64,000 bases of DNA, taken from Phycisphaerae bacterium RAS1 (GTDB taxonomy: Bacteria > Planctomycetota > Phycisphaerae > UBA1845 > Fen-1342). The notes under the pieces are model-generated. The model was not told where the DNA came from. It saw nothing but the letters and a program-made list of their open reading frames with translations, and ran no database searches. The stretch's first letter is position 1; every line of letters starts with the position of its first letter. The DNA is taken from assembly GCA_007859745.1 (NCBI GenBank), contig SMLU01000002.1, forward strand, positions 178,942-242,941, in the 5' to 3' direction. Shown here one piece after another: positions 1-64,000 of this stretch. Position numbers and translations under genes: made by a program.

Positions 1-202
1 CAAGCAGAATCCGCAGTCCAGCATCCGCACGCAGATGACCATCGACCGCAGCAACCTGCTGCCGCGGCTGACCACGTTCACCGACGCCGGCGGAACCGGG
101 TCAACCGGCGTCCGGCGGATCGTCCAGCAGGACCGCTCGGCACTGCCCACGATCATCTCGCAGCGCGAGATCGGTTACTTCAACGCCCAGTTTGACGACT
201 GA
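1..202 (+). CDS. C-terminal fragment of an unknown protein (5' end outside window)
   Basis: An open frame runs from base 2 to a TGA at 200-202 and gives 66 residues ending in YFNAQFDD. It contains no recognisable motif; the sequence is polar with no membrane segment. It converges on the next gene and overlaps its 3' end by 23 bases, which is why the frame is thought real. The function cannot be told from this fragment. Confidence 0.45.
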   Translation, partial: KQNPQSSIRTQMTIDRSNLLPRLTTFTDAGGTGSTGVRRIVQQDRSALPTIISQREIGYFNAQFDD

Positions 203-1754
203 GCCTCGTCGCCAGAAGCGCCAGCAGCGCGGCGTAGAACGGCATCAGGGGAAAACGATAGCGGTTGTGATCGCCGTGCGAGAACAGAATCGTCACGGCG
301 GCGACGTAGGCGATGTTGAAGAGCATGAACGCGACCACGGCGCGGCCGGCCGCGCCGCGCGGGCAGCGTCGAGCCGCGTCCGGCGAGTCGCGCGGTCCGG
401 ACGGCATCGTGACGTACAGCAGCCCGAACAGCAGCGCCGCCAGCAACCCGAGCACGTTCAGCCATCCCGGCCGGGCGTAGTCGACTTGGCCGCTGAGCCA
501 GCGGTCGCAGAAGTCAAGCGAATGCTCAAGTTTTGAAGCGTTTGAGTGGGCGCCGCGGTTGAAGGGATAGGTCTGCCAGGCGGGGACGAAATAGCGCTCC
601 AGATTCCCCCATACGTTGTACCAATACACGCTCGGGTAATGCTCCATGACGTACTGCGCATCGCGGTTGTAGAGGTCGGCGATTCGCGGCCAGCTCTGAT
701 GGTGCCAGTTCGCCCGGCCGCTGGCCTTGCTTTCGTTGTCGAGCAGCGGAATGCCCGTCGGCCGAAGCGGCGGCAGCCATTGCGCGTAGTCGGGCGGACG
801 GGCGGTGTAGAAGTCGATCTTGCTGACCGGGGAAAGCCGGCCGTCGCGGAGCAGGTCGTCGTGCAGGTCGGGGCGCAGCGCGTCGGCGGTCATCATGTAC
901 AGGTTCAACTTCCGGTAGACCTCGCCGCTGAGCGACTCGCCGAAAAGCAGGGCGTTCTTGGCGTAGAAGGCCGCGACGAGAAGCCCGGGAAGCACAGCGG
1001 CCAACAGCGTGCGGCGGACGCCGGGTGCCACTGGCGGCTTGCCCGCCAGTGCAGGAGGCAACGCCGCCCCAGGCGTCGACGGCAAGGGGCCGACGTTACG
1101 CAGCCGACGCACGACAAAGCACACGCCGACCGTCACCGCCGTAAACCACGCCGCGTGAAACGTCCCGCGCGTCAGGACCAGCGCGGCGGCCAGCGCGAAA
1201 AAGCCGAACACGTCCCGTCGGCGCCCGCGACTCAGAGAGCGATGAAGCAGCAGCGCCATGGGCGTCAGCAGGCACGCAATGGGATACTCGTACATCAGCC
1301 AGTTTTCGAGCAGCACGGTCGTTGGGTGAATCGCGAACGCGCTGGTGCAGGCGGCCGCGAGCGCCGGCGCGACGCCCAACCGCAGCATCAGCACGAAGAG
1401 CGACGCTGCCAGCAGTCCACCGCCCGCCAGCGCCAGCACCTGGCAAGCGAGCTCGAAGTGCCGCGGGAACAGCTTCAGCAGTACGCCGACGCCGAGATTG
1501 AACAAAGGCGGCTGGTCGCGCAGGTAGTAGACGCTCTCCAGCAGCCGCGTCTTGAGCAACTCCTCGTCGACAAACTGGAAGTAATCGGCCAGCGGGATCG
1601 CGTCGAATCGAACGCCGAACCAGCCGAGATAGATCAGGCGCGACGCGGAAAACGCGGCGAGCACAACCAGCAGCCAGCGGCGCTGTGCGGCGGCGGCCGG
1701 CCCGCGCGTGGGCAGAGCGCCGGAGTGCTGCAGCGGATCGGAATGCCCGCTCAT
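180..1754 (-). CDS. polytopic membrane protein, glycosyltransferase-39/ArnT-like
   Basis: Protein of about 524 residues. The ATG at 1754 overlaps the gatB stop codon as ATGA, so the two are probably translationally coupled; the open frame continues far upstream but only inside gatB. Many hydrophobic helices (starting LLVVLAAFSASRLIYLGW) alternate with Arg-rich loops. An acidic stretch after the first helix and a large region rich in Tyr/Trp/Pro between the last helices fit lipid-linked-sugar glycosyltransferases of the GT-C fold. The substrate is unknown. The N-terminal 25 residues are Pro/Gly/Ala-rich and cytoplasmic. The family call rests on topology and general resemblance, not on a diagnostic motif. 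Confidence 0.6.
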   Translation of the reverse strand: MSGHSDPLQHSGALPTRGPAAAAQRRWLLVVLAAFSASRLIYLGWFGVRFDAIPLADYFQFVDEELLKTRLLESVYYLRDQPPLFNLGVGVLLKLFPRHFELACQVLALAGGGLLAASLFVLMLRLGVAPALAAACTSAFAIHPTTVLLENWLMYEYPIACLLTPMALLLHRSLSRGRRRDVFGFFALAAALVLTRGTFHAAWFTAVTVGVCFVVRRLRNVGPLPSTPGAALPPALAGKPPVAPGVRRTLLAAVLPGLLVAAFYAKNALLFGESLSGEVYRKLNLYMMTADALRPDLHDDLLRDGRLSPVSKIDFYTARPPDYAQWLPPLRPTGIPLLDNESKASGRANWHHQSWPRIADLYNRDAQYVMEHYPSVYWYNVWGNLERYFVPAWQTYPFNRGAHSNASKLEHSLDFCDRWLSGQVDYARPGWLNVLGLLAALLFGLLYVTMPSGPRDSPDAARRCPRGAAGRAVVAFMLFNIAYVAAVTILFSHGDHNRYRFPLMPFYAALLALLATRLSRQTGR

Positions 1755-3355
1755 GCCCCGGCCGAGGATTGCGACGTGAGCTTCTTCTCGATCAGCACTC
1801 CGACCAGCTTCGGATCGGCCTTTCCGCCGGAGAGCTTCATCACCTGGCCGGTCAGGAAGCCGCGGGCGGCCTGCATTTTCTTTGGGTTTTCGCGCGCGTC
1901 CTGCACGGCCTTGGCGTTGGCGGACAGCGCCTGCTCGACCCAGGCGCCGATCTCGCTCTCGTCGCGGCTCTGAAGCAGACCGAGTTGCTGCGCCAGTTCG
2001 CGCGGCCCGGGACTCTGAGCTTGAGAATCCACCGCCCGCACGTTGCGCGGAGCGCCGGCCTCTGGTCCGCGGGTGCGGTCGGAACGCCCACACTCCGCCG
2101 CCTGCCTGGCCATCTCCGCCGCGATCTGCGCCGCGGCGGTCGCGTTGATCTGTCCGCCGGCCGCGAGCATCGCCAATTCGGCGATGTGCGCCGCCGAAAC
2201 GCCCAGGCGTGAAATCGGCGCGCCGCGCTGGTTGGCCTGCATCGCCCAGAAGCTCATGAAGTGCTTTCCGAGCGTTTCGCGGTCGCCGCCGGCGGCCGCC
2301 GCATCGTCAAGCAGGTCGGCGGTGGCGCGATCGTCGACCAGGCTGGGGGCGTCCTTGGCGGGCAGCTTGTATTCCGCGATGAACCGTTCCGTGCGGCAGG
2401 TGGGCAGTTCGGGCATCTCCTCGCGCAAGTGCGTCACCCACGCCGGGTCGATGCTGAGCGGAACGAGGTCTGGATCAGGGAAGTAACGGTAGTCGTGCGC
2501 CTCTTCCTTTTCGCGCTGCGGCAGCGTCATGAGCCGCTCATCGTCCCAGCCGCGGTTGGACTTGTTGCCGCCGGCGGCGACAACACCGGTGCGGCGCCAC
2601 TCGTCGAACTGGCGGCGGATTTCAAATTCGATCGCCCCGTGCAGGGAGCGGAAAGAGTTGAGGTTCTTGACTTCTACAATCGGCGTCAAGTACGTGCCGC
2701 CGGCCTGCTCGATGCGCAGGTTGATATTGGGCTCGAAGCGCATCTGGCCCTTCTGCATGTTGGCTTCGCTGACGCCCAGGTAGGTGACCAGCCGTTGGAG
2801 CTGGATGGCGAACTCGCGGGCTTCGTCGGCGGAGTGGATGTCGGGCTCGGTGACGATTTCGAGCAGCGGCGTCCCGGCCCGATTCAGGTCAACGCCGGAA
2901 AAGCCGGGAAAGTCGTGCACGTTCTTGCCGGCGTCTTCTTCGAGATGGGCCCGGCGGATGCGGATTTTGCCGATGCGGCCGTCGTAGGGAAACTCGAAAT
3001 GCCCCGCCCCGCAGAGCGGCAGATCATATTGCGAAATCTGGTAGTTCTTGGGCAGGTCGGGGTAGTAGTAGCTCTTGCGGTCCCAGCGGGTTCGTTCGGC
3101 GATGCGGCAATTCAGCGCCAAACCGGCGAGCACCGCGCACTCCACCGCGCGGCGATTGACGACCGGCAGGGCCCCCGGAAGGCCCAGGCACACCGGGCAG
3201 ACGCGCGAATTGGGAGTCGCTCCAAACTCCAGCGGACAGCCGCAGAACATCTTGGTGCGCGTCGCGAGCTGAACGTGGATTTCGAGGCCGATGATCGGCT
3301 CGACAGCGAGGCCTTCGATCGTAATCCGTGTGCTGCCGTTCACGACTCTGGGCAC
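1751..3355 (-). CDS. gatB: Asp-tRNA(Asn)/Glu-tRNA(Gln) amidotransferase subunit B
   Basis: GatB recognises and activates mischarged Glu-tRNA(Gln) or Asp-tRNA(Asn) for transamidation with ammonia delivered by GatA. The family signature IIGLEIHVQLATRTKMFCGC lies at about residues 20-40, followed by the Cys-rich PVCLGLPGALPVVN segment and later SYYYPDLPKNYQISQYDLPL. The C-terminal YqeY-like helical tail ends in GVLIEKKLTSQ. At 534 residues it is longer than usual (roughly 475-500). The excess is mostly a polar Arg/Gly/Pro stretch at about residues 422-455 that looks like a repeat-derived insertion. The start used is GTG at 3355, 3 bases from the end of the upstream acetyltransferase gene. gatA and gatC are not in the window. 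Confidence 0.95.
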   Translation of the reverse strand: MPRVVNGSTRITIEGLAVEPIIGLEIHVQLATRTKMFCGCPLEFGATPNSRVCPVCLGLPGALPVVNRRAVECAVLAGLALNCRIAERTRWDRKSYYYPDLPKNYQISQYDLPLCGAGHFEFPYDGRIGKIRIRRAHLEEDAGKNVHDFPGFSGVDLNRAGTPLLEIVTEPDIHSADEAREFAIQLQRLVTYLGVSEANMQKGQMRFEPNINLRIEQAGGTYLTPIVEVKNLNSFRSLHGAIEFEIRRQFDEWRRTGVVAAGGNKSNRGWDDERLMTLPQREKEEAHDYRYFPDPDLVPLSIDPAWVTHLREEMPELPTCRTERFIAEYKLPAKDAPSLVDDRATADLLDDAAAAGGDRETLGKHFMSFWAMQANQRGAPISRLGVSAAHIAELAMLAAGGQINATAAAQIAAEMARQAAECGRSDRTRGPEAGAPRNVRAVDSQAQSPGPRELAQQLGLLQSRDESEIGAWVEQALSANAKAVQDARENPKKMQAARGFLTGQVMKLSGGKADPKLVGVLIEKKLTSQSSAGA

Positions 3356-3358
3356 CGC

Positions 3359-4201
3359 CTACGCGCCGCCCAGCTCCACGCCGGGAAGCGCGAACCAGGG
3401 AATTGTACCGTCGGCGACAAATCCCGCCTGCTCCAGCAGCGCCCGCCCGGTGGCGTTGCGGGCGTCAACCGCGGCGCAGGTCGGGTGCAGCAGCCAGCGC
3501 CGCGCGGCGGCCAGCGCGTGACGCAGCAGCTCGCGCCCGACGCCGCGGCGGCGCAGCGCAGGCATCACGAAGACGTCGCAGACGCGCCCGATCTCGCCGA
3601 CCTGGAAAAGCGCGGCCGTGCCCGCCGGTTGATCGTCGGCCAGCGCCACGAACGCGTCGTACCCGGCGTCGTTCAGACGGTCGAGATGAAGAGCCGTCAT
3701 GGCGCTCGCCGTTTCCGCATCACGGCTGGAGTCGCCGAACCGCGCGGCAATGGCGGCGGTGTACGCGCGGCGCATGGCCCGCGCGGGGAGCACACGCACA
3801 TACGGCGCGGCGGGCACATCCTCAATGGCGGCTGTTGGCGGACGACCGAGACAGGTCCATTCGCGACGCTCGTATCCCAACATTGGCAGGAACGAGGAGA
3901 ACGCGTCGACCGGCTGCTGCGCCGCAGGGATCCAAGCCGAGCAGGCGGCGCCGCGTCGCGCAAAAAACGCATTGACCGCGGCGGCCGCGTCCGCACCGCG
4001 CGCCGCCGGCACCGCCTCGCGCGAGTCGCCTGTCTCGATCACTGCTTCGCCCAGAAAGCTCAACGCGGAAACGAGCGGGTGCGCCGGCTGGAAGTATGCG
4101 TACCCCTGCGGAATCGTCTCGCGCGTGCAAACCTGCTCGAAGTAGCGCTGATTCGAGCGGCGGATCGCGGCAGTCGTGATCGTGTCGGCCATCGCGCGCA
4201 T
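3359..4201 (-). CDS. GNAT-family N-acetyltransferase
   Basis: Protein of 280 residues; an alternative ATG lies at 4192. The C-terminal half carries a GNAT core: a beta strand CDVFVMPALRRRGVGREL, which is motif A with the R-R-x-G-x-G acetyl-CoA pyrophosphate loop, then a helix and NATGRALLEQAGFV, which is the usual motif B. The N-terminal 130 residues form a divergent domain, so this may be a tandem-GNAT architecture with a degenerate first half. The gene lies directly upstream of gatB with a 3-base gap and is likely cotranscribed. The substrate is unknown; many such genes are annotated generically. Confidence 0.85.
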   Translation of the reverse strand: MRAMADTITTAAIRRSNQRYFEQVCTRETIPQGYAYFQPAHPLVSALSFLGEAVIETGDSREAVPAARGADAAAAVNAFFARRGAACSAWIPAAQQPVDAFSSFLPMLGYERREWTCLGRPPTAAIEDVPAAPYVRVLPARAMRRAYTAAIAARFGDSSRDAETASAMTALHLDRLNDAGYDAFVALADDQPAGTAALFQVGEIGRVCDVFVMPALRRRGVGRELLRHALAAARRWLLHPTCAAVDARNATGRALLEQAGFVADGTIPWFALPGVELGGA

Positions 4202-4280
4202 CGTATCGCGCGGATGTTCTGGCCGCCGCGGCGCACGGGAATAGTATCAAGCTTACGGCCGGGCCGTTTCCGGTGGGAGC

Positions 4281-5093
4281 GTGTGCTTGTCCACGGCGTC
4301 GTTTACAGCCGCCTCGCGATGCAACGCCACGATTGTCTCGCGGCGCGATGTCGCCGAGGACCGGGCGATTATTCGCGTCCGGCCGGACTCAGAGATTCCG
4401 TCGTTCGAGCCGGGGCAGTTCATCACGGTCGGCCTGCCGCGGCCAGTAGAAGGCGAGATCGGAGCCGATGTGCGACCAGCGATTATCCGCCGGGCATATT
4501 CAATCGCTTCCGCGCCGGGCGACGCCGAGCTGGAATTCTTCGTCGTCCTGATCGACGCAGGCCGGCTGACGCCGCACCTATGGCCCTTGCGGGCAGGCGG
4601 GCGGCTGTGGATGGACAACCGCTGTCACGGCGAATTGACGCTTCGTGACGTGCCGGCCGGCGTCGATCTCCTGCTGCTGGCCACCGGCACGGGGATCGCC
4701 CCATACGTGTCGATGCTTCGGGCGAACGCGATGAAGAAGCGCTGGAGACGACTCGTGCTCTTTCACGGAGTTCGCACGCTCGGCGACGCCGGCTATGTCG
4801 ATGTGATGCGGGAGCAGGAGCGAGCCGATCCCAGCATCGCGTACGTTCCCGTCATTTCGCGCTGCGAAGGGCCGCCGCCGGCCGGATGTCGGACCGGGCA
4901 CGTGCAGCAGGCGTTCGAGCCGGGCGTGTCGGAGTCGCTCGGCTTCCGGCTGAATCCCGCCGACAGCCACGTTTTTTTGTGCGGCAATCCGGCCATGGTG
5001 AAGAGCGGCCAGGAACTCCTGCTGCAGCGCGGGTTTGCCATGCACTCCCGCCGCCGGGGCGACGGAAACGTGCACGCCGAGCGCTACTGGTAG
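4281..5093 (+). CDS. fpr: ferredoxin--NADP(+) reductase
   Basis: FAD flavoprotein of 270 residues that exchanges electrons between NADPH and ferredoxin or flavodoxin. An N-terminal FAD-binding barrel carries FEPGQFITVGL (about 42-52) and RAYSIAS (71-77), the isoalloxazine and pyrophosphate-binding R-x-Y-S motif. A C-terminal NAD(P) Rossmann domain carries LLLLATGTGIAPYVSML (about 130-146) and CGNPAMV. It ends in ERYW, the aromatic C-terminal residue that stacks on the flavin in bacterial Fpr. Length matches the bacterial class. The start is GTG at 4281. The 3' end overlaps the convergent LOG gene by 10 bases. Confidence 0.9.
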   Translation: MCLSTASFTAASRCNATIVSRRDVAEDRAIIRVRPDSEIPSFEPGQFITVGLPRPVEGEIGADVRPAIIRRAYSIASAPGDAELEFFVVLIDAGRLTPHLWPLRAGGRLWMDNRCHGELTLRDVPAGVDLLLLATGTGIAPYVSMLRANAMKKRWRRLVLFHGVRTLGDAGYVDVMREQERADPSIAYVPVISRCEGPPPAGCRTGHVQQAFEPGVSESLGFRLNPADSHVFLCGNPAMVKSGQELLLQRGFAMHSRRRGDGNVHAERYW

Positions 5094-5887
5094 CCGCGGG
5101 TCGGGGCCGCCGACGGTATCGGCCGGCGGCCGATGAGCGTGCCCTCGGCCGTCGTCCGCACGGGCGGCGCCATGAGCAGTTCGTCGCGCGCCGTCGGCTG
5201 GCCCGCCAGCGTCTTGTCCTGTTCGTAGTGCCGGGCGATGACCGACACGGCGTCGTCGATATCGTCGGTGATATGGAACAGATCGAGGTCGTTCGGTGAG
5301 ATCGCCTTGTGGCGTTCCAGCACGCAGGATTTCATCCACGCCGCCAGCGGCTCCCAGAACTCGCGCCCGATCAGGAGAATCTTCATCGTTCGAATCTTGC
5401 CGGTCTGCACGAGCGTCATGGATTCAAAGAACTCGTCCATGGTCCCAAAGCCGCCGGGAAAGCACACGAACGCGATCGCGTATTTCACGAACATGACTTT
5501 GCGGACAAAAAAGTAGTGAAATTCGAGCGAGACGTTCTGGAACGGATTGGCCTGCTGCTCCAGCGGCAGCCAGATGTTCAGGCCGACGCTCGTCCCTCCG
5601 GCCTCGGACGCGCCGCGGTTGGCGGCTTCCATGATGCCCGGCCCGCCGCCGGTGATGACGCCGAAGCCGCTCTTCACCAGCGCCGCCGAGAGCTTGACCG
5701 CCTGCTGGTAGTAGGGGCTGTCGGGAAGGGTGCGCGCCGAGCCGAAGACCGACACCGCCGGGCCGAGATTGGAAAGCGCCTCAAACCCTTCGACGAACTC
5801 CGCCATGATGCGGAAGAGCCGCCAGGTTTCCTCGGCGGCGGTGCGGTAGGAGATGTCGCTGGGGTCGGGCCGGCGGTTGCCGTTCAT
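5084..5887 (-). CDS. LOG-family protein (TIGR00730-like, putative nucleotide 5'-monophosphate phosphoribohydrolase)
   Basis: Protein of 267 residues from the ATG at 5887, which has GGAG six bases upstream; the reading frame stays open further but only through an intergenic repeat. The LOG/lysine-decarboxylase-like signature is clear: GGGPGIMEAANRGA (about 80-93) and PGGFGTMDEFFE (about 144-155). The family includes cytokinin-activating LOG and PpnN-type enzymes that cleave nucleoside monophosphates. The C-terminal 40 residues are a polar tail without family motifs. The precise bacterial substrate is inference. Confidence 0.9.
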   Translation of the reverse strand: MNGNRRPDPSDISYRTAAEETWRLFRIMAEFVEGFEALSNLGPAVSVFGSARTLPDSPYYQQAVKLSAALVKSGFGVITGGGPGIMEAANRGASEAGGTSVGLNIWLPLEQQANPFQNVSLEFHYFFVRKVMFVKYAIAFVCFPGGFGTMDEFFESMTLVQTGKIRTMKILLIGREFWEPLAAWMKSCVLERHKAISPNDLDLFHITDDIDDAVSVIARHYEQDKTLAGQPTARDELLMAPPVRTTAEGTLIGRRPIPSAAPTRGYQ

Positions 5888-5974
5888 GCGAGGCTCCGTG
5901 GGATGCATTCGAGCGGGCGCCATTATAGGCCAGGCTGCGCCGGCGATGCGGGCGCGGAGGCGGCGCGTCTGGCA

Positions 5975-6053
5975 GAACGCGAAGCGCAAGCGAGCGCGGC
6001 TGCCGAGAGTGCTCAGGTCGGTGCGCCGTCGCGCTCGCTTGCGCTTCGCGTTC
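5975..6053. repeat. palindromic repeat, family A, copy 1
   Basis: 23-base arms gaacgcgaagcgcaagcgag(cgc) and their inverse surround a 33-base centre. The whole 79 bases recur exactly at 8087-8165. It lies in the gap upstream of the Cys-rich secreted gene. Confidence 0.95.
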
Positions 6054-6195
6054 CGCAGTCGTCGCCGACTTGTGAGCTGACGAAGCTCGGGCGATGACGC
6101 GGTCAAGCACGACGTTTCAGAGATTCTCCTTGACACGGGGGGAGGGGGGGGGTAGGTTTTGGCCGCGTCGCGTGTTCACATCAAGGAGACGCCGG

Positions 6196-6603
6196 ATGAG
6201 AATCGCGTTGATTGCGGCTGTAATTGGAGGCCTGTTCGCGGCAGGCGATGCGCAGGCCTGCGGGTGCGGGAAGCTGGGCAAAGCAGGTTGGTGCCCGGGT
6301 TGCGAGCCGGTGCCCGGATCCCCGAACTGCGACTGCTACTCACAGGTATGCCGTGCGGGCCCAAGCCAGATGTTCATCGGTCGAATTGAATGCTGGTCGG
6401 GCCGCTGGACCTGGGAAGCCTGCGTGCCGGAGAACAATAAGTGGATCTGCACCGATGAATTCCAGGTGCTGTGCGAACGGATCGAACACTGCACACCGAA
6501 GTATGAGTTGCCCTGTGGGACGGGGAATGGGTGCCTCCTTTCGTATTCGGAAACCACCGCTTGGAGATACTTCGAGGACACTACTTGCTCATGTCCATGG
6601 TAA
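6196..6603 (+). CDS. small Cys-rich secreted protein
   Basis: Protein of 135 residues from the ATG at 6196, preceded by AAGGAG at 6184-6189. The N-terminus MRIALIAAVIGGLFAAGDAQA is a Sec signal peptide with a likely AxA cleavage site, followed by ACGCGKLGKAGWCPGC. The mature part contains 16 cysteines, several spaced as CxC or CxxC, suggesting a disulfide-knotted exported domain. I recognise no family. Its stop overlaps the start of the next gene by 13 bases, so the pair is probably one transcription and translation unit. The pair is bracketed by identical family-A repeats. Confidence 0.7.
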   Translation: MRIALIAAVIGGLFAAGDAQACGCGKLGKAGWCPGCEPVPGSPNCDCYSQVCRAGPSQMFIGRIECWSGRWTWEACVPENNKWICTDEFQVLCERIEHCTPKYELPCGTGNGCLLSYSETTAWRYFEDTTCSCPW

Positions 6604-8036
6604 ACAACCTCTTCTTCTGCATTTTTCTGTTTCTTCTCGCCGGTGAGGACGCCGCGCCGCCGGTTCCGGCGCCGTTGATTCGCGCCGTCGAAGCCCGCCG
6701 CGCCATCGTGAGCGGCCAACTCGAGTGGACCCTTCGTCAAGAGGCAGTCCTGCCCGGCCGGGAGTTCCGGTTCGAGACACGCTACGCGTTCAACGGCGAT
6801 CGCATCTTCAGATCGTTGGGCGATCAAGACGGTTGGGTCGAGTATGACCTGAAAAGTCGAGAACCGCGACAGCGATTCCCGCTCAATCACCTGACAAATG
6901 CGGATGGCGCGTGGAGACTGCCGGAAACGTCCGTCATCGCGGACTACTGGCCCCAGACGCCCGGCACGCCGCAGTCCTTGCGGCCGCCGTTTGACGAAAT
7001 GCGAGATCCGCGCGGCATCGGTCTGGCGCCGCACGCCCATTCTTGCTTCGAGCTTGGAAACATCTTCGACGCCGACGCCAATCGCATCGCCCAGGAACTC
7101 AACAGGCAGTTTCGAAATCCGAAATGGCAGGAGCGCCAAAGCGGCGAACGAATCGAAGTCACTGCGTTGCTCGCCGAGGGCGGGCGCGCCGTCTGGATCA
7201 TCGACCCCCGGCGCGACTGGTGCGTCGAAGAATGCTCTGCCGCCGGTCCGGAGGGCGACAAGGCCGAATGCGTCATGCGCCTTCAGCAGATCGACGGCCA
7301 CTGGTTCCCGGTCGAGGCTCGGTTCCTCCTGAGTGGCATGCTCACAAACGAGTTCAAGCTCACCGCGGCGGCGATCAATCGACCGGACGATCGGGGCGAG
7401 TTCGGCCCGAACGACATCGGCATGGAGCCCGGTTTCAACATCTCCTGGCAGGCTCGTCCTGATCCGAACGACGACGGTCCCAGGATCTGGGACGGTGACC
7501 GGATGGTCCCGTCTGATACCTGGGCTGCCGCGGTGGACCGCGGCGAGAAGAAGCCCGGCGCAACGCTTCTCGCCCGCCGCCGCGGTGAGCACAGCAAGTA
7601 CCTGACGCCGCGGCAGCTCACCGATTTGATCAGGCACCACGACCAGATGCATAACCAGGCCGTGTCGGATCGCGTGCATTCCGCCTGGCATCGCCACACG
7701 CTCGATGTCTGTGAGCGCTTCGCTCTCGACGACAGCCAGCGGCAGAAAGCGATGGACATCCTCGCGGACTGCCAGGAGCAGGCCGGCAAGATCATGAGCT
7801 CGATTCGAGACGACCTCGTGCGGCTGCAGGTCGAAATGGCCGCCGCCCGCCGTAAGGGCGAGTCGGACAAGGTCGCCGATGCACAGCGCCGCATTACGGA
7901 AAAGACCGGTCCGATCGAAGAAATCTACCAGCGTCAACTCGTGCCGCGGCTGGACCACCTTCCCACGCGCCAGCAGCGCGACGCGGCGACGCGGCGAAGC
8001 GAGTCACAACCGGCGTCGCAGGCGGCATCGCCGTGA
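6591..8036 (+). CDS. exported protein of unknown function with C-terminal helical domain
   Basis: Protein of about 481 residues. ATG codons at 6591 and 6597 are both possible and overlap the end of the upstream gene. The hydrophobic N-terminus MVNNLFFCIFLFLLAG looks like a signal peptide. The middle is a mixed polar domain (about 40-330). Residues about 350-470 are predicted alpha-helical and charged (QRQKAMDILADCQEQAGKIM and following), resembling the Spy/LTXXQ-like helical periplasmic regions common in planctomycetes; that comparison is inference. The tail is Ser/Gln/Ala-rich. No catalytic motif was recognised. Confidence 0.65.
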   Translation: MSMVNNLFFCIFLFLLAGEDAAPPVPAPLIRAVEARRAIVSGQLEWTLRQEAVLPGREFRFETRYAFNGDRIFRSLGDQDGWVEYDLKSREPRQRFPLNHLTNADGAWRLPETSVIADYWPQTPGTPQSLRPPFDEMRDPRGIGLAPHAHSCFELGNIFDADANRIAQELNRQFRNPKWQERQSGERIEVTALLAEGGRAVWIIDPRRDWCVEECSAAGPEGDKAECVMRLQQIDGHWFPVEARFLLSGMLTNEFKLTAAAINRPDDRGEFGPNDIGMEPGFNISWQARPDPNDDGPRIWDGDRMVPSDTWAAAVDRGEKKPGATLLARRRGEHSKYLTPRQLTDLIRHHDQMHNQAVSDRVHSAWHRHTLDVCERFALDDSQRQKAMDILADCQEQAGKIMSSIRDDLVRLQVEMAAARRKGESDKVADAQRRITEKTGPIEEIYQRQLVPRLDHLPTRQQRDAATRRSESQPASQAASP

Positions 8037-8082
8037 TGGCGCTCGCTGCGGATGGTCGCGGGCCGCCCGCGGAAATCAGAAC

Positions 8083-8169
8083 GTCAGAACGCGAAGCGCA
8101 AGCGAGCGCGGCTGCCGAGAGTGCTCAGGTCGGTGCGCCGTCGCGCTCGCTTGCGCTTCGCGTTCTGAC
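8083..8169. repeat. palindromic repeat, family A, copy 2
   Basis: Outer gtcag/ctgac ends plus the same 79-base core as at 5975-6053. It lies between the exported-protein gene and the receiver-like gene, so copies 1 and 2 flank the two secreted-protein genes as direct repeats. Confidence 0.95.
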
Positions 8170-8219
8170 ACCGGGCGTGTCGGACGCGAGCGGCGGCTCC
8201 TTCCGCTACCATCCCGCGT

Positions 8220-8615
8220 ATGGATCCGCTGCGCCCGATCGTCGCGCTCGTGGAAGACCTCTTCTTCGGCTCAAAAATCACCGGCACCGCCGCCGCGTTG
8301 AACATCCCCGTAAACGTCGTTCGCACGATAGTCGCCGCCGAGGCCGCCGCGGCGTGCCCGGCCGGAACTGCGACGCCCGGCGCGGCCGCGTTGCTGCTCG
8401 ATCTTAACGTCGAACCGGCGGCGACGCTGGAGCTGATCGCGCGGCTCAAGCGCAAGCGAACGGACCTGCCGATCATCGCGTTCGCATCGCACGTCCAGGC
8501 CGAGCTGATTCGTCGGGCGCGCGAGGTGGGGGCTGATCGTGTCCTGCCGCGCTCGAAGTTCAGCGAAGAGCTGCCCGACATCCTGAAGGCGGCTGCCACA
8601 CGCGGCATGGGTTGA
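8220..8615 (+). CDS. response-regulator receiver-like single-domain protein
   Basis: Protein of 131 residues. The order of elements matches a CheY-like alpha/beta fold: ALLLDLNVEP (beta3, with the Asp at the phospho-acceptor place), DLPIIAFASH (beta4, with Ser/His at the Thr position) and DRVLPRSKF (beta5, with a conserved Lys). The first strand is degenerate: the usual acidic pair is only VEDLFF at the N-terminus. It may therefore be a receiver with altered phosphorylation, or a stand-alone scaffold. There is no adjacent kinase. Palindromic repeats lie on both sides. Confidence 0.65.
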   Translation: MDPLRPIVALVEDLFFGSKITGTAAALNIPVNVVRTIVAAEAAAACPAGTATPGAAALLLDLNVEPAATLELIARLKRKRTDLPIIAFASHVQAELIRRAREVGADRVLPRSKFSEELPDILKAAATRGMG

Positions 8616-8622
8616 CGCGGGC

Positions 8623-8652
8623 GCGGGGACGGGCGAGACGCCCGTCCCACCC
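8623..8652. repeat. palindromic repeat, family G
   Basis: ggggacgggcgagacgcccg-tcccaccc: an inverted gacgggcg/cgcccgtc core also found at 13630, 35796, 41608 and 48772. It lies just downstream of the receiver-like gene and could also act as a transcription terminator. Confidence 0.8.
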
Positions 8653-8709
8653 AGATGTTCACAAGCTCTCACGCCCGCACGGGCGGGCGGGTAGGGCTGT
8701 TCCAGCTCG

Positions 8710-8827
8710 TCCGAACCCGCCGCGCCAAGCGGCGGGGTGACGTCCGAGCGCGTTCGCGGCGCGCGTCGTCGATTGCCGCCGAGCGCCGTGCGTACCTCAA
8801 CCCGCCGCTTGGCGCGGCGGGTTCTGA
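8710..8827. repeat. palindromic repeat pair, family B
   Basis: The left arm gaacccgccgcgccaagcgg is at about 8713 and its inverse ends at 8827, with about 55 bases between. Each arm is itself a GC-rich near-palindrome. Together with 8616-8709 it fills the 359-base gap before pdhA; no gene is seen there. Confidence 0.9.
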
Positions 8828-8974
8828 AAGAAAAGCTGTCCGCCCGGAAAAATGGGTGCACCCTGCCGCACCGGGCGCTCGCGCGTCGTTGGCACGTGCT
8901 CCCGCCGCCGCTACAATTCCGCGTGGCCGTCGAAATTACCCAGCGGGCATCGCCCAGACATGTGAGGATTCCCC

Positions 8975-10087
8975 GTGCCGCGCAGGACCATCGAGATCCC
9001 GCAGAGGGTGGAGCATCTGTCGATCCTGTCCGAGGACGGGACGGTCGACAAGGAGCTCGAGCCGAAGCTGAGCGACAACGACCTCCGCAAGCTCTACAAG
9101 ACGATGCTGCACAGCCGCGTTTTTGACGAGCGCTGCCTGCATCTTCAGCGGCAGGGGCGCATCGGCACGTACGGCCCGAGCAAGGGTCAGGAGGCGGCGG
9201 CGCTGGGCCCGGTGTACGCGATCGGCAAGGAGGACTGGTTCGTGCCGTCTTTCCGCGAGACGACCGCGATGATCTGGCGCGGCATGCCGCTGGAGAAGAT
9301 CATCCTCTGGTGGGGGGGCAACGAGATCGGCTCGGCGATTCCGGAGGGGCTGAACGACCTGCCCATCTGCGTGCCGGTCGCGTCGCAGTGCCAGTACGGC
9401 ATGGGCATCGCCTGGGGCTGCCGGCTGCGCAAGGACAACACGGTCTGCGTGACCTACTGCGGCGACGGCGGCACGTCCGAAGGCGATTTTCACGAGGCGA
9501 TGAACTTCGCCGGCGTCTACAAGGCGCCGCTGGTCATGGTGGTGCAGAACAACCACTGGGCCATCTCGATCCCGCGCGAAAAGCAGACTGCTTCGCTGAC
9601 GATTGCGCAGAAGGCGATCGCCTACGGCATCCCCGGCATCCAGGTGGACGGCAACGACATCCTGGCGATGGTTGTTGCGTCGCAGGAGGCGGTCGCCCGC
9701 GCCCGCAAGGGCGAGGGGCCGACGCTGATCGAGGCCGTCACCTACCGTCTGGCGATGCACACGACCGCGGACGATCCGAAGAAGTACCGCTCCGAGAGCG
9801 ACGTGAAATGCTGGGAGCCGCGCGATCCCCTCATCCGCTTCAAGAAGTACCTGCAGAATCGCAAGTTGCTGGATGACAAGGTGCAGGCGGTGATCGATGA
9901 GGAAATCGCCGCCAGTATCGATGCGGCGATCAAGCTCTATGAGCAGTACCAGCCGGACGTGTACGAAATGTTCCGTTACATGTACGCCGAGATGACGCCT
10001 GAGCTTCAGCGGCAGATGGCCGAGCTGCGCGAGCACCTGGAAAACGGCCAGACGGCACCGAACCCGGCGGCGTCGATGGCGCATTGA
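8975..10087 (+). CDS. pdhA: pyruvate dehydrogenase E1 component, alpha subunit
   Basis: Protein of 370 residues from a GTG at 8975, with GAGG about nine bases upstream. It forms the thiamine-pyrophosphate-binding half of the heterotetrameric E1, which decarboxylates pyruvate and reductively acetylates E2. Residues 163-180, GDGGTSEGDFHEAMNFAG, followed by QNN at 191-193, form the TPP/Mg-binding motif. HTTADDPKKYRS is the usual E1-alpha phosphorylation-loop region. Length is typical. It heads the pdhA-pdhB-(two small genes)-pdhC cluster. A branched-chain 2-oxoacid E1 is the main alternative; the E1-alpha/beta/E2 layout alone does not decide. Confidence 0.93.
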   Translation: MPRRTIEIPQRVEHLSILSEDGTVDKELEPKLSDNDLRKLYKTMLHSRVFDERCLHLQRQGRIGTYGPSKGQEAAALGPVYAIGKEDWFVPSFRETTAMIWRGMPLEKIILWWGGNEIGSAIPEGLNDLPICVPVASQCQYGMGIAWGCRLRKDNTVCVTYCGDGGTSEGDFHEAMNFAGVYKAPLVMVVQNNHWAISIPREKQTASLTIAQKAIAYGIPGIQVDGNDILAMVVASQEAVARARKGEGPTLIEAVTYRLAMHTTADDPKKYRSESDVKCWEPRDPLIRFKKYLQNRKLLDDKVQAVIDEEIAASIDAAIKLYEQYQPDVYEMFRYMYAEMTPELQRQMAELREHLENGQTAPNPAASMAH

Positions 10088-10091
10088 ATCT

Positions 10092-10260
10092 AAGAAACCT
10101 AACCACGGAGACACGGAGTCACGGAGAAATGCAAGAGAATGGGACAGAGGCCAACTGGGGGGAGGGCGCGGGCCTGCGTTATCGCGGCAGCTTCATGCCC
10201 CGCTGTTCTTCTGATTTCTTGCATTTCTCCCTGTCTCCGTGACTCCGTGGTTGTTTTCTT
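10092..10260. repeat. inverted repeat, family I, between pdhA and pdhB
   Basis: aaccacggagacacggagtc plus acggagaaatgcaag (10100-10136) is inverted as cttgcatttctccctgtctc plus cgtgactccgtggtt (10219-10253). A loop of about 80 bases separates the arms. The ends extend as aagaaa/ttttctt. The size and form resemble a MITE-like element. It occupies nearly the whole pdhA-pdhB gap. Confidence 0.9.
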
Positions 10261-10275
10261 GATCGAGGACCGCCG

Positions 10276-11256
10276 ATGCCCGAAATGACGATGGTCAAAG
10301 CCATCAATCTCGCCCTGCACGAGACGATGCGGGACGACCCGAACGTGCTCGTGCTCGGGGAAGACGTCGGCCAGGACGAAGGCGTCTTTCGCGTTACGGA
10401 GGGGCTGCTACGTGACTTTGGCCCGGAGCGCGTTTTCGATACGCCGTTGGCTGAAGCCGGGATCATTGGTGCAGCCGTCGGGCTGTGCTTCAAGGGCTTC
10501 CGCCCGGTTTGCGAGATGCAGTTCGACGGCTTCTCCTACCAGGCCTTTCACCAGGTGGAGGGCCACGTCCGCCGCATCCGCAACCGCACCCGCGGGCGTT
10601 TCACCTGCCCGATGGTGATCCGCATGCCCTACGGCGGCGGCATCCGCGCCATCGAGCATCACAGCGAAGCCCCGGAGGCGACGTATGCGCACCTGAGCGG
10701 GCTGAAGGTCGTGATCCCATCCGGCCCGCGCAATGCCCGGGCGTTGCTCCGCTCGGCGATTCTCGGCCCCGACCCGGTGATTTTCTTCGAGCCGAAGGCG
10801 TCGTATCGCGCGTTTCGCGAAGACGTGCCCGAAGGGCCCGAGAGCATGCCGATCGGAAAAGGCGTCATCGCCCGGCCCGGCAAAGACATCACGCTGATCT
10901 CATACGGCGCATCGTTGCGAACTACGCTCGAAGCCGCCGAAGAGCTTTACGACGACTTTGACATCGACGCCGAAGTGCTCGACATGCTCTCCGTCGCGCC
11001 GCTCGACAGCGAGCTGATCAACGAATCGGTCCGCCGCACCGGGCGGGCGGTCGTGATCCACGAAGCCCCGCGACACTGCGGCGTGGGGGCTGAGATCATG
11101 GCGCGGATCGTCGAGGACAGCCTGCTGTTTTTGGAAGCGCCGATCAAGCGAGTTACGGGGTTTGATACGATTATCCCGTTTTTCGCGAACGAGCGGGCGT
11201 ATATTCCAGACGCGGCCCGCGTCGTGAAAGCGGCGGTGGAGGTCGTCCGATATTGA
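10276..11256 (+). CDS. pdhB: pyruvate dehydrogenase E1 component, beta subunit
   Basis: Protein of 326 residues; ATG at 10276 with GAGGA upstream. The transketolase pyrimidine-binding domain begins MTMVKAINLALHETM and contains VLGEDVGQDEGVFRVTEGL (with the catalytic-region Glu of the ED motif) and FDTPLAEAGIIGAAVG. The C-terminal transketolase domain begins near ITLISYGASL and carries VVIHEAPRHCGVGAEIMARI. It pairs with PdhA to form E1. The length and all motifs fit the family. Confidence 0.95.
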   Translation: MPEMTMVKAINLALHETMRDDPNVLVLGEDVGQDEGVFRVTEGLLRDFGPERVFDTPLAEAGIIGAAVGLCFKGFRPVCEMQFDGFSYQAFHQVEGHVRRIRNRTRGRFTCPMVIRMPYGGGIRAIEHHSEAPEATYAHLSGLKVVIPSGPRNARALLRSAILGPDPVIFFEPKASYRAFREDVPEGPESMPIGKGVIARPGKDITLISYGASLRTTLEAAEELYDDFDIDAEVLDMLSVAPLDSELINESVRRTGRAVVIHEAPRHCGVGAEIMARIVEDSLLFLEAPIKRVTGFDTIIPFFANERAYIPDAARVVKAAVEVVRY

Positions 11257-11340
11257 CGATGATCTGCCAAGTCGCTAACCTTGAGCTGTGATTCACGGGT
11301 TGGGTTGGATTCGCCCCAGGAGCGGGCAGGAGGACAAGCA

Positions 11341-11667
11341 ATGCGCGATCGGAGATTGCGGTTCGTGTTGGCGTTGCTCACTGTTCTCGTCGCCGCCCGT
11401 TCGGCTACTGCTTGTCTGATTTGTAACAAGACTTCCCCCGGTTGCGGAAAATACAGTGTCACTGTGTGCAACCATGGCGGCGGCGGCATTGAAGTCTGCA
11501 TTACGACCAGTCTCGGGCAGGTGTGCAATAACTTCTCGCCATCGTCGACCGACTGTCTGAGTTATTCAACTGGCTCATGTTCGATCACCGTCTGCCCGCA
11601 GGGAAACTGGGGCCAGGTTTTGCAGTCCGGTGCCGGATGCGGATCAATTACGTTTACGGCGACCTAA
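11341..11667 (+). CDS. small Cys-rich secreted protein inside the pdh cluster
   Basis: Protein of 108 residues, ATG at 11341 with the strong site GGAGG at 11329-11334. A signal peptide (RFVLALLTVLVAARSATA) precedes a mature region with ten cysteines, starting CLICNKTSPGC. No family recognised. It resembles in design, not visibly in sequence, the Cys-rich protein at 6196, and like that gene it is followed at once by a second exported-protein gene. Its placement between pdhB and pdhC is odd. Confidence 0.7.
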   Translation: MRDRRLRFVLALLTVLVAARSATACLICNKTSPGCGKYSVTVCNHGGGGIEVCITTSLGQVCNNFSPSSTDCLSYSTGSCSITVCPQGNWGQVLQSGAGCGSITFTAT

Positions 11668-11677
11668 GGCAAGTGGA

Positions 11678-12136
11678 ATGGAGACGCACGTGACCCGTTC
11701 AGTGTTGGTGGTTTCGGCAGTAGCGCTCGCCGGGTTGCTCGTGGGCGCGCAATCGCGCGTGTTCTGCGATCGGACGTCATCACCCGAGGGTGATTCGGAC
11801 ATCCCTCCCGTCTTCATGCCCTTAGAGGTGGAGACGGAAGCGGGCGACCGCGCACTTGGCGGCATTATGATAAGTGCGCCGGTAGAGACGATCGGTGAAT
11901 CACGCCAACAAGTTCGATTGGTGGCGTTTAGTCTTTCGTTCATGCGCGATGGCACGTCGTTCGCACGCTTGAACCAGATGCATCCGCGTGAGCTTACCAG
12001 TTCTGAACGAATCGATGTCAGTTTTTCGATTGGATCATCGAGAGAGTTTTGGGTTCTGATCTCACCCAAATCGGGGCTTGATTGGCGGACCGTACGCGCT
12101 GGCGCAGATCTCGACGTTCAGATTTCCAGCCGCTGA
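11678..12136 (+). CDS. small exported protein of unknown function
   Basis: 152 residues from ATG 11678, or 148 from GTG 11690, which has GGAG at 11680-11683 and is the better-placed start. The N-terminus [20 protein letters not shown] is a signal peptide. The mature part is about 125 residues, rich in beta-prone and Ser/Arg segments, with no motif I recognise. It lies 10 bases after the Cys-rich gene and 53 bases before pdhC, so it is probably in the same transcript. Confidence 0.65.
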
Positions 12137-12189
12137 CGCGCGCTCGCGGGATTTCCTGCAAAACGGTGCTTTGGAGGAGCGATCACCGA

Positions 12190-13596
12190 GTGTTCGAGTT
12201 TAAGCTCCCTGATCTTGGCGAAGGCATCCACGAAGGCCAGGTCGTAAGCGTCAAGGTCAAGGAAGGCGAGAAGATCGCCGAATACCAGCCGATGATGGAG
12301 GTCGAGACCGACAAGGCCGCGGTCGAGATTCCGTCTCCCAAGGCCGGCGTGGTGTCCAAGGTCTTCGTCCAGCCGGGCCAGGTCGTCAAGGTTGGCCAGG
12401 TGATGCTGGCGATTGATGAGTCCGGCACGGGCGCGGGGGCAGCGCCCGCGACCGCGACGGCGTCGGCTGCTGCGACCAGCGCTGCCGCTCGCGCCACCGC
12501 GCCCGTTGCAACAGCGGTCGCGCCGGGCACCGGTTACAAACCGATGCCACAGGAAGCGGGCACCGGTTGGAAACCGGTGCCACAAGCTCCCGTGCCACAA
12601 GCTCCGGTGCCACAAGCTCCGGTGCCACAAGCTCTTTCGCCACAGCGCCAGCATGACGGCCCGGTCCCCGCTGCGCCGGTGGTGCGCAAGCTCGCCCGGG
12701 AGATGGGCGTCGATATCAATCAGGTCAGCGGAACCGGCCCGCAGGGTCGTATTCTGAAGGAAGACGTCGAGCGCTATTCTCTCGGCCATCGCGGCGTGCC
12801 TTCGGGTCACGGCGGCGTCGCGGTGGCGTATTCGGGCGCGGCGACCGGGCCGGAGATTTCGATCCCGGGCGAAGACCTACCCGATTTTTCGCAGTGGGGC
12901 CCCGTCCGTCGCGAGGCCGCACCGCAAATCCGCAAGACCATCGCCCGCCAGATGACCCGCGCCTGGCTGAACGTCCCGCGCGTTACGCACGGCGACATCG
13001 CCGACATCACGGAGCTGGAGCGCAACCGCAAGCGCTACAACGAGACGCTCAAGCCCGGCCAGGCCAAGATGACCATGACGGCCATCGTCGCCAAGGCGGT
13101 CGCAGCCGCCTTGCGCGAGTTCAAGATGCTGAATTGCAGCTTCGACGCGGCCCGCGGCGAGATCATTCACAAGGACTACATCCACCTGGGCATCGCGGTT
13201 GATACGCCGCGCGGACTGACCGTGCCGGTGCTGCGCGACGTGGACAAGAAGTCGCTGCCGACGGTGTGCGGCGAATTGAATGACTTGGCCGAGCGCATCC
13301 GCAGCGGAAAATTCGAGATCGCGGAGCTGCGCGGCGCAACCTTTACGGTCACCAACGTCGGCGCCATCGGCGGCACTTTCGCCACGCCGATGGTGAATTA
13401 CCCCGAGGTCGGCATACTCGGCCTGGGCAAGAGCGTCATGCAGCCGCAGGTTGTGGAGGGGCAGATCGTCGCGCGGCTGATGATGCCGATGTTCCTGTCG
13501 TTCGATCATCGCGTGGTGGACGGGGCGGACAGCGTCCGGTTCACGCGCGAGGTGGTCAATTCGCTCGAAAACCCGCTGCGGTTGATCAGCATGTAG
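12190..13596 (+). CDS. pdhC: dihydrolipoyllysine acetyltransferase, E2 of pyruvate dehydrogenase
   Basis: Protein of 468 residues from a GTG at 12190 with GGAGGAG upstream. E2 carries the acetyl group on lipoate from E1 to CoA and forms the core of the complex. Domains: lipoyl domain (2-80, lipoylated Lys42 in ETDKAAVE), an Ala/Pro-rich linker, the E1/E3-binding domain (about 160-196, with [13 protein letters not shown] and GTGPQGRI), and a catalytic domain from about 235 ending with [11 protein letters not shown] (catalytic His about 440). Residues 113-151 of the linker hold an in-frame family-D repeat insertion that reads as repeated Lys-Pro-Val-Pro-Gln and Ala-Pro-Val-Pro-Gln units. No E3 gene is in the window. 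Confidence 0.94.
12525..12640. repeat. family D repeat inside pdhC linker
   Basis: The palindrome ggcaccggttggaaaccggt-gcc at 12559-12581 is preceded by a diverged half-copy and followed by three to four tandem copies of a 15-base unit gtgccacaagctccg. It stays in frame and encodes part of the flexible linker. Confidence 0.9.
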
Positions 13597-13629
13597 CGGC
13601 GCACTGACCTGAACGAGGGGCCGGTTGTC

Positions 13630-13658
13630 GGGTGGGATGGGCGTCTCGCCCGTCCCAG
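13630..13658. repeat. palindromic repeat, family G
   Basis: gggatgggcgtctcgcccgt-ccca, between the convergent pdhC and ygfK-like genes; a plausible bidirectional terminator. Confidence 0.75.
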
Positions 13659-13679
13659 CGAACGCGCATTTCGCCCGAT

Positions 13680-13742
13680 CCGAGCTGCGACCGTGAGGGA
13701 GCGGTTCTGCGGAGGCTCCGCTTCCTCACGGTCGCGGCTCGG
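13680..13742. repeat. palindromic repeat, family C, overlapping the ygfK stop codon
   Basis: ccgagctgcgaccgtgaggg at 13680 is inverted as cctcacggtcgcggctcgg at 13724-13742. The right arm encodes the last residues (EPRP) and the TGA stop of the minus-strand gene. Confidence 0.9.
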
Positions 13743-16029
13743 CTAGGGGCGGCTCGGATTCGCGCGAGTCGGACTGTCTCGCGGGCGCCTGAATCACCCA
13801 TGCAGCGTTCACTTGATTGACGGCGAAACACGACCCGACACCGGTGAGCAGGTGTCGCAGGACGTGGTAGCCCCACATGTCCACGCGACGCGTCTTCCCG
13901 GCGGCCAGACCTTCGACGCTGGTCGGCTCGTGTGTCCGTGGATCGATCCGCAGGCCGATCACGTCGTCCGCGAAGACCCACCCCACCGGCTGCTGATTCC
14001 GAATCAGCCGATACTCCCTTCCGCGAATCCTCCCCAGAATGCGCTCCGCGCCTTGGTCAATCACAAACCCATCCCGCGGCGCGGCGGTCGCCCAGGTCCG
14101 TTCGCTGCCGAAGAACGTCGGCTTCTTGATATATGGCCCGCCGTATTCGGGGCAGAACGTGTCGCAGTTGCCGCACTCGTTGCAGAAGTCGGCGTAGCAG
14201 GCGATCTGCATCGTCTCGGTGATTTCGAATCGCCGCGTTTCGGGCGCAAACCGCCACGACCCGTCCGCCTCGACAATCACATCGTGATATTCAAACGCGA
14301 CAATCGGCGTCGGGTACTTGAAGTTGGCCGCGTTCGGGCAGACCGGCAGGCATTTGTCGCAGGTGATGCAGTCGAACGTCTCGAGCTGCGAGTCGATGCG
14401 CTTGGGGATGCCGCGGTTGGCCGCCGCCCGATAGCGCGGGTCATTCCGGGCCAGTTCCGCGACGTGCGACGTGTTGCGCAGAGCAGCAGCCGCGACGACG
14501 TGGCGGTCTGCAACCTCGCATCGTGCAGGATCGGCGAGCGCATGTTTGTCAGAACGCGAAGCGCCAGCGAGCGCGGCGGGAGGTTGGGCTCCGGTTCGTG
14601 GCGACGCCGCCCCGCCGGGAACCGGGCCGCTATCGGCGATCGCGCTCGCTTGCGCGTCGCGTTCTGACTGGGGCGCCGCCCAGCCGCCCTCCCGCGCGAT
14701 CGCGACGACATAGTCATCGATCGTCGCCGCCCCAACGCGCCGCATCGCCGCCGCCAGGTTCTCCAGATACCCGCTCATCCGCCCGTATCCGCCCGGCCGC
14801 AGCAGGTCGGTGCTGACCGTGACCGGGACGAAGCCGCACGCGACCGCCGGCGGGAAATTGTGTTTGTCGATGCCGGCGCTGAAGGAGATCGGCACGTCCG
14901 GCCCGACCGCCCGGCGGAACTCGTCCGTGAGCGCCATCGTGATGACATGCAGCGGCTGTCCGGACAGATACATCACCTTCTCGGTCGGCTTGAAGAAGTC
15001 CCGATGGTTAAGCACTTCGAGCGTGTTGCTGAACTTGAACCCGGTGCGCCGGCTGCGGGCGGCAGCGAACGCGGTCAGGCGGCGGCACAACTCGACCGCA
15101 ACCTGCATCGGCATGGCCGATTCGTAAGCGCTCGGGTTCACGGTCAGCTCGCGATAGCCGAGCACGTCGAACAGCAGGTGCTCCAGTTTCTCGCGGCCGA
15201 GCGTGGGCGGGTTCATCTTGACGATCACGTCGAAGCCGCACTCGCCGATCAGGTATTCGCAGATGCGCTCGATTTCGTCGGCCGGGCAGCCGTGAAAGGT
15301 CGAAAGCGTGATGCTGGTGGAGATGCAGGTCGGGTACGCGAGCTCGCGGGCGGCGGCGAACGCCGACGGGATTTCCGCCCGCAACTGCTCGATTGGCGTC
15401 GCCGCGTCGCGCATTCCATCGAGAAACGTGCGGATCTTTTCGCTGCGGATGCCCGCCAGGTCGTACCCGACGCTGAGGTCGTAGATCACGTCGCCGGCGC
15501 GGACAGTGGCCTCAACGAAATGGGGAGCATCGGCGTCCCGCCGGTGCGGATTGTCCGACGCACCGGCGGGACGCCGATGCTCCCCGCTCTTACGATCGGC
15601 CGTCGCCCCCGGCGCGACAAGCCGGCGGAACATCTGGATCAGCATCGCCCCGGCGACGTACTCACGCAGCGACTGCTCGATCCGCAGCTCCTGCGACCAC
15701 TCGATGTTGTAGCCAATGTTGGTGATGTCGATGCAGGGCCGGCCGATCGTCAGGTGGTCGTTGATCTGCACCGTCTTCAGTTCGAGAATCCGCGCCCCGG
15801 CGATGTAGCTCAGCAGCAGGTTCTGGGCCATCTGCGTATGCGGCCCGGCCGCCGGCCCGAGCGGATTGCCCGCCGGCTGGCCGTGCAGGTGGACGGTCAT
15901 GTCCGGGCAATCCGCGGGCGGATTCCACCAGCGCTTTCGGGGCAGCTCGAAGAGCGCGTGCTGCCGCTGCGGCTCGAGGACGAGCCGGGTGACGAGATCG
16001 GCGAAGGGCGCGGGGGTCAACTCAGCCAT
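13726..16029 (-). CDS. YgfK-like iron-sulfur oxidoreductase (putative selenate-reductase-subunit family)
   Basis: Protein of 767 residues. The N-terminal 430 residues form a dihydroorotate-dehydrogenase-like TIM barrel (GNPLGPAAGPHTQMAQNLLL, LELKTVQINDHL, VIVKMNPPTLG). Two ferredoxin-type clusters follow: CITCDKCLPVCP (about 550) and CNECGNCDTFCP (about 614-625). This order matches YgfK, known from purine and selenium-dependent hydroxylase loci. The pyridine-nucleotide-disulfide reductase domain of full-length YgfK (about 1,030 residues) is not visible. Two repeat insertions are in frame: family E at residues 146-169 and family A at 454-496. The nearby Se-dependent xanthine-dehydrogenase-like gene and xdhC support a purine catabolism role; the exact reaction is not settled. 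Confidence 0.8.
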   Translation of the reverse strand: MAELTPAPFADLVTRLVLEPQRQHALFELPRKRWWNPPADCPDMTVHLHGQPAGNPLGPAAGPHTQMAQNLLLSYIAGARILELKTVQINDHLTIGRPCIDITNIGYNIEWSQELRIEQSLREYVAGAMLIQMFRRLVAPGATADRKSGEHRRPAGASDNPHRRDADAPHFVEATVRAGDVIYDLSVGYDLAGIRSEKIRTFLDGMRDAATPIEQLRAEIPSAFAAARELAYPTCISTSITLSTFHGCPADEIERICEYLIGECGFDVIVKMNPPTLGREKLEHLLFDVLGYRELTVNPSAYESAMPMQVAVELCRRLTAFAAARSRRTGFKFSNTLEVLNHRDFFKPTEKVMYLSGQPLHVITMALTDEFRRAVGPDVPISFSAGIDKHNFPPAVACGFVPVTVSTDLLRPGGYGRMSGYLENLAAAMRRVGAATIDDYVVAIAREGGWAAPQSERDAQASAIADSGPVPGGAASPRTGAQPPAALAGASRSDKHALADPARCEVADRHVVAAAALRNTSHVAELARNDPRYRAAANRGIPKRIDSQLETFDCITCDKCLPVCPNAANFKYPTPIVAFEYHDVIVEADGSWRFAPETRRFEITETMQIACYADFCNECGNCDTFCPEYGGPYIKKPTFFGSERTWATAAPRDGFVIDQGAERILGRIRGREYRLIRNQQPVGWVFADDVIGLRIDPRTHEPTSVEGLAAGKTRRVDMWGYHVLRHLLTGVGSCFAVNQVNAAWVIQAPARQSDSRESEPPLAEPRP
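14548..14668. repeat. family A repeat inside ygfK-like gene
   Basis: gtcagaacgcgaagcgccag at the left is inverted as cttgcgcgtcgcgttctgac at the right. The centre is longer and different from copies 1 and 2. It is in frame in the minus-strand gene, giving a polar stretch with SERDAQASA between the TIM barrel and the iron-sulfur domain. Confidence 0.92.
15522..15585. repeat. family E repeat inside ygfK-like gene
   Basis: A perfect palindrome with arms ggggagcatcggcgtcccgc-cggtgcg and an 8-10 base loop. In frame, it encodes residues rich in His/Arg/Asp. Other copies are intergenic at 24702 and 37554. Confidence 0.93.
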
Positions 16030-16067
16030 GTGTCCCGTTGGAACCGGACCGCGGCGTCAACCTTGAA

Positions 16068-16508
16068 TCAGGTCTGCACAACGTCCGCCAGAATCGCTGT
16101 CTGGACGCCTGCATACGAATGCAGCCGCAGGTCATTGGTTACGAACGCGGCGCAATTCACCGCGCGCGCCGTCGCTGCATGAATCGCATCGGCGAGTTTC
16201 AGCGCCGATTCCGCTCGGATCGCGGCGGCATCAATGAGAATCTGCCGATCGACAGGCACAACCAGCAGTCCGCCGCCCGTTTGAAGCAACGACAGGTAGA
16301 CGTCGACGACGTCACGGCGTTTTTCGGACAATGGCTTGGCTAGACATTCCGCGATAGCGAGCTCGCTGACAACCGCCACGCAGCGACCCTGGTCCACTTC
16401 GGCGAGCAGTAGCCGGGCCTTTTCCGCCCACTCGGCCAACCCCTCCACCGCGTAGATCAGCACATTGCTGTCAAGGTACAGCCGCTGACCGTGAAGCCGA
16501 GAAATCAC
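16068..16508 (-). CDS. vapC: VapC-type PIN-domain toxin (ribonuclease)
   Basis: Protein of 146 residues; GTG at 16508 overlaps the antitoxin stop as GTGA (a GTG two codons upstream at 16514 is also possible). The four conserved acidic PIN positions are visible: D in LYLDSNVLIYAVEG, E in LAIAECLA, D in KLADAIHAATA and D in FVTNDLRL. PIN toxins cleave RNA, often tRNA, and are silenced by the upstream-encoded antitoxin. The module lies between the ygfK-like and xanthine-dehydrogenase-like genes. Confidence 0.88.
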   Translation of the reverse strand: MISRLHGQRLYLDSNVLIYAVEGLAEWAEKARLLLAEVDQGRCVAVVSELAIAECLAKPLSEKRRDVVDVYLSLLQTGGGLLVVPVDRQILIDAAAIRAESALKLADAIHAATARAVNCAAFVTNDLRLHSYAGVQTAILADVVQT

Positions 16509-16735
16509 GCCCACGCGTCGCGCTCCGCCCGGATGAAGGCATCCACTTCCGCCGCCGTCGCGAAGCAGCCCTTGCCTGCCCCCACGAAGTCAGCGAGCCG
16601 ACGCCGGTCCGCACGCGGCGACTCGGCCACCATGATGGTCACCTCGGCCGTGGTTCCCTCCCGCAGTTCCGGACGGCGAATCTCGATGCGGCCGCCCGCC
16701 GCCACGGTCACGATTTCCTTGATCGCACGAACCAT
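16505..16735 (-). CDS. antitoxin of a VapBC-type module
   Basis: Protein of 76 residues, ATG at 16735, with GAGG in the bases upstream. The N-terminus MVRAIKEIVTVAAGGRIEIR looks like a short beta-rich dimerisation or DNA-binding element, and the C-terminal helix with VDAFIRAERDAWA is the usual toxin-binding tail. Identification rests mainly on position: it overlaps the PIN toxin gene by 4-10 bases. The upstream region is occupied by a family-C repeat, so the module's promoter is inside or next to that repeat. Confidence 0.75.
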   Translation of the reverse strand: MVRAIKEIVTVAAGGRIEIRRPELREGTTAEVTIMVAESPRADRRRLADFVGAGKGCFATAAEVDAFIRAERDAWA

Positions 16736-16764
16736 CGCACGCTCCTCGGTTGAATTATACCAGA

Positions 16765-16870
16765 AGCTATCCCAAAACTCTTTCCGAGCCGCGACCGTGA
16801 GGGAGCGGGAACTAAGGAACCGCTTGCTTACGCGCGCGGCTCGGACCGAAAACAGGGTTCTGGGATAGCT
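16765..16870. repeat. family C palindrome with extended ends, upstream of the TA module
   Basis: Outer arms agctatccca (16765-16774) and tgggatagct (16861-16870) enclose ccgagccgcgaccgtgaggg at 16784 and gcgcgcggctcgg at its right. The central part has the aaccgcttgcttacgcgcg signature shared with copies at 38087, 50157 and 62318. Confidence 0.88.
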
Positions 16871-16944
16871 TCCAAGTACGTGCGTCGCCGGCGGCCGAAT
16901 CATGACCAACGCGTGCCGCCAGCCAGCGCGGTACGATTGCCATC

Positions 16945-17229
16945 GTGCCGCCCGTCTCGGCGGCGCAACGAGAGTGCGTCTTGCGCAATCCGCCCGTCTC
17001 CCGTCGCGCGCATTCCTCGCGCCACCTCGCTCGACTTTCCGCCCTCTTCGCGCTTCTCCTGCCCGGCGGTTGCGTGGGACCGCCGCGGCTGCTGGAAACC
17101 GGGGAGGCCTATCTTGAAGAAGGCAACGACTGTGGAGACCGGGTGTGGGGCGTCTACCAGGGACAGGGGGAGAATCGCCTGGGCAAGATTCTGATGAAGG
17201 TCCGGGCGGAATTGCGCAGCACGCCCTGA
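16945..17229 (+). CDS. possible small lipoprotein
   Basis: An open frame of 94 residues from GTG 16945. A hydrophobic stretch LARLSALFALLLPGGC fits a lipobox (Leu-Pro-Gly-Gly-Cys), followed by about 50 polar residues ending in LMKVRAELRSTP. No ribosome site is obvious and the N-terminal extension before the hydrophobic part is long and Arg-rich, so the true start may be internal. No family recognised. Confidence 0.4.
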   Translation: MPPVSAAQRECVLRNPPVSRRAHSSRHLARLSALFALLLPGGCVGPPRLLETGEAYLEEGNDCGDRVWGVYQGQGENRLGKILMKVRAELRSTP

Positions 17230-17257
17230 TCGCGCAGGTCTCCCGCGCCGATCGGAT

Positions 17258-20035
<2,778 letters not shown>

Positions 20036-20232
20036 CGCGTGTCCGCGACGACGTGTCCGACTGATTCCCGCCCAATCCGTGGGATCGACCAGCCCACGAT
20101 CTGGTGCCTCGGCTGTTGATTCGATGACACGCCGGCCGGTCAGTCGCAATTTACGTCGACGCCTCTTGTAACTTGTCCCCGGTGGGTTCCGTTAGTACAA
20201 TGGATATACACCGTGAGATCGGTGGAGGCCCC

Positions 20233-20460
20233 ATGCTCAAGACGCTGACCAAGCACGGCAACAGCTACGCCCTGATCATCGATCGCGCCATCCTGGACTT
20301 GCTGAAGATCACGCCAGAGACGCCGCTGGAAGTCAGCACGGACGGCAAGACGCTGACGATCGCGCCCGCCGCCGACGCCCGCCGCCGCGAGCGGCTGGCC
20401 GCCGCCCTGGAGAAAACCAACCGGCGCTACGGACGGGCGTTGAAGAAGCTCGCGGAATAA
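20233..20460 (+). CDS. AbrB/MazE-type antitoxin
   Basis: Protein of 75 residues, ATG at 20233 with GGTGGAGG upstream. MLKTLTKHGNSYALIIDRAI is the swapped-hairpin AbrB/SpoVT DNA-binding fold typical of MazE-like antitoxins; LEVSTDGKTLTIAPA completes the barrel and the C-terminal charged helix would bind the toxin. The downstream Doc toxin gene begins 3 bases after the stop. Confidence 0.85.
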   Translation: MLKTLTKHGNSYALIIDRAILDLLKITPETPLEVSTDGKTLTIAPAADARRRERLAAALEKTNRRYGRALKKLAE

Positions 20461-20463
20461 CCC

Positions 20464-20849
20464 GTGCCTGAGCCGAGCTTCCTCGAACTGGCTGAAGTGC
20501 TGTACATTCACGCCGATCAGATCGAGCGGTACGGCGGCATCGCATCCATCCGCGACGCCGGCCTGCTTGAGTCGGCGCTGGCGATGCCGCGGGCCGGTTT
20601 CGGCGGCGCGTGGCTTCATCATGATCTCTTCGAAATGGCCGCGGCGTATTTATTCCATATCGTGCAAAATCACCGTTTGTTGACGGCAATAAGCGCACCG
20701 GAACGACGGCCGCGCTGGTGTTCCTGGAGTTGAACGGTGTCTGGATCGACACTGACGAAGATGCCTTGGCCGAACTGGTGCTCGAAGTCGCCCAAGGCCG
20801 TGCCGACAAGGCGCGCATCGCGCAGTTTTTCCGCGCGCGCGTCGGCTGA
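20464..20849 (+). pseudogene. doc: Doc (death-on-curing, Fic-fold) toxin gene, frameshifted
   Basis: The frame starts with GTG 20464 and reads a Doc N-terminus (LAEVLYIHADQIERYGGIAS, then LLESALAMPRAGFGG and AYLFHIVQNH). At 20674-20675 one base is missing: the codon after the catalytic His is CG instead of an expected CCG. From 20676 the next frame reads FVDGNKRTGTTAALVFLELN and continues to a TGA at 20847-20849. The restored motif is H-P-F-V-D-G-N-K-R, the Fic/Doc active site. As written, only an 89-residue product ending in foreign sequence would be made. Either toxin inactivation or a sequencing error would explain it. Confidence 0.88.
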
Positions 20850-20857
20850 GGCCAGAC

Positions 20858-21871
20858 GTGGCGGATGCGGTTCCGCTCAAGATCATGAGTGACCTTCAAT
20901 CAACTCTCGAAACCCTCCTCGCCGACGCCGACGCCGGCCGGCCCGCCGCCCTGTGCGTCATCCTCCGCACGCGCGGCTCCACGCCGCAGGCCCCGGGGGC
21001 GGCGATGCTCGTGCGGGCCGACATGTCCACCGTCGGCACGCTCGGCGGCGGGTGCGTCGAGGCCGAGGTCCGCAAACGGGCGTTCGAGCTGCTTCAGAAA
21101 AACAAATCGGCCACGCTCGATTTCAAGCTCGATCACGACTACGGCTGGGATGACGGGCTGATCTGCGGCGGGCGGATGATTGTGGGCGTGATGCCACTCT
21201 GTGGCACCGGTTTTCAACCGGTGCAGGCCCCGTACCACACCGATGACCCGTGCCACCCGACGAACCGTTGCCGGACGCTTCGCGACGCGGTCGCCGCCGC
21301 CCGCCGTCGCGAGCCAGCGAGTTTTCCGCTGCACGTCGAGGAGGACGGCCGCCTCGTCGAGTACCGCGTGCATCTTGAAGTCCCGCCGACGCTGCTCATT
21401 GCCGGTGCGGGGCACGTCGGACACGCCCTCGCGCGCCTGGCGCTCGAACTCGATTTCCACGTTGTCGTCATCGACGACCGCGCCGACATCCTCTCGCCGC
21501 AGCGCTTCCCCGACCCGATCGAGCGGCGCGTCAGCGACATTGCGGCGACGCTCGCGAGCTGGCCGCTGGACGCCGGCTCGTATGTCGTGATCGTGACGCG
21601 CGGCCATCAGCACGACCATCAGGCGCTCGACGCCGTCATCCGCCGCCCGGCCCGCTATCTCGGCCTGATCGGCAGCCGCCGCAAGTCGCTGATGATCCTG
21701 CGCGATCTGGAGCAGGCGGGCGTGCCCGCGGACCGCCTCGCCCGCGTGCACACGCCGATCGGCCTGGACATCGGGGCCGTCACCGTCTCCGAAATCGCCG
21801 TGAGCATCGCGGCGGAGCTGGTGAAAATGCGGCGCGAGGCGACGCCGAAACTGGTGGAGGGGCCGCTCTAG
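20858..21871 (+). CDS. xdhC: XdhC/CoxI-family molybdenum cofactor insertion/maturation factor
   Basis: Protein of 337 residues from GTG 20858, with GAGG six bases upstream; ATG 20885 is an alternative. XdhC proteins bind and sulfurate molybdenum cofactor and insert it into xanthine dehydrogenase. The N-terminal CoxI domain has GSTPQAPGAAMLV and TLGGGCVEAEV; the C-terminal Rossmann domain has TLLIAGAGHVGHALARLA and YLGLIGSRRK, then IGLDIGAVTVSEIAVSI. A family-D repeat plus neighbouring bases adds residues about 111-135 in frame. It is separated from its presumed client gene by the AbrB-Doc module. Confidence 0.92.
   Translation: MADAVPLKIMSDLQSTLETLLADADAGRPAALCVILRTRGSTPQAPGAAMLVRADMSTVGTLGGGCVEAEVRKRAFELLQKNKSATLDFKLDHDYGWDDGLICGGRMIVGVMPLCGTGFQPVQAPYHTDDPCHPTNRCRTLRDAVAAARRREPASFPLHVEEDGRLVEYRVHLEVPPTLLIAGAGHVGHALARLALELDFHVVVIDDRADILSPQRFPDPIERRVSDIAATLASWPLDAGSYVVIVTRGHQHDHQALDAVIRRPARYLGLIGSRRKSLMILRDLEQAGVPADRLARVHTPIGLDIGAVTVSEIAVSIAAELVKMRREATPKLVEGPL
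21201..21225. repeat. family D palindrome inside xdhC
   Basis: gtggcaccggttttcaaccg-gtgca, in frame, encoding GTGFQPVQ. The same short palindrome type is in pdhC and upstream of the yhbH gene. Confidence 0.88.
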
Positions 21872-22117
21872 TTCTGCGTTGGCACGCCGGATGCGGTGCT
21901 CACGAGCGAGCCATCGCGAGGACGCTTCGGCATCGGGCTGAAATCAGCGGAAAAAAAGTTTGCAGTGGCTGGATTCTGGGGAATACTTCATTAATTGGCG
22001 GGGTGTCGCGGAGAGTGCTGGTAGGTCGTAGGCGGCGCGCTAGCGTCTCGCGCTTTTGTCGCGCGGCGCGGCTGCCGCCGGTTGACGGGGGCAGTGTCAC
22101 TTCAGTCGGAGGCTGTC

Positions 22118-22891
22118 ATGAGAAGGGCTGTTCCAATCATTGCCGCTGGTTTTGTGTTTATCTCGGCCGCGCTGCTGCGCGCGGATATCGTGCAATTCAA
22201 GATGGTGGACATCAACGCCACCGCCACGTCGGTCTCCCTGCCGGGCATCGGCCCTACCGGCCCCGTTTCGATCGTGCCGAACCCGGCGGGAACGGGCGGT
22301 CCGGTGGGATACCTCGATCAGGCCGCGGCCGCCGGGAAGCTCTATTGGCCGGTCCGCCTGAACGCGCCCGGCCTCGCCGGTATCGGCGTCACAGACCTCG
22401 ACGCAACTCTGGTCGGCCGGCTTTTCGGCGACGCGCCGAACAACTTCATGGTCTGCTACGACATGGGCTATGTGAATGACGCCGCGCTCGGATCGATCTT
22501 GTTTTCGAACAACAACAAGATCGACATCGGCGTCGTTCAGTTCCTGGCCAACCCGCCCCCGGTGCAGGTCCCCGGGAACTTCGTCGACATCAGCGACGCT
22601 TACTACTTCACGCACGAAGAGCCGTGGCTGCGCAACGCCATGGATCTGGCGTTGGGGGATTTACAGGCGTACAACCCGGCCTTGCCGCCGATTGCGCCGA
22701 GCGTGCTGGACACATTCAAGGCCATGTACGACGCGAATCCGCAGCGCGAGCTGATTGTCTACCTGATGGACACCGGGCAGTACCTGGGTTCGAGCCTATC
22801 CGGCACGACGGTTCTGGGGACAATCCCCGAGCCGGCGACCGCGCTCCTGCTGGCGGCCGGTGCGCTGCTTCTGTGCCGCCGACGGGCTTGA
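22118..22891 (+). CDS. PEP-CTERM sorted secreted protein
   Basis: Protein of 257 residues, ATG 22118 with CGGAGG upstream. A signal peptide (IIAAGFVFISAALLRA) starts it; the C-terminus IPEPATALLLAAGALLLCRR is a textbook PEP-CTERM: the PEP motif, a hydrophobic helix and an Arg cluster, recognised by exosortase. The 200-residue mature domain has no family I recognise. The 246-base gap upstream shows no gene; it has an A-rich patch near 21950-21990 that might hold the promoter. Confidence 0.88.
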   Translation: MRRAVPIIAAGFVFISAALLRADIVQFKMVDINATATSVSLPGIGPTGPVSIVPNPAGTGGPVGYLDQAAAAGKLYWPVRLNAPGLAGIGVTDLDATLVGRLFGDAPNNFMVCYDMGYVNDAALGSILFSNNNKIDIGVVQFLANPPPVQVPGNFVDISDAYYFTHEEPWLRNAMDLALGDLQAYNPALPPIAPSVLDTFKAMYDANPQRELIVYLMDTGQYLGSSLSGTTVLGTIPEPATALLLAAGALLLCRRRA

Positions 22892-23102
22892 GCGACTGTC
22901 TCGGGGTTGCAGCCGTAGTCCGTGGTGCGGTCGGCGCTGGGCCTTTTTGAGCAGCCTTCGCCCAGCGCCGGCGCCGCGGGGGCTGCCTGCGCGCAGATGG
23001 CGCCCGACTCCGACGGCGTTGGATGTGACGCCGGTTGCGATTCCGGCGGTTCGGAGGGGGCCGCTCGCGCGCAGGCGTCGCTCGTTTGATATACTCCGGC
23101 TG

Positions 23103-24668
23103 ATGGGGACGCCGGCCACACCCTCGCTCGTCGCAGAATCTTTCACGGCCCGCCGCTGTCGCCGTTGGCGACGGCGCATCGGCGCGTCTGCGGCCGTGCT
23201 GCTGCTGACGCTCTTCGCGCGGCTGGTGCTCGGTGTTTACGCCGACCTGCGGATTCGTGCGACGCTGGCCGAGTATCGCACCGACGGCGAGCCGGATGAC
23301 GTCATGTCCTACTTCGCGCCGAAAGGGCTCGGGGATCAGAATGCCGCGCCGCTGCTGCGTGGCTTGGAAAAAGAGATCGCGACGCTGGTCCCGAAGCTGC
23401 ATCCGCCTTGCGATCCGCTCGACCAGAGCTACTCCTGGCATGAGGAAGCGCTGGAGTACGGCGATTCGTACGAGTTGCTCGCGCCCTACCTTCAGGTGCT
23501 GTTCGACGAGTCGCGCGAGCTGCGAGGCCGGTTGCGGGTTGCCTGTCGCATGCCTGAGAGCGACTGGGAACTGTCGCCGCAGGCGCCGGTGATTGACTCC
23601 TTGGACCTCGGCGCTCTTACCGCACAGCGCCGATTGGCGAAGTTCTGTCGGCTTCACGCATTCCACGCCGCGCGGCGCGGCGACTCGGCGGAAGCGATCG
23701 AGACGGTCTTCGACATCTTCGGGCTGGCGCGGCACACGCGGCAGATGTACCCGTTTCTGATTGGCGAGCTGTCGGCCGCGGCGACTGAGTCTCTGGGAAT
23801 CCGGACGCTGGAGGAGATCACGCCGCTGCTGCAAATTTCCGACGGAGCGGATTCTGAAGGCGGCCCGCGTGCGGTCAGTCGCGAGACAATCGAGCTGCTG
23901 ATTGATCACCTGCTGGATGTCGAGCCGTCGCGGCGAAATTGGGAAGTTGCACTGCACGCGGAGGCGCTCTCGATGGTTGATCTGGCGCAATACTTCCGCC
24001 GGGGCGGCACCGTCATTGTCGGAATGCAGTTCCCGCCCACGACCGGATTCACGCCCCTCGATGCTTCGGTTGCGTGGTGTATGTCTCCGATTCATGCACT
24101 GGACGCGCTACGCGACGCCCAGGAGATTCGGAAATCGCGACCGGCCTTGGACGATCTGACCTATTCGGCGGCGGTCGCGCTGCTGAGCGACGAAGCGCCC
24201 GTCGGCGCGCTGCAACTCGCGTCGCATCAACTCGATTCACAGCAGAAGGCGCCGGTTTGGATCGAATATCGCTATCGCGCCGACGACCGCATGGCGGCTA
24301 TCGCGCTGGCGATGCGCTTGTTTGAGCACGACCACGGCCGGCGGCCGGCGTCGCTCGACGTACTTGTTCCGGACTACCTTTCTGCGCTGCCGCTCGATCC
24401 GTTTCGTGATGCGCCGCTGGTGTATGTCGCCGATCCGGAGTGCCTGCATCTCTATTGCGTTGACGAGGACGAGGTCGACAATGGCGGCGCCTATTCACGA
24501 AAGCGTGATTTCAAAAAGAGCTGTGCCGACCGCGCATTTTTTCTCAACGGCGACCGACCGCGAGATTCGATGCCGCCCGACTACTGGATTCGCAAGCTCG
24601 ACCAGCTCGTCGGCCCGCCGGGGCGGAACCCGGATGAAGCGCCGGCCTGCGATCCCGCGGAGGACTGA
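23103..24668 (+). CDS. membrane-anchored protein of unknown function
   Basis: Protein of 521 residues from ATG 23103. One N-terminal transmembrane helix (AAVLLLTLFARLVLGVYA, about residues 28-45) is followed by a large predicted extracytoplasmic domain, mostly helical. Near the C-terminus, AMRLFEHDHGRRPASLDVLV then YLSALPLDPFRDAPLVY is a motif I associate with planctomycete membrane proteins of unknown role (the same 'grxPasLdeLvPdyL..lPlDPf' pattern). The gene is otherwise orphan; 211 bases separate it from the PEP-CTERM gene. Confidence 0.7.
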   Translation: MGTPATPSLVAESFTARRCRRWRRRIGASAAVLLLTLFARLVLGVYADLRIRATLAEYRTDGEPDDVMSYFAPKGLGDQNAAPLLRGLEKEIATLVPKLHPPCDPLDQSYSWHEEALEYGDSYELLAPYLQVLFDESRELRGRLRVACRMPESDWELSPQAPVIDSLDLGALTAQRRLAKFCRLHAFHAARRGDSAEAIETVFDIFGLARHTRQMYPFLIGELSAAATESLGIRTLEEITPLLQISDGADSEGGPRAVSRETIELLIDHLLDVEPSRRNWEVALHAEALSMVDLAQYFRRGGTVIVGMQFPPTTGFTPLDASVAWCMSPIHALDALRDAQEIRKSRPALDDLTYSAAVALLSDEAPVGALQLASHQLDSQQKAPVWIEYRYRADDRMAAIALAMRLFEHDHGRRPASLDVLVPDYLSALPLDPFRDAPLVYVADPECLHLYCVDEDEVDNGGAYSRKRDFKKSCADRAFFLNGDRPRDSMPPDYWIRKLDQLVGPPGRNPDEAPACDPAED

Positions 24669-24701
24669 CACGAGTGTCCGGTCGCGCGCGAGTCATTTCG
24701 T

Positions 24702-24754
24702 GGGGAGCATCGGCGTCCCGCCGGTGCGCACCGGCGGGACGCCGATGCCTCCCG
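24702..24754. repeat. family E palindrome (intergenic)
   Basis: ggggagcatcggcgtcccgc-cggtgcg with its inverse directly adjoining. A further GC hairpin, gccccgcacttccgtgcggg-g, lies at about 24823-24843 before the convergent gene; it could terminate either transcript. Confidence 0.88.
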
Positions 24755-24857
24755 GAGCAGCGTACAGCACGATTCACTATGAGCGCCTAACAGAACCCGC
24801 CACGGAAGCGGCGGGCGAGCAGGCCCCGCACTTCCGTGCGGGGTCCTGACAGGAGTT

Positions 24858-25667
24858 CTATGACGTGCTGACGATCATCAGCCCCCAGTAGAAAACGAGC
24901 AACGGCACGATGATCAACCACAGCGCGAGGGTCCCCGCCCACGCGGCCAGCGTCCCCAGCCCGACGCCGAACCCGGCAAGACGCCGGCCGTAAAGCGACG
25001 CGGCCACCGCCACGCGCGCCGCCCAGAAAAGAAACAGCGGCACAAGGCCATTCGCGAGCAAGATTTCGACCTGTGCGTCGCTCATTGGACTGCCGGCGAC
25101 GGCCGTGGAGAATGCGGTGCTTGCCAGTGCAACCACCCCGATCAGGCCCAGTGCCAGCGGCGCGCAAGCGTACCGCCCCAGCGCAATCCGCCGACGGCGA
25201 ATCTCCTCTTCGCTCCCGCCGAGTGCGAACAGCCCGCTGCCGACGCTGGTCAGCGACTCATGGGCCATCAGTGCGCACACGACCCACGGCGCCAGCAGCC
25301 ACCATTCGGCATGCTCAACGAGGCTACGCAGATCGTCCCAGGAAGCAAGCGCCGCCCAGATGAGCGACACGGGTATCGGCAACGCCAGACCGGCGGTGAC
25401 GAGCCGAAAACGCGCCGCGCTGCGCTCGTCGACCGGGACGGCAACGTGGCGACAGAATCGCCGCGTCCTGAACATGACTTGCAGAGCCGTGCCGACGTAA
25501 GCACGAACCCGCCCGATCGCTCGCCGCTGCTCCCACACCGGCGGCGCGGCGGCCAGCCCGGCCACGTCGAGTCCGCACTCCGGGCAGCGCGGGCCGACTC
25601 CGCCGCGCAGGTCGTAGCCACAGTCAGGACAGATCGGGCCGGGTGGTGGTTCTCTCATTGTGTACAT
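24858..25667 (-). CDS. zinc-ribbon polytopic membrane protein
   Basis: About 269 residues from ATG 25667 (ATG 25658 is also possible). The N-terminus has a two-knuckle zinc ribbon, CPDCGYDLRG then RCPECG, separated by a short loop; this CGYDLRG type is frequent in planctomycete membrane proteins. Five to six hydrophobic helices follow (e.g. LALPIPVSLIWAALASW and LIIVPLLVFYWGLMIV). It resembles Yip1-type membrane proteins only in topology. Function unknown. Confidence 0.72.
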   Translation of the reverse strand: MYTMREPPPGPICPDCGYDLRGGVGPRCPECGLDVAGLAAAPPVWEQRRAIGRVRAYVGTALQVMFRTRRFCRHVAVPVDERSAARFRLVTAGLALPIPVSLIWAALASWDDLRSLVEHAEWWLLAPWVVCALMAHESLTSVGSGLFALGGSEEEIRRRRIALGRYACAPLALGLIGVVALASTAFSTAVAGSPMSDAQVEILLANGLVPLFLFWAARVAVAASLYGRRLAGFGVGLGTLAAWAGTLALWLIIVPLLVFYWGLMIVSTS

Positions 25668-25702
25668 CCCATTGCGGCGCGATGCGGCGATGCCCCGCAA
25701 GG

Positions 25703-26893
25703 TCAGACGAAGCGTGGATTGTATGTAGCGCGCGCGGCGCCGGCGACCGTCTGAATGGCGAGTTTGGTCGGGCGCGAGCAGTTCAAGAACGTCAATCGAG
25801 TCAGGCTTCCGCGAATCTTGAACACTTCTCCCAGGAGGGCTTGCGCGATTGAGGTTGCAAGAAAACGCACATCGGCGAAGTCGAGAACGACCTGATCACC
25901 CTGTTGAACTGCGGGCAACAGTTTTGTGTGACGAAGCTCATGCGTTTGTTGAAGGCTGTCCTGAACGGGGGCGATCTGCAATCGCAGAGCGTCGCTCGGG
26001 AATTCGGCCGCGCCGTCGATGAAATCCAGGCCGACCGTCGAAGGTTCTCGCTGCACTTCGCGTGCGAGAGCGTGGCAGACCTCGAGCAAGTCCTCCAGCG
26101 TCGTGACCGTCGTGGCTGGCAGCGTAAGCGAGACAAGCGTGCCCGCCCAATTGCGAATCTGCTTGAAGTAGCGCTCCGGGCCGTTCGATTCGGACGCGAC
26201 CCACACCAGCATTCCCTCGCCCGACGCAACGCAGAAGCCGCCGCCGGCGCGCCAGCACATCTCCTTCGAAAAGAAGAGGCCCAGACCGAGATTCTCGGAT
26301 TGGGCGTAGGGTCCACTGGGCCGCGCCCCGCTTGTGTGCGGCAGCACCGACAGACGCAGCGCCTCAAGGTCGGTCGCGATTTCCGGGTAGAGCGCGCCGA
26401 TCGAGTTTCGCACGCCACGGCCGGTATCGCAGACGGCGATGCGCAGAAAGCCGGCGTCGAGTTTCGCGGCGCACGCGGCGCCGATGGGTGAGGAGGAATG
26501 TTGAACGACGTTGCGGCCAATCTCTCGAACCAGATAGTGAACCAGATCGCCCAGGTCGGTGCGTTCCAGCGTCGGGTGGGAGGCCACACCGTGGGCGAAC
26601 TCGACTACGTCAGCCTCCGTGCGAACTTCAACGACTTCACGCTCATTCGGAAATGTCGTGTGAGATTTGTCAGCGCGACTCACCTGCATTCCAATCTGCC
26701 GGAAGAACTCGTCTCCTTGTGATGACGCCTCACATACAAGCACTGCCAACTGCCAGGGTTCGAAAATTCTGATATTCGCGAGCTTTCTAGTTTCCAAGAT
26801 GTCCGCGCCGATTGGCCAGGGGCGTGTCAGCGGCGTCCAGAAGAGGCGCTCCTGCGCCGATATCTCATCGGGCTTCTCTGCAGAATCGTTCAT
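25703..26893 (-). CDS. GHKL ATPase fused to a STAS-like (DUF4325-type) domain
   Basis: Protein of 396 residues. The centre carries a histidine-kinase-like ATPase fold: N-box VREIGRNVVQHS, G1 box IAVCDTGRGVRNS and G2 box ENLGLGLFFSKEM. There is no dimerisation/phospho-acceptor His box, so it is not a normal sensor kinase. The C-terminal 90 residues, including GDQVVLDFADVRFLATSIAQ, look like a STAS-like domain. Linking an anti-sigma-type ATPase with a STAS-like module in one chain suggests a self-contained regulatory switch. The 5' end is 10 bases from the yhbH stop, so the two genes are likely cotranscribed. Confidence 0.7.
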   Translation of the reverse strand: MNDSAEKPDEISAQERLFWTPLTRPWPIGADILETRKLANIRIFEPWQLAVLVCEASSQGDEFFRQIGMQVSRADKSHTTFPNEREVVEVRTEADVVEFAHGVASHPTLERTDLGDLVHYLVREIGRNVVQHSSSPIGAACAAKLDAGFLRIAVCDTGRGVRNSIGALYPEIATDLEALRLSVLPHTSGARPSGPYAQSENLGLGLFFSKEMCWRAGGGFCVASGEGMLVWVASESNGPERYFKQIRNWAGTLVSLTLPATTVTTLEDLLEVCHALAREVQREPSTVGLDFIDGAAEFPSDALRLQIAPVQDSLQQTHELRHTKLLPAVQQGDQVVLDFADVRFLATSIAQALLGEVFKIRGSLTRLTFLNCSRPTKLAIQTVAGAARATYNPRFV

Positions 26894-26902
26894 GCAACCG
26901 AC

Positions 26903-28003
26903 CTACCGCCCCTTCGCAAAAAACGCCTTGATGCTGTCGTAGATGTCGTCCTTCGTATTCACCCGCGACGTCACCATGTTCTCCACGTCGTTCAGATGCT
27001 CGCGAAGCACGTTGATGAAATTCCCGCTGCCATAGGCGCTGGCCACCTGGCAGTAACCGAACTGGTTCGAGCGCGGAATCAGGTGCTCTCGCAGCAGCTT
27101 GCAGCACTCGCGGCTGTCGGACTCGCTGCTGTTGTCGCCGTCGGAAAAGTGAAACAGGTACGTGTTCCACTCGTCGGGCGGATAGTGCTTCTCCAGCAGG
27201 TCCTTGCAACAGCGGAAGGCGCTGCTGATCTTCGTGCCGCCGTCTTCGCGCAGGCGGAAAAACGTCTCGCGGTCCACTTCCTTGGCGTTCACGTCGTGGA
27301 CGATGAAGCGGCTCTCGATGCCCTCGTAGTTCCGCCGCAGCCAGGCGTCGATCCAGAAGGCCTCCAGCCGCACCAGCTCCTTCTGCTCGTGCCCCATCGA
27401 GCCGGAAACGTCCATCATGTAAACGATGATGGCGTTGCTCTGCGGCTTGCGCACCGGCTTCCACGAGCGGTACATCTTGTCGGTGCGCTCGAAGATGATG
27501 ATCGGGTTATCCGCGTCGTAGATGCCGGTCATGATCATGCGCCGCAGCGCCCGGCGGAACGTGCGCTTGAAGTGCCGCAGGCTCTCCGGGCCGGTCTGGC
27601 GGATGCTGCTGTAGCGGTCCTTGGTGGCGGTGATGTTGTGGTGGCCCTTGGGCAGGATGCGCGGCAGGCGCAGCTCTTCGCCGAGGATGTCGGCCAGCTC
27701 GTCGAGCGTGATCTCGACTTCGAGCATGTGCTTGCCGGGTTCGTTGCCGCCGGGGCCTTTGCCGCTGTCGTCGCCGTCGACCGGCTGGCCGGGCTGTCCG
27801 TCGCCCTGCCCGACGCCGCCGTCGCTGTTGTCGCCGTAGCGGAAGTGGGGCAGGTCGATGCCGCGGATGGGGATGCTGATGAGGTTCTTGCCCTCTTTTC
27901 CGATCAGCTCGCCGCGGGTGAGGAACTTGCGCAGGTCGTCGCGGATTTTGCCCTTGACGATCTGGCGGAAGCGCTGGTGGTCTTTTTCGATCTTCTGAAC
28001 CAT
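26903..28003 (-). CDS. yhbH: YhbH/YeaH-family protein (DUF444, UPF0229)
   Basis: Protein of 366 residues with the full family pattern: an N-terminal basic region [20 protein letters not shown], a Gly/Asp-rich linker ([13 protein letters not shown]), [12 protein letters not shown], and a von Willebrand A-like fold with [11 protein letters not shown] (a MIDAS-like DxSxS) and FHFSDGDN. In other bacteria it is linked to the PrkA serine kinase and SpoVR and responds to stationary phase or sporulation. Here neither partner is adjacent; instead the ATPase-STAS-like gene follows. Confidence 0.93.
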
Positions 28004-28103
28004 CTCAACCTTATCTTACGCGCAGACTTCGCATTAGTGCTATCGGCACACTCGCCTGGAGGTATCGGGTTCGGTTTGCTGGTAGTACCGGCCTTCGCTG
28101 GCT

Positions 28104-28249
28104 TGTGGTATCGGCTTCCAGCCGGTGCAGTTGTTTTCCCCGGCTTCCAGCCGGATGGGCAGTCCCGGTCGATTGCTCCCTGGAGATGTCAGAACTCCGG
28201 CTGGAAGCCGGAAGAAACAGCGTGACCGGCTGGAAGCCGATCCCACAGC
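28104..28249. repeat. family D-like repeat cluster
   Basis: Several direct and inverted copies of ggcttccagccggtg / ccggctggaagccg occur between the 5' end of yhbH and the stop of the methyltransferase gene. The motif encodes WKP/FQP-type peptides when read through elsewhere. No gene is seen in this 246-base gap. Confidence 0.85.
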
Positions 28250-29254
28250 TTACGCAAGTCGGGCGATGACGGTCTTTGAAAACGCCGGATCGCCGGCGAA
28301 ATCAACGGGCAGCGACGGGCGATCCAGTATTTCGCACTTTCGCCCGGCGGTGGCTCGTCGAATCGTGTTCTCCAGTCGTGCGAGCGTCGTCGGCCGATGA
28401 TTCACCGCGATGAGCATGACTCCGCCCGGCGACAGCCGATCGACCGTTTCGGCGACCAGCCGGTCGAGGTCTTCGGTCAGCGCGAACGGCCGCGGCGCGT
28501 CCTTTTGCCGGCCGAAGGTGGGAGGATCGACGACGGCGAGGTCGTAGAAGCGCTCCTGGCGCTTCGCCCGGCGGAGAAACGAAAAAACGTCGTCGCAGAA
28601 GAAGCGGTGCGAATCGAGTGCCAACCTGTTGGCCGCGAAGTTGCGTTTGCCCCACTCCAGGTACTTTTTGGAGGCATCGACGTTGTCCGTCGCCGCCGCC
28701 CCGCCCAGCGCCGCCGCGACCGAAAAGCCGCACGTGTACGCGAACAAGTTCAAGACGCGCTTTCCGGCTGATGACTCGCGCACGCGGCGGCGGCTGTCGC
28801 GATGTTCGAGGAACAGGCCGACCGAGTAGCCATCGTAGGGGCGGATAAGAAAGCGGACGCCGTTCTCGACGATCGAAAACTCGGGTTCGACCGGTTGGCC
28901 GATCCAGGGCTGCGGATCGTTGTGCAACTTTTCGAGTTGGCGGAGGGCGGTGTTTCGGTCGGTGGGAAAGACCTTCTGATAGACCGCCCGCGCGCCGAGT
29001 TGGGTGCAGAGTCGCTCGCACGCGTTTCGCACGTCGCTTTCGTCGGCCTGAAGCTGGCCGTCGTGAAGCTGGGCGATGAGGACGGGGCCGAATTTTTCGA
29101 TGACGAGTCCGGGGACGCCGTCGGCCTGGCCGTGGAAAAGACGCAGGGCGGCGTTCGCGCTCTGCGGCAGTGCGGTCCGCCGCTCGACGGCCGCGGCGAT
29201 TTCCGCGTCGAGTGTGTTCTTCACGAGTCTCGCTTCGCCGAATGCGCTGGACAT
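28250..29254 (-). CDS. class I rRNA (cytosine-C5) methyltransferase, RlmI-like
   Basis: Protein of 334 residues. The N-terminus has a short substrate-binding region (RLFHGQADGVPGLVIEKFG), then SVGLFLEHRDSRR, the SAM-binding VLNLFAYTCGFSVAAALGGA and the catalytic-loop VVDPPTFGRQK (D-P-P-x-F, in which RlmI has S). These motifs match YccW/RlmI, which methylates C1962 of 23S rRNA. The usual N-terminal PUA domain is shortened. Target specificity is inferred. Confidence 0.85.
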   Translation of the reverse strand: MSSAFGEARLVKNTLDAEIAAAVERRTALPQSANAALRLFHGQADGVPGLVIEKFGPVLIAQLHDGQLQADESDVRNACERLCTQLGARAVYQKVFPTDRNTALRQLEKLHNDPQPWIGQPVEPEFSIVENGVRFLIRPYDGYSVGLFLEHRDSRRRVRESSAGKRVLNLFAYTCGFSVAAALGGAAATDNVDASKKYLEWGKRNFAANRLALDSHRFFCDDVFSFLRRAKRQERFYDLAVVDPPTFGRQKDAPRPFALTEDLDRLVAETVDRLSPGGVMLIAVNHRPTTLARLENTIRRATAGRKCEILDRPSLPVDFAGDPAFSKTVIARLA

Positions 29255-29369
29255 CTGCCCGAACTCTTTCGACTGAGCGGCGCGAACGACGACACGTTAC
29301 ACTATTCCCATTGGGTGATCGTAACGTCCCGAACGGCAACGCATTTTCGCCGACAAACGAGAATCCTGC

Positions 29370-30266
29370 TTGGCACTGATCCGATCGCCGTGGGCGCGAC
29401 AATTCGATTCGCTTGTGGATCGCGCCCAGAGCGATCTCCTGATTTCATCGCCTTACATCAGCTCTGGGGCCTGCGATCGCTTGGTCGCCGGCATAGACCG
29501 ACGCGGCCGTAGCTCGACTTTGCGTGTCACGATCGTAACGGATCTTTCGCTTGACAATCTTGTTCGGCGGGTGACCGACATCGCGGCGCTTATCCGAGTC
29601 TCCAACGCCGTGCCGCACACGCAGGTTCGCTTCATCCCTACACTTCACGCGAAAGCGTACGTCGCTGATGTTCAAGAAGCGATCGTGACGTCCGCGAACA
29701 TGACCGACGCCGGGCTCTTTCGCAACCTTGAGTATGGCGTCTACTTCGACGATCCGACACTCGTCCGTCAGATCCGACACGATATTGAGGGCTACGGTCA
29801 TCTTGGTCCGAGGGTACCGCTTGCGACGCTTGACCAACTCGCAGAAGCCGCTGGAAAGGTCGAAGTCGAACAGCGCGTTGTTAACGACTCCGCCGCGAAG
29901 GCAGCCAGGGCGGCGCTGCGGCGACTATTGACGAATGCTGACGACCTCGTGCTCGCCGCCCGCACCGCGGGCCGAAGCCTGACGGCGATCCTGGAAGACA
30001 CGGTTTTGTATCTGCTCAAGAAAAGTCCGCTCCCAACCACCGAGATTCACGCACGCGTGCAGCAAATCCACCCCGATCTCTGCGACGATTCGGTTCACCG
30101 CATGATCGCCGGACGCAGCTATGGCAAGCGCTGGAAACACTCCGTACGAACGGCCCAATCGCACCTGAAGGAACGCGGCTTCGCCGTGCTTCGCGACGGG
30201 CTGTGGACGCTCGCCCCCGGCTGGCAATCCGACCGCGCCGTTCCTATCATTCCGCCCGATGAATGA
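29370..30266 (+). CDS. phospholipase-D-fold protein with C-terminal winged-helix region
   Basis: Protein of 298 residues from TTG 29370. The N-terminal 150 residues hold one HKD motif, LHAKAYVAD followed by VTSANMT (H-x-K-x4-D plus the S/N element), as in Nuc/BfiI-type nucleases that act as dimers. The last 100 residues (from about LEDTVLYLLKKSPLPTTEIH) look like a winged-helix domain, ending with HLKERGFAVLRDGLWTLAPG. The combination suggests a nuclease or DNA-associated enzyme, possibly defence-related, but no cognate methylase is adjacent other than an rRNA-type methyltransferase. It overlaps tyrS by 8 bases. Confidence 0.7.
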   Translation: MALIRSPWARQFDSLVDRAQSDLLISSPYISSGACDRLVAGIDRRGRSSTLRVTIVTDLSLDNLVRRVTDIAALIRVSNAVPHTQVRFIPTLHAKAYVADVQEAIVTSANMTDAGLFRNLEYGVYFDDPTLVRQIRHDIEGYGHLGPRVPLATLDQLAEAAGKVEVEQRVVNDSAAKAARAALRRLLTNADDLVLAARTAGRSLTAILEDTVLYLLKKSPLPTTEIHARVQQIHPDLCDDSVHRMIAGRSYGKRWKHSVRTAQSHLKERGFAVLRDGLWTLAPGWQSDRAVPIIPPDE

Positions 30267-31500
30267 CCTCGGCCTCCATACCCTCCTCCACCGCTGCGAG
30301 CACGTCTACACCGACAAGGAGCTCGCCCATAAACTCGAGCGCGCCGCGCGTGACAAACGCCAGCTCCGCGTCAAGCTCGGCATGGACCCGACCGCGCCGG
30401 ACATCCACCTGGGTCACTGCGTCGTCCTGCGGAAAATGCGGCAGTTCCAGGACCTGGGCCACAAGGCCGTGCTCATCATCGGCGATTTCACCGCCCGCAT
30501 CGGCGACCCCACCGGGCGCAGCAAGACTCGGCCGGTTCTCAGCGAAGAAGAAATCCGCCGCAACGCCGACACGTACCTGCAGCAAGCCGGGCGTGTGCTC
30601 GACATGTCGCCGGACAGGCTCGAAGTGCGCTGGAACTCCGAGTGGCTGGCGCCGATGAAGTTCGACGACGTGCTGCGGCTCGCCGGCCGCATGACCGTCG
30701 GACAGATGCTGAAGCGAGAGGACTTTCGCAAGCGCTACGAGAACGAGACGCCCATCAGCATCCACGAGCTGCTCTATCCGCTGGTGCAGGGCTGGGACTC
30801 GGTCAACATCAAGGCCGACGTGGAGCTGGGCGGCACCGACCAGACCTACAACAACCTCGTCGGGCGCGAATTGCAGGCCGGCGCCGGCCAGGAGCCGCAG
30901 ATCGTCATGGTCATGCCCATCCTGCGCGGCGCCGACGGCGTCAAGAAAATGTCCAAGTCGCTGGGCAACTACATTGGTGTCAGCGAGCCGCCGGGGCAGA
31001 TTTACGGAAAAACGATGAGCATCCCGGACGACCTGATGCCGGAGTGGTTCACGCTGGCCACGACGCTGCCCGAAAGCCGCTGGAAGGCGGCGATCGCGGA
31101 TCATCCGAAGAAAGCCAAGGACCTGCTGGCCCGCTCGATCGGCGAAGCGTTCTATTCGCGCGACGAGATGACCGCGGCGGCGGCTTGGTGGGAGAGTCAC
31201 TTCGGAAAAAGCCGCGTGAGCGAGGCGGTCGTCGTGATGGTGCCGGCCGAGGAAATGGTGGAAGGCGCGGTGGCGGTCTGGAAGCTCGCCTGGCTGGCGC
31301 ACGACCGCGAGCTGAGTCGAGGTGAAGCCAAGCGCATGGTCGAAGGGGGCGCGTTCGAATTCGACGGCAGGAAGATCACCGATCCCAATGCGCTTGTGAC
31401 GCCGGCGGCTGGCGTCCAATTCCGCGCTGGCCGGCACCGCAAGGGCGAGCGTGTCAAACAGCCGCTGATCGCGGTGATCAGCTCCGAGCCGCAAGCGTGA
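30259..31500 (+). CDS. tyrS: tyrosyl-tRNA synthetase
   Basis: Protein of 413 residues, class I aminoacyl-tRNA synthetase charging tRNA(Tyr). HLGH at 50-53 is the HIGH motif, and KMSKS at 230-234 the second ATP-binding signature; QGWDSVNIKADVELGGTDQ is the tyrosine-binding region. A C-terminal S4 RNA-binding domain starts near RELSRGEAKRMVEGGAFEF. KMSKS marks the TyrZ-like subclass. The last residues (SSEPQA) and the TGA come from a family-C repeat arm, so the ancestral C-terminus has been slightly replaced. Confidence 0.96.
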   Translation: MNDLGLHTLLHRCEHVYTDKELAHKLERAARDKRQLRVKLGMDPTAPDIHLGHCVVLRKMRQFQDLGHKAVLIIGDFTARIGDPTGRSKTRPVLSEEEIRRNADTYLQQAGRVLDMSPDRLEVRWNSEWLAPMKFDDVLRLAGRMTVGQMLKREDFRKRYENETPISIHELLYPLVQGWDSVNIKADVELGGTDQTYNNLVGRELQAGAGQEPQIVMVMPILRGADGVKKMSKSLGNYIGVSEPPGQIYGKTMSIPDDLMPEWFTLATTLPESRWKAAIADHPKKAKDLLARSIGEAFYSRDEMTAAAAWWESHFGKSRVSEAVVVMVPAEEMVEGAVAVWKLAWLAHDRELSRGEAKRMVEGGAFEFDGRKITDPNALVTPAAGVQFRAGRHRKGERVKQPLIAVISSEPQA

Positions 31501-31508
31501 GGGAGCGG
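31484..31508. repeat. family C half-repeat overlapping the tyrS stop
   Basis: ccgagccgcaagcgtgaggg-agcgg; TGA in this arm terminates tyrS. Confidence 0.85.
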
Positions 31509-31571
31509 TGAGCAACGGCGAGCGAACGGCGCTCGCAATCGCTGCTGAATGAACGTGCGCGAGGCGGCGCG

Positions 31572-31647
31572 CCCTGTCAGAACGCGAAGCGCAAGCGAGC
31601 GCCATCGTGCGCAGGCGCTCGCTTGCGCTTCGCGTTCTGACACAGGG
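31572..31647. repeat. palindromic repeat, family A, copy 4
   Basis: ccctgtcagaacgcgaagcg... and its inverse flank a short centre (catcgtgcgcag). It fills the gap between tyrS and the subtilase gene together with about 175 bases that show no gene. Confidence 0.93.
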
Positions 31648-31823
31648 TGCCGTTTCGCGCGCGGTCGCCGGCACCCAGCGTCCAATAACCAAGCAGCCCA
31701 TTTGATTTGCTGTCGTCTCGTCCCCCTGATTTGGTTTCGATCGCCCGCGGGCTTAGAATTTCGTGTGAGCTGGGAATCTCCCAAAGGCGAATCGCGACCC
31801 TCTACACCCGTTCGGGCAGACAC

Positions 31824-34800
31824 ATGACACGCTCTCTCTTTCCATGCGCTCCGGCGTTTTTTCTGGTCTCATTGGCAATCAGCGGAGTCGCCCATGCGGC
31901 CAACCCCGCCGTTGCCTGGCGAAACGCGGGACTTTCGGCCCCACCGCCGGTCTCGTTCGATGCGGCGGCGGAGCTGCAGGCGCTCGCGGGCCGCCCCGAC
32001 GCCCGTCACGTGGTGATTCAATTCGCGGACACCGCGACCACCGCGGACCGACAGGCCCTGGCGAGCGGCGGCGTGCAACTGCTGAGCTATCTGGGGCATG
32101 GCGCCTACTTCGCGTCGCTGGACGCCGCCGCGCTGAATGCCGCGGCGCTGCCGGCGACCGTTCGGATCACCGGTGCTCAGCCGATTCAGCGCGACTGGAA
32201 GCTGCACCCTGAACTCGCCGGCGGGCGCTATCCGGCGTACACGCTGGTGGCCGACGGCTCGCAAACGCGCGTCGCGGTCTACATCAAGTTTCATCGCGAC
32301 GTGCCGATCGTCCCGGACGGCGTGTTGCAGGCGGCGGAACTGGGTGTGCTGGTGCGCGACGAGGTCTACTCGGTCAACACGCTGGTGGCCGAGGCGCCGA
32401 TCGACGCGATCGACGCGCTGGCCGACCTCGACGGCGTGCAGTGGATCGAGCTGGCGCTGCCGCAGCTCAGCGAAATGAACAACGAGAATCGCGTCATCAC
32501 GCAGACCAACATCGTGCAGGCGGCGCCCTACAGTCTCGACGGCGCCGGCGTTCAGGTGCTGATCTACGACGCCGGCGACGCCGACGACAACCACCCGGAC
32601 TTCGCCGGCCGCATGATCAGCGGTTTCGACACGAACATCATCACGCACGCCACGCACGTCGCCGGCACCGTCGGCGGCAGCGGCGCCAACAGCGGCGGCA
32701 ACTATCGCGGCATGGCGCCGGGATGCGACCTGATCTCGTACGGGTTCCAGTACAACGGCAGCGGCACGTTTCTCTACACCAATCCCGGCGATATCGAAGG
32801 CGACTATGCCGCCGCCATCATCGGTTTTGGCGCCGACATTTCAAACAACTCGATCGGCACGAACACCTGCGCGAACGGCTTTCCCTGCGCGATCACCGGC
32901 GACTACGGCATTACCGACGAACTGATCGACGAGATCGTCCGCGGCAGCCTGGGCGGGAGTCCGTTCCGGATCGTCTGGGCCAACGGCAACGAGCGCGGCT
33001 GCAGCCGCTGCCGCAACCAGGGCGTCCACACGCCGGAAGGCTATCATTCGACCGCTCCGCCGGCGTGCGCCAAGAACCACATCACGGTCGGCGCGATGAA
33101 CGCCAACAACGACTCGGTCACGAGCTTTACGAGCTTCGGCCCGACGGACGACGGCCGGCTCAAGCCCGACATTTCCGCCCCCGGTTGCCAGTCCAGCGCT
33201 GATTTCGGCGTGACGTCGTGCGTTCCCGGCGGCGGCTACGGCGTGCTGTGCGGGACATCCATGGCGTCGCCGACGGCCTGCGGCATGTCGGCTTTGCTCC
33301 TGCAGGATTTCCGGGCGCAGTTCCCAGGACGGCCTGATCCGCGCAATTCGACGCTCAAGATTCTGCTCGCGCAGACGGCGGCCGACATTCAACAGCCCGG
33401 ACCGGACTACAGGACCGGCTACGGCTCGATTCGCATTCGGGACGCCGTCGATTTTCTGCGGCTGGATCAGTTCGCTGAAGACGATGTGTCCCACGGCCAG
33501 GCGGCGACGCGGCTGATCTTCGTGTACCCCGGCTCGGCGACGCTCAAGCTGATGATCGCATGGGACGACGTTCCGGGTACGCCGAACATCGTGCCGAGCC
33601 TGGTCAACGATCTTGATCTGATCGTTACCGATCCCGACGGCGTGCGGCACTACCCGTGGACGCTTGATCCGGCCAATCCGGGCGGGAACGCGGTGCGGAC
33701 GGCGGCCGATCACGTAAACAACATCGAGCAGGTCTTTGTTCAGAATCCGCTGTCGGGGCTCTGGACCGTGCAGGTGTTCGGATACAACGTGCCCGAAGGG
33801 CCGCAGGTCTATTCGTTCTGCTCGTCGTCGGCCGCGTCGCGCGACTGCGACGGAAACGGAACGCCCGACGAGGAGCAGATCCTCGCCAACCCGGAGCTTG
33901 ACTGCAATCACAACGTGGTGCTCGACCTTTGCGAGCCGGACTGCGACGACGACGGCCTGATCGACGAGTGCGAGATCAGCCAGGGCCTGGTCACCGACTG
34001 CAACGCCAACGCCTTGCCCGACGACTGCGAGACGTACCGCGACTGCAACTCCAACGGCGTGTACGACGCGTGCGACATTTCCAGCGGCGTGAGCCAGGAC
34101 TGCAACAGCAACGGAATCCCCGACGAGTGCCTCGCGGGTGAGACCGACTGCAACAATAACGGGCAGCCAGACGAGTGCGACGTGGCGCAGGGTCTCGAAA
34201 CGGATTGCGACGGCAACCTGGTCATCGACTACTGCGAATTCCGCGACTGCAATGGAAATGGCCTGCACGACGGCTGCGACATCGTGAACGGCCTGGAGGC
34301 GGACTGCAACGGAAACCTCATCCCCGACGGCTGCGAGGCCGGGCGGACGATCTACGTGGATGACGACGCCCCCGGCGACCCGGCGCCCGGCAATCCGAAC
34401 ATCGGCGATCCGCTCGCCGACGGCTCGCCGGAGCATCCGTACGACGCGCTGCAGACGGCGTTCGCTTCGTCCGCCTGCCTCGACACGGTGATCGTGGCCG
34501 ACGGCGTCTACACCACGCCTGGGCCGGCCGGCTTCAATTTCGACGGCCGCAAGCTGATCCTGCGCAGCGCGAGCGGCCCGGCGAACTGCATCATCGACGC
34601 CCAGTTGGCGGGGCGCTGCTTCTCGTTTGAGAACGGCGAGACCGACCAGACCGTGGTGGATGGCTTCACCATCCGCAACGGAAACGCGGGCGTGGGCGGT
34701 GCGATCACCTGCACCTACGGCGCCTCCCCGACCATTCGGAACTGCGTATTTCAGAGCAATTCGTCGGCCGCCAGCAGCGGCGTCGTCAACTGTTTCTCCA

Positions 34801-35735
34801 GCGCGTCGCCCCTATTTGAGAACTGCCATTTCACCGGCAATTCGTCGCCCACGTGTGCCGGCGTCTTCTCCAACAACAGCAGTCCGACGCTGCGAAGCTG
34901 CACGTTTGAGAGCGGCGCCGGGCGGGCGCTGTATGTGCTCGGCGGCGCGCCGCTGATCGAGAGCTGCCTGGTCCGCGGCCACGGCGTCAGCGGCGCCAAC
35001 AACCCCGGCGGCGCGGCCTACATCAGCGGGGGCGCCAACGCCACCCTGCGAGACTGCGGCTTCATCGGCAATTCCGCCACCAGCGGCGGCGGGGCGCTCT
35101 TCGCCGCCGGCGGGAACATTCTCCTGCGGCATTGCACGTTTACCGCCAACGCCGGCGGCTCACGCGGCGGCGCGGTGTTCCTCCTGGGCGCGACGATCTC
35201 TCTTGACCACAGCATCCTGTGGGGCAATACGGCGACGCTCGGCGCCCAGGCCGACCTGCTGGCCGGCGCGACGCTGAACGTCCGCTACTGCGACGTGCAG
35301 GGCGGGCAGGCGGCGGTTTCCAGCGATGGCTCTCCGGTCAACTGGAACGCCGCAAACATCGAGACTGATCCAGCCTTCGCCGCCGCCGCTTCGCACGCGC
35401 TGGCGCCCGATTCGCCCTGCATCAACGCCGGCGACCCGCTCTTTATCGCCGCGCCGGGCGAGACCGACCTTGACGGCGAGGCGCGCGAGCTGGGCAACCG
35501 CGTGGACATCGGCGCCGACGAGTTCGGCGTCTTCGTCTTCGGCGACATGAACTGCGACGGCGTATTGAACGTGATGGATATCAACGCGTTTGTGCTGGCG
35601 ATCTTCGACGGCGCGGCGTACGCGGCGGAGTTCCCCGAGTGCGGCGCGATCCTGGCCGACCTCGACGGCGACGGCTCAGCCGGCGTGCTGGATATCAACC
35701 CGTTCGTGGAAGCGCTGCTGGACGCGATTCGGTGA
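31824..35735 (+). CDS. giant secreted subtilase with DCNxNGxPDxC repeats, beta-helix and dockerin-like end
   Basis: Protein of 1,303 residues, ATG 31824. A signal peptide (FFLVSLAISGVAHA) precedes an inhibitor-like prodomain and an S8 peptidase domain; the likely triad is Asp249 (IYDAGDADD), His278 (THVAGTVGG) and Ser479 (GTSMASPTACG). A P-domain-like region follows (up to about 670), then six or so Cys/Asp/Asn repeats of the DCNSNGIPDEC form (about 672-840), calcium-binding in style, then a right-handed beta-helix (about 845-1,235), and two EF-hand-like dockerin repeats (GDMNCDGVLNVMDIN and DLDGDGSAGVLDIN). Probably a cell-surface or extracellular protease. Confidence 0.88.
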   Translation: MTRSLFPCAPAFFLVSLAISGVAHAANPAVAWRNAGLSAPPPVSFDAAAELQALAGRPDARHVVIQFADTATTADRQALASGGVQLLSYLGHGAYFASLDAAALNAAALPATVRITGAQPIQRDWKLHPELAGGRYPAYTLVADGSQTRVAVYIKFHRDVPIVPDGVLQAAELGVLVRDEVYSVNTLVAEAPIDAIDALADLDGVQWIELALPQLSEMNNENRVITQTNIVQAAPYSLDGAGVQVLIYDAGDADDNHPDFAGRMISGFDTNIITHATHVAGTVGGSGANSGGNYRGMAPGCDLISYGFQYNGSGTFLYTNPGDIEGDYAAAIIGFGADISNNSIGTNTCANGFPCAITGDYGITDELIDEIVRGSLGGSPFRIVWANGNERGCSRCRNQGVHTPEGYHSTAPPACAKNHITVGAMNANNDSVTSFTSFGPTDDGRLKPDISAPGCQSSADFGVTSCVPGGGYGVLCGTSMASPTACGMSALLLQDFRAQFPGRPDPRNSTLKILLAQTAADIQQPGPDYRTGYGSIRIRDAVDFLRLDQFAEDDVSHGQAATRLIFVYPGSATLKLMIAWDDVPGTPNIVPSLVNDLDLIVTDPDGVRHYPWTLDPANPGGNAVRTAADHVNNIEQVFVQNPLSGLWTVQVFGYNVPEGPQVYSFCSSSAASRDCDGNGTPDEEQILANPELDCNHNVVLDLCEPDCDDDGLIDECEISQGLVTDCNANALPDDCETYRDCNSNGVYDACDISSGVSQDCNSNGIPDECLAGETDCNNNGQPDECDVAQGLETDCDGNLVIDYCEFRDCNGNGLHDGCDIVNGLEADCNGNLIPDGCEAGRTIYVDDDAPGDPAPGNPNIGDPLADGSPEHPYDALQTAFASSACLDTVIVADGVYTTPGPAGFNFDGRKLILRSASGPANCIIDAQLAGRCFSFENGETDQTVVDGFTIRNGNAGVGGAITCTYGASPTIRNCVFQSNSSAASSGVVNCFSSASPLFENCHFTGNSSPTCAGVFSNNSSPTLRSCTFESGAGRALYVLGGAPLIESCLVRGHGVSGANNPGGAAYISGGANATLRDCGFIGNSATSGGGALFAAGGNILLRHCTFTANAGGSRGGAVFLLGATISLDHSILWGNTATLGAQADLLAGATLNVRYCDVQGGQAAVSSDGSPVNWNAANIETDPAFAAAASHALAPDSPCINAGDPLFIAAPGETDLDGEARELGNRVDIGADEFGVFVFGDMNCDGVLNVMDINAFVLAIFDGAAYAAEFPECGAILADLDGDGSAGVLDINPFVEALLDAIR

Positions 35736-35795
35736 GAGCGCAGCACGGCGCGTCGTCGCGCTTCTGTGCTGCGGGATTTGGGTGTTGCGGGATTG

Positions 35796-35875
35796 GGGTG
35801 GGACGGGATTTGGGTGGGACGGGCGTCTCGCCCGTCCCCGCGGTTTGACGAACGGGCAAGGTGCCCGTTCCACCC
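35796..35875. repeat. family G palindrome cluster
   Basis: gtgggacgggcgtctcgccc-gtcccc followed by gaacgggcaaggtgcccgtt-cc. Convergent genes on both sides make a bidirectional terminator plausible. Confidence 0.85.
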
Positions 35876-35926
35876 GAAGAAACTCACTGGCTCTTGCGCC
35901 CGGTCCGCCGGGCTGGTTGACTGCTC

Positions 35927-37534
35927 TCAACTCCGGCCCAGCACCTCGGCGATGAAGCAGACGTTGTCGGAAACCACCAGCAGCGCGACCAGCGCCGTCG
36001 CGAACAGCAGGATGCGCGGTGCGGCGATCAGGCCGTGCGCGAATATGGCGAGCGTACAGAACGTGTAGGTGCACGAAAACAGAAACACGTGGTTGTTGCC
36101 GTAGAACAAATGGAGCACGGCGCTGAACGCGAGGCACGCCGCCGCCGCGCGGAATGTCGGGCGGCGGTAGTGCGCGTGCCGGAGAATCCGGATGAGAAGA
36201 GCAAGCGCGAGCGTCCACGCTCCGCCGAGCGCCAGCCGTTGCAGCGGCGTGAAATAGCTCCCCATGCGCACGCCCCGGCGGCCCAGATTGTCCCGCTCAA
36301 TGCGGATCGACGGCCCGACCAGGCTCTCGGCGGCGATGGCGCGGGCGACGTTGAACGTGGTGGCGGCGGGATTCCGCAGAGTGGCGGTCGTCACATAGCC
36401 TTCTTCCGCGTGCATTGCGGCGGGTGAGCCGGCCGGCGCGAGGTCGCTGCTGACTCCGTGCTGGAGCGCCAACCCCGCGACGCCGCAGAGCAGAAGTGTC
36501 GCCGCCCAGCGGGCTGCGCGGCGGCGGCGCCTGTCGCGCAGCGGCGGCACACAGATCAGGGCGGTGACCAGATGCGTGGCTGTGGCTCCGATAGCCAACA
36601 GCGCCGCCGGCGCGGCCCAGCGGAGCGGAATCACCGGGCACCGGCCTGTCGCCGGCAGCGGGCCAGAGTGGAGGACCGGCCTCCGGCCGGTCTGTCGTAT
36701 TCGTCCCGGAGCGGAGAGACCGGCCAGAGGCCGGTCCCCCAGATTGGCCCGCATCGCGACCGCAACCAGAAGGTGCAGGGCGACTAGCCCCGCCGCGGAC
36801 ATGGCGTAGGTTTCGGGGACCGAGCCGAAGAGAAGGTGCGCGGGCGTCATGGCGAGCGTGGCGGCCAGCCCAAACGCGACGTCGCAACGGCCGAGGATCA
36901 GGCGGAAGTACTGCATCGCCAGAGCAGCGGCCAGGCCGGCAAAGAAGGCGCTGACGAACACCGACGCGGCCGCCGGGGAGAGCAGCCGCATTGCCGGCCG
37001 GCAGATCGCGGAGGCGATCAACGCAAAGAGCGGGTGCTTGTAGACGGCGGCGTCGATGGTGACGGCGCCGGACTGCATCAGCGACATGTAGCGCGGCGGG
37101 TCGGCGAAGAAGAGCGTGTCGTATTCGTCGAAGGCGCGACGGTCGGCGAGTTGCGATCCGAGCCAGAGGCAGCCGGCGGTCACAGCGGCGAACAGGCCGA
37201 GTGTCGCTAGCGTCCAGGCCGCGTGCCGGCGGCCTGCGGCGGCGAGTCGTGGCAGATCGCGGCGGATCCAGGCGAGCGCCCACGCCGCGAGTTGGGGAAT
37301 CGCGGCGGCGGAAAGAAACGCGCCGGCGGCCGGCGTCACGCGGCGCAGCGCCGCGGCGCTCGATTGAGTTTGCGTGAACTGGGACACGAGACAGATAGCC
37401 GCGAGCAGAGCCGTCGCCCCCGCGGCAACCAGCATGGCGAATCGGATAATCCGGCGGCTGCGGCGGAACGCGAATGCGAGCAGGAGCGAGAGCGCCCAGA
37501 GCGAGAGCAGGTTGGCGACGTATGACCCGGACAT
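35927..37534 (-). CDS. polytopic membrane protein, GT-C glycosyltransferase-like
   Basis: Protein of 535 residues, ATG 37534. About ten to twelve hydrophobic helices are visible. DEYDTLFFADPPRYMSLMQ then VYKHPLFALIAS resembles the first extracytoplasmic loop of ArnT/PMT-type transferases, where an Asp/Glu pair is catalytic. A family-H repeat insertion forms a basic loop at residues 265-299 (GDRPLAGLSAPGRIRQTGRR and beyond). Substrate unknown. It is divergently placed from no clear partner; the aspartyl-protease-like gene lies upstream on the same strand. Confidence 0.6.
   Translation of the reverse strand: MSGSYVANLLSLWALSLLLAFAFRRSRRIIRFAMLVAAGATALLAAICLVSQFTQTQSSAAALRRVTPAAGAFLSAAAIPQLAAWALAWIRRDLPRLAAAGRRHAAWTLATLGLFAAVTAGCLWLGSQLADRRAFDEYDTLFFADPPRYMSLMQSGAVTIDAAVYKHPLFALIASAICRPAMRLLSPAAASVFVSAFFAGLAAALAMQYFRLILGRCDVAFGLAATLAMTPAHLLFGSVPETYAMSAAGLVALHLLVAVAMRANLGDRPLAGLSAPGRIRQTGRRPVLHSGPLPATGRCPVIPLRWAAPAALLAIGATATHLVTALICVPPLRDRRRRRAARWAATLLLCGVAGLALQHGVSSDLAPAGSPAAMHAEEGYVTTATLRNPAATTFNVARAIAAESLVGPSIRIERDNLGRRGVRMGSYFTPLQRLALGGAWTLALALLIRILRHAHYRRPTFRAAAACLAFSAVLHLFYGNNHVFLFSCTYTFCTLAIFAHGLIAAPRILLFATALVALLVVSDNVCFIAEVLGRS
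36633..36740. repeat. family H repeat inside membrane glycosyltransferase-like gene
   Basis: gaccggcctccggccggtct at 36675-36694 and its partner gagaccggccagaggccggt at 36716-36735, in frame. A second copy lies at 47651-47721. Confidence 0.88.
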
Positions 37535-37553
37535 CAGTTCCTGCTAGATCGTC

Positions 37554-37605
37554 GGGCAGCATCCGCGTCCCGCCACTGTGCACCGGCGGGACGCCGATGC
37601 TCCCC
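37554..37605. repeat. family E repeat (intergenic)
   Basis: ggcagcatccgcgtcccgcc, a short loop, then caccggcgggacgccgatgc-tcccc. It lies upstream of the membrane protein gene; no gene is seen between 37535 and 37665. Confidence 0.8.
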
Positions 37606-37665
37606 ACCCGTAAGCGAAGCGGCAGAATTGTGCATTCGATCCCTGTCGAACGCAGATGTTCGGCC

Positions 37666-38055
37666 TTACCGAGCCCGCGTGGCCCACGCCGTGCCGATGA
37701 CGGCCGTAATCGGTCGCAGCTTCTGCGTCGTCGGGTCAGCCTGAACGCCGAAGTTCTCCAGCGCGGTCGCACCGAGCAGGAAGAGCGACTGTGGCGGACC
37801 GAAGACGATCAGGCAGGTGATGGTCTCCGCGAGACCGTCGATCGTAAAGGCGGCTTCGCCGACGAGCCGGCGGTCCTTCTTTCCGTCGGCGAACACGAAG
37901 TCGCGCGTGAACTTCGGCACGATGCCGATCGCGTGCAGGCGGTCTTCGGGTGCAAAGCTGTAGAGCGCCCCTGTATCGACCCAGAAAGGCTCCGTGAACA
38001 AACGCTCCGGTGCGAGCGGGTTGGCAATGCTGACCTTGGCTTGGAACATACCCAT
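37666..38055 (-). CDS. retropepsin-like aspartyl protease-fold protein
   Basis: Protein of 129 residues, ATG 38055. EPFWVDTGALYSFAPEDRL carries the D-T-G-A active-site motif of clan AA proteases (typically one domain per subunit, acting as a dimer), and LFLLGATALENFGV resembles the conserved hydrophobic-hydrophobic-G motif that follows. Homologous small proteins are common in bacteria with unknown substrates. The reading frame extends further upstream only because the family-C repeat array is open there. Confidence 0.75.
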   Translation of the reverse strand: MGMFQAKVSIANPLAPERLFTEPFWVDTGALYSFAPEDRLHAIGIVPKFTRDFVFADGKKDRRLVGEAAFTIDGLAETITCLIVFGPPQSLFLLGATALENFGVQADPTTQKLRPITAVIGTAWATRAR

Positions 38056-38086
38056 AACTACATCATACCGGCCGGGCAGCCAGTAT

Positions 38087-38290
38087 CCGAGCCGCGACTC
38101 TTTCCGAGCCGCGACCGCAAGGGAGTGGTTCTTCTCTGTCCGAACCGCGCGCGTAAGCAAGCGGTTCTTCCAGAACCGCTCCCTCACGGTCGCGGCTCGG
38201 AAAATGCACGGTCGCGGCTCGGAAAATGCACGGTCGCGGCTCGGAAAATGCACGGTCGCGGCTCGGAAACACCTAAGAATCGCGGCTTGG
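38087..38290. repeat. family C repeat array
   Basis: Several copies of ccgagccgcgaccg-type arms, including one full palindrome (38104-38200) and four near-tandem aaaatgcacggtcgcggctc units, occupy the gap between the aspartyl-protease-like gene and the EF-G gene. Confidence 0.93.
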
Positions 38291-38328
38291 AACACGCGAG
38301 CCTCTCCCAGGCTGGCTCGGGCGACTAC

Positions 38329-40404
38329 TCACATCACGCCGAGCACCTGTTTCGCCAGGTTCGGCGGCATCGGCTCGTAGCGCAGCGGCTCCATCGAGTA
38401 GGACGCGCGGCCCTGCGAAAGCGAGCGGACCGCCGTCACATAGCCGAACATGGTTGAAAGCGGGGCTTCGGCGTCGATGACGTGGTTCTTGCCGCGCATG
38501 CCGGTGTTGGTGATCGTCGCCCGCCGCGTCATCAGGTCGCCGTTGATCGGGCCGAAATATTCGTCGGGCGTCACGACCTCGACCTTCATGATCGGTTCAA
38601 GCAGCACCGGTCCGGCCGCCTCGACGGCTTTTTGCACCGCCATGCCCGCCGCGGACTCAAACGCGATTTCGGAGGAATCGCTCGAGTGCTCCTCGGCGTC
38701 CAGCAGAGTCGCCCGCACGTTGATCAGCGGATAACCGCCCAGCGCCCCGCTGCGGGCCGCGTCGCGGGCGCCTTGGCGAATCGCCGGCAGGTACGCCGGG
38801 TTGATCTTGCCGTCGGGCAGACGGCTGTCGAACGAGAAATTCTCGTGTCCCGGCAGGGGGGTGAACGGCTCGACGCGCATTTTCACCACGGCGAACTGCC
38901 CTTTGCCGGCGGTGGTCTGCCGCACCAATTTCCCTTCCGCTTCCGACGCGCGCGTGATCGTCTCGCGATACGCGACGCGCGGCTTGCCGGGCTTCACCGG
39001 CACGCCCATGTCGCGCTCCAGCCGGTGGCACATCACTTCCAGGTGCAGCTCGCCCATGCCGGAAATCAGCGTCTGGCCGGTCTCGGCGTCGGCGCGGTAA
39101 TCGAACGTCGGGTCGCTGCGGCTGAGCATCTGAAGCGCGTGCAACAGCTTGTCCCGATCGGCCGAGCTTTTCGGTTCGATCGACAGGCTGATGACCGTTT
39201 CGGGGAATTCGATGCGTTCGAGCAACACGCCGCCGTGCGTGTCGGTGAGCGTGTCGCCGGTGAGCGTTTCTTTCAGGCCGATGGCGGCGACGATGTCGCC
39301 GCAGAGAGCGTGGTCGATCTGTTCGCGGCGCTTGGCGAACATGCGGAAGAGCCGCGGCACGTTTTCCTTCTTGTTGCGGCCGACGTTCAGCACGCGGGCG
39401 CCGGCTTTCAGCACGCCCGAATAGACGCGGATGAAGTGCAGGTCGCTGTGCGCATCGGCGACGATCTTGAACACCAGCGCCGCCAGCGGCTCCTCCGGCG
39501 AGCATTTGCGGTGGATCAGCTTGTCGGGTTTCTGCGGGTCGTGCGCGGCCACCGGCGGAATGTCGAGCGGCGACGGCAGGTAGTCGCACACCGCGTCGAG
39601 CACGGGTTGCACGGCCATGAATTTCAGCGACGAGCCGCACAGCACGAGCTGGCAATGCAGGCCGATCACGCCTTTTCGCAAGGCGGCGCGCAGCTCGGCT
39701 TCGCCCGGCGGCTGGCCTTCAATGTACTTGCCCATCAGGGCGTCGTCGAGCTCGGCGGCTTTTTCTTCCAGGATGTGCCGGTACTTCTCAGCGTCCGCGA
39801 GAAACGCCTCGGGAATTTCGGTGGTCTCGAACTTGCTGCCGTCGCCGGTGGTCGGATAGTGCAGGGCCTTCATCCGCACGAGGTCGATCACGCCGCGGAA
39901 TTCGCTCTCCTGGCCCATGGGGATTTGGATGGCGACCGGGTTGGCCCCGAGCCGCTCGACGATCGAGCGTAGCGAGCCGTAATAATCAGCCCCGATCTTG
40001 TCCATCTTGTTCAGAAAGCAGACGCGCGGGACGCGATATTTCTCGGCCTGCCGCCAGACGGTTTCGCTCTGCGCCTCGACGCCCTCCTTGGCGTCGAACA
40101 CGACCACCGCGCCGTCCAGCACGCGCATGCTGCGCTCCACCTCGGCGGTGAAATCGACGTGGCCGGGGGTGTCGATCAGGTTGATGCGGCAGTCGCGCCA
40201 TTCGAGCGAGACGGCGGCGGAGTAGATCGTGATGCCGCGCTGCTGCTCTTCAACGTCGAAGTCGGTCGTGGTCGTGCCGTCGTCGACGTTCCCCATCTTG
40301 TGGATCATGCCGCTGTAATACAGCACGCGTTCCGTGGTGGTGGTCTTGCCGGCGTCGATGTGCGCGGCGATGCCGATGTTTCGTATCTTGGATAAGTCGT
40401 CCAC
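38329..40404 (-). CDS. fusA: translation elongation factor G (probable paralogue)
   Basis: Protein of 691 residues from GTG 40404 (VDDLSKIRNIG), the usual EF-G start; the open frame upstream lies in repeats. Motifs: G1 AHIDAGKTTTTER, G3 DTPGHVDFTAEVERS, G4 NKMD; C-terminal domains contain PLSTMFGYVTAVRSLSQGRA. EF-G moves tRNAs on the ribosome in a GTP-dependent way. The switch-I region reads GTTTTDFDVEEQQRGITI, different from the canonical GAATMDWMEQEQERGITI, so this may be one of the second EF-G forms known in several phyla. It is not accompanied by tuf, rpsL or rpsG, which also fits a paralogue. Confidence 0.9.
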   Translation of the reverse strand: MDDLSKIRNIGIAAHIDAGKTTTTERVLYYSGMIHKMGNVDDGTTTTDFDVEEQQRGITIYSAAVSLEWRDCRINLIDTPGHVDFTAEVERSMRVLDGAVVVFDAKEGVEAQSETVWRQAEKYRVPRVCFLNKMDKIGADYYGSLRSIVERLGANPVAIQIPMGQESEFRGVIDLVRMKALHYPTTGDGSKFETTEIPEAFLADAEKYRHILEEKAAELDDALMGKYIEGQPPGEAELRAALRKGVIGLHCQLVLCGSSLKFMAVQPVLDAVCDYLPSPLDIPPVAAHDPQKPDKLIHRKCSPEEPLAALVFKIVADAHSDLHFIRVYSGVLKAGARVLNVGRNKKENVPRLFRMFAKRREQIDHALCGDIVAAIGLKETLTGDTLTDTHGGVLLERIEFPETVISLSIEPKSSADRDKLLHALQMLSRSDPTFDYRADAETGQTLISGMGELHLEVMCHRLERDMGVPVKPGKPRVAYRETITRASEAEGKLVRQTTAGKGQFAVVKMRVEPFTPLPGHENFSFDSRLPDGKINPAYLPAIRQGARDAARSGALGGYPLINVRATLLDAEEHSSDSSEIAFESAAGMAVQKAVEAAGPVLLEPIMKVEVVTPDEYFGPINGDLMTRRATITNTGMRGKNHVIDAEAPLSTMFGYVTAVRSLSQGRASYSMEPLRYEPMPPNLAKQVLGVM

Positions 40405-40582
40405 GGGTGGGTCGCGCCCTGCTGTCGGAACATCACCCGCGGCGTCCGGCGGCGGGATCGATTCGCAGGCCTGGAATTTCGCGTGAATATATCGGGCGGA
40501 GGGGGCGAGCGGTACTCCGCTGGACTGCGAGGGTCGCAAAGGCCGTCACCAGGCGCGTTCGCCCGCGCGACCGGCGAGTCTG

Positions 40583-40613
40583 TCCGAACCCGCCGCGCCA
40601 AGCGGCGGGGTGA
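40583..40613. repeat. family B single arm upstream of the EF-G gene
   Basis: gaacccgccgcgccaagcgg-cggggtga, followed by a partial family-E arm (gagacgccgatgctcccg) at 40639-40656. Confidence 0.82.
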
Positions 40614-40662
40614 CGATCTCAAGCGGGCGGCACCGGCGAGACGCCGATGCTCCCGGCAGTTT

Positions 40663-41568
40663 TCATTCAAACTGCGTCATTCGACGCAACTGTGCCAGCC
40701 GATCGGCGACCGCTGCCGGCGTCGCCGCGACGCTGGCTTCGACCGAGAACGACTCGATGACGAACGACGCCACTACCGAGCCGCGGGCCATCGCCGAGCG
40801 GAGAGCCGCCGCGTCCGTCCGCTGCTGCGCCGCGAGGCAGCCCATCATCGCCCCGGCGAAGCTGTCGCCGCAGCCGGTCGGGTCCAGCACCGTTTCGGTC
40901 GGAAACGCGGGCATGACGAACAGGTCATCGCGCGCGACCAGCAAGCTGCCGTGCTCGCCTTTCTTGACCATCACGAACTGCGGCCCGAGCTTCAGGATGG
41001 CGCGGCCGGCTTTCACCAGATGAGATTCACCGGTCAGCAGCCGCGCCTCGCCCTCGTTCAACACGACACCGTGAACCGCCTTCAGCGTCTCGAGCAGGGC
41101 CGCCTTTTCATGGGTGATCCACCAGTTCATCGTGTCGCAGACGATCAGCTTCGCGTCCGCCAGGCGCCGGGCGAATTGGAGCTGTATGGCGGGGTGCGTG
41201 TTGGCGAGGAATACGAAATCGCTGCCGCTGAAGGCGGCTGGCACTTCGGCCGCCTTCTCGGTCAGGACGTTCAGTTTCACGTCGACCGTCTCCGCATCGT
41301 TCATGGCGCCGACGTATTTGCCGTGCCAGCGGAACGTGCGGCTGCCCTTGCGGAACTCGACGCCGGCCGTGTCCACGCCGCGCTTCCGCAGCGGATCGAG
41401 CAGATGGGCGTCGAAATCCTCGCCGACCACGCCGACCATGCGAACCGGGCCGAAAAGCGAGGCGGCGAGCGAGAAGTAGATCGCCGAGCCGCCCAGGACG
41501 CTTTCGGCGCGACCGTGCGGCGTTTCGACGGTGTCAATGCCGATCGAGCCGGTCACGAGCAGGGGCAT
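40663..41568 (-). CDS. PfkB-family carbohydrate/nucleoside kinase
   Basis: Protein of 301 residues, ATG 41568. PLLVTGSIGIDTVETP is the N-terminal substrate-binding motif; GGSAIYFSLAASLFG follows; the C-terminal signature DPTGCGDSFAGAMMG holds the catalytic Asp and the anion hole. Members phosphorylate sugars or nucleosides with ATP. The family cannot be narrowed further from sequence alone; adenosine-kinase-like or ribokinase-like activity are both possible. Confidence 0.9.
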   Translation of the reverse strand: MPLLVTGSIGIDTVETPHGRAESVLGGSAIYFSLAASLFGPVRMVGVVGEDFDAHLLDPLRKRGVDTAGVEFRKGSRTFRWHGKYVGAMNDAETVDVKLNVLTEKAAEVPAAFSGSDFVFLANTHPAIQLQFARRLADAKLIVCDTMNWWITHEKAALLETLKAVHGVVLNEGEARLLTGESHLVKAGRAILKLGPQFVMVKKGEHGSLLVARDDLFVMPAFPTETVLDPTGCGDSFAGAMMGCLAAQQRTDAAALRSAMARGSVVASFVIESFSVEASVAATPAAVADRLAQLRRMTQFE

Positions 41569-41589
41569 GCGCTCTCCAAGGTCACCCCT

Positions 41590-41693
41590 GAGCCTGTGAA
41601 CTCGATCGGGTGGAACGGGCATCTTGCCCGTTCCTGACACCGCGGGGACGGGCGAAACGCCCGTCCCACCCAAATGCTCACAGGCTCTCTGGC
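41590..41693. repeat. family G palindrome cluster with extended ends
   Basis: Outer arms gagcctgtga (41590) and tcacaggctc (to 41693) enclose gaacgggcatcttgcccgtt-cc and ggggacgggcgaaacgcccg-tccc. It lies immediately upstream of the PfkB gene. Confidence 0.88.
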
Positions 41694-41718
41694 GGGCAGA
41701 ATCTCCGAGCGAAACACG

Positions 41719-42975
41719 CTAGGAGCGCGACGCGCGAATCTGGCGCTTCAAACTCACAATCCCGAGCAGCATGAACGCGAACGGCGCCAGCCCCATCGGG
41801 CCGCAGCCGGCGCCGCAGGCCGGGATGTCGTCGGTGCCGCCGTTGTCATTGCCGTTTCCGTCCTCGTCGGTCCCGGAGGCCAGGAACGAAACCGTGTTGG
41901 CTTCCTGGTTGGTCGTCAGGAAATCCGTTTTTTCGTCGCCGGTAAACTCGCCCGCGGCCAGCGCGGTGGGGCCGGAGCCGGACTTGAACGTGTCCGGCTC
42001 GGCGAAGCCGCCTTCGTTATTGCCCAGCAGGACGCTGATTTCGTCGTTCTCAAAGTTCGCGGTCGCCAGGTCGATCGCACCGTCGCCGTCAAAGTCGCCG
42101 GCGATGAGATCTTCCGGGCGATTGCCGGCTGCAAACGACGCCGCGGCGCCGAACGTGCCGTCGCCCGTGCCCAGCAGGATGGACACGTCATCGGTGTTCG
42201 AATTGGCCACCGCCAGATCGAGGTTCGTGTCTTCGTTGAGATCGACGGCGATGACATCCAGCGGGTCGGTGCCGACGGCGAACGTCGTCACGTCGCCGAA
42301 GACGCCTCCGACGCCCTGCAGGCGAACCGCCGCGACGTTGCGGTCAAAATTGGCGGTAATGATGTCGGCGCGGCTGTCGCCGTTGAGGTCGCCCACCGCG
42401 ACGCCGCGCGGCCGGGCTTCGAGGGCGTCCGCGGCTTGCATGGAAATCGGCGCACCCGCGATGAACGTGCCGTCGTCCTGTTTGACGACGACCGTGACGG
42501 AGTCATCGTTCTGACTGACAACGACCAGGTCCAGCCCGTTTCCGCCGTCGATGTCCGCCGCGACCAGGTCGACCGGGCTGTCCCCGACGGCGACTGTCGC
42601 CGCCGCGCCGAAGGTGCCGTCGCCGTTGCCGTCCAGAACGCCGACCTGATCGGTCCCCTCCAGCGCAACGCCCAGGCCCAGTTCGGGGCCGTTCTGGAAG
42701 GCGACGATCGCAACCGGCCGCGAGTTGTCAGGCAGGGCGATGACATCCTGCCCTGTGAATGCCCCCGCGCCGTCGCCGAGAAACACCTGTAGCTCGCTGG
42801 TTTCCTGGTAGGCGACGACGAAGTCCAGTGCTCCGTCGCCGTTGAAATCACCGACGGCGACGGCGGTGGCGTCGCCGGAGGTCAGGTCCTCCTTGGACTT
42901 CAATTGCACCTGTGCGAATGCGTCGACGGCGAGCATCAGCAGCACGGCGGAGCCGGTGAGCGCGAATCGTGTCAT
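41719..42975 (-). CDS. secreted FG-GAP/VCBS-repeat protein with a Cys-type C-terminal sorting signal
   Basis: Protein of 418 residues, ATG 42975. A signal peptide (LTGSAVLLMLAVDAFA) is followed by seven-blade-like repeats of the form VAVGDFNGDGALDFVVAYQ, VAADIDGGNGLDLVVV and similar, which are FG-GAP/VCBS beta-propeller units binding Ca2+ in the DxDxDG loops. The C-terminus IPACGAGCGPMGLAPFAFML then a helix and KRQIRASRS has the Cys-rich + helix + basic layout of MYXO-/other CTERM sorting tags. Probably surface-displayed; ligand unknown. Confidence 0.85.
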   Translation of the reverse strand: MTRFALTGSAVLLMLAVDAFAQVQLKSKEDLTSGDATAVAVGDFNGDGALDFVVAYQETSELQVFLGDGAGAFTGQDVIALPDNSRPVAIVAFQNGPELGLGVALEGTDQVGVLDGNGDGTFGAAATVAVGDSPVDLVAADIDGGNGLDLVVVSQNDDSVTVVVKQDDGTFIAGAPISMQAADALEARPRGVAVGDLNGDSRADIITANFDRNVAAVRLQGVGGVFGDVTTFAVGTDPLDVIAVDLNEDTNLDLAVANSNTDDVSILLGTGDGTFGAAASFAAGNRPEDLIAGDFDGDGAIDLATANFENDEISVLLGNNEGGFAEPDTFKSGSGPTALAAGEFTGDEKTDFLTTNQEANTVSFLASGTDEDGNGNDNGGTDDIPACGAGCGPMGLAPFAFMLLGIVSLKRQIRASRS

Positions 42976-43165
42976 CTGGAATCCTCCTTGCGTTTCCGTG
43001 GCGCGCAGCCGCGGCCTCAATGCCGGCGGCCCGCACCGGATTTGTCGCCCGGATCATCGCACGGCGGCGGCGGCGTGGCAAGGTGGAGCAAGGGGGGTGG
43101 CTTCGGTTACGCACATCCCGACGAACGTCGCGTTGGCAATCCAGGAGTCGCGGTCGGCGGCGTCT

Positions 43166-43265
43166 TTCCGAACCCGCCGCGCCAAGCGGCGGGTTGACGC
43201 TCGTTAACGATCGGCGCCCCGCAGGCCGCGGACGTCAGCCCGCCGCTTGGCGCGGCGGGTTCGGA
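43166..43265. repeat. family B repeat pair
   Basis: gaacccgccgcgccaagcgg-cgggttga at 43170 and its inverse cagcccgccgcttggcgcgg-cgggttcgg at 43236-43264, between the FG-GAP gene and queF. No other feature is seen in 42976-43312. Confidence 0.9.
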
Positions 43266-43312
43266 TCGATATGCCCACCAGATCAAGATGTCTGGTCGCA
43301 CCCGTTCCGAGT

Positions 43313-43684
43313 CTACCGCGTTCGGCCGGGCGGCCGCTTGTACCGGGCAGTTATGACCGAACGCATGCCCCCGCGCGGGCGCCAGCGTGATTGCACGGTT
43401 ATTCGCCGCGGCGACAGCAGCAGGACCAGGTCGTCGAGAATGCGGTTGGTGACCGCCTCGTAGTAGATGCCCTGCTGTCGAAAGGACTGGAGGTAGAGCT
43501 TGAGGCTCTTCAGCTCGACGCAGGATTTGTCCGGTACGTAGGCGATGATGAGCGTCCCGAAGTCGGGCTGGCCCGTGACCGGGCAGACGCTGGTGAACTC
43601 CGGCGCGACGTGCCGGATGACATAGTCGCGCTGCGGAGCCGGGTTCTCGAACGTGTCGATGGCGGGCGGCGTCGGCTTGGGCAT
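43313..43684 (-). CDS. queF: NADPH-dependent 7-cyano-7-deazaguanine (preQ0) reductase
   Basis: Protein of 123 residues, ATG 43684, a unimodular QueF. It reduces the nitrile of preQ0 to preQ1 in queuosine synthesis for tRNA. FTSVCPVTGQPDFGTLIIAY carries the catalytic Cys, and ELKSLKLYLQSFRQQGIYYE and TNRILDDLV are the conserved substrate and NADPH elements. The length fits the short bacterial type. No other que genes are in the window. Confidence 0.93.
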   Translation of the reverse strand: MPKPTPPAIDTFENPAPQRDYVIRHVAPEFTSVCPVTGQPDFGTLIIAYVPDKSCVELKSLKLYLQSFRQQGIYYEAVTNRILDDLVLLLSPRRITVQSRWRPRGGMRSVITARYKRPPGRTR

Positions 43685-43759
43685 CGATGTGTTTCCTCGG
43701 GCGGTCAGGGTCGGCCCGGCAAACGAGTTGGCCGCGCCAGTGTCGATATACTACCGCCC

Positions 43760-46700
43760 GTGTCAAAAAGCCGCCGCTATCCCACCCACCGCCTCAATCA
43801 CTTCGCGGCCGCGTGCGCGCTTGCTTGCGCGTTGGTCTTTGCAGCCGGCTCCGTCGCGCAGGACACGCAGGCCACGACGCAGCCCGCGTCCCAGCCGGCG
43901 GTGATCGAGCTGACCGGCGGCGACCTCACGAGTGAATCCGTTCAGCAGCAACTACGGCAGGCTGAGGGCAGCACTGAATTTGGCGAGACGCTCAAGGCCA
44001 AGCTGATCGACGCCTACCGCCAGACGCTGCTGCAAATCGAATCGGCGGCGACATGGAATGCGAAAGCGGCGGAGTTTCAGCGCCTCAAGCAGGAGGCGCC
44101 GGAGCAACTGGCGCTCGTTCGCGCCCGGCTCGCCGCGGTCAGTGAACCCGCGTCGCGGCCGGTCAGTCAGCCGGCCGCGGACATGCCGCTGCCGCAGATG
44201 GAACAGCGGCTAGCGGAGCTGGAGCGCGATCTCAACGACCAGCGTGCGGTCGCGCAGCGCCTTGAAAACGAGTCCGCCAACCGCAACGAGCGCCGCGCGG
44301 CGATCCCCAAGCGACTGGCCGAAACGGGTGAGACGGTCGAGCAGGTGAATCGCGAGCTCGCCGCCGTGGCGCCGGCCGACGAGCCGCCCGAACTGACACT
44401 CGGCCGGCGGCGGCTGCTGGTGGCGCGGCGTGCGGCGATCCTGGCCGAGCGCAAGGCGCTCGAGGAAGAGCTGAGCTGCTGGAACGCGCGTGCTGAACTG
44501 CTGACCGCCAGTCGCGACGAAGCCCGGCTGATCGCGTCCGGCCGGGAGCGGGCGGTCGAGGAATGGGCCCGTTTCGTGCAGGACCGACGCCGGGCCGAAG
44601 CGGAGGAGCAGGCCGCGCTGGCGCAGCGTGAGGCGCGCTCCAGTCTGCCCGCCGTCCGTTCGTTGGCCGAAGAGAACGAGCAACTGGCGCGCCGCCGCGG
44701 TGAAGCCGTGGCCGCGACCGAGGCGGCGGCCGCCGAGCTGCGAAAGGCGACCGAAGAGAGCGACCGATTGCAGCAGCAGTTCGACGAAGCGCGCGACAAG
44801 CTGCAGAAGACGGGCCGGTTGGGCGGATTCGGGCCGCAGGTGCGGCGCTTCCGCGACGGCCTCAACAAGCAACGCAATGAGTTTCGCCGATCCGTCGCGG
44901 CGCACACGCGCCTGGCCGAGGAGATCGACGCCCGGTCCAGCGAACTGGCGGGTTTGCGGTTTGATCCGCGGCAGAGCGACTCCCACGTCCGCAAGACGAT
45001 CGAGACGGTCGCGCCGCCGGATCGCGAGTTCGTCGCTCAAAAGGTCAAGGAGCTGCTGCAGACGCGCAACGACTATATCCAGGCGCTACGCAACGCATAT
45101 GAAACCCAGTGGACCATGCTGGTCCGCCTGGCCGATGCTCAGCGGAGCGTTGTGAACAAGGCGCAGCAACTGGGCGCGCTGATCGACGAACAGGCGTTCT
45201 GGCTGCGCAGCGCCCAGCCGCTCTGGCAGGCGCGCTGGCCGGATAACCTCATCCCCGACGCAGCCGATTGGGCCGCGCTGCCGCGAAAGCTGATCGCCGA
45301 CGCGCGCGCAAACTTGCAGATCTATCTGGCCGCGCTGGTCTGCCTTGGAATCCTGGCCGACTCCCGGTTTCGCGCACCGCGGGCATTGAAACGCATCGCC
45401 GCACGCGTGCGCGGCGCCTACACCGACTCCATGCGGCTCACGATCGAGGCCTCGCTTTGGACTGGCGCGGCCGCGCTGCTGTGGCCCTCTCTGCTGTACT
45501 TCGCAGCCTGGCGCTGCGACGCGATGGCGGGCGCCGGCGAGTTCGAATGCGGGCTGTCATTCGGCCTGCGCCGCGGCGCATCCGTGCTTCTCGCGTGGTT
45601 GCTCATCCGTCGCGTCAGCCGCGCGGATGGTCTGGGCGCAGTTCATTTCCGCTGGGCGCCGGAGGCGCTGCGGGTGGTGCGGCGCGAGTTCGCCTGGTCG
45701 GCGTGGATCGCGGTGCCGGTGGCCTTTTGCACGGCCTACTCCGAGCTGAGCGCCGACGACGTTTGGCGCGACTCCGTTGCCCGCATGATCTTCATCGCCG
45801 GCATGCTGGGCCTCGCGATTCTGGCGCTGCGCGTCCTCCATCCCGTCAGCGGCGTCCCCGCCGCTCTGCTGAAGGCCGCCGTGCCATCCTGGCTCTCGCG
45901 CACGCGCCTGATCTGGTATCCGCTGCTCGTGGGCGTGCCGCTGGTGCTCGCGATCACGGCGGCCATGGGCTATTCGTACACCGCGGTGCAGTTTGCCCGG
46001 CGGACGATCGCCACGCTCTGCATAACGCTCAGCGTGGTCGCCGTGCACGCGCTGGCGATCCGGGCGGTCTTCGTCGCGCAGCGTTCCATGGCGATCGAGC
46101 AATGGCGCAAGGCGCGCGCCCGCGTGGCGCAGGAGCAGGCCGAGCGGCACACGGGCGCGGCGCCCGCCGCCACGCTCTCGGAGGACGTGCCGATCGACAT
46201 CGGCACGATCGGCGCCCAGACCGGCCACCTCTTGCGAAGTTTGAGCGTCTTCGCGCTGCTGATCGGCGGCTGGCTCATCTGGGTCGATATTCTTCCGGCC
46301 TTCAGTTTCGTGCAGCGCATGGAACTCTGGTCGAACGTCGTTGAAATCGCCGAAGGCGAGGGGGCCGCAACGCTCGTGAAACGCGTCGTTCCGGTGACGC
46401 TGGCGGACCTGGGGCTGGCGCTGCTCGTGCTGACGATCACCTATATCCTGACGCGCAACCTGCCCGGCCTGCTCGAGATCACGATTCTCTCCCGACTGCC
46501 GCTGGAGCCCGCCGGGCGCTACGCGGCCGCCACCGTGACGCGCTATCTCCTCGTCATCCTCGGCGTGGGGATCGCGTTCAGCACGGTCGGCTGGGGCTGG
46601 TCGAAGATTCAATGGCTGGCGGCCGGCATCACGGTCGGCCTGGGATTCGGCTTGCAGGAGATCTTCGCGAACTTCGTCTCCGGCCTGATCATCCTGTTCG

Positions 46701-47221
46701 AGCGGCCCATCCGCCTGGGCGACATCGTGACCATCAACAACGTCAGCGGCATGGTGACCAAGATTCGCATCCGAGCTACGACGCTCCTCGACGCCGATCG
46801 GCGCGAGCTGATCATTCCGAACAAGGAGTTCGTCACCGGACAGGTGTCGAACTGGACGCTCAGCGACACCGTGCAGCGGGTCATCGTGACGGTCGGCGTG
46901 GCGTACGGCTCGGACGTTCGCGTGGTCGCGGACACGCTGCAGCGCGTCGCCAAGGCCAACCGCCTGGTGCTGGAGGACCCGCCGCCGATGGCCTTCTTCT
47001 TGAATTTCGGCGCGAGCACGCTCAATTTCGACCTTCGCGTGCATGTCCGCGGCGTTGAGGACATGCTCCAGGCGCAGCACGAATTGAACAGCGCCATCGA
47101 CGCCGCGTTCCGCGAGGCCGGCATCGAAATCGCATTTCCCCAGCAGGACGTGCATATCCGCTCGCTCCCTCCCGGCGGCGATCCCGCCTTTCCGATCCCG
47201 CCGCGCCAAGCGGCGGGTTGA
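43760..47221 (+). CDS. large MscS-family mechanosensitive channel (MscK/MscM-like)
   Basis: Protein of 1,153 residues from GTG 43760. A signal peptide (FAAACALACALVFAAGSVA) leads a long coiled-coil/periplasmic region (about 40-520), then about eleven transmembrane helices and a C-terminal MscS domain: AAGITVGLGFGLQEIFANFV (pore helix TM3), NNVSGMVTKIRIRATTLL and ELIIPNKEFVTGQVSNWTL (beta domain). Such channels open under membrane tension to release solutes. The final residues (PPRQAAG) and TGA derive from a family-B repeat. The start 75 bases downstream of the queF start makes queF divergent with a short shared promoter region. Confidence 0.92.
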   Translation: MSKSRRYPTHRLNHFAAACALACALVFAAGSVAQDTQATTQPASQPAVIELTGGDLTSESVQQQLRQAEGSTEFGETLKAKLIDAYRQTLLQIESAATWNAKAAEFQRLKQEAPEQLALVRARLAAVSEPASRPVSQPAADMPLPQMEQRLAELERDLNDQRAVAQRLENESANRNERRAAIPKRLAETGETVEQVNRELAAVAPADEPPELTLGRRRLLVARRAAILAERKALEEELSCWNARAELLTASRDEARLIASGRERAVEEWARFVQDRRRAEAEEQAALAQREARSSLPAVRSLAEENEQLARRRGEAVAATEAAAAELRKATEESDRLQQQFDEARDKLQKTGRLGGFGPQVRRFRDGLNKQRNEFRRSVAAHTRLAEEIDARSSELAGLRFDPRQSDSHVRKTIETVAPPDREFVAQKVKELLQTRNDYIQALRNAYETQWTMLVRLADAQRSVVNKAQQLGALIDEQAFWLRSAQPLWQARWPDNLIPDAADWAALPRKLIADARANLQIYLAALVCLGILADSRFRAPRALKRIAARVRGAYTDSMRLTIEASLWTGAAALLWPSLLYFAAWRCDAMAGAGEFECGLSFGLRRGASVLLAWLLIRRVSRADGLGAVHFRWAPEALRVVRREFAWSAWIAVPVAFCTAYSELSADDVWRDSVARMIFIAGMLGLAILALRVLHPVSGVPAALLKAAVPSWLSRTRLIWYPLLVGVPLVLAITAAMGYSYTAVQFARRTIATLCITLSVVAVHALAIRAVFVAQRSMAIEQWRKARARVAQEQAERHTGAAPAATLSEDVPIDIGTIGAQTGHLLRSLSVFALLIGGWLIWVDILPAFSFVQRMELWSNVVEIAEGEGAATLVKRVVPVTLADLGLALLVLTITYILTRNLPGLLEITILSRLPLEPAGRYAAATVTRYLLVILGVGIAFSTVGWGWSKIQWLAAGITVGLGFGLQEIFANFVSGLIILFERPIRLGDIVTINNVSGMVTKIRIRATTLLDADRRELIIPNKEFVTGQVSNWTLSDTVQRVIVTVGVAYGSDVRVVADTLQRVAKANRLVLEDPPPMAFFLNFGASTLNFDLRVHVRGVEDMLQAQHELNSAIDAAFREAGIEIAFPQQDVHIRSLPPGGDPAFPIPPRQAAG
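47192..47221. repeat. family B repeat arm encoding the mscS C-terminus
   Basis: ccgatcccgccgcgccaagc-ggcgggttga; the TGA at 47219-47221 is the channel gene's stop codon. Confidence 0.9.
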
Positions 47222-47267
47222 CCTCCGGGGACTCAGGGGGCCCCACTATCGGCGAGCGGCGACGCGG

Positions 47268-47597
47268 TCATCGCAGCCAGGGCAGGATGCACTTGGGGCA
47301 ATACAGCGCACCGTCGTACACGCGCCATCCCTCGGCAATCGCGTGCTGCGCGAACGCAGCGTCGACGTAGCCGTAAATGCCGGCGCTGTCGAGATACTGT
47401 TCGGCGCCGTCGCCGAACTGCGCCGCGAGGCGGTCAAGGGCCTTGTTGAACCAGGCGATGCTGATCGATTTGCGTCCGTGGCAGGCGATGCACTCGCAAT
47501 AGCGCTCCGAGTAGTCGCGCGTCAGATGCAAGTGCTGCTCGCGCAGCGCGTTTTCCTGCTCGCGCACCGCGGCGCTGCGCTCGTCCCCGATGTTCAT
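47268..47597 (-). CDS. small CxxC protein of unknown function
   Basis: Protein of 109 residues, ATG 47597. Two Cys pairs, CECIACHG (about 37-44) and CPKC (about 101-104), could bind zinc or a metal. Between them is a mostly helical region (SIAWFNKALDRLAAQFGDG). The open frame extends upstream through a family-H repeat and is probably not translated there. Family unknown. Confidence 0.6.
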   Translation of the reverse strand: MNIGDERSAAVREQENALREQHLHLTRDYSERYCECIACHGRKSISIAWFNKALDRLAAQFGDGAEQYLDSAGIYGYVDAAFAQHAIAEGWRVYDGALYCPKCILPWLR

Positions 47598-47650
47598 GAG
47601 GCTCACGATCCTCGTCGCGGCGCGGCGGCAGCGTCGCCGCGCCGGTCTTT

Positions 47651-47721
47651 GGGGGACCGGCCTCCGGCCGGTCTCCTCGCACCGCAACCAATCCGACAGA
47701 CCGGCCGAAGGCCGATCCCCC
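47651..47721. repeat. family H palindrome (intergenic)
   Basis: gggggaccggcctccggccg-gtct and cagaccggccgaaggccgat-cccccc, upstream of the CxxC gene. Confidence 0.85.
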
Positions 47722-47776
47722 CCCCCAAAAAAATGACCCACTGCTCCTGATCATATTCCGCCCCGACGGGCCGACG

Positions 47777-48502
47777 CTATTCGGCGTCAGCGTCGGCGTC
47801 GTCCTCATCCGGTGTAAGCTGACCCAGGGCGATCAGCGCGGAGTAAGCCGCCTTCTGCTCGGCTTCCTTCTTGCTCGGGCCCCACGCGCCGGGGAATCGC
47901 TTGCGCCCGACGGTCACGGCGATTTCGAAGCACTTGGCGTGATCCGGGCCTTTTTCGTCGAGCAGCTCATACTGCGGCGTGGCCCCCAGCTCGCGCTGCG
48001 CGAACTGTTGAAGCTGAGACTTGAAGTTGAACTGGTGCTGCGATTCGCAGGCCGCGTCGATGTCGGGCGCCATGAGCCGCAAAACGAACTCGCGCGCCAC
48101 CAGGAACCCGCCGTCCAGGTAAACCGCGGCGATCAGCGCCTCCAGCGCCGCCGCCCCGAGCGAGCGCGGCAGGTGATCGCCCGGCTCCATGCCCTGACCC
48201 AGGTGCAGCGCCTCGCTCAGGTGCATGCGGTCGGCCACGTCCGCGCACGTACGCCGCGACACGACCGCCGACTTGATCTTGGTCAGGTCGCCCTCCATGG
48301 ACTCCGGCAGGCGCTCGTACAGCTCCTGGCACACGACCAGCCCCATGACCGCGTCGCCAAGGAACTCCATCCGCTCATTGCTGTCGCGGCGGTGGTCGGC
48401 GACGGAGGAATGCGTCAGCGCGGCCTTGAGAAGCTTGGGGTTCTTGAACTGATAGCCGATGCGTTTCTGGCATTGTTCCAGGCGAGCCGTGGCGGTGTGC
48501 AC
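47777..48502 (-). CDS. rnc: ribonuclease III
   Basis: Protein of 241 residues from GTG 48502. RNase III processes double-stranded rRNA precursors and other RNAs. NERMEFLGDAVMGLVV (about 42-57) is the catalytic signature with Glu45 and Asp49-type residues; AAALEALIAAVYLDGG holds the second acidic pair. The C-terminal dsRNA-binding domain starts at FKSQLQQFAQRELG and includes GPSKKEAEQKAAYSAL. The acidic tail (DEDDADADAE) is unusual but short. Confidence 0.95.
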   Translation of the reverse strand: MHTATARLEQCQKRIGYQFKNPKLLKAALTHSSVADHRRDSNERMEFLGDAVMGLVVCQELYERLPESMEGDLTKIKSAVVSRRTCADVADRMHLSEALHLGQGMEPGDHLPRSLGAAALEALIAAVYLDGGFLVAREFVLRLMAPDIDAACESQHQFNFKSQLQQFAQRELGATPQYELLDEKGPDHAKCFEIAVTVGRKRFPGAWGPSKKEAEQKAAYSALIALGQLTPDEDDADADAE

Positions 48503-48771
48503 GATGGCGACCTTCTCGGCCGACGTCGCAAGGCGTCCCGAGCGCCGGGGCGCTTTGCGTCAGCGGCACGTGTGAGCGTACGGGGCGCCGGCGGCGGGCC
48601 AACTTCGCATCCGGCCGCGGCCGCCTCATCAAGCGAACCGCGCGAGCGGCAGCCGTGGCGACCACAACCGCCTGGAAGACTCCGCCAATTCGCTTCGACC
48701 CGTATTGTATTCATCGGACGGGGTGTTGTGCCAAACTGATTTTTTCCCGACCGCCGCACAAAGTCGGGGAG

Positions 48772-48874
48772 TGCGGGTGGGACGGGGCGTCTGAGGATGT
48801 GATCATTAGGGTGGGACGGGTGTCTCGCCCGTCCCACCGACCGCAGGAACGGGCAAGATGCCCGTTCCACCCTT
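48772..48874. repeat. family G palindrome cluster
   Basis: gtgggacgggtgtctcgccc-gtcccacc and gaacgggcaagatgcccgtt-cc. The 421-base gap 48503-48923 shows no gene apart from this. Confidence 0.85.
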
Positions 48875-48923
48875 CAGCGGCCACGCGGAAGCGGTCGATA
48901 ACGAAGGTGGGAGATAGTGCGCC

Positions 48924-49532
48924 ATGATTGTGACGCTCGACGGCCAACGGCTGGCGGAACAGTTCCCGCCGCAATCGACGCTGGGCGAGGTGATCGACCG
49001 CGTGCGCGAGAAGGTCGCCGACGATCGCTTGATTGTCGCGGTGTCGCTGGACGGGCGGACGTGCGCCGAGCCCGAGTTGAACGACCTCCTCGCGGCGCCG
49101 CTGACGGCTGAGTCCCAGGTCGATTTGGAACTCGGCTCACGCGGGTCGGTGGTCGCCGACGCGCTGCGGGTCGCCGCCGGCGCACTGACGGACGCCGAGC
49201 AGGTTCGAACCGAGGCGACCGCCGCCTTGCACGCCGGCCGCACGGCCGAGGGCGTATCGCGGCTGGGCGAGTTTGCCAGAATCTGGCAGGGAGCCGTGCA
49301 GACGGTGATCCACGGCGGACGCCTGGTGGGATCGGACTGGACCGGCCGCGAGCACGAGGGCCGTCCGGTCGCCGCGCTCTTGAGCGAATTCCACACGGCT
49401 CTTGCGTCGCTCCGCGACGCCTTGGAAGCACACGACATGGTGGGGCTGGCCGACGCCTTGCACTACGAGTTTCCACCGCTGGCGGCGGGGTGGCGATCCC
49501 TTCTGGAATCACTTGCCGCCGAGTATACGTAG
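48924..49532 (+). CDS. protein of unknown function with a beta-grasp-like N-terminus
   Basis: Protein of 202 residues, ATG 48924 with GGGAG upstream. Residues 1-75 (MIVTLDGQRLAEQFPPQSTL, then VIDRVREKV and RLIVAVSLDGR) alternate strands and one helix as in ubiquitin-like beta-grasp folds; this is inference. The C-terminal 125 residues are helical (LHAGRTAEGVSRLGEFARIW). The TAG stop is the first base group of a family-J repeat. Unknown function; the DinB-fold gene starts 91 bases downstream. Confidence 0.65.
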   Translation: MIVTLDGQRLAEQFPPQSTLGEVIDRVREKVADDRLIVAVSLDGRTCAEPELNDLLAAPLTAESQVDLELGSRGSVVADALRVAAGALTDAEQVRTEATAALHAGRTAEGVSRLGEFARIWQGAVQTVIHGGRLVGSDWTGREHEGRPVAALLSEFHTALASLRDALEAHDMVGLADALHYEFPPLAAGWRSLLESLAAEYT

Positions 49533-49556
49533 CGTCGGACCTCCGCGCCCGACGGT
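49530..49556. repeat. family J palindrome starting at a stop codon
   Basis: tagcgtcggacctccgcgcc-cgacggt; the initial TAG is the stop of the upstream gene. Same start-in-TAG arrangement at 58737. Confidence 0.8.
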
Positions 49557-49623
49557 GTTTCGCACTGACGTCAGTGCCGCCGGCGAACGTTACCGCGGTC
49601 CATCCCCGGCTGGAGAACATCCA

Positions 49624-50136
49624 ATGGCCCGCTGGCCATGGTTTGAGCGGCCGTTCCGGTTCGACTATCCCGCGTCGAAATTCCCCGAGCTGCTCGAGCG
49701 CTGGCGCGGCACGCCGGCGCGGCTCGAAGAGCGGCTTGCCGGCGTCGGCGACGAAGCCGCCGCCCGCAGCGATGGCCGCGGCTGGTCGATCAAGCAGAAC
49801 GTCGGCCACCTGATCGATCTGGATTACCTCCCGGTGCGCCGCCTGGGCGAGATTCTCGCGGGTGAGGCCACGCTGGTCGCGGCCGACCTGACCAATCGCC
49901 GCACCAACGAGGGCGACCACAACGCCCGTCCGCTGGCGGATTTGCTGGCCGACTTCCGCCGCGGGCGGATGGCAGGCGCGGCGAAGTTCGAGGCGGTTCC
50001 GGAATCAGACTGGGGCAGGGCGGCGCTGCATCCGCGGCTGAAGCAGCCGATGCGGATTGTGGATATTCTGCACTTCGACAGCGAGCATGATGATTATCAT
50101 CTGGGGCGGATCGCCGAGTTGCTGCGAACGCTGTAG
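49624..50136 (+). CDS. DinB-family metal-dependent hydrolase-fold protein
   Basis: Protein of 170 residues, ATG 49624. The four-helix DinB/YfiT fold with three His: NVGHLIDLD, then RIVDILHFDSEHDDYHLGR with the second and third metal ligands. Members are metal-binding and often thiol-S-transferases, but substrates are unknown in most. Upstream gene may be cotranscribed. Confidence 0.85.
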   Translation: MARWPWFERPFRFDYPASKFPELLERWRGTPARLEERLAGVGDEAAARSDGRGWSIKQNVGHLIDLDYLPVRRLGEILAGEATLVAADLTNRRTNEGDHNARPLADLLADFRRGRMAGAAKFEAVPESDWGRAALHPRLKQPMRIVDILHFDSEHDDYHLGRIAELLRTL

Positions 50137-50156
50137 CGGCCATTCCCAAGCTCTTT

Positions 50157-50283
50157 CCGAGCCGCGACCGTGAGGGAGCGGTTCTTTTCCGAGCCGCGAC
50201 CGTGAGGGAGCGGTTCTTTTCCGAGCCGCGACCGTGAGGGAGCGGGCAATTGAAGAACCGCTTGCTTACGCGCGCGGCTCGGA
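50157..50283. repeat. family C repeat array
   Basis: Three tandem ttccgagccgcgaccgtgag-type arms and one closing inverse arm with aaccgcttgcttacgcgcgc. It separates the DinB gene from the convergent nucleotidyltransferase gene. Confidence 0.93.
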
Positions 50284-50304
50284 TTGAAGCGCGGAGGATA
50301 GGCG

Positions 50305-50898
50305 CTAGAGATCGTCGTCCGGGTCAATCGTCGCTTGAATCTCGCGCTGCCGCGCCAGCAGATCGGCCGGCAGCGTCGCCTCGACGGCGGCGTCGATCAG
50401 CCCGACGCCGAGCATGTCGCGGATGTGGACCCGGTCGATGTCGCGGAAAGCGGTCAGCTTCATCCTCAACAGCGCGGGCAAGCTGAGAACCAAGTACCCC
50501 TCGCGAGAGCGCACCGCCTCATCAAGCGATGGCGCCGGGTGAAGGCTCGATGGTCGCACGCGGCGCCCGGCCCACACGAGGTGAACGCCCGACTTCCGAT
50601 CCGGGTCTTCCGGGTCAAGCAGAATCACGGATCGTCGATCGTCGTCGCGGCGGAACCCGAGCGAATCCACTGCAGCGACGACTCTTTCGACATCGTCGTA
50701 CTCGACGAGCAAGTCGACGTCTTTGGTCGTCCGAGTCGCGGCCGGATTTCGCTCCGCGACCCATGTCGCCACGGCATTTCCGCCGATGACGGCGTACCGT
50801 ACACCGGCGGCGTCCAGCGCGGCCGTGACCGTTCGCAATCGGCGCAGGACGCGATCCATCGCCATGACGTACTCTTGAAACGGGGTTGAGACCAACAT
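50305..50898 (-). CDS. nucleotidyltransferase-fold protein (AbiEii/DUF6036-like)
   Basis: Protein of 197 residues from ATG 50898 (others at 50904, 50865 and 50859). YAVIGGNAVATWVAERNPA and the acidic motif TKDVDLLVEYDD are the pol-beta-type nucleotidyltransferase core (G-G then D-x-D). This fold includes AbiEii-type toxins and small minimal nucleotidyltransferases. No adjoining AbiEi-type antitoxin is visible, so a toxin role is unproven. Confidence 0.75.
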   Translation of the reverse strand: MLVSTPFQEYVMAMDRVLRRLRTVTAALDAAGVRYAVIGGNAVATWVAERNPAATRTTKDVDLLVEYDDVERVVAAVDSLGFRRDDDRRSVILLDPEDPDRKSGVHLVWAGRRVRPSSLHPAPSLDEAVRSREGYLVLSLPALLRMKLTAFRDIDRVHIRDMLGVGLIDAAVEATLPADLLARQREIQATIDPDDDL

Positions 50899-51310
50899 CG
50901 GCATGAATATAACGAGTTGCCAGTGAACCCGTGTCTGTCGCTGCAATTGCGCTGCGATTATCATGCCGCGCGGAGTCGCAGCACAACGGGTCGCGACGGG
51001 TCGGGAGACAGCCGATGCTCTGCAGCGCTTGGACCCGGCCGAAGGGGCAACTCGGGCCGAAGCCAGATTCGGAGCAAGAGACACTCGCGACTTGGTGCGT
51101 GAATCAGTCGGACAAATTGAATCCGCCGCGATCTATTGGGTTTTCGACCCGCACTTGCTTAACTGGATGTACCGGTAGCGCTGGACGATGTCGTTGCGGA
51201 TCGCGCTTATCGCGCCGTGTGCGCAAGGCTCGGACCCATGGCCGACTCTCGGAGGGAGTGTCCCACTCGCTCCGCCGGATCGGCGGCGCCAGGAAGACCG
51301 GAAGAGGTAC

Positions 51311-52687
51311 ATGACCCGCGCGGGTGACGAATCGTACCCTGAGCGCACCACCACGGCCGCAAGCGACCGCGGCGTCCGCGTTGCCGCCGCGCTGGATGAA
51401 TATTGGGAGTCCATCCGGTCGGGTCGGGAGATCGACGAAGTCCAGTTCCTCGCTACGCATTCCGATCTAGCAGCGGAGCTTCGCGTGCAGATTGCGGTGA
51501 TTCGTGCAATGGACGCGCTCGGAGGAAACGAACCTCGCTCCGCGCTGCCTCCCGACGCCGGTCACCATTCAAACCCGACCATCCCTGGATACAAGCTGGG
51601 TGCAGAAATCCACCGCGGCGGGCAGGGAGTCGTTTACGAAGCGGTGCAGGCATCTACCGGGCGGCGTGTCGCAGTCAAGGTATGCCATGCGAGATCGTCG
51701 AGCCGGGACGACGAGCTGGCGCGGTTCCGCCGCGAGGTCGAGGTTCTGGCGGGCCTATGTCACCCCAACATCGTGACGATCCACGACTACGGGGCGGTCG
51801 AGGACTGCCACTATTACGCGATGGAGTTCATCGCAGGCGAGCCGCTGGATCGCTGGTGCGACCGATGGCGGTCGATGGGATCACCCCGCGAACTCGGTGA
51901 TTCGATCGCCGCACGTGTCGCCGTTTTCGCCAAGGTAGGCGACGCCGTTCACGCAGCTCACTTGCGCGGCGTGATTCACCGCGACCTCAAACCCGGCAAT
52001 GTCCGCGTCAGCGAATCGGGCGAGCCGTACGTCTTGGATTTTGGCCTAGCCAAGCTGTTTGCGGTCGAAGAGGACGCGGCCGAACTAACGCAAACCGGCC
52101 AGTTCATCGGATCTGTGCCGTGGTCTGCGCCCGAGCAGGTCGACGGCGGCGCCGCACGGGTCGACCTGCGCACGGACGTCTACGCACTCGGTGTGATGCT
52201 CTACCGCGGACTGACCGGGCGGCACCCCTACGACGTCAGCGGGTCGATCCGCCGCGTATTCGAACAGATCGTGTCGGTCGAGCCGCTTCGTCCGAGCGCA
52301 CTGGTTCCCGCGATCCGGGGTGACCTGGACGTGATCGTCCTGAAGTGTCTTCGAAAACCCCCCGCCGAGCGGTACCAGTCGGCCGACGACCTGAGCCGCG
52401 ACCTCCGACATTACCTGGCGGGCGAGCCGATCGAGGCCCGCCGCGGATCGCTTGCGTATCTGTTCAGGCGGCGTTTGTGGCAACGGCGCGTCGAACTGGC
52501 CATCGCAACACTGGCAATGCTCGTCGTCGGCATGGTCTGCGGTTGGTATTGGTCGGCTCGCCGCGCGGCCATAGCGGCGGAACTGAAGGAAGAGGCAAAC
52601 CTACTCGGCGCCGGGCGTCTGGTGACGCCGCGAGAGACGTTCTTCTGGAGAGACCCATTTCTCTCGCGCCCAACGCCGAAGCGGTGA
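51311..52687 (+). CDS. eukaryotic-type Ser/Thr protein kinase with one membrane helix
   Basis: Protein of 458 residues, ATG 51311 with GAAGAGG upstream. The kinase domain (about 93-380) has the glycine loop GAEIHRGGQGVVYEA, VAVKVCHA (Lys), HRDLKPGNVRVS (catalytic loop), VLDFGLAK (DFG) and WSAPEQVDGGA. A transmembrane helix (ATLAMLVVGMVCGWYW, about 399-414) leads to a short extracytoplasmic tail ending PFLSRPTPKR. The stop TGA overlaps the ATG of the next ORF (TGATG), and that ORF looks like the missing extracytoplasmic domain, so a frameshift near 52655-52670 is possible. Regulated targets unknown. Confidence 0.9.
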   Translation: MTRAGDESYPERTTTAASDRGVRVAAALDEYWESIRSGREIDEVQFLATHSDLAAELRVQIAVIRAMDALGGNEPRSALPPDAGHHSNPTIPGYKLGAEIHRGGQGVVYEAVQASTGRRVAVKVCHARSSSRDDELARFRREVEVLAGLCHPNIVTIHDYGAVEDCHYYAMEFIAGEPLDRWCDRWRSMGSPRELGDSIAARVAVFAKVGDAVHAAHLRGVIHRDLKPGNVRVSESGEPYVLDFGLAKLFAVEEDAAELTQTGQFIGSVPWSAPEQVDGGAARVDLRTDVYALGVMLYRGLTGRHPYDVSGSIRRVFEQIVSVEPLRPSALVPAIRGDLDVIVLKCLRKPPAERYQSADDLSRDLRHYLAGEPIEARRGSLAYLFRRRLWQRRVELAIATLAMLVVGMVCGWYWSARRAAIAAELKEEANLLGAGRLVTPRETFFWRDPFLSRPTPKR

Positions 52688-53679
52688 TGCGTCGGCTCGA
52701 GAAGCGGCTTCGCGACGGCCCGGCACAAGACCTAGGCGACTACGTGAACGCCCTTTGGCGCGCGGAACTCATTGGTCGTGCGGTGCAGGAACTGGATCGA
52801 AATGAACTGGCGATCGGGCTCGAACCGACACGCTTGGAGGACCTGGCCGGCGTTACGCTTGTGCCAAGCGAGATCCAGCTTTTAATCGACGGAAAGTCCC
52901 TTATCTGGACAGCGCCCGACAGGCCGCCGCCGGAGCCGAGTATGTGGGCAATTGTTAGTTCGTCGCCCGACCCTCTCGCGACATCGGGCACCGGTTGGGA
53001 TTCCATCCGACTCCCGCGTGATCTACTGAGCTTGGGGGCGCATCGCGTCGGCGGCAGGGTCTTCTTCCAGGCGTTCGACGCCGACGACTCCGGCGCGCTG
53101 AGACCGATCCTCCAAGAAGATCGGTACGGAAAGCACCTGGTCGGCGGTTCCGTCACGCTCGATCTCCGTTACTTCACGGTCGTCAAAGCAATCGGGGAGG
53201 GCTACCCGTCGCGCGTGGTCGATGCCAATGAGGCAAGGGAGTTTGCGCGCGGCGTCGCGATCGGCTCTGCCGCGGTCACCGACGCAATCGAACTGCCGCT
53301 GAGACTTCCGCAGCGCTCACGGGACGTTCCCGTGGCCGCATCCATCGAGGTATGTTTCAGCGTGAACGGGTCTGAGTGGCGCGCGACGGCGGCGATTTAC
53401 CTCGGGGACCGTAGGCGGTTTGACCGGTTCGACGGCGGCGCACCACTCTGGCGCCACGCTTCGAACGCGCGGTACGCGCCGCCCGGGGTCTACATTCCCC
53501 CGCTCCTTTGCCTTCCGATCGCGCAGGACGCGCTGGCGCAGATTCACGAGTTGGGCGTGCCCATCGAAGGCGTCGTCACAATCAGACCATCATTCTCAGT
53601 TGCGCGGAAACAGCCCGAGTGCGAGTGCTACCTGGAGTTTGGCGTGATCGAGCAGTCTGTCACGCTCACTCCGCAATGA
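52687..53679 (+). CDS. domain ORF downstream of the Ser/Thr kinase
   Basis: Protein of 330 residues from ATG 52687, overlapping the kinase stop by one base. It has no signal peptide and no clear ribosome site. Its frame stays open upstream into the kinase tail, where it reads ISLAPNAEAVMRRLEKRLRD, a good helix. The body is a beta-rich domain (e.g. RVGGRVFFQAFDADDSG and ASIEVCFSVNGSEWRATAAI). Either it is a separate, coupled gene or the original sensor domain of the kinase, cut off by a frameshift. No known family recognised. Confidence 0.6.
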   Translation: MRRLEKRLRDGPAQDLGDYVNALWRAELIGRAVQELDRNELAIGLEPTRLEDLAGVTLVPSEIQLLIDGKSLIWTAPDRPPPEPSMWAIVSSSPDPLATSGTGWDSIRLPRDLLSLGAHRVGGRVFFQAFDADDSGALRPILQEDRYGKHLVGGSVTLDLRYFTVVKAIGEGYPSRVVDANEAREFARGVAIGSAAVTDAIELPLRLPQRSRDVPVAASIEVCFSVNGSEWRATAAIYLGDRRRFDRFDGGAPLWRHASNARYAPPGVYIPPLLCLPIAQDALAQIHELGVPIEGVVTIRPSFSVARKQPECECYLEFGVIEQSVTLTPQ

Positions 53680-53764
53680 TCCGATTGCCGCTCTCGCAGG
53701 CGTCAAACTGGCGTCCCGGGTATCATGCTGCGTGCGAAAGCCCAACGCGCCTAAGGACTCGTCG

Positions 53765-55087
53765 ATGCCGACTGCTGCTCCGTTGAGAGATCCGGCTGGC
53801 CGCGCCCGCCTCTCCGACGCCGACGCCCTCGCCATGTATCACGACCTCTCCATCCACGAACTCGGCAAGCTCGCCTTCGGCCGGCTCATGGAACTGCACC
53901 CGGAGCCCTACCGCACCTACGTCGTCGACCGCAACATCAACTACAGCAACGTCTGCACCGCCAAGTGCATCTTCTGCAACTTCTACACCAAGCCCGGAAA
54001 GCCCGACGCCTACATCCTGAGCTACGACGAGATCGGCCGGAAGATCGAAGAGTTGATCGACATCGGCGGCACGCAGATTCTGATGCAGGGCGGCCTGGTG
54101 CCCGACGCCTCGCACCCCAGCGGCCACGGACTGCCCTTCGAGTGGTATCTCGACCTGCTGCGCTTCATCCGCAAGAACTACCCGGGCATCCACATTCACG
54201 CATTCAGCCCGCCGGAAATCTGGGCGTTTCACCAAGTCTTCAAGATGCCGCTGCGCGACGTGCTGCTAAGGCTTCGCGACGCGGGCCTGGCGACTATCCC
54301 CGGCGGCGGCGGCGAAATTCTGGTCGACCGCGTGCGCGACATCATCGGCCAGGGCAAAACCATCACGCACGAGTGGCTGGCCGTCATGCGCGAGGCGCAC
54401 AAGCTCGGCATGAAGACAAGCTGCACGATGATGTTCGGCCACATCGAGACCATCGAAGAGCGCATCGAGCACATGCGCCTGCTGCGCGATCTTCAGGACG
54501 AACTCGGCGGCTTCACGGCGTTCATTCACTGGCCGTTTCAGCCGGAGGGGACGCCGCTGGGGCGATGGCCAGTTCAGAGTAGCGAGTTCAGAGTAGCGAG
54601 TGCAAAGACGGAAGCGTCGCCCGGAGCAGGTTCTGAACTCGCTACTCGCTCCTCGCTACTCGACACTGCGGCCCGCGGGCCGCGTCCCGACGGCAAGCAC
54701 CTGCTCCTCGCCGACGCGCACGAATACCTCGTGATGCTCGCCATCGCGCGGCTCTACCTCGACAACATCCCGAACATCCAGTCGAGTTGGGTCACGATGG
54801 GACCGAAGGTCGGGCAGCTTGCATTGTTCTACGGGGCCAACGACATGGGCAGCGTCATGATGGAAGAGAATGTCGTCAGCCAGGCGGGCGCGACGTTCCG
54901 GCTCAGCGAGGACGAAATCCGCCGGCTGATCACCGACGCCGGTTGGCAGCCGCAGCAGCGCGATCAGTACTACCGGCCGATCACGACGCCGCGGCGCAAG
55001 AAGCTGGACGCGCCGGCGGTAGCGATATCGAACGGGAATGATGCTGCGAAGGGGCTCGTGAGGTTGACGGTCGGGGAGCGGCGATAG
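53765..55087 (+). CDS. mqnC: cyclic dehypoxanthinyl futalosine synthase (radical SAM)
   Basis: Protein of 440 residues from ATG 53765 with AAGGA upstream. MqnC cyclises dehypoxanthinyl futalosine in the futalosine route to menaquinone. NVCTAKCIFCNFYTK (Cys64, Cys68, Cys71) is the 4Fe-4S radical-SAM site; GGTQILMQGGLVPD, IHAFSPPEIW and TIPGGGGEIL are family motifs; VTMGPKVGQLALFYGANDMG follows. Residues 270-302 are an in-frame family-F repeat insertion between HWPFQPEGTPLG and the conserved YLVMLAIARLYLDN. Other mqn genes are elsewhere. Confidence 0.93.
   Translation: MPTAAPLRDPAGRARLSDADALAMYHDLSIHELGKLAFGRLMELHPEPYRTYVVDRNINYSNVCTAKCIFCNFYTKPGKPDAYILSYDEIGRKIEELIDIGGTQILMQGGLVPDASHPSGHGLPFEWYLDLLRFIRKNYPGIHIHAFSPPEIWAFHQVFKMPLRDVLLRLRDAGLATIPGGGGEILVDRVRDIIGQGKTITHEWLAVMREAHKLGMKTSCTMMFGHIETIEERIEHMRLLRDLQDELGGFTAFIHWPFQPEGTPLGRWPVQSSEFRVASAKTEASPGAGSELATRSSLLDTAARGPRPDGKHLLLADAHEYLVMLAIARLYLDNIPNIQSSWVTMGPKVGQLALFYGANDMGSVMMEENVVSQAGATFRLSEDEIRRLITDAGWQPQQRDQYYRPITTPRRKKLDAPAVAISNGNDAAKGLVRLTVGERR
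54570..54668. repeat. family F repeat inside mqnC
   Basis: cagttcagagtagcgagttc-agagtagcgagt on the left and ctgaactcgctactcgctcc-tcgctactcg on the right. In frame. Same family as in the xanthine-dehydrogenase-like gene at 19411. Confidence 0.92.
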
Positions 55088-55105
55088 CAGCCTGCCGAAG
55101 AAACC

Positions 55106-55180
55106 GTAGCGTCGGCCCTCCGCGGCCGACGATGTACGAAGACCCCTCGAATATCGCCGTCGGCCGCGGAGGACCCGCGC
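55106..55180. repeat. family J palindrome pair
   Basis: gtagcgtcggccctccgcgg-ccgacgatgtac, then its inverse cgtcggccgcggaggacccg-cgc. Between mqnC and the convergent lipoprotein gene. Confidence 0.85.
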
Positions 55181-55217
55181 GACAGCACATCGAGCCCTGC
55201 GCGTCCGCGCCCGGCGA

Positions 55218-55755
55218 TCAGAAAGGGGCGAAGTCAAAGCGCTGCGCCCCGTCCAGCGGCACGACCACGATCCGCCGCTCGTCGTTCACGAACACGATCC
55301 GATCGCCGGCGATTCGCGCCTGGCCGGAAAGGCCCGTCTCCAAGCGGGTCGAGCTGTTGCACGGAGGCCACGTGCTCGCCGTCCGCCTGCAGGCCGAAGA
55401 GCGCGGAGCTGGGGGCGAGCGGGCGGACCAGCGCCCGCTCCTTGTCCTGGTGTACGTACACGTTGCTCGGGCCAAGCACTCCGGGGAGCACGATGTCGCC
55501 GGTCGGGCCGGGGAAGCGTACCCGTACGTCGCCGAGGTTGGTGGCGTAGAAGATTCGATCGCTATCGCCGCCCATCAGTACCGGGAACGGTTGCGCTCCC
55601 AGGGGATCAGCGAGCGCCCCCTCAAGTGTGTTTTGTGCGTCGCTCAGCGCGTCGCCGAGCGGACCGAAGAAGCGGGCCGGGTCGAATGGGGCGTCGACCG
55701 TGCAGGAAGCGAGCAGGGCGGCAAGCGGCGTCGAAAGAAGACTGGCGCGGCGCAT
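55218..55755 (-). pseudogene. secreted lipoprotein gene with a frameshift
   Basis: ATG 55755 follows a perfect AAGGAGG site. A lipoprotein signal (LLSTPLAALLASC) starts an exported protein rich in beta-strands (LGDVRVRFPGPTGDIVLPGV). The frame continues sensibly to VASVQQLD near 55345, then degenerates into Arg-rich sequence. One frame over, the text continues as RLETGLSGQARIAGDRIVFV to a TGA at 55218-55220. The simplest explanation is one extra C in the CCC after the GAC codon at about 55345-55350. It is a frameshifted gene or a sequencing error. Confidence 0.7.
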
Positions 55756-56063
55756 GATCAACCTCCTTGTGCCGCGGACGGCCGGGATGGAATTGCGGCG
55801 CGAGCGCGACGGGGCGGCAGAAAGGGCACCGGACGCATTCGGACAGCCATCCGCAAAGCGACGTTGGTTCGGCGCGCTCACGGCACGCCGTTCAGCCCGC
55901 GGTGGGACATGGCGTGTGCATGGGCGTCCGTTCCGCGCCGCAGAAAGGCCGTTCGGCCGCCCGTCACGCGGACCCGCTTGTCAGCCGCGCGGGATCGATT
56001 AGGATGCCGCCGCTTGTCGCATTGTCACTGACATAAGGGCCGCGTTCAGCTCGGAGAAGACCC

Positions 56064-58739
56064 ATGGCCGTCGACATGAAATTGCTTCGGCAGCAACTGA
56101 ACAACACCTGCATCCAGGCGCTCGAAAAAGCGGCTGGAATCTGTATCGCCCGCACGCATTACGAGATCACGGTCGAGCATTTCCTGGCTCCGCTGCTGGA
56201 CGTGGGAAACTCCGACGTGCTGTGCATCGCGGACTTCTTCAAGATGGACGTGTCCAAGCTGCGCGGGGCGATCAACCGCTGCCTGGATGAAGTGAAGACC
56301 GGCAACAGCGGCCGGCCGCAGTTCTCGCCCTTCCTGGCCGACTGGCTGTCGGACGGCTGGCAGGTCGCGTCGCTGGAGCTGGGACAGCAGCGCATTCGCT
56401 CCGGGGCGCTGATCCTGGCGCTGCTGCGCAACTCGACGCGCGCGTATTTCACCGATTACACAGATGAGCTGAAGAAAGTCGTCGAAGGCGACCTCAAGTC
56501 CAAGTTCAAGGACGTCGTCGGCGCCTCGATCGAAAACCAGGCCGCCCCGGGCGCCGGCGCCGGCCCGGGCGGGATGCCCGCAGCGGCGGGCGGCAGCCCC
56601 GAGGCGTTGACCCAGTTCACCTGGGACGTGACCGCCAAGGCCAAATCCGGCAAGATCGACGCCGTCATCGGCCGCGAGCGGGAAGTGCGGCAGGTCGTCG
56701 ATATTCTGATGCGCCGCTACCAGAATAACCCGCTTATCGTGGGCGAGCCGGGCACCGGAAAAACGGCCATTGTGGAGGGATTCGCCCTGCGGATCGTCGC
56801 TAACGACGTGCCCGCGTCGCTCCAGAACATCACGCTGCTGGCACTGGATGTCGGCCTGCTTTCGGCCGGCGCCTCGGTGAAGGGCGAGTTCGAGCGGCGG
56901 CTCAAGCAGATCATTCAGGAGGTCAACGCCAGTAACGCCGCCGGCAAGCCGATCATCCTGTTCATCGACGAGGCTCACACGCTCATCGGCGGCGGCGGCG
57001 CGGGCAACGACGCGGCCAACCTGCTCAAGCCGGCCCTGGCTCGCGGCGAACTGCGGACGATCGCCGCCACGACTTGGGCGGAGTACAAGAAATACATCGA
57101 AAAGGACCCGCCGTTCGCGCAGCGCTTCGGACTGATCAAGGTCGAGGAACCCTCGGTCGACGTGTGCGTCGAAATGCTCCGCGGCACGAAGGACAAGTAC
57201 GAAAACCACCACAAGGTGCGGATTCTGGACGACGCCATCCGCACCGCGGTCGCGATGTCCAACCAGTACCTGACTGAGCAGCAGCTCCCGCGAAAGGCGG
57301 TTTCGCTGCTCGACACGGCCTGCGCTCGCGTCGCCGTCGGCATGGCCACCACGCCCGGCTCTCTCGAAGACATCCGCCGCCGGATCATCCAGATCGACAC
57401 CGCCATCCGCGCCCTGGAGCGCGAAGCCGCCTCCGGCCACAAGCAGGACCCGGAGAAACTGGACGACCTGAAGAAGGAGCGCGAGCGGCAGCAGAAGGCC
57501 AGCGACGAACTGGAGGCGACTTGGAAGCAGGAGCAGGAGCTGGCGCAGGGCGTCCGCATGTTGCGCGACGAGCTCGAGGCGGCCATGCACGGCGATGCGC
57601 CCGCCGCGCCGGAAGGCGAAGCGGCCAAGCTGCGGCGGCCGATGGAGGAAATCCGCAAGGACCTTGACGGCGCGACCAAGACGCTCGACGGCTTCATCGG
57701 CCGGCGCCCCCCGCTGGTTCCCTTGCAGGTGGACGGCGACATCGTTGCGACGATCCTGTCCGACTGGACCGGCATCCCCGCCGGGAGCATGGTCAAGGAC
57801 CAGGCCGCCGCGATGCTGACGTTTGAGGACCGCATCGGCCAGCGCGTGGTCGGCCAGGATCACGCCATCAGGGAAATCGGTAAGCGCCTGCGCATCGCCA
57901 GTGCCAAGCTGCAAGACCCGGTGCTGCCGCTGGCGGTGCTCTTCCTGCTCGGCCCGTCGGGAACGGGAAAAACCGAGACCGCCCTCGCGATCGCCGATTT
58001 GGTCTTCGGCGGCGACCGCTTCATGACCGGCATCAACATGACCGAGTACAGCAGCTCGATGAACGTCAGCCGGCTGATCGGCTCGGCCCCCGGTCTGGTC
58101 GGATTCGGCGAGGGCGGCGTGCTGACCGAGGCGGTGCGCAAGCGGCCTTACAGCGTCGTGCTGCTCGACGAGATGGAAAAAGCGCACATGGACGTGAACC
58201 TGCTGTTCATGCAGGTCTTCGACAAGGGCGCCCTGACCGACTCGGAAGGCCGCGTCGCCAACTTCAAGAACACCGTGATCGTGATGACCAGCAACGAAGG
58301 CTCGGACATGATCATGGAGATGTGCGCCGACGGCGAAACGCCCACGCTGGAGGAGATGCGCGTCGCGATTCAGCCGATCATCGAGAAGCGCTTTACGCCG
58401 GCGTTCGTCGGCCGCACGACGGTGATTCCGTTCTATCCGCTGTCGCCGGACGTGCTGCGCAAGATCGTCGATCTGAAGATGAAGAAGATCAAGCAGCGCC
58501 TGCAGAGCCTGTACCGCATGGAGCTGGTGATCAAACCCGAGGTAGGCGACACGATCGCCGCCCGCTGCAAGACGATCACGGTCGGCGCGCGCCTGATCAA
58601 CATCATCATCAGCGAAACGGTGCAGCCCGAGATCGCCCGGCGCGTCCTGGAGACGATGGGCGGCGACGAGAAGTACAGCCAGCTTGTGCTGGGCGTGGAC
58701 CCGGCCAGCAACGAGTTCACGTATGAATTTGTGAAGTAG
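56064..58739 (+). CDS. tssH: TssH/ClpV-like AAA+ ATPase
   Basis: Protein of 891 residues. N-domain LNNTCIQALEKAAGICIART... matches ClpV; D1 has GEPGTGKT (227-234) and IILFIDEAHTLIG; a coiled-coil middle domain (about 430-530); D2 has GPSGTGKT (630-637) and VVLLDEMEKAH. LTQFTWDVTAKAKSGKIDAV and AGASVKGEFERRLKQII are typical ClpV/TssH segments. ClpV recycles contracted type VI secretion sheaths. The D2 pore loop reads PGLVGFGEGG (Leu678), not the conserved Tyr. No other T6SS genes are in the window. A ClpB-like disaggregase is the alternative. Stop is part of a family-J repeat. The 308-base gap upstream (55756-56063) shows no gene. Confidence 0.88.
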   Translation: MAVDMKLLRQQLNNTCIQALEKAAGICIARTHYEITVEHFLAPLLDVGNSDVLCIADFFKMDVSKLRGAINRCLDEVKTGNSGRPQFSPFLADWLSDGWQVASLELGQQRIRSGALILALLRNSTRAYFTDYTDELKKVVEGDLKSKFKDVVGASIENQAAPGAGAGPGGMPAAAGGSPEALTQFTWDVTAKAKSGKIDAVIGREREVRQVVDILMRRYQNNPLIVGEPGTGKTAIVEGFALRIVANDVPASLQNITLLALDVGLLSAGASVKGEFERRLKQIIQEVNASNAAGKPIILFIDEAHTLIGGGGAGNDAANLLKPALARGELRTIAATTWAEYKKYIEKDPPFAQRFGLIKVEEPSVDVCVEMLRGTKDKYENHHKVRILDDAIRTAVAMSNQYLTEQQLPRKAVSLLDTACARVAVGMATTPGSLEDIRRRIIQIDTAIRALEREAASGHKQDPEKLDDLKKERERQQKASDELEATWKQEQELAQGVRMLRDELEAAMHGDAPAAPEGEAAKLRRPMEEIRKDLDGATKTLDGFIGRRPPLVPLQVDGDIVATILSDWTGIPAGSMVKDQAAAMLTFEDRIGQRVVGQDHAIREIGKRLRIASAKLQDPVLPLAVLFLLGPSGTGKTETALAIADLVFGGDRFMTGINMTEYSSSMNVSRLIGSAPGLVGFGEGGVLTEAVRKRPYSVVLLDEMEKAHMDVNLLFMQVFDKGALTDSEGRVANFKNTVIVMTSNEGSDMIMEMCADGETPTLEEMRVAIQPIIEKRFTPAFVGRTTVIPFYPLSPDVLRKIVDLKMKKIKQRLQSLYRMELVIKPEVGDTIAARCKTITVGARLINIIISETVQPEIARRVLETMGGDEKYSQLVLGVDPASNEFTYEFVK

Positions 58740-58770
58740 CGTCGGACCTCCGTGTCCGACGATGTAGCCC
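58737..58770. repeat. family J palindrome beginning at the tssH stop codon
   Basis: tagcgtcggacctccgtgtc-cgacgatgtag. Further palindromes (gcccggccgccctcggccgg-gc at about 58782-58803) follow; no gene is seen in 58740-59093. Confidence 0.85.
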
Positions 58771-59093
58771 CGTCGCATGTAGCCCGGCCGCCCTCGGCCG
58801 GGCCGTAGCGCTGGCGCGCCGTCGCTATCTGCGACGGCGTCGGTTGCATTATCGGCCGATCGTTAGAGCCCAATTCCTCGGGACCAGCGTCGCACCCGCC
58901 CCCGCGGTCTCGCGGGGACCGATTTTTCTGTTGAACTACCCCGGTCGCCTGAGTAGCCTAGTTCTGGGCCTGCTTTCAGAGATCAACTCCGCAGCCCGAC
59001 GCATTTTGACGGAAGTCGCGGATCGGCCTGCGCTTCGGTGTAGACGCCTAGCCGGGCTTTCAAACCGGTCCTGACGTGCCTGGAGGAGAAGGA

Positions 59094-61067
59094 ATGACCA
59101 TCCGTCGTCCCGCCGCCACTGTCGCGGCACTGCTTGCGTTCGGTTCTATTTCGCCGCTGGGTCCTTCGCTCGCCATGGCCGGCAGCGGGCCGATTCCCTT
59201 CACCGAGGAAGCCGTCGCCCGCGGCGTCGATTTCTCCGTTCGGCAATACTTCAACTACGGCTTTGCGGTCACATTTGCCGACCTGGACAACGACGGCGAC
59301 CCCGACCTGGTTGCGCTCGGGCGGGAGAACGGCCATATCGGGCTGTATGAAAACGACGGTACCGGGCACTTCGTCGACCGCTTCGACGGCAGCGGAATAC
59401 CGGCGGTGGTGGACAGCTCGGGCGTCGTCGCGGGCGATTACGACTCGGACGGCGATCTGGACCTGTATCTGGCCAACTGGGGCGCCGCGGGCCAGGCCAG
59501 CCTGCTGCTGCGGAACAACGGAAATTTCTCATTCACGGATGAAAGCGCCTTGAGCGGCACCAACGCCATCGGCCCCGGCTCGGGCTGCGCCTGGTCGGAC
59601 TACGACGGCGACGGGCGGATCGACCTGCTGTCGGCCATGCGCTACCAGTCGGATGGGACGACCACGCCCACGCAGCTTTTCCGCAACCTCGGCGGCGGCA
59701 AGTTCCTGAACACGGCGCCGTCGGTCGGTCTGCCCGCCACGAACAAGGTGTTTCAGGTCGTCTTCCTCGACTATGACGATGATGGCGACGCCGACCTCTT
59801 CTTCTCGAACGACAAATGCCCGACCAGCGGCATCACCAATAAGCTCTATCGCAATGACGGCGGGACGTTCGTCGATGTGACCGCGTCCACCCATACCGGC
59901 GTCTGCCTCGAATCCATGGGTGTGGCCGTCGGCGACTTCGACGGCAACGGCCATTCCGACCTCTACGCGACCAATACGTACGCGGGCAACGCGCTGCTGC
60001 TGAACAACGGCGCCGGGGCGTTCACCGAATCCTCCGTGCCGTGCGGCGTGGCCTCGTTCGTGGTCGGCTGGGGCGCCACGATCTTTGACTACGATAACGA
60101 CGGCTTCCAGGAGCTTTACGTGTGCGACATGGAGGTCGAAAACCGCCTCTATGACCACGACGGCGTCTGGCCGGCGCAGGAAATCGGCGTGGCCGCCGGC
60201 GTCAACGACCCCGGCACGTCGTTCTGTGACGCGGTCGCGGATATCGACCTCGACGGCGACCTTGATTTGGCCGTCTGTGATTCGCCCGGACGCGTCCTGC
60301 TCTACATCAACCACGAGGGCGAGACGCGCGACTGGGTCAAGTTCCGCGTGGTCGGCGACGGGCTGAACACTTTCGCCATCGGCGCCAAGGTCGAAATCCT
60401 CGCCGGACCGAAGTCGCAGATGCGCGAAGTCCACGCCGGCGGAAACGGCTTCAAGGGTCAGAACGAACTGACGCTGCATTTCGGGCTGGGCACTCAAAAG
60501 GTCGTTGACGAGGTGCTCGTGCGCTGGCCCGGCGGGGGCATGCGGGCGCTGCACAACCTGAACGCCAACAGCACCTGGACGCTCTATCCGGATGCGGCCC
60601 TCGGCGACGCGAACGGCGACGACGTGGTGAACCTGGCGGACTATTACGCCATTCTCGACTGCCGCGCCGCGGTCGGCGACCTGCTGCCCGGCTGCGAGAT
60701 GATGGACTTCAACGGCGACGGCGCGGTGGACGCGACCGATCTCGCCGCGTTCGCGCTGCGATTTGTCGGCACGTCGGGCGACTGCGACTCCGACGGCGCG
60801 TCGGACATCGCAGAAATCCTGAGCGGCGCGGAATCCGACGTGAATCGCAACACGATTCCCGATTCGTGCGAGTCGGTCGGCGACTGCAATTGCAGCGGCG
60901 CCGCCGACATGCTCGACATTTCGGCGTTCGTGCTGGCCATCATCGATCCGTCCGGGTACGCCGACCAGTTCCCGGAATGCAACCGGCTCAACGCCGACAC
61001 GAACGGCGACGGCGCCGTGAACGTGCTCGATATCAACCGGATGATCGAGCTGCTGGTCGGATCCTGA
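59094..61067 (+). CDS. secreted FG-GAP + ASPIC/UnbV (CRTAC-like) protein with dockerin-like end
   Basis: Protein of 657 residues, ATG 59094 with GGAGGAGAAGGA upstream. A signal peptide precedes FG-GAP/VCBS propeller repeats (TFADLDNDGDPDLVALG and similar), then an ASPIC/UnbV domain (FAIGAKVEILAGPKSQMREV and LTLHFGLGTQKVVDEVLVRW). The C-terminus has dockerin/EF-hand units (GDANGDDVVNLADYYAIL, NGDGAVDATDLAAFA and DTNGDGAVNVLDINRMIEL). Calcium-binding surface or extracellular protein; the substrate is unknown. Confidence 0.88.
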   Translation: MTIRRPAATVAALLAFGSISPLGPSLAMAGSGPIPFTEEAVARGVDFSVRQYFNYGFAVTFADLDNDGDPDLVALGRENGHIGLYENDGTGHFVDRFDGSGIPAVVDSSGVVAGDYDSDGDLDLYLANWGAAGQASLLLRNNGNFSFTDESALSGTNAIGPGSGCAWSDYDGDGRIDLLSAMRYQSDGTTTPTQLFRNLGGGKFLNTAPSVGLPATNKVFQVVFLDYDDDGDADLFFSNDKCPTSGITNKLYRNDGGTFVDVTASTHTGVCLESMGVAVGDFDGNGHSDLYATNTYAGNALLLNNGAGAFTESSVPCGVASFVVGWGATIFDYDNDGFQELYVCDMEVENRLYDHDGVWPAQEIGVAAGVNDPGTSFCDAVADIDLDGDLDLAVCDSPGRVLLYINHEGETRDWVKFRVVGDGLNTFAIGAKVEILAGPKSQMREVHAGGNGFKGQNELTLHFGLGTQKVVDEVLVRWPGGGMRALHNLNANSTWTLYPDAALGDANGDDVVNLADYYAILDCRAAVGDLLPGCEMMDFNGDGAVDATDLAAFALRFVGTSGDCDSDGASDIAEILSGAESDVNRNTIPDSCESVGDCNCSGAADMLDISAFVLAIIDPSGYADQFPECNRLNADTNGDGAVNVLDINRMIELLVGS

Positions 61068-61115
61068 GGCGTGGCCGGGCGTGTGCGCAGAATTCCGGGC
61101 AGCACCACGAGTCAG

Positions 61116-61234
61116 TCCGAACCCGCCGCGCCAAGCGGCGGGGTGACCGTGCGGCGCGCCCGCGGTGGTACGTAGTAGATTGACGCCGAGTGTCACGTGA
61201 ATCTCGCCCCACCGCTTGGGGCGGCGGGTTCTGG
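61116..61234. repeat. family B repeat pair upstream of ispE
   Basis: gaacccgccgcgccaagcgg-cggggtgac at 61119 and its inverse ccccaccgcttggggcggcg-ggttctgg ending 61234. The gap to ispE otherwise shows no gene. Confidence 0.9.
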
Positions 61235-61392
61235 CAGTGGATGGTCCGCGCCGGACAATGGGCACACCGGCGGCCGGGCGCGCGCTTCGCCGGGCACGAC
61301 ACGCCCAGCCCGTCGCGATAGCATTCGAGTGTGTACCGAGTGCCAAGAACGCGACGGCTTGAGCGCGCTGGCTCGGCGGTCGGAGGGGCCGA

Positions 61393-62307
61393 GTGAGACC
61401 CGATGCACTGGCCGCGCTCTCGCCGGCGAAAATAAACCTCACGCTGCACGTCGCCGGCCGGCGCCCTGACGGGTTTCATGAGATCGAGTCGCTGGTCGCC
61501 GTGCTGAACTGGGGCGACAATCTGTCTGTCGCACAGCGCGACGACGGTCGAATCACGCTTGAGTGCGACGATCCGGCGGCGCCCGGGGATGCATCGAACC
61601 TGGCGGTGCGGGCGGCGCTCGCCCTGCGCGATGCGGTCGAGCTTCAATCGGGGTTCAACCCGTCGTTTGGCGCGACGGGTTCGGACAGACCGAACCCGCT
61701 GGGTGCGCACATCGCGATTCGCAAGCGAATCCCCCTCGGCGCCGGACTCGGCGGCGGCAGCTCAAACGCCGCGACCACGCTCAACCTCCTGAATCGCCTC
61801 TGGAATCTCCGATTGCCCGTCGAGCGGCTCGCATCCATCGCGGCGGCGGTCGGCTCGGATGTACCGCTGTTTCTTCACGGCGGCATGTGCATCCTGCGCG
61901 GCCGGGGCGAGATCATCGAGCCGGTGGCGACGCCGGCAGGGGGGTACGTCCTTCTGATTCTGCCGCCGCTGACGTGCTCGACGCCGGCGGTGTACCGGCG
62001 GTGGGACGAGCTGAATGAGAGCTGTGCGCGGCCGCCTGCCGCGGAGGTCCTGACGCAGATCGCGCGCGACGGTCTGGCGCAAGCGGCGTTGTTCAACGAC
62101 CTCGAACCGGCGGCGATGAGTGTTTGCCCGGAGCTGGCAGAGCTGAGGGGCGCGCTTCGCGATCGCTGCGGACTGAACGTGCATATGACCGGCTCAGGGG
62201 CTTGCTTTTTCTGCCTCTTCGCGGGGAGCGATTCGGCCGCCGAGGCGGCGCGGCGGGTGCGCGATTGTCAGAACGCCGTGAGGACCGTCCCTGTGGCGAT
62301 TGGTTGA
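61393..62307 (+). CDS. ispE: 4-diphosphocytidyl-2-C-methyl-D-erythritol kinase
   Basis: Protein of 304 residues from GTG 61393. IspE phosphorylates CDP-methylerythritol in the MEP pathway to isoprenoids. GHMP-kinase motifs: SPAKINLTLHV, PLGAGLGGGSSNAATTL (ATP loop, about 114-130) and HMTGSGACFFCLF near the C-terminus. Residues 86-105 contain a family-B repeat insertion (GFNPSFGATGSDRPN) directly before the GHMP loop, a place where the family usually has a short turn. Isoprenoids feed menaquinone made by MqnC. Confidence 0.93.
   Translation: MRPDALAALSPAKINLTLHVAGRRPDGFHEIESLVAVLNWGDNLSVAQRDDGRITLECDDPAAPGDASNLAVRAALALRDAVELQSGFNPSFGATGSDRPNPLGAHIAIRKRIPLGAGLGGGSSNAATTLNLLNRLWNLRLPVERLASIAAAVGSDVPLFLHGGMCILRGRGEIIEPVATPAGGYVLLILPPLTCSTPAVYRRWDELNESCARPPAAEVLTQIARDGLAQAALFNDLEPAAMSVCPELAELRGALRDRCGLNVHMTGSGACFFCLFAGSDSAAEAARRVRDCQNAVRTVPVAIG
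61651..61698. repeat. family B repeat inside ispE
   Basis: gggttcaacccgtcgtttgg-cgcgacgggttcgg followed by accgaaccc; in frame, diverged from the intergenic copies. Confidence 0.82.
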
Positions 62308-62317
62308 TGCACGGTTT

Positions 62318-62461
62318 CCGAGCCGCGACCGTGACTTTCCGAGCCGCATCATGACTTTCCGAGCCGCATCATGACTTTCCGAGCCGCGACCGTGACTTTC
62401 CGAGCCGCGACCGTGAGGGAGCGGAGACTTGGAAACCGCTTGCTTACGCGCGCGGCTCGGA
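62318..62461. repeat. family C repeat array
   Basis: Five tandem ttccgagccgc-type units, ending in one full palindrome with aaaccgcttgcttacgcgcg. Between ispE and the convergent glycosyltransferase gene. Confidence 0.93.
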
Positions 62462-62505
62462 TCTCGCGCGGGTCGGATATCGACGGCCGGCACGGGGGCC
62501 GGGCG

Positions 62506-63567
62506 CTACCGGTTCGCCAGCGATGTCGCGACGTTTTCGGGGTCGATGCCCCAGTCTTCGTGATTCTGCGGCTCACCGCGCAACGCGATCGCGTGCGTGC
62601 CGAGCGGTCGCCATTTCTCCGCCGCCGTGGGGCCGAAGAGCGTCAGCGTCCGAGTCCCAAGCAGCGCCGCCAAGTGAGACGGGCCGGAGTCATTGCCGAG
62701 CAGCGCGGCCGCGGCGGAGAGGACGGCGGCGAGAACGTTCGGCGCAGGCTCGACCAGCGTCGCGAACTCGCTTGAGAGCGCGTCGTGCGTTGCGGCGGGC
62801 CAGCGCTCCATTTCCGCCGGGCCGAGCACGAAAACCGGCGTTCGTCCGGCGGCGCGCAGCGCACGGCCGACGGCGATGAAGTTCTCCAGGGGCCAGCACT
62901 TCGTGACGCCGCCGCTGCCGGGGTGAATCAGGATCACCGGCGTCGTGTCGATGGTCGCTGCGAGTTCGGATTGACACGTGGCGGCCAGGACTAGCGCTCC
63001 GTTCTGCTGCAAGCGCGCCGACGGGTGGATCAGCAGTTGCGTCCGGCGATAGGCGCACTTGCCGATCAGCAATCCCTGCCGCTCGAGGTCGTTGCGCCAC
63101 TGGTCCGTGATGTGTCCGTTCCAATCGCGGCGAGGCGGCGGGTCGAAACTGAAGAGCGACGCGGGCGAGAGCGAGGCCAGCCGGGCGTGGACGGGCGAGT
63201 CCGGCCCACTCAAGGCGCTCAACACATTTCGACCGGCGACCAGCTCCGCCAACCGCGGCGGCGGCGGGCGCGTGTCGTCTGAATGCAGCCAGTGCGTGCC
63301 GGCCGTTTCGAGCGATGTGCGGAAGATCGCCGGGTTGCAGTCGGACAGATCGCCCGGGTCGGCCCGCGAGGCGACGGTGATCCGGCCGAGCCGCCGCACG
63401 TCGCCGATTTGCAGTGCCACGTGCAGCGTCAGCACGAGGTCGCCGAGGGCGCCGGCGTGCAGGAGGGTCCATGAAGGCGCTTGGGCAATCACCGCCGCGA
63501 ATGGTACCCGCGGCGTCGCCGGAATCGGCGGCCGCGGCGTTGACGCTGGACCCTGTTTGTGGTGCAT
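62506..63567 (-). CDS. glycosyltransferase family 9 (heptosyltransferase-like)
   Basis: Protein of up to 353 residues. TPVILIHPGSGGVTKCWPLE and LLGNDSGPSHLAALLGTRTL with FGPTAAEKWRP are hallmarks of the ADP-heptose:LPS transferase family; LLHAGALGDLVLTLHVALQ is the N-terminal GD-x-hydrophobic motif. ATG 63567 lies only 8 bases from the divergent branching-enzyme start; GTG 63492 is a more likely start. Sugar donor and acceptor unknown, probably cell-envelope glycan. Confidence 0.88.
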   Translation of the reverse strand: MHHKQGPASTPRPPIPATPRVPFAAVIAQAPSWTLLHAGALGDLVLTLHVALQIGDVRRLGRITVASRADPGDLSDCNPAIFRTSLETAGTHWLHSDDTRPPPPRLAELVAGRNVLSALSGPDSPVHARLASLSPASLFSFDPPPRRDWNGHITDQWRNDLERQGLLIGKCAYRRTQLLIHPSARLQQNGALVLAATCQSELAATIDTTPVILIHPGSGGVTKCWPLENFIAVGRALRAAGRTPVFVLGPAEMERWPAATHDALSSEFATLVEPAPNVLAAVLSAAAALLGNDSGPSHLAALLGTRTLTLFGPTAAEKWRPLGTHAIALRGEPQNHEDWGIDPENVATSLANR

Positions 63568-63575
63568 TCCGCGAT

Positions 63576-64000
63576 ATGTCCAAATCGGTGCAGGGCAAAG
63601 TTGAATCCGACGGCACGGGCCTGATCGCGCTGGATCCCTGGCTCGAGCCCTACGCCGACGCGTTGCGCCGCCGCTACGCCCGATTCACCGCGAAAGTGGC
63701 GGAGATTCTCCGGCATGACGGCTCGCTGGCGCATTTCGCGCGCGGCCATGAGCACTTCGGCTTCAACCGCGGCGTGCGCGACGGCTGCCCGGGCGTCTGG
63801 TACCGCGAGTGGGCCCCGGCCGCCAGCGGGCTGGCGCTGATCGGCGATTTCAACGGCTGGGACCGGCGAGGCAGCCCGCTGTCGCGCGACGAATTCGGCG
63901 TCTGGAGCGTGTTTCTGCCGGATGACGAGTATGCCGCGCGCCTGGTTCACGAGAGCCGCGTCAAGGTTCATGTTGAGAGCGCCGCCGGGCCGATGGACCG
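63576..64000 (+). CDS. glgB: glycogen branching enzyme, eukaryotic type (3' end outside window)
   Basis: The first 141 codons from ATG 63576. LDPWLEPYADALRRRYARFT then FARGHEHFGFNRG, WYREWAPAASGLALIGDFNG is the N-terminal CBM48-type segment of 1,4-alpha-glucan branching enzymes, closest in pattern to the animal/plant/yeast GBE1 type (GH13_8) rather than E. coli GlgB. It would transfer glucan chains to form alpha-1,6 branches. The catalytic domain is beyond the window. Confidence 0.85.
   Translation, partial: MSKSVQGKVESDGTGLIALDPWLEPYADALRRRYARFTAKVAEILRHDGSLAHFARGHEHFGFNRGVRDGCPGVWYREWAPAASGLALIGDFNGWDRRGSPLSRDEFGVWSVFLPDDEYAARLVHESRVKVHVESAAGPMD

What the first reader, a model, noticed from the sequence alone, without database searches (positions are those of the whole stretch)
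56064..58739. Stand-alone TssH/ClpV with Leu in place of the D2 pore-loop Tyr
The protein is TssH-like through the N-domain and D1, yet no sheath, baseplate or other T6SS gene is within 50 kb of its 5' side or 5 kb of its 3' side in this window. In D2, the conserved pore loop G-Y-V-G is G-L-V-G (Leu678). Loss of the aromatic residue is expected to weaken threading, so the protein may work on another polymer or have its D2 serve only assembly.
Basis: partly seen in the sequence, partly recalled or inferred. Interest (0 to 1): 0.6.

Follow-up and report, generated by a model that had tools for sequence, protein, structure and literature searches.

The report
Sheath-recycling motor with altered channel grip
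The gene encodes the motor that recycles a bacterial contractile weapon; the weapon's other genes are scattered elsewhere in the same genome, and a whole lineage of these motors has replaced channel residues that almost all their relatives keep for gripping protein.

Summary
In detail: 56064-58739 encodes a TssH/ClpV whose D2 pore loop reads GLVG, with Leu678 at the ClpB Tyr653 position. The 'stand-alone' reading fails at genome level. The same genome holds TssA, B, C, E, F, G, K, L, M, Hcp and two VgrG, scattered over at least seven places. tssEFG lies about 68 kb upstream on the same contig, and this is the genome's only ClpV over the family cut-off. In 7 of 8 other lineage members whose upstream DNA is visible, the gene sits directly behind tssG.

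The Leu is not a fluke. It is in all 10 distinct members found of this lineage and arose separately in a second planctomycete pair (one origin rejected, p about 1e-10). Both groups also lost Glu664 and changed Pro675 to Ala and Ser660 to Thr. The window's lineage further changed His666 to Met and one of the two D1 arginine-finger residues (Arg353 to Gln). In ClpB, Tyr653, Glu639 and His641 contact the threaded substrate.

Best reading: a T6SS ClpV that still acts on the TssB/TssC sheath, with a remodelled, non-aromatic D2 grip. Weaker threading is plausible but untested; another polymer has no support. A new variant of a known kind.

The parts
56064..58739 (+). tssH/clpV gene, 891 aa, ATG start
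   Evidence: TIGR03345 1060 bits against cut-off 885; only match over the cut-off in the genome
56064..56543 (+). ClpV-type N-domain (about residues 1-160)
   Evidence: matches the chains 3zri/3zrj, 4hh5 and 4uqw, E 5e-18, 1e-15 and 4e-12; that 3zri/3zrj are V. cholerae ClpV is recalled
56742..56765 (+). D1 Walker A GEPGTGKT (227-234)
56877..56879 (+). D1 pore-loop position Val272 (Tyr251 in ClpB); non-aromatic in the ClpV-like sequences read here
   Evidence: V, M, I or A in 118 of 118 ClpV-like; Y or F in 75 of 75 ClpB/C-like
57108..57131 (+). D1 arginine-finger segment PPFAQRFG (349-356); Gln353 opposite ClpB R331, Arg354 opposite R332
   Evidence: arginine fingers named in PMC6593972
57951..57974 (+). 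D2 Walker A GPSGTGKT (630-637), intact
58041..58061 (+). D2' secondary pore loop TEYSSSM (660-666): Ser664 replaces a Glu found in 180 of 180 Hsp100s without the Leu; Met666 replaces a His found in 104 of 104 Tyr-type ClpVs (in ClpB/C-like it is His in 46 and Phe in 30 of 76)
   Evidence: ClpB E639/K640/H641 contact the substrate (PMC6546751)
58080..58106 (+). D2 primary pore loop GSAPGLVGF (673-681): Ala675 and Leu678 replace Pro and Tyr; Val679 and aromatic 681 kept
58161..58187 (+). D2 Walker B region LLDEMEKAH (700-708), intact

Best explanation
This is the genome's own T6SS ClpV (TssH). It most likely binds the N-terminal segment of TssC (SLLDEV...) on the contracted TssB/TssC sheath through its N-domain, hydrolyses ATP in both rings, and pulls the TssC N-terminus into the channel so that sheath subunits are recycled. 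In this lineage the D2 grip has been rebuilt: a Leu-Val clamp in place of Tyr-Val, and Ser/Asn and Met in place of Glu and His in the secondary loop. The pull is therefore probably weaker or less processive, perhaps enough to destabilise the sheath without fully threading TssC. Shown here: family, active-site motifs, one ClpV with the rest of a T6SS, tssG-tssH order in relatives, fixation and double origin of the Leu. Inferred: sheath substrate, binding mode, strength of the pull.
For: T6SS genes in the same genome: TssB, TssC, Hcp, TssK, TssF, TssE/G/L and the TssM N-domain, two VgrG, TssA. One TIGR03345 match over cut-off. ClpV directly after tssG in 7 of 8 other lineage loci with upstream DNA visible. 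N-domain matches solved ClpV N-domains; TssC matches a solved T6SS sheath protein (5mxn, 607 bits; that this is V. cholerae VipB is recalled), SLLDEV opposite SLLDEI, at about the place (VipB 15-28) that the review PMC4632598 describes as bound by ClpV. TssC present in 14 of 14 genomes searched. Leu in 10 of 10 distinct lineage members, while codons at 353, 664 and 675 vary synonymously: constraint, not decay. Convergence. Substrate contacts in ClpB.
Against: In ClpB, Tyr653 is essential for disaggregation (PMC6593972), and pore mutations in ClpV block sheath disassembly in vitro (PMC4632598), so a pore without the Tyr might not thread at all; I could not read which residue was mutated in ClpV. 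In the window genome and in G688 the gene is not beside tssG. At codon 678 itself there is no synonymous variation in the window's lineage (CTG in 10 of 10). No structure of useful confidence was obtained.
Confidence: 0.7

Rival explanations
1. D2 no longer threads. The D2 ring serves assembly or ATP-driven shape change, and the sheath is broken up by D1 pulling or by non-processive binding, as suggested for Torsins, which lack aromatic pore loops.
For: D2 Tyr, Glu and His contact positions are replaced together in the window's lineage; the D1 loop lacks an aromatic as in the ClpVs read, so no aromatic remains at either canonical position. Torsin precedent in PMC5425593 (passages).
Against: D2 Walker A and B are intact, Val679 and an aromatic at 681 are kept in 12 of 12, and Leu is still a bulky hydrophobic.
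Confidence: 0.2
2. The protein is a stand-alone ClpV recruited to another polymer.
For: No match to 15 T6SS-related proteins of the genome in the window, nor in the 18.7-kb contig of the G688 copy.
Against: T6SS present with no other ClpV over the cut-off; gene beside tssG in 7 of 8 other members with upstream DNA visible; ClpV-binding TssC segment kept; G688 too has a TssC.
Confidence: 0.04
3. The gene is decaying or neutral: the T6SS no longer needs recycling, so the channel drifts.
For: The cited review says V. cholerae lacking ClpV still kills in a T6SS-dependent way (PMC4632598).
Against: Intact frame of 891 codons; D2 residues 660, 666, 675 and 678 identical in 10 members, the others at about 65-73% identity to this protein, with synonymous codon changes at 353, 664 and 675; the same four positions changed in an independent lineage.
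Confidence: 0.03

Closest known systems
T6SS ClpV/TssH (TIGR03345)
   Same: Family score over cut-off, ClpV N-domain, two AAA+ rings with intact Walker motifs, non-aromatic D1 pore loop, only ClpV over cut-off in a genome with a T6SS, tssG-tssH order in relatives.
   Different: D2 pore-loop Tyr is Leu; D2' loop Glu and His are Ser (Asn in one member) and Met; PPG is APG; D1 arginine pair RR is QR.
ClpB/Hsp104 disaggregases
   Same: Same architecture; the D2 loops align residue for residue.
   Different: ClpB has Tyr in both pore loops; this protein has an aromatic at neither canonical position.
Torsins (Clp/Hsp100-related AAA+ without aromatic pore loops)
   Same: No aromatic at the canonical pore-loop positions (review passages).
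   Different: Eukaryotic, weak ATPases that need cofactors, with one AAA+ module (recalled); here two rings keep their ATPase motifs.

Membership tests
T6SS ClpV/TssH | Curated family score (TIGR03345, cut-off 885 bits) | tested here: met
   1060 bits, residues 12-875
T6SS ClpV/TssH | ClpV-type N-domain that binds TssC | tested here: met
   sequence match to 3zri/3zrj, 4hh5 and 4uqw; binding itself not testable
T6SS ClpV/TssH | Two AAA+ rings with Walker A and B | tested here: met
   GEPGTGKT, FIDEAH, GPSGTGKT, LLDEMEKAH
T6SS ClpV/TssH | Encoded with a T6SS in the genome | tested here: met
   not adjacent in this genome, but behind tssG in 7 of 8 other members with upstream DNA visible
T6SS ClpV/TssH | D2 pore-loop Tyr (conserved in practice, not part of the family cut-off) | tested here: not met
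   Leu678; Tyr in 106 of 118 distinct ClpV-like sequences read, Leu in the other 12
T6SS ClpV/TssH | Arg-Arg pair in the D1 arginine-finger motif (conserved in practice) | tested here: not met
   Gln353-Arg354 in the window's lineage (10 of 10); first Arg in 68 of 68 Tyr-type rows; Arg-Arg in the second Leu pair
T6SS ClpV/TssH | ATP-dependent disassembly of contracted sheath | not testable with these tools
   needs purified proteins
Complete T6SS (core set) | TssA, B, C, E, F, G, K, L, M, Hcp, VgrG in the genome | tested here: met
   TssM by its N-terminal IcmF domain only (PF06761 gave no match); TssJ only a candidate lipoprotein with no Pfam match; PAAR not searched in this genome

The most novel reading that the evidence does not exclude
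Two planctomycete lineages have independently given up the Tyr grip in the D2 ring of ClpV together with a partner set (T660, loss of E664, A675), and run a T6SS whose sheath is taken apart by a motor with no aromatic pore-loop residue at either canonical position, hence by a non-threading or only partly threading mechanism.
Probability: 0.25. Interest if true: 0.65.

Novelty: new variant of a known kind. Interest (0 to 1): 0.45.

Why it matters
The aromatic pore loop is held to be critical for processive unfolding by Clp/Hsp100 motors (PMC5425593 abstract). A natural ClpV lineage, tied to a T6SS and under constraint, that lacks it and has changed the neighbouring contact residues in step is a ready-made test of an open point stated in the T6SS literature (PMC4632598): whether ClpV threads all of VipB/TssC, or only pulls its N-terminus until the sheath falls apart. 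The convergence at four positions also points to residues that may have to change together when the Tyr goes.

Tried and rejected
Structure prediction on a six-sequence alignment: mean pLDDT 46.7, pTM 0.26, too poor to use; no fold search was run on it. TssM by PF06761: no match; found instead by PF14331 in the TssK locus. TagJ by PF07024: no match, but the control rang nowhere, so nothing follows. V231T, first listed among the lineage-specific changes, was dropped: many Tyr-type ClpVs of the same class also have Thr there. A shared origin of the two Leu groups: the AU test without the loop columns rejects one clade; separate D1 and D2 trees to look for recombination were not built. Considered and rejected: sequencing error or chance mutation (10 distinct members agree); pseudogene (intact frame). 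The two ClpV pore papers (Bonemann 2009; Pietrosiuk 2011, DOI recalled) are not held, so which ClpV residue was mutated was not read. A search for ClpA pore residues gave no paper.

Full report
OBSERVATION. The ORF at 56064-58739 (+, 891 aa) is real and scores 1060 bits against TIGR03345, the NCBIfam model of the T6SS ATPase TssH (cut-off 885; next best ClpB 702, far below its own cut-off of 1232). GLVG begins at residue 677, and the Leu678 codon CTG is at 58095-58097. In the phmmer alignment to ClpB (6oax), L678 lies opposite Y653, V679 opposite V654, S664/S665/M666 opposite E639/K640/H641, and Q353/R354 opposite R331/R332 (residue numbers counted from that alignment). None of 15 T6SS-related proteins taken from the genome hits the window at E<=1e-3.

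NOT ALONE IN THE GENOME. The window is G000:C2:178942-242941 of a 5.5-Mb, 7-contig assembly, 99% complete. That genome holds TssB at C1:562702 next to TssC at C1:561418 and Hcp; TssK at C1:2794662 with TssL (DotU) and a 1611-aa TssM recognised by its IcmF N-domain (PF14331), plus a TagF-like protein slightly under its cut-off; TssE, TssF and TssG at C2:163.4-167 kb; two VgrG at C1:3279506 and C1:99797; TssA at C1:882959. PF06761 for TssM found nothing. A lipoprotein-like protein before TssK has no Pfam match and is only a TssJ candidate. The genome has one TIGR03345 match over cut-off, this gene; the other two large Hsp100 matches carry the domain make-up of ClpB and ClpC type proteins (the names are my reading of their Clp_N, UVR and AAA matches). 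So the T6SS is nearly complete but scattered over at least seven places, and tssH is about 68 kb from tssG on the same contig.

RELATIVES. A scan of public genomes gave six close relatives, L057-L062, 66-73% identical, all planctomycete MAGs (80 loci kept, the rest 31-45% identical). Among the genomes held, a class-wide search found a match at E<=1e-180 in 52 of 397. Eight of the ten bear the window's own family code; L059 and L060 bear no code. ClpV lies directly behind tssG in L057-L062 and G468. The G688 copy lies on an 18.7-kb contig without a match to any of 15 T6SS-related proteins; in G653 the contig begins at the gene. So 7 of 8 other members with upstream DNA visible keep tssG-tssH, which makes the separation in the window's genome look derived. 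Each lineage genome shows one ClpV (three are reported in two adjoining pieces). TssC was found in 14 of 14 genomes searched, in six lineage genomes at 79-85% identity and in a seventh in part.

THE LEU IS A LINEAGE TRAIT, AND IT AROSE TWICE. Phylum-wide, 70 of 392 genomes have a ClpV over cut-off. I read the loop in all 70: 30 (2 Leu, 28 Tyr), 39 others (all Tyr; two partial genes), and the window's own (Leu). The two further Leu cases are G373 and G105 (L050, L053). Class-wide, 29 loci were read: 6 Leu, all of the window's lineage, and 23 Tyr; the remaining places were not all read. Fourteen proteobacterial ClpVs from plasmid records all have Tyr (14 of the 357 matching records, which also include ClpB, were read). 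After removing duplicates, 118 ClpV-like sequences (told apart by Gly at 682) split 106 Tyr to 12 Leu, and 75 ClpB/ClpC-like sequences are all Tyr. In a tree of 79 rows the Leu needs two changes. In a second tree of 45 rows (a chosen subset, all 12 Leu rows included), built without columns 345-358 and 655-690, the 10 lineage rows form one clade and one clade of all 12 Leu rows is rejected, p-AU 9.5e-11 (quick search).

IT COMES WITH PARTNERS. Positions held by at least 95% of 68 Tyr-type rows but changed and identical in all seven lineage members of that alignment include A350P, L351F, R353Q, Q356G, R401Q and D410R in D1, and S660T, E664S, H666M, P675A and Y678L in D2. V231T was also listed but is shared by Tyr-type ClpVs of the class and is dropped. 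In 180 Hsp100 sequences without Leu, position 664 is E in 180, 678 is Y in 180, 675 is P in 179, and 660 is S in 177 and T in 3; 666 is H in 150 and F in 30, the F all in ClpB/C-like rows (193 distinct rows in all, 13 with Leu, one a partial copy of another). All 12 Leu sequences have T660, A675 and no E664 (S in nine, N in one, Q in two); H666 becomes M in the 10 of the window's lineage and stays H in the second pair. So two separate lineages changed the same four positions. At 353, 664 and 675 the codons vary synonymously in the window's lineage; at 678 all ten are CTG.

WHAT THESE RESIDUES DO. In ClpB, Y653 and V654 clamp the substrate backbone, and E639, K640 and H641 of the D2' loop contact it; E639K keeps about 40% and H641A/E about 60% of activity (PMC6546751, passages). 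Y653 is essential for disaggregation, and R331/R332 are the D1 arginine fingers (PMC6593972, passages). Non-aromatic residues at the D1 position are normal for ClpV: 118 of 118 ClpV-like have V, M, I or A, 75 of 75 ClpB/C-like have Y or F. Thus an ordinary ClpV has one canonical aromatic, in D2, and this lineage has none there; an aromatic three residues on (681) and Val679 are kept in 12 of 12.

SUBSTRATE. The N-domain matches the solved N-domains 3zri/3zrj, 4hh5 and 4uqw. The genome's TssC matches the solved sheath protein 5mxn at 607 bits (V. cholerae VipB by recall; the table names it a type VI secretion protein, and chain 3j9g 'VipB' scores 593 bits), SLLDEV opposite SLLDEI. [quoted passage not shown] Of eight lineage TssC, own and six others keep SLLDE followed by V or I, and G468 has SLLDDL. 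The second Leu pair has a diverged segment (SVLETIF), but its ClpVs lie beside VgrG, with TssK and TssL 5-8 kb away (both genomes), a PAAR gene confirmed in G373 and an FHA gene in G105, and TssC about 29 kb away.

MECHANISM AND LIMITS. Best reading: a T6SS sheath-recycling ClpV with a rebuilt, aliphatic D2 grip. The same review leaves open whether ClpV threads all of VipB or only pulls until the sheath breaks; a weaker grip would fit the second, but that is inference. Torsins are a precedent for Clp-related AAA+ without aromatic pore loops, for which processive translocation is judged improbable (PMC5425593, passages). The structure job gave a poor model.

LITERATURE. Searches for ClpV with 'pore loop' (0 papers), ClpV/VipA/pore/threading (15 of 132 listed), Planctomycetes with T6SS terms (5 and 4 papers) and ClpV/pore/tyrosine/sheath (8 of 9 listed) showed nothing that by title or start of abstract reports a Leu-type ClpV; these are listings only, from a library that lacks most subscription papers.

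Noticed in passing
L013:9991-11757 (G000:C1:3252990-3254756); similar frames in L241-L250: A 588-aa protein fuses a TssB-like and a TssC-like part (PF05591 40 bits, PF05943 113 bits, no PF18945), next to an LptD-like gene and a cytochrome P450, with no T6SS gene recognised among the neighbours scanned. A second, weak TssC match occurs in 10 of 14 genomes searched, each in a 569-660 aa frame that aligns to most of the fused protein at 30-57% identity; in G431 and G581 it is about 10-13 kb from the ClpV gene.
   Followed up: partly
G000: C1:99.8k, C1:561k, C1:883k, C1:2.79M, C1:3.28M, C2:164k, C2:235k: The T6SS genes of this planctomycete are scattered over at least seven places, whereas 32 of 39 stretches around other planctomycete ClpVs show tssC, tssF and tssG together (L137-L175).
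   Followed up: partly
L018:5981-6430 (G000:C1:2598980-2599429): A 149-aa ORF lies where the ClpV model matches weakly with its N-terminal part only (L008, one stop inside the matched stretch), perhaps a free Clp N-domain.
   Followed up: no
L171 (G314) and L170 (G144): Two Tyr-type ClpVs have irregular D2 loops (GPPPGYAGFGKGG and GTSAGYVGFGEGG), so the loop base varies elsewhere while the Tyr stays.
   Followed up: no
window 53732-55087: MqnC-like gene (TIGR03699, 438 bits against cut-off 428) whose match falls into two stretches; by eye the protein has some 40 extra residues between them.
   Followed up: no
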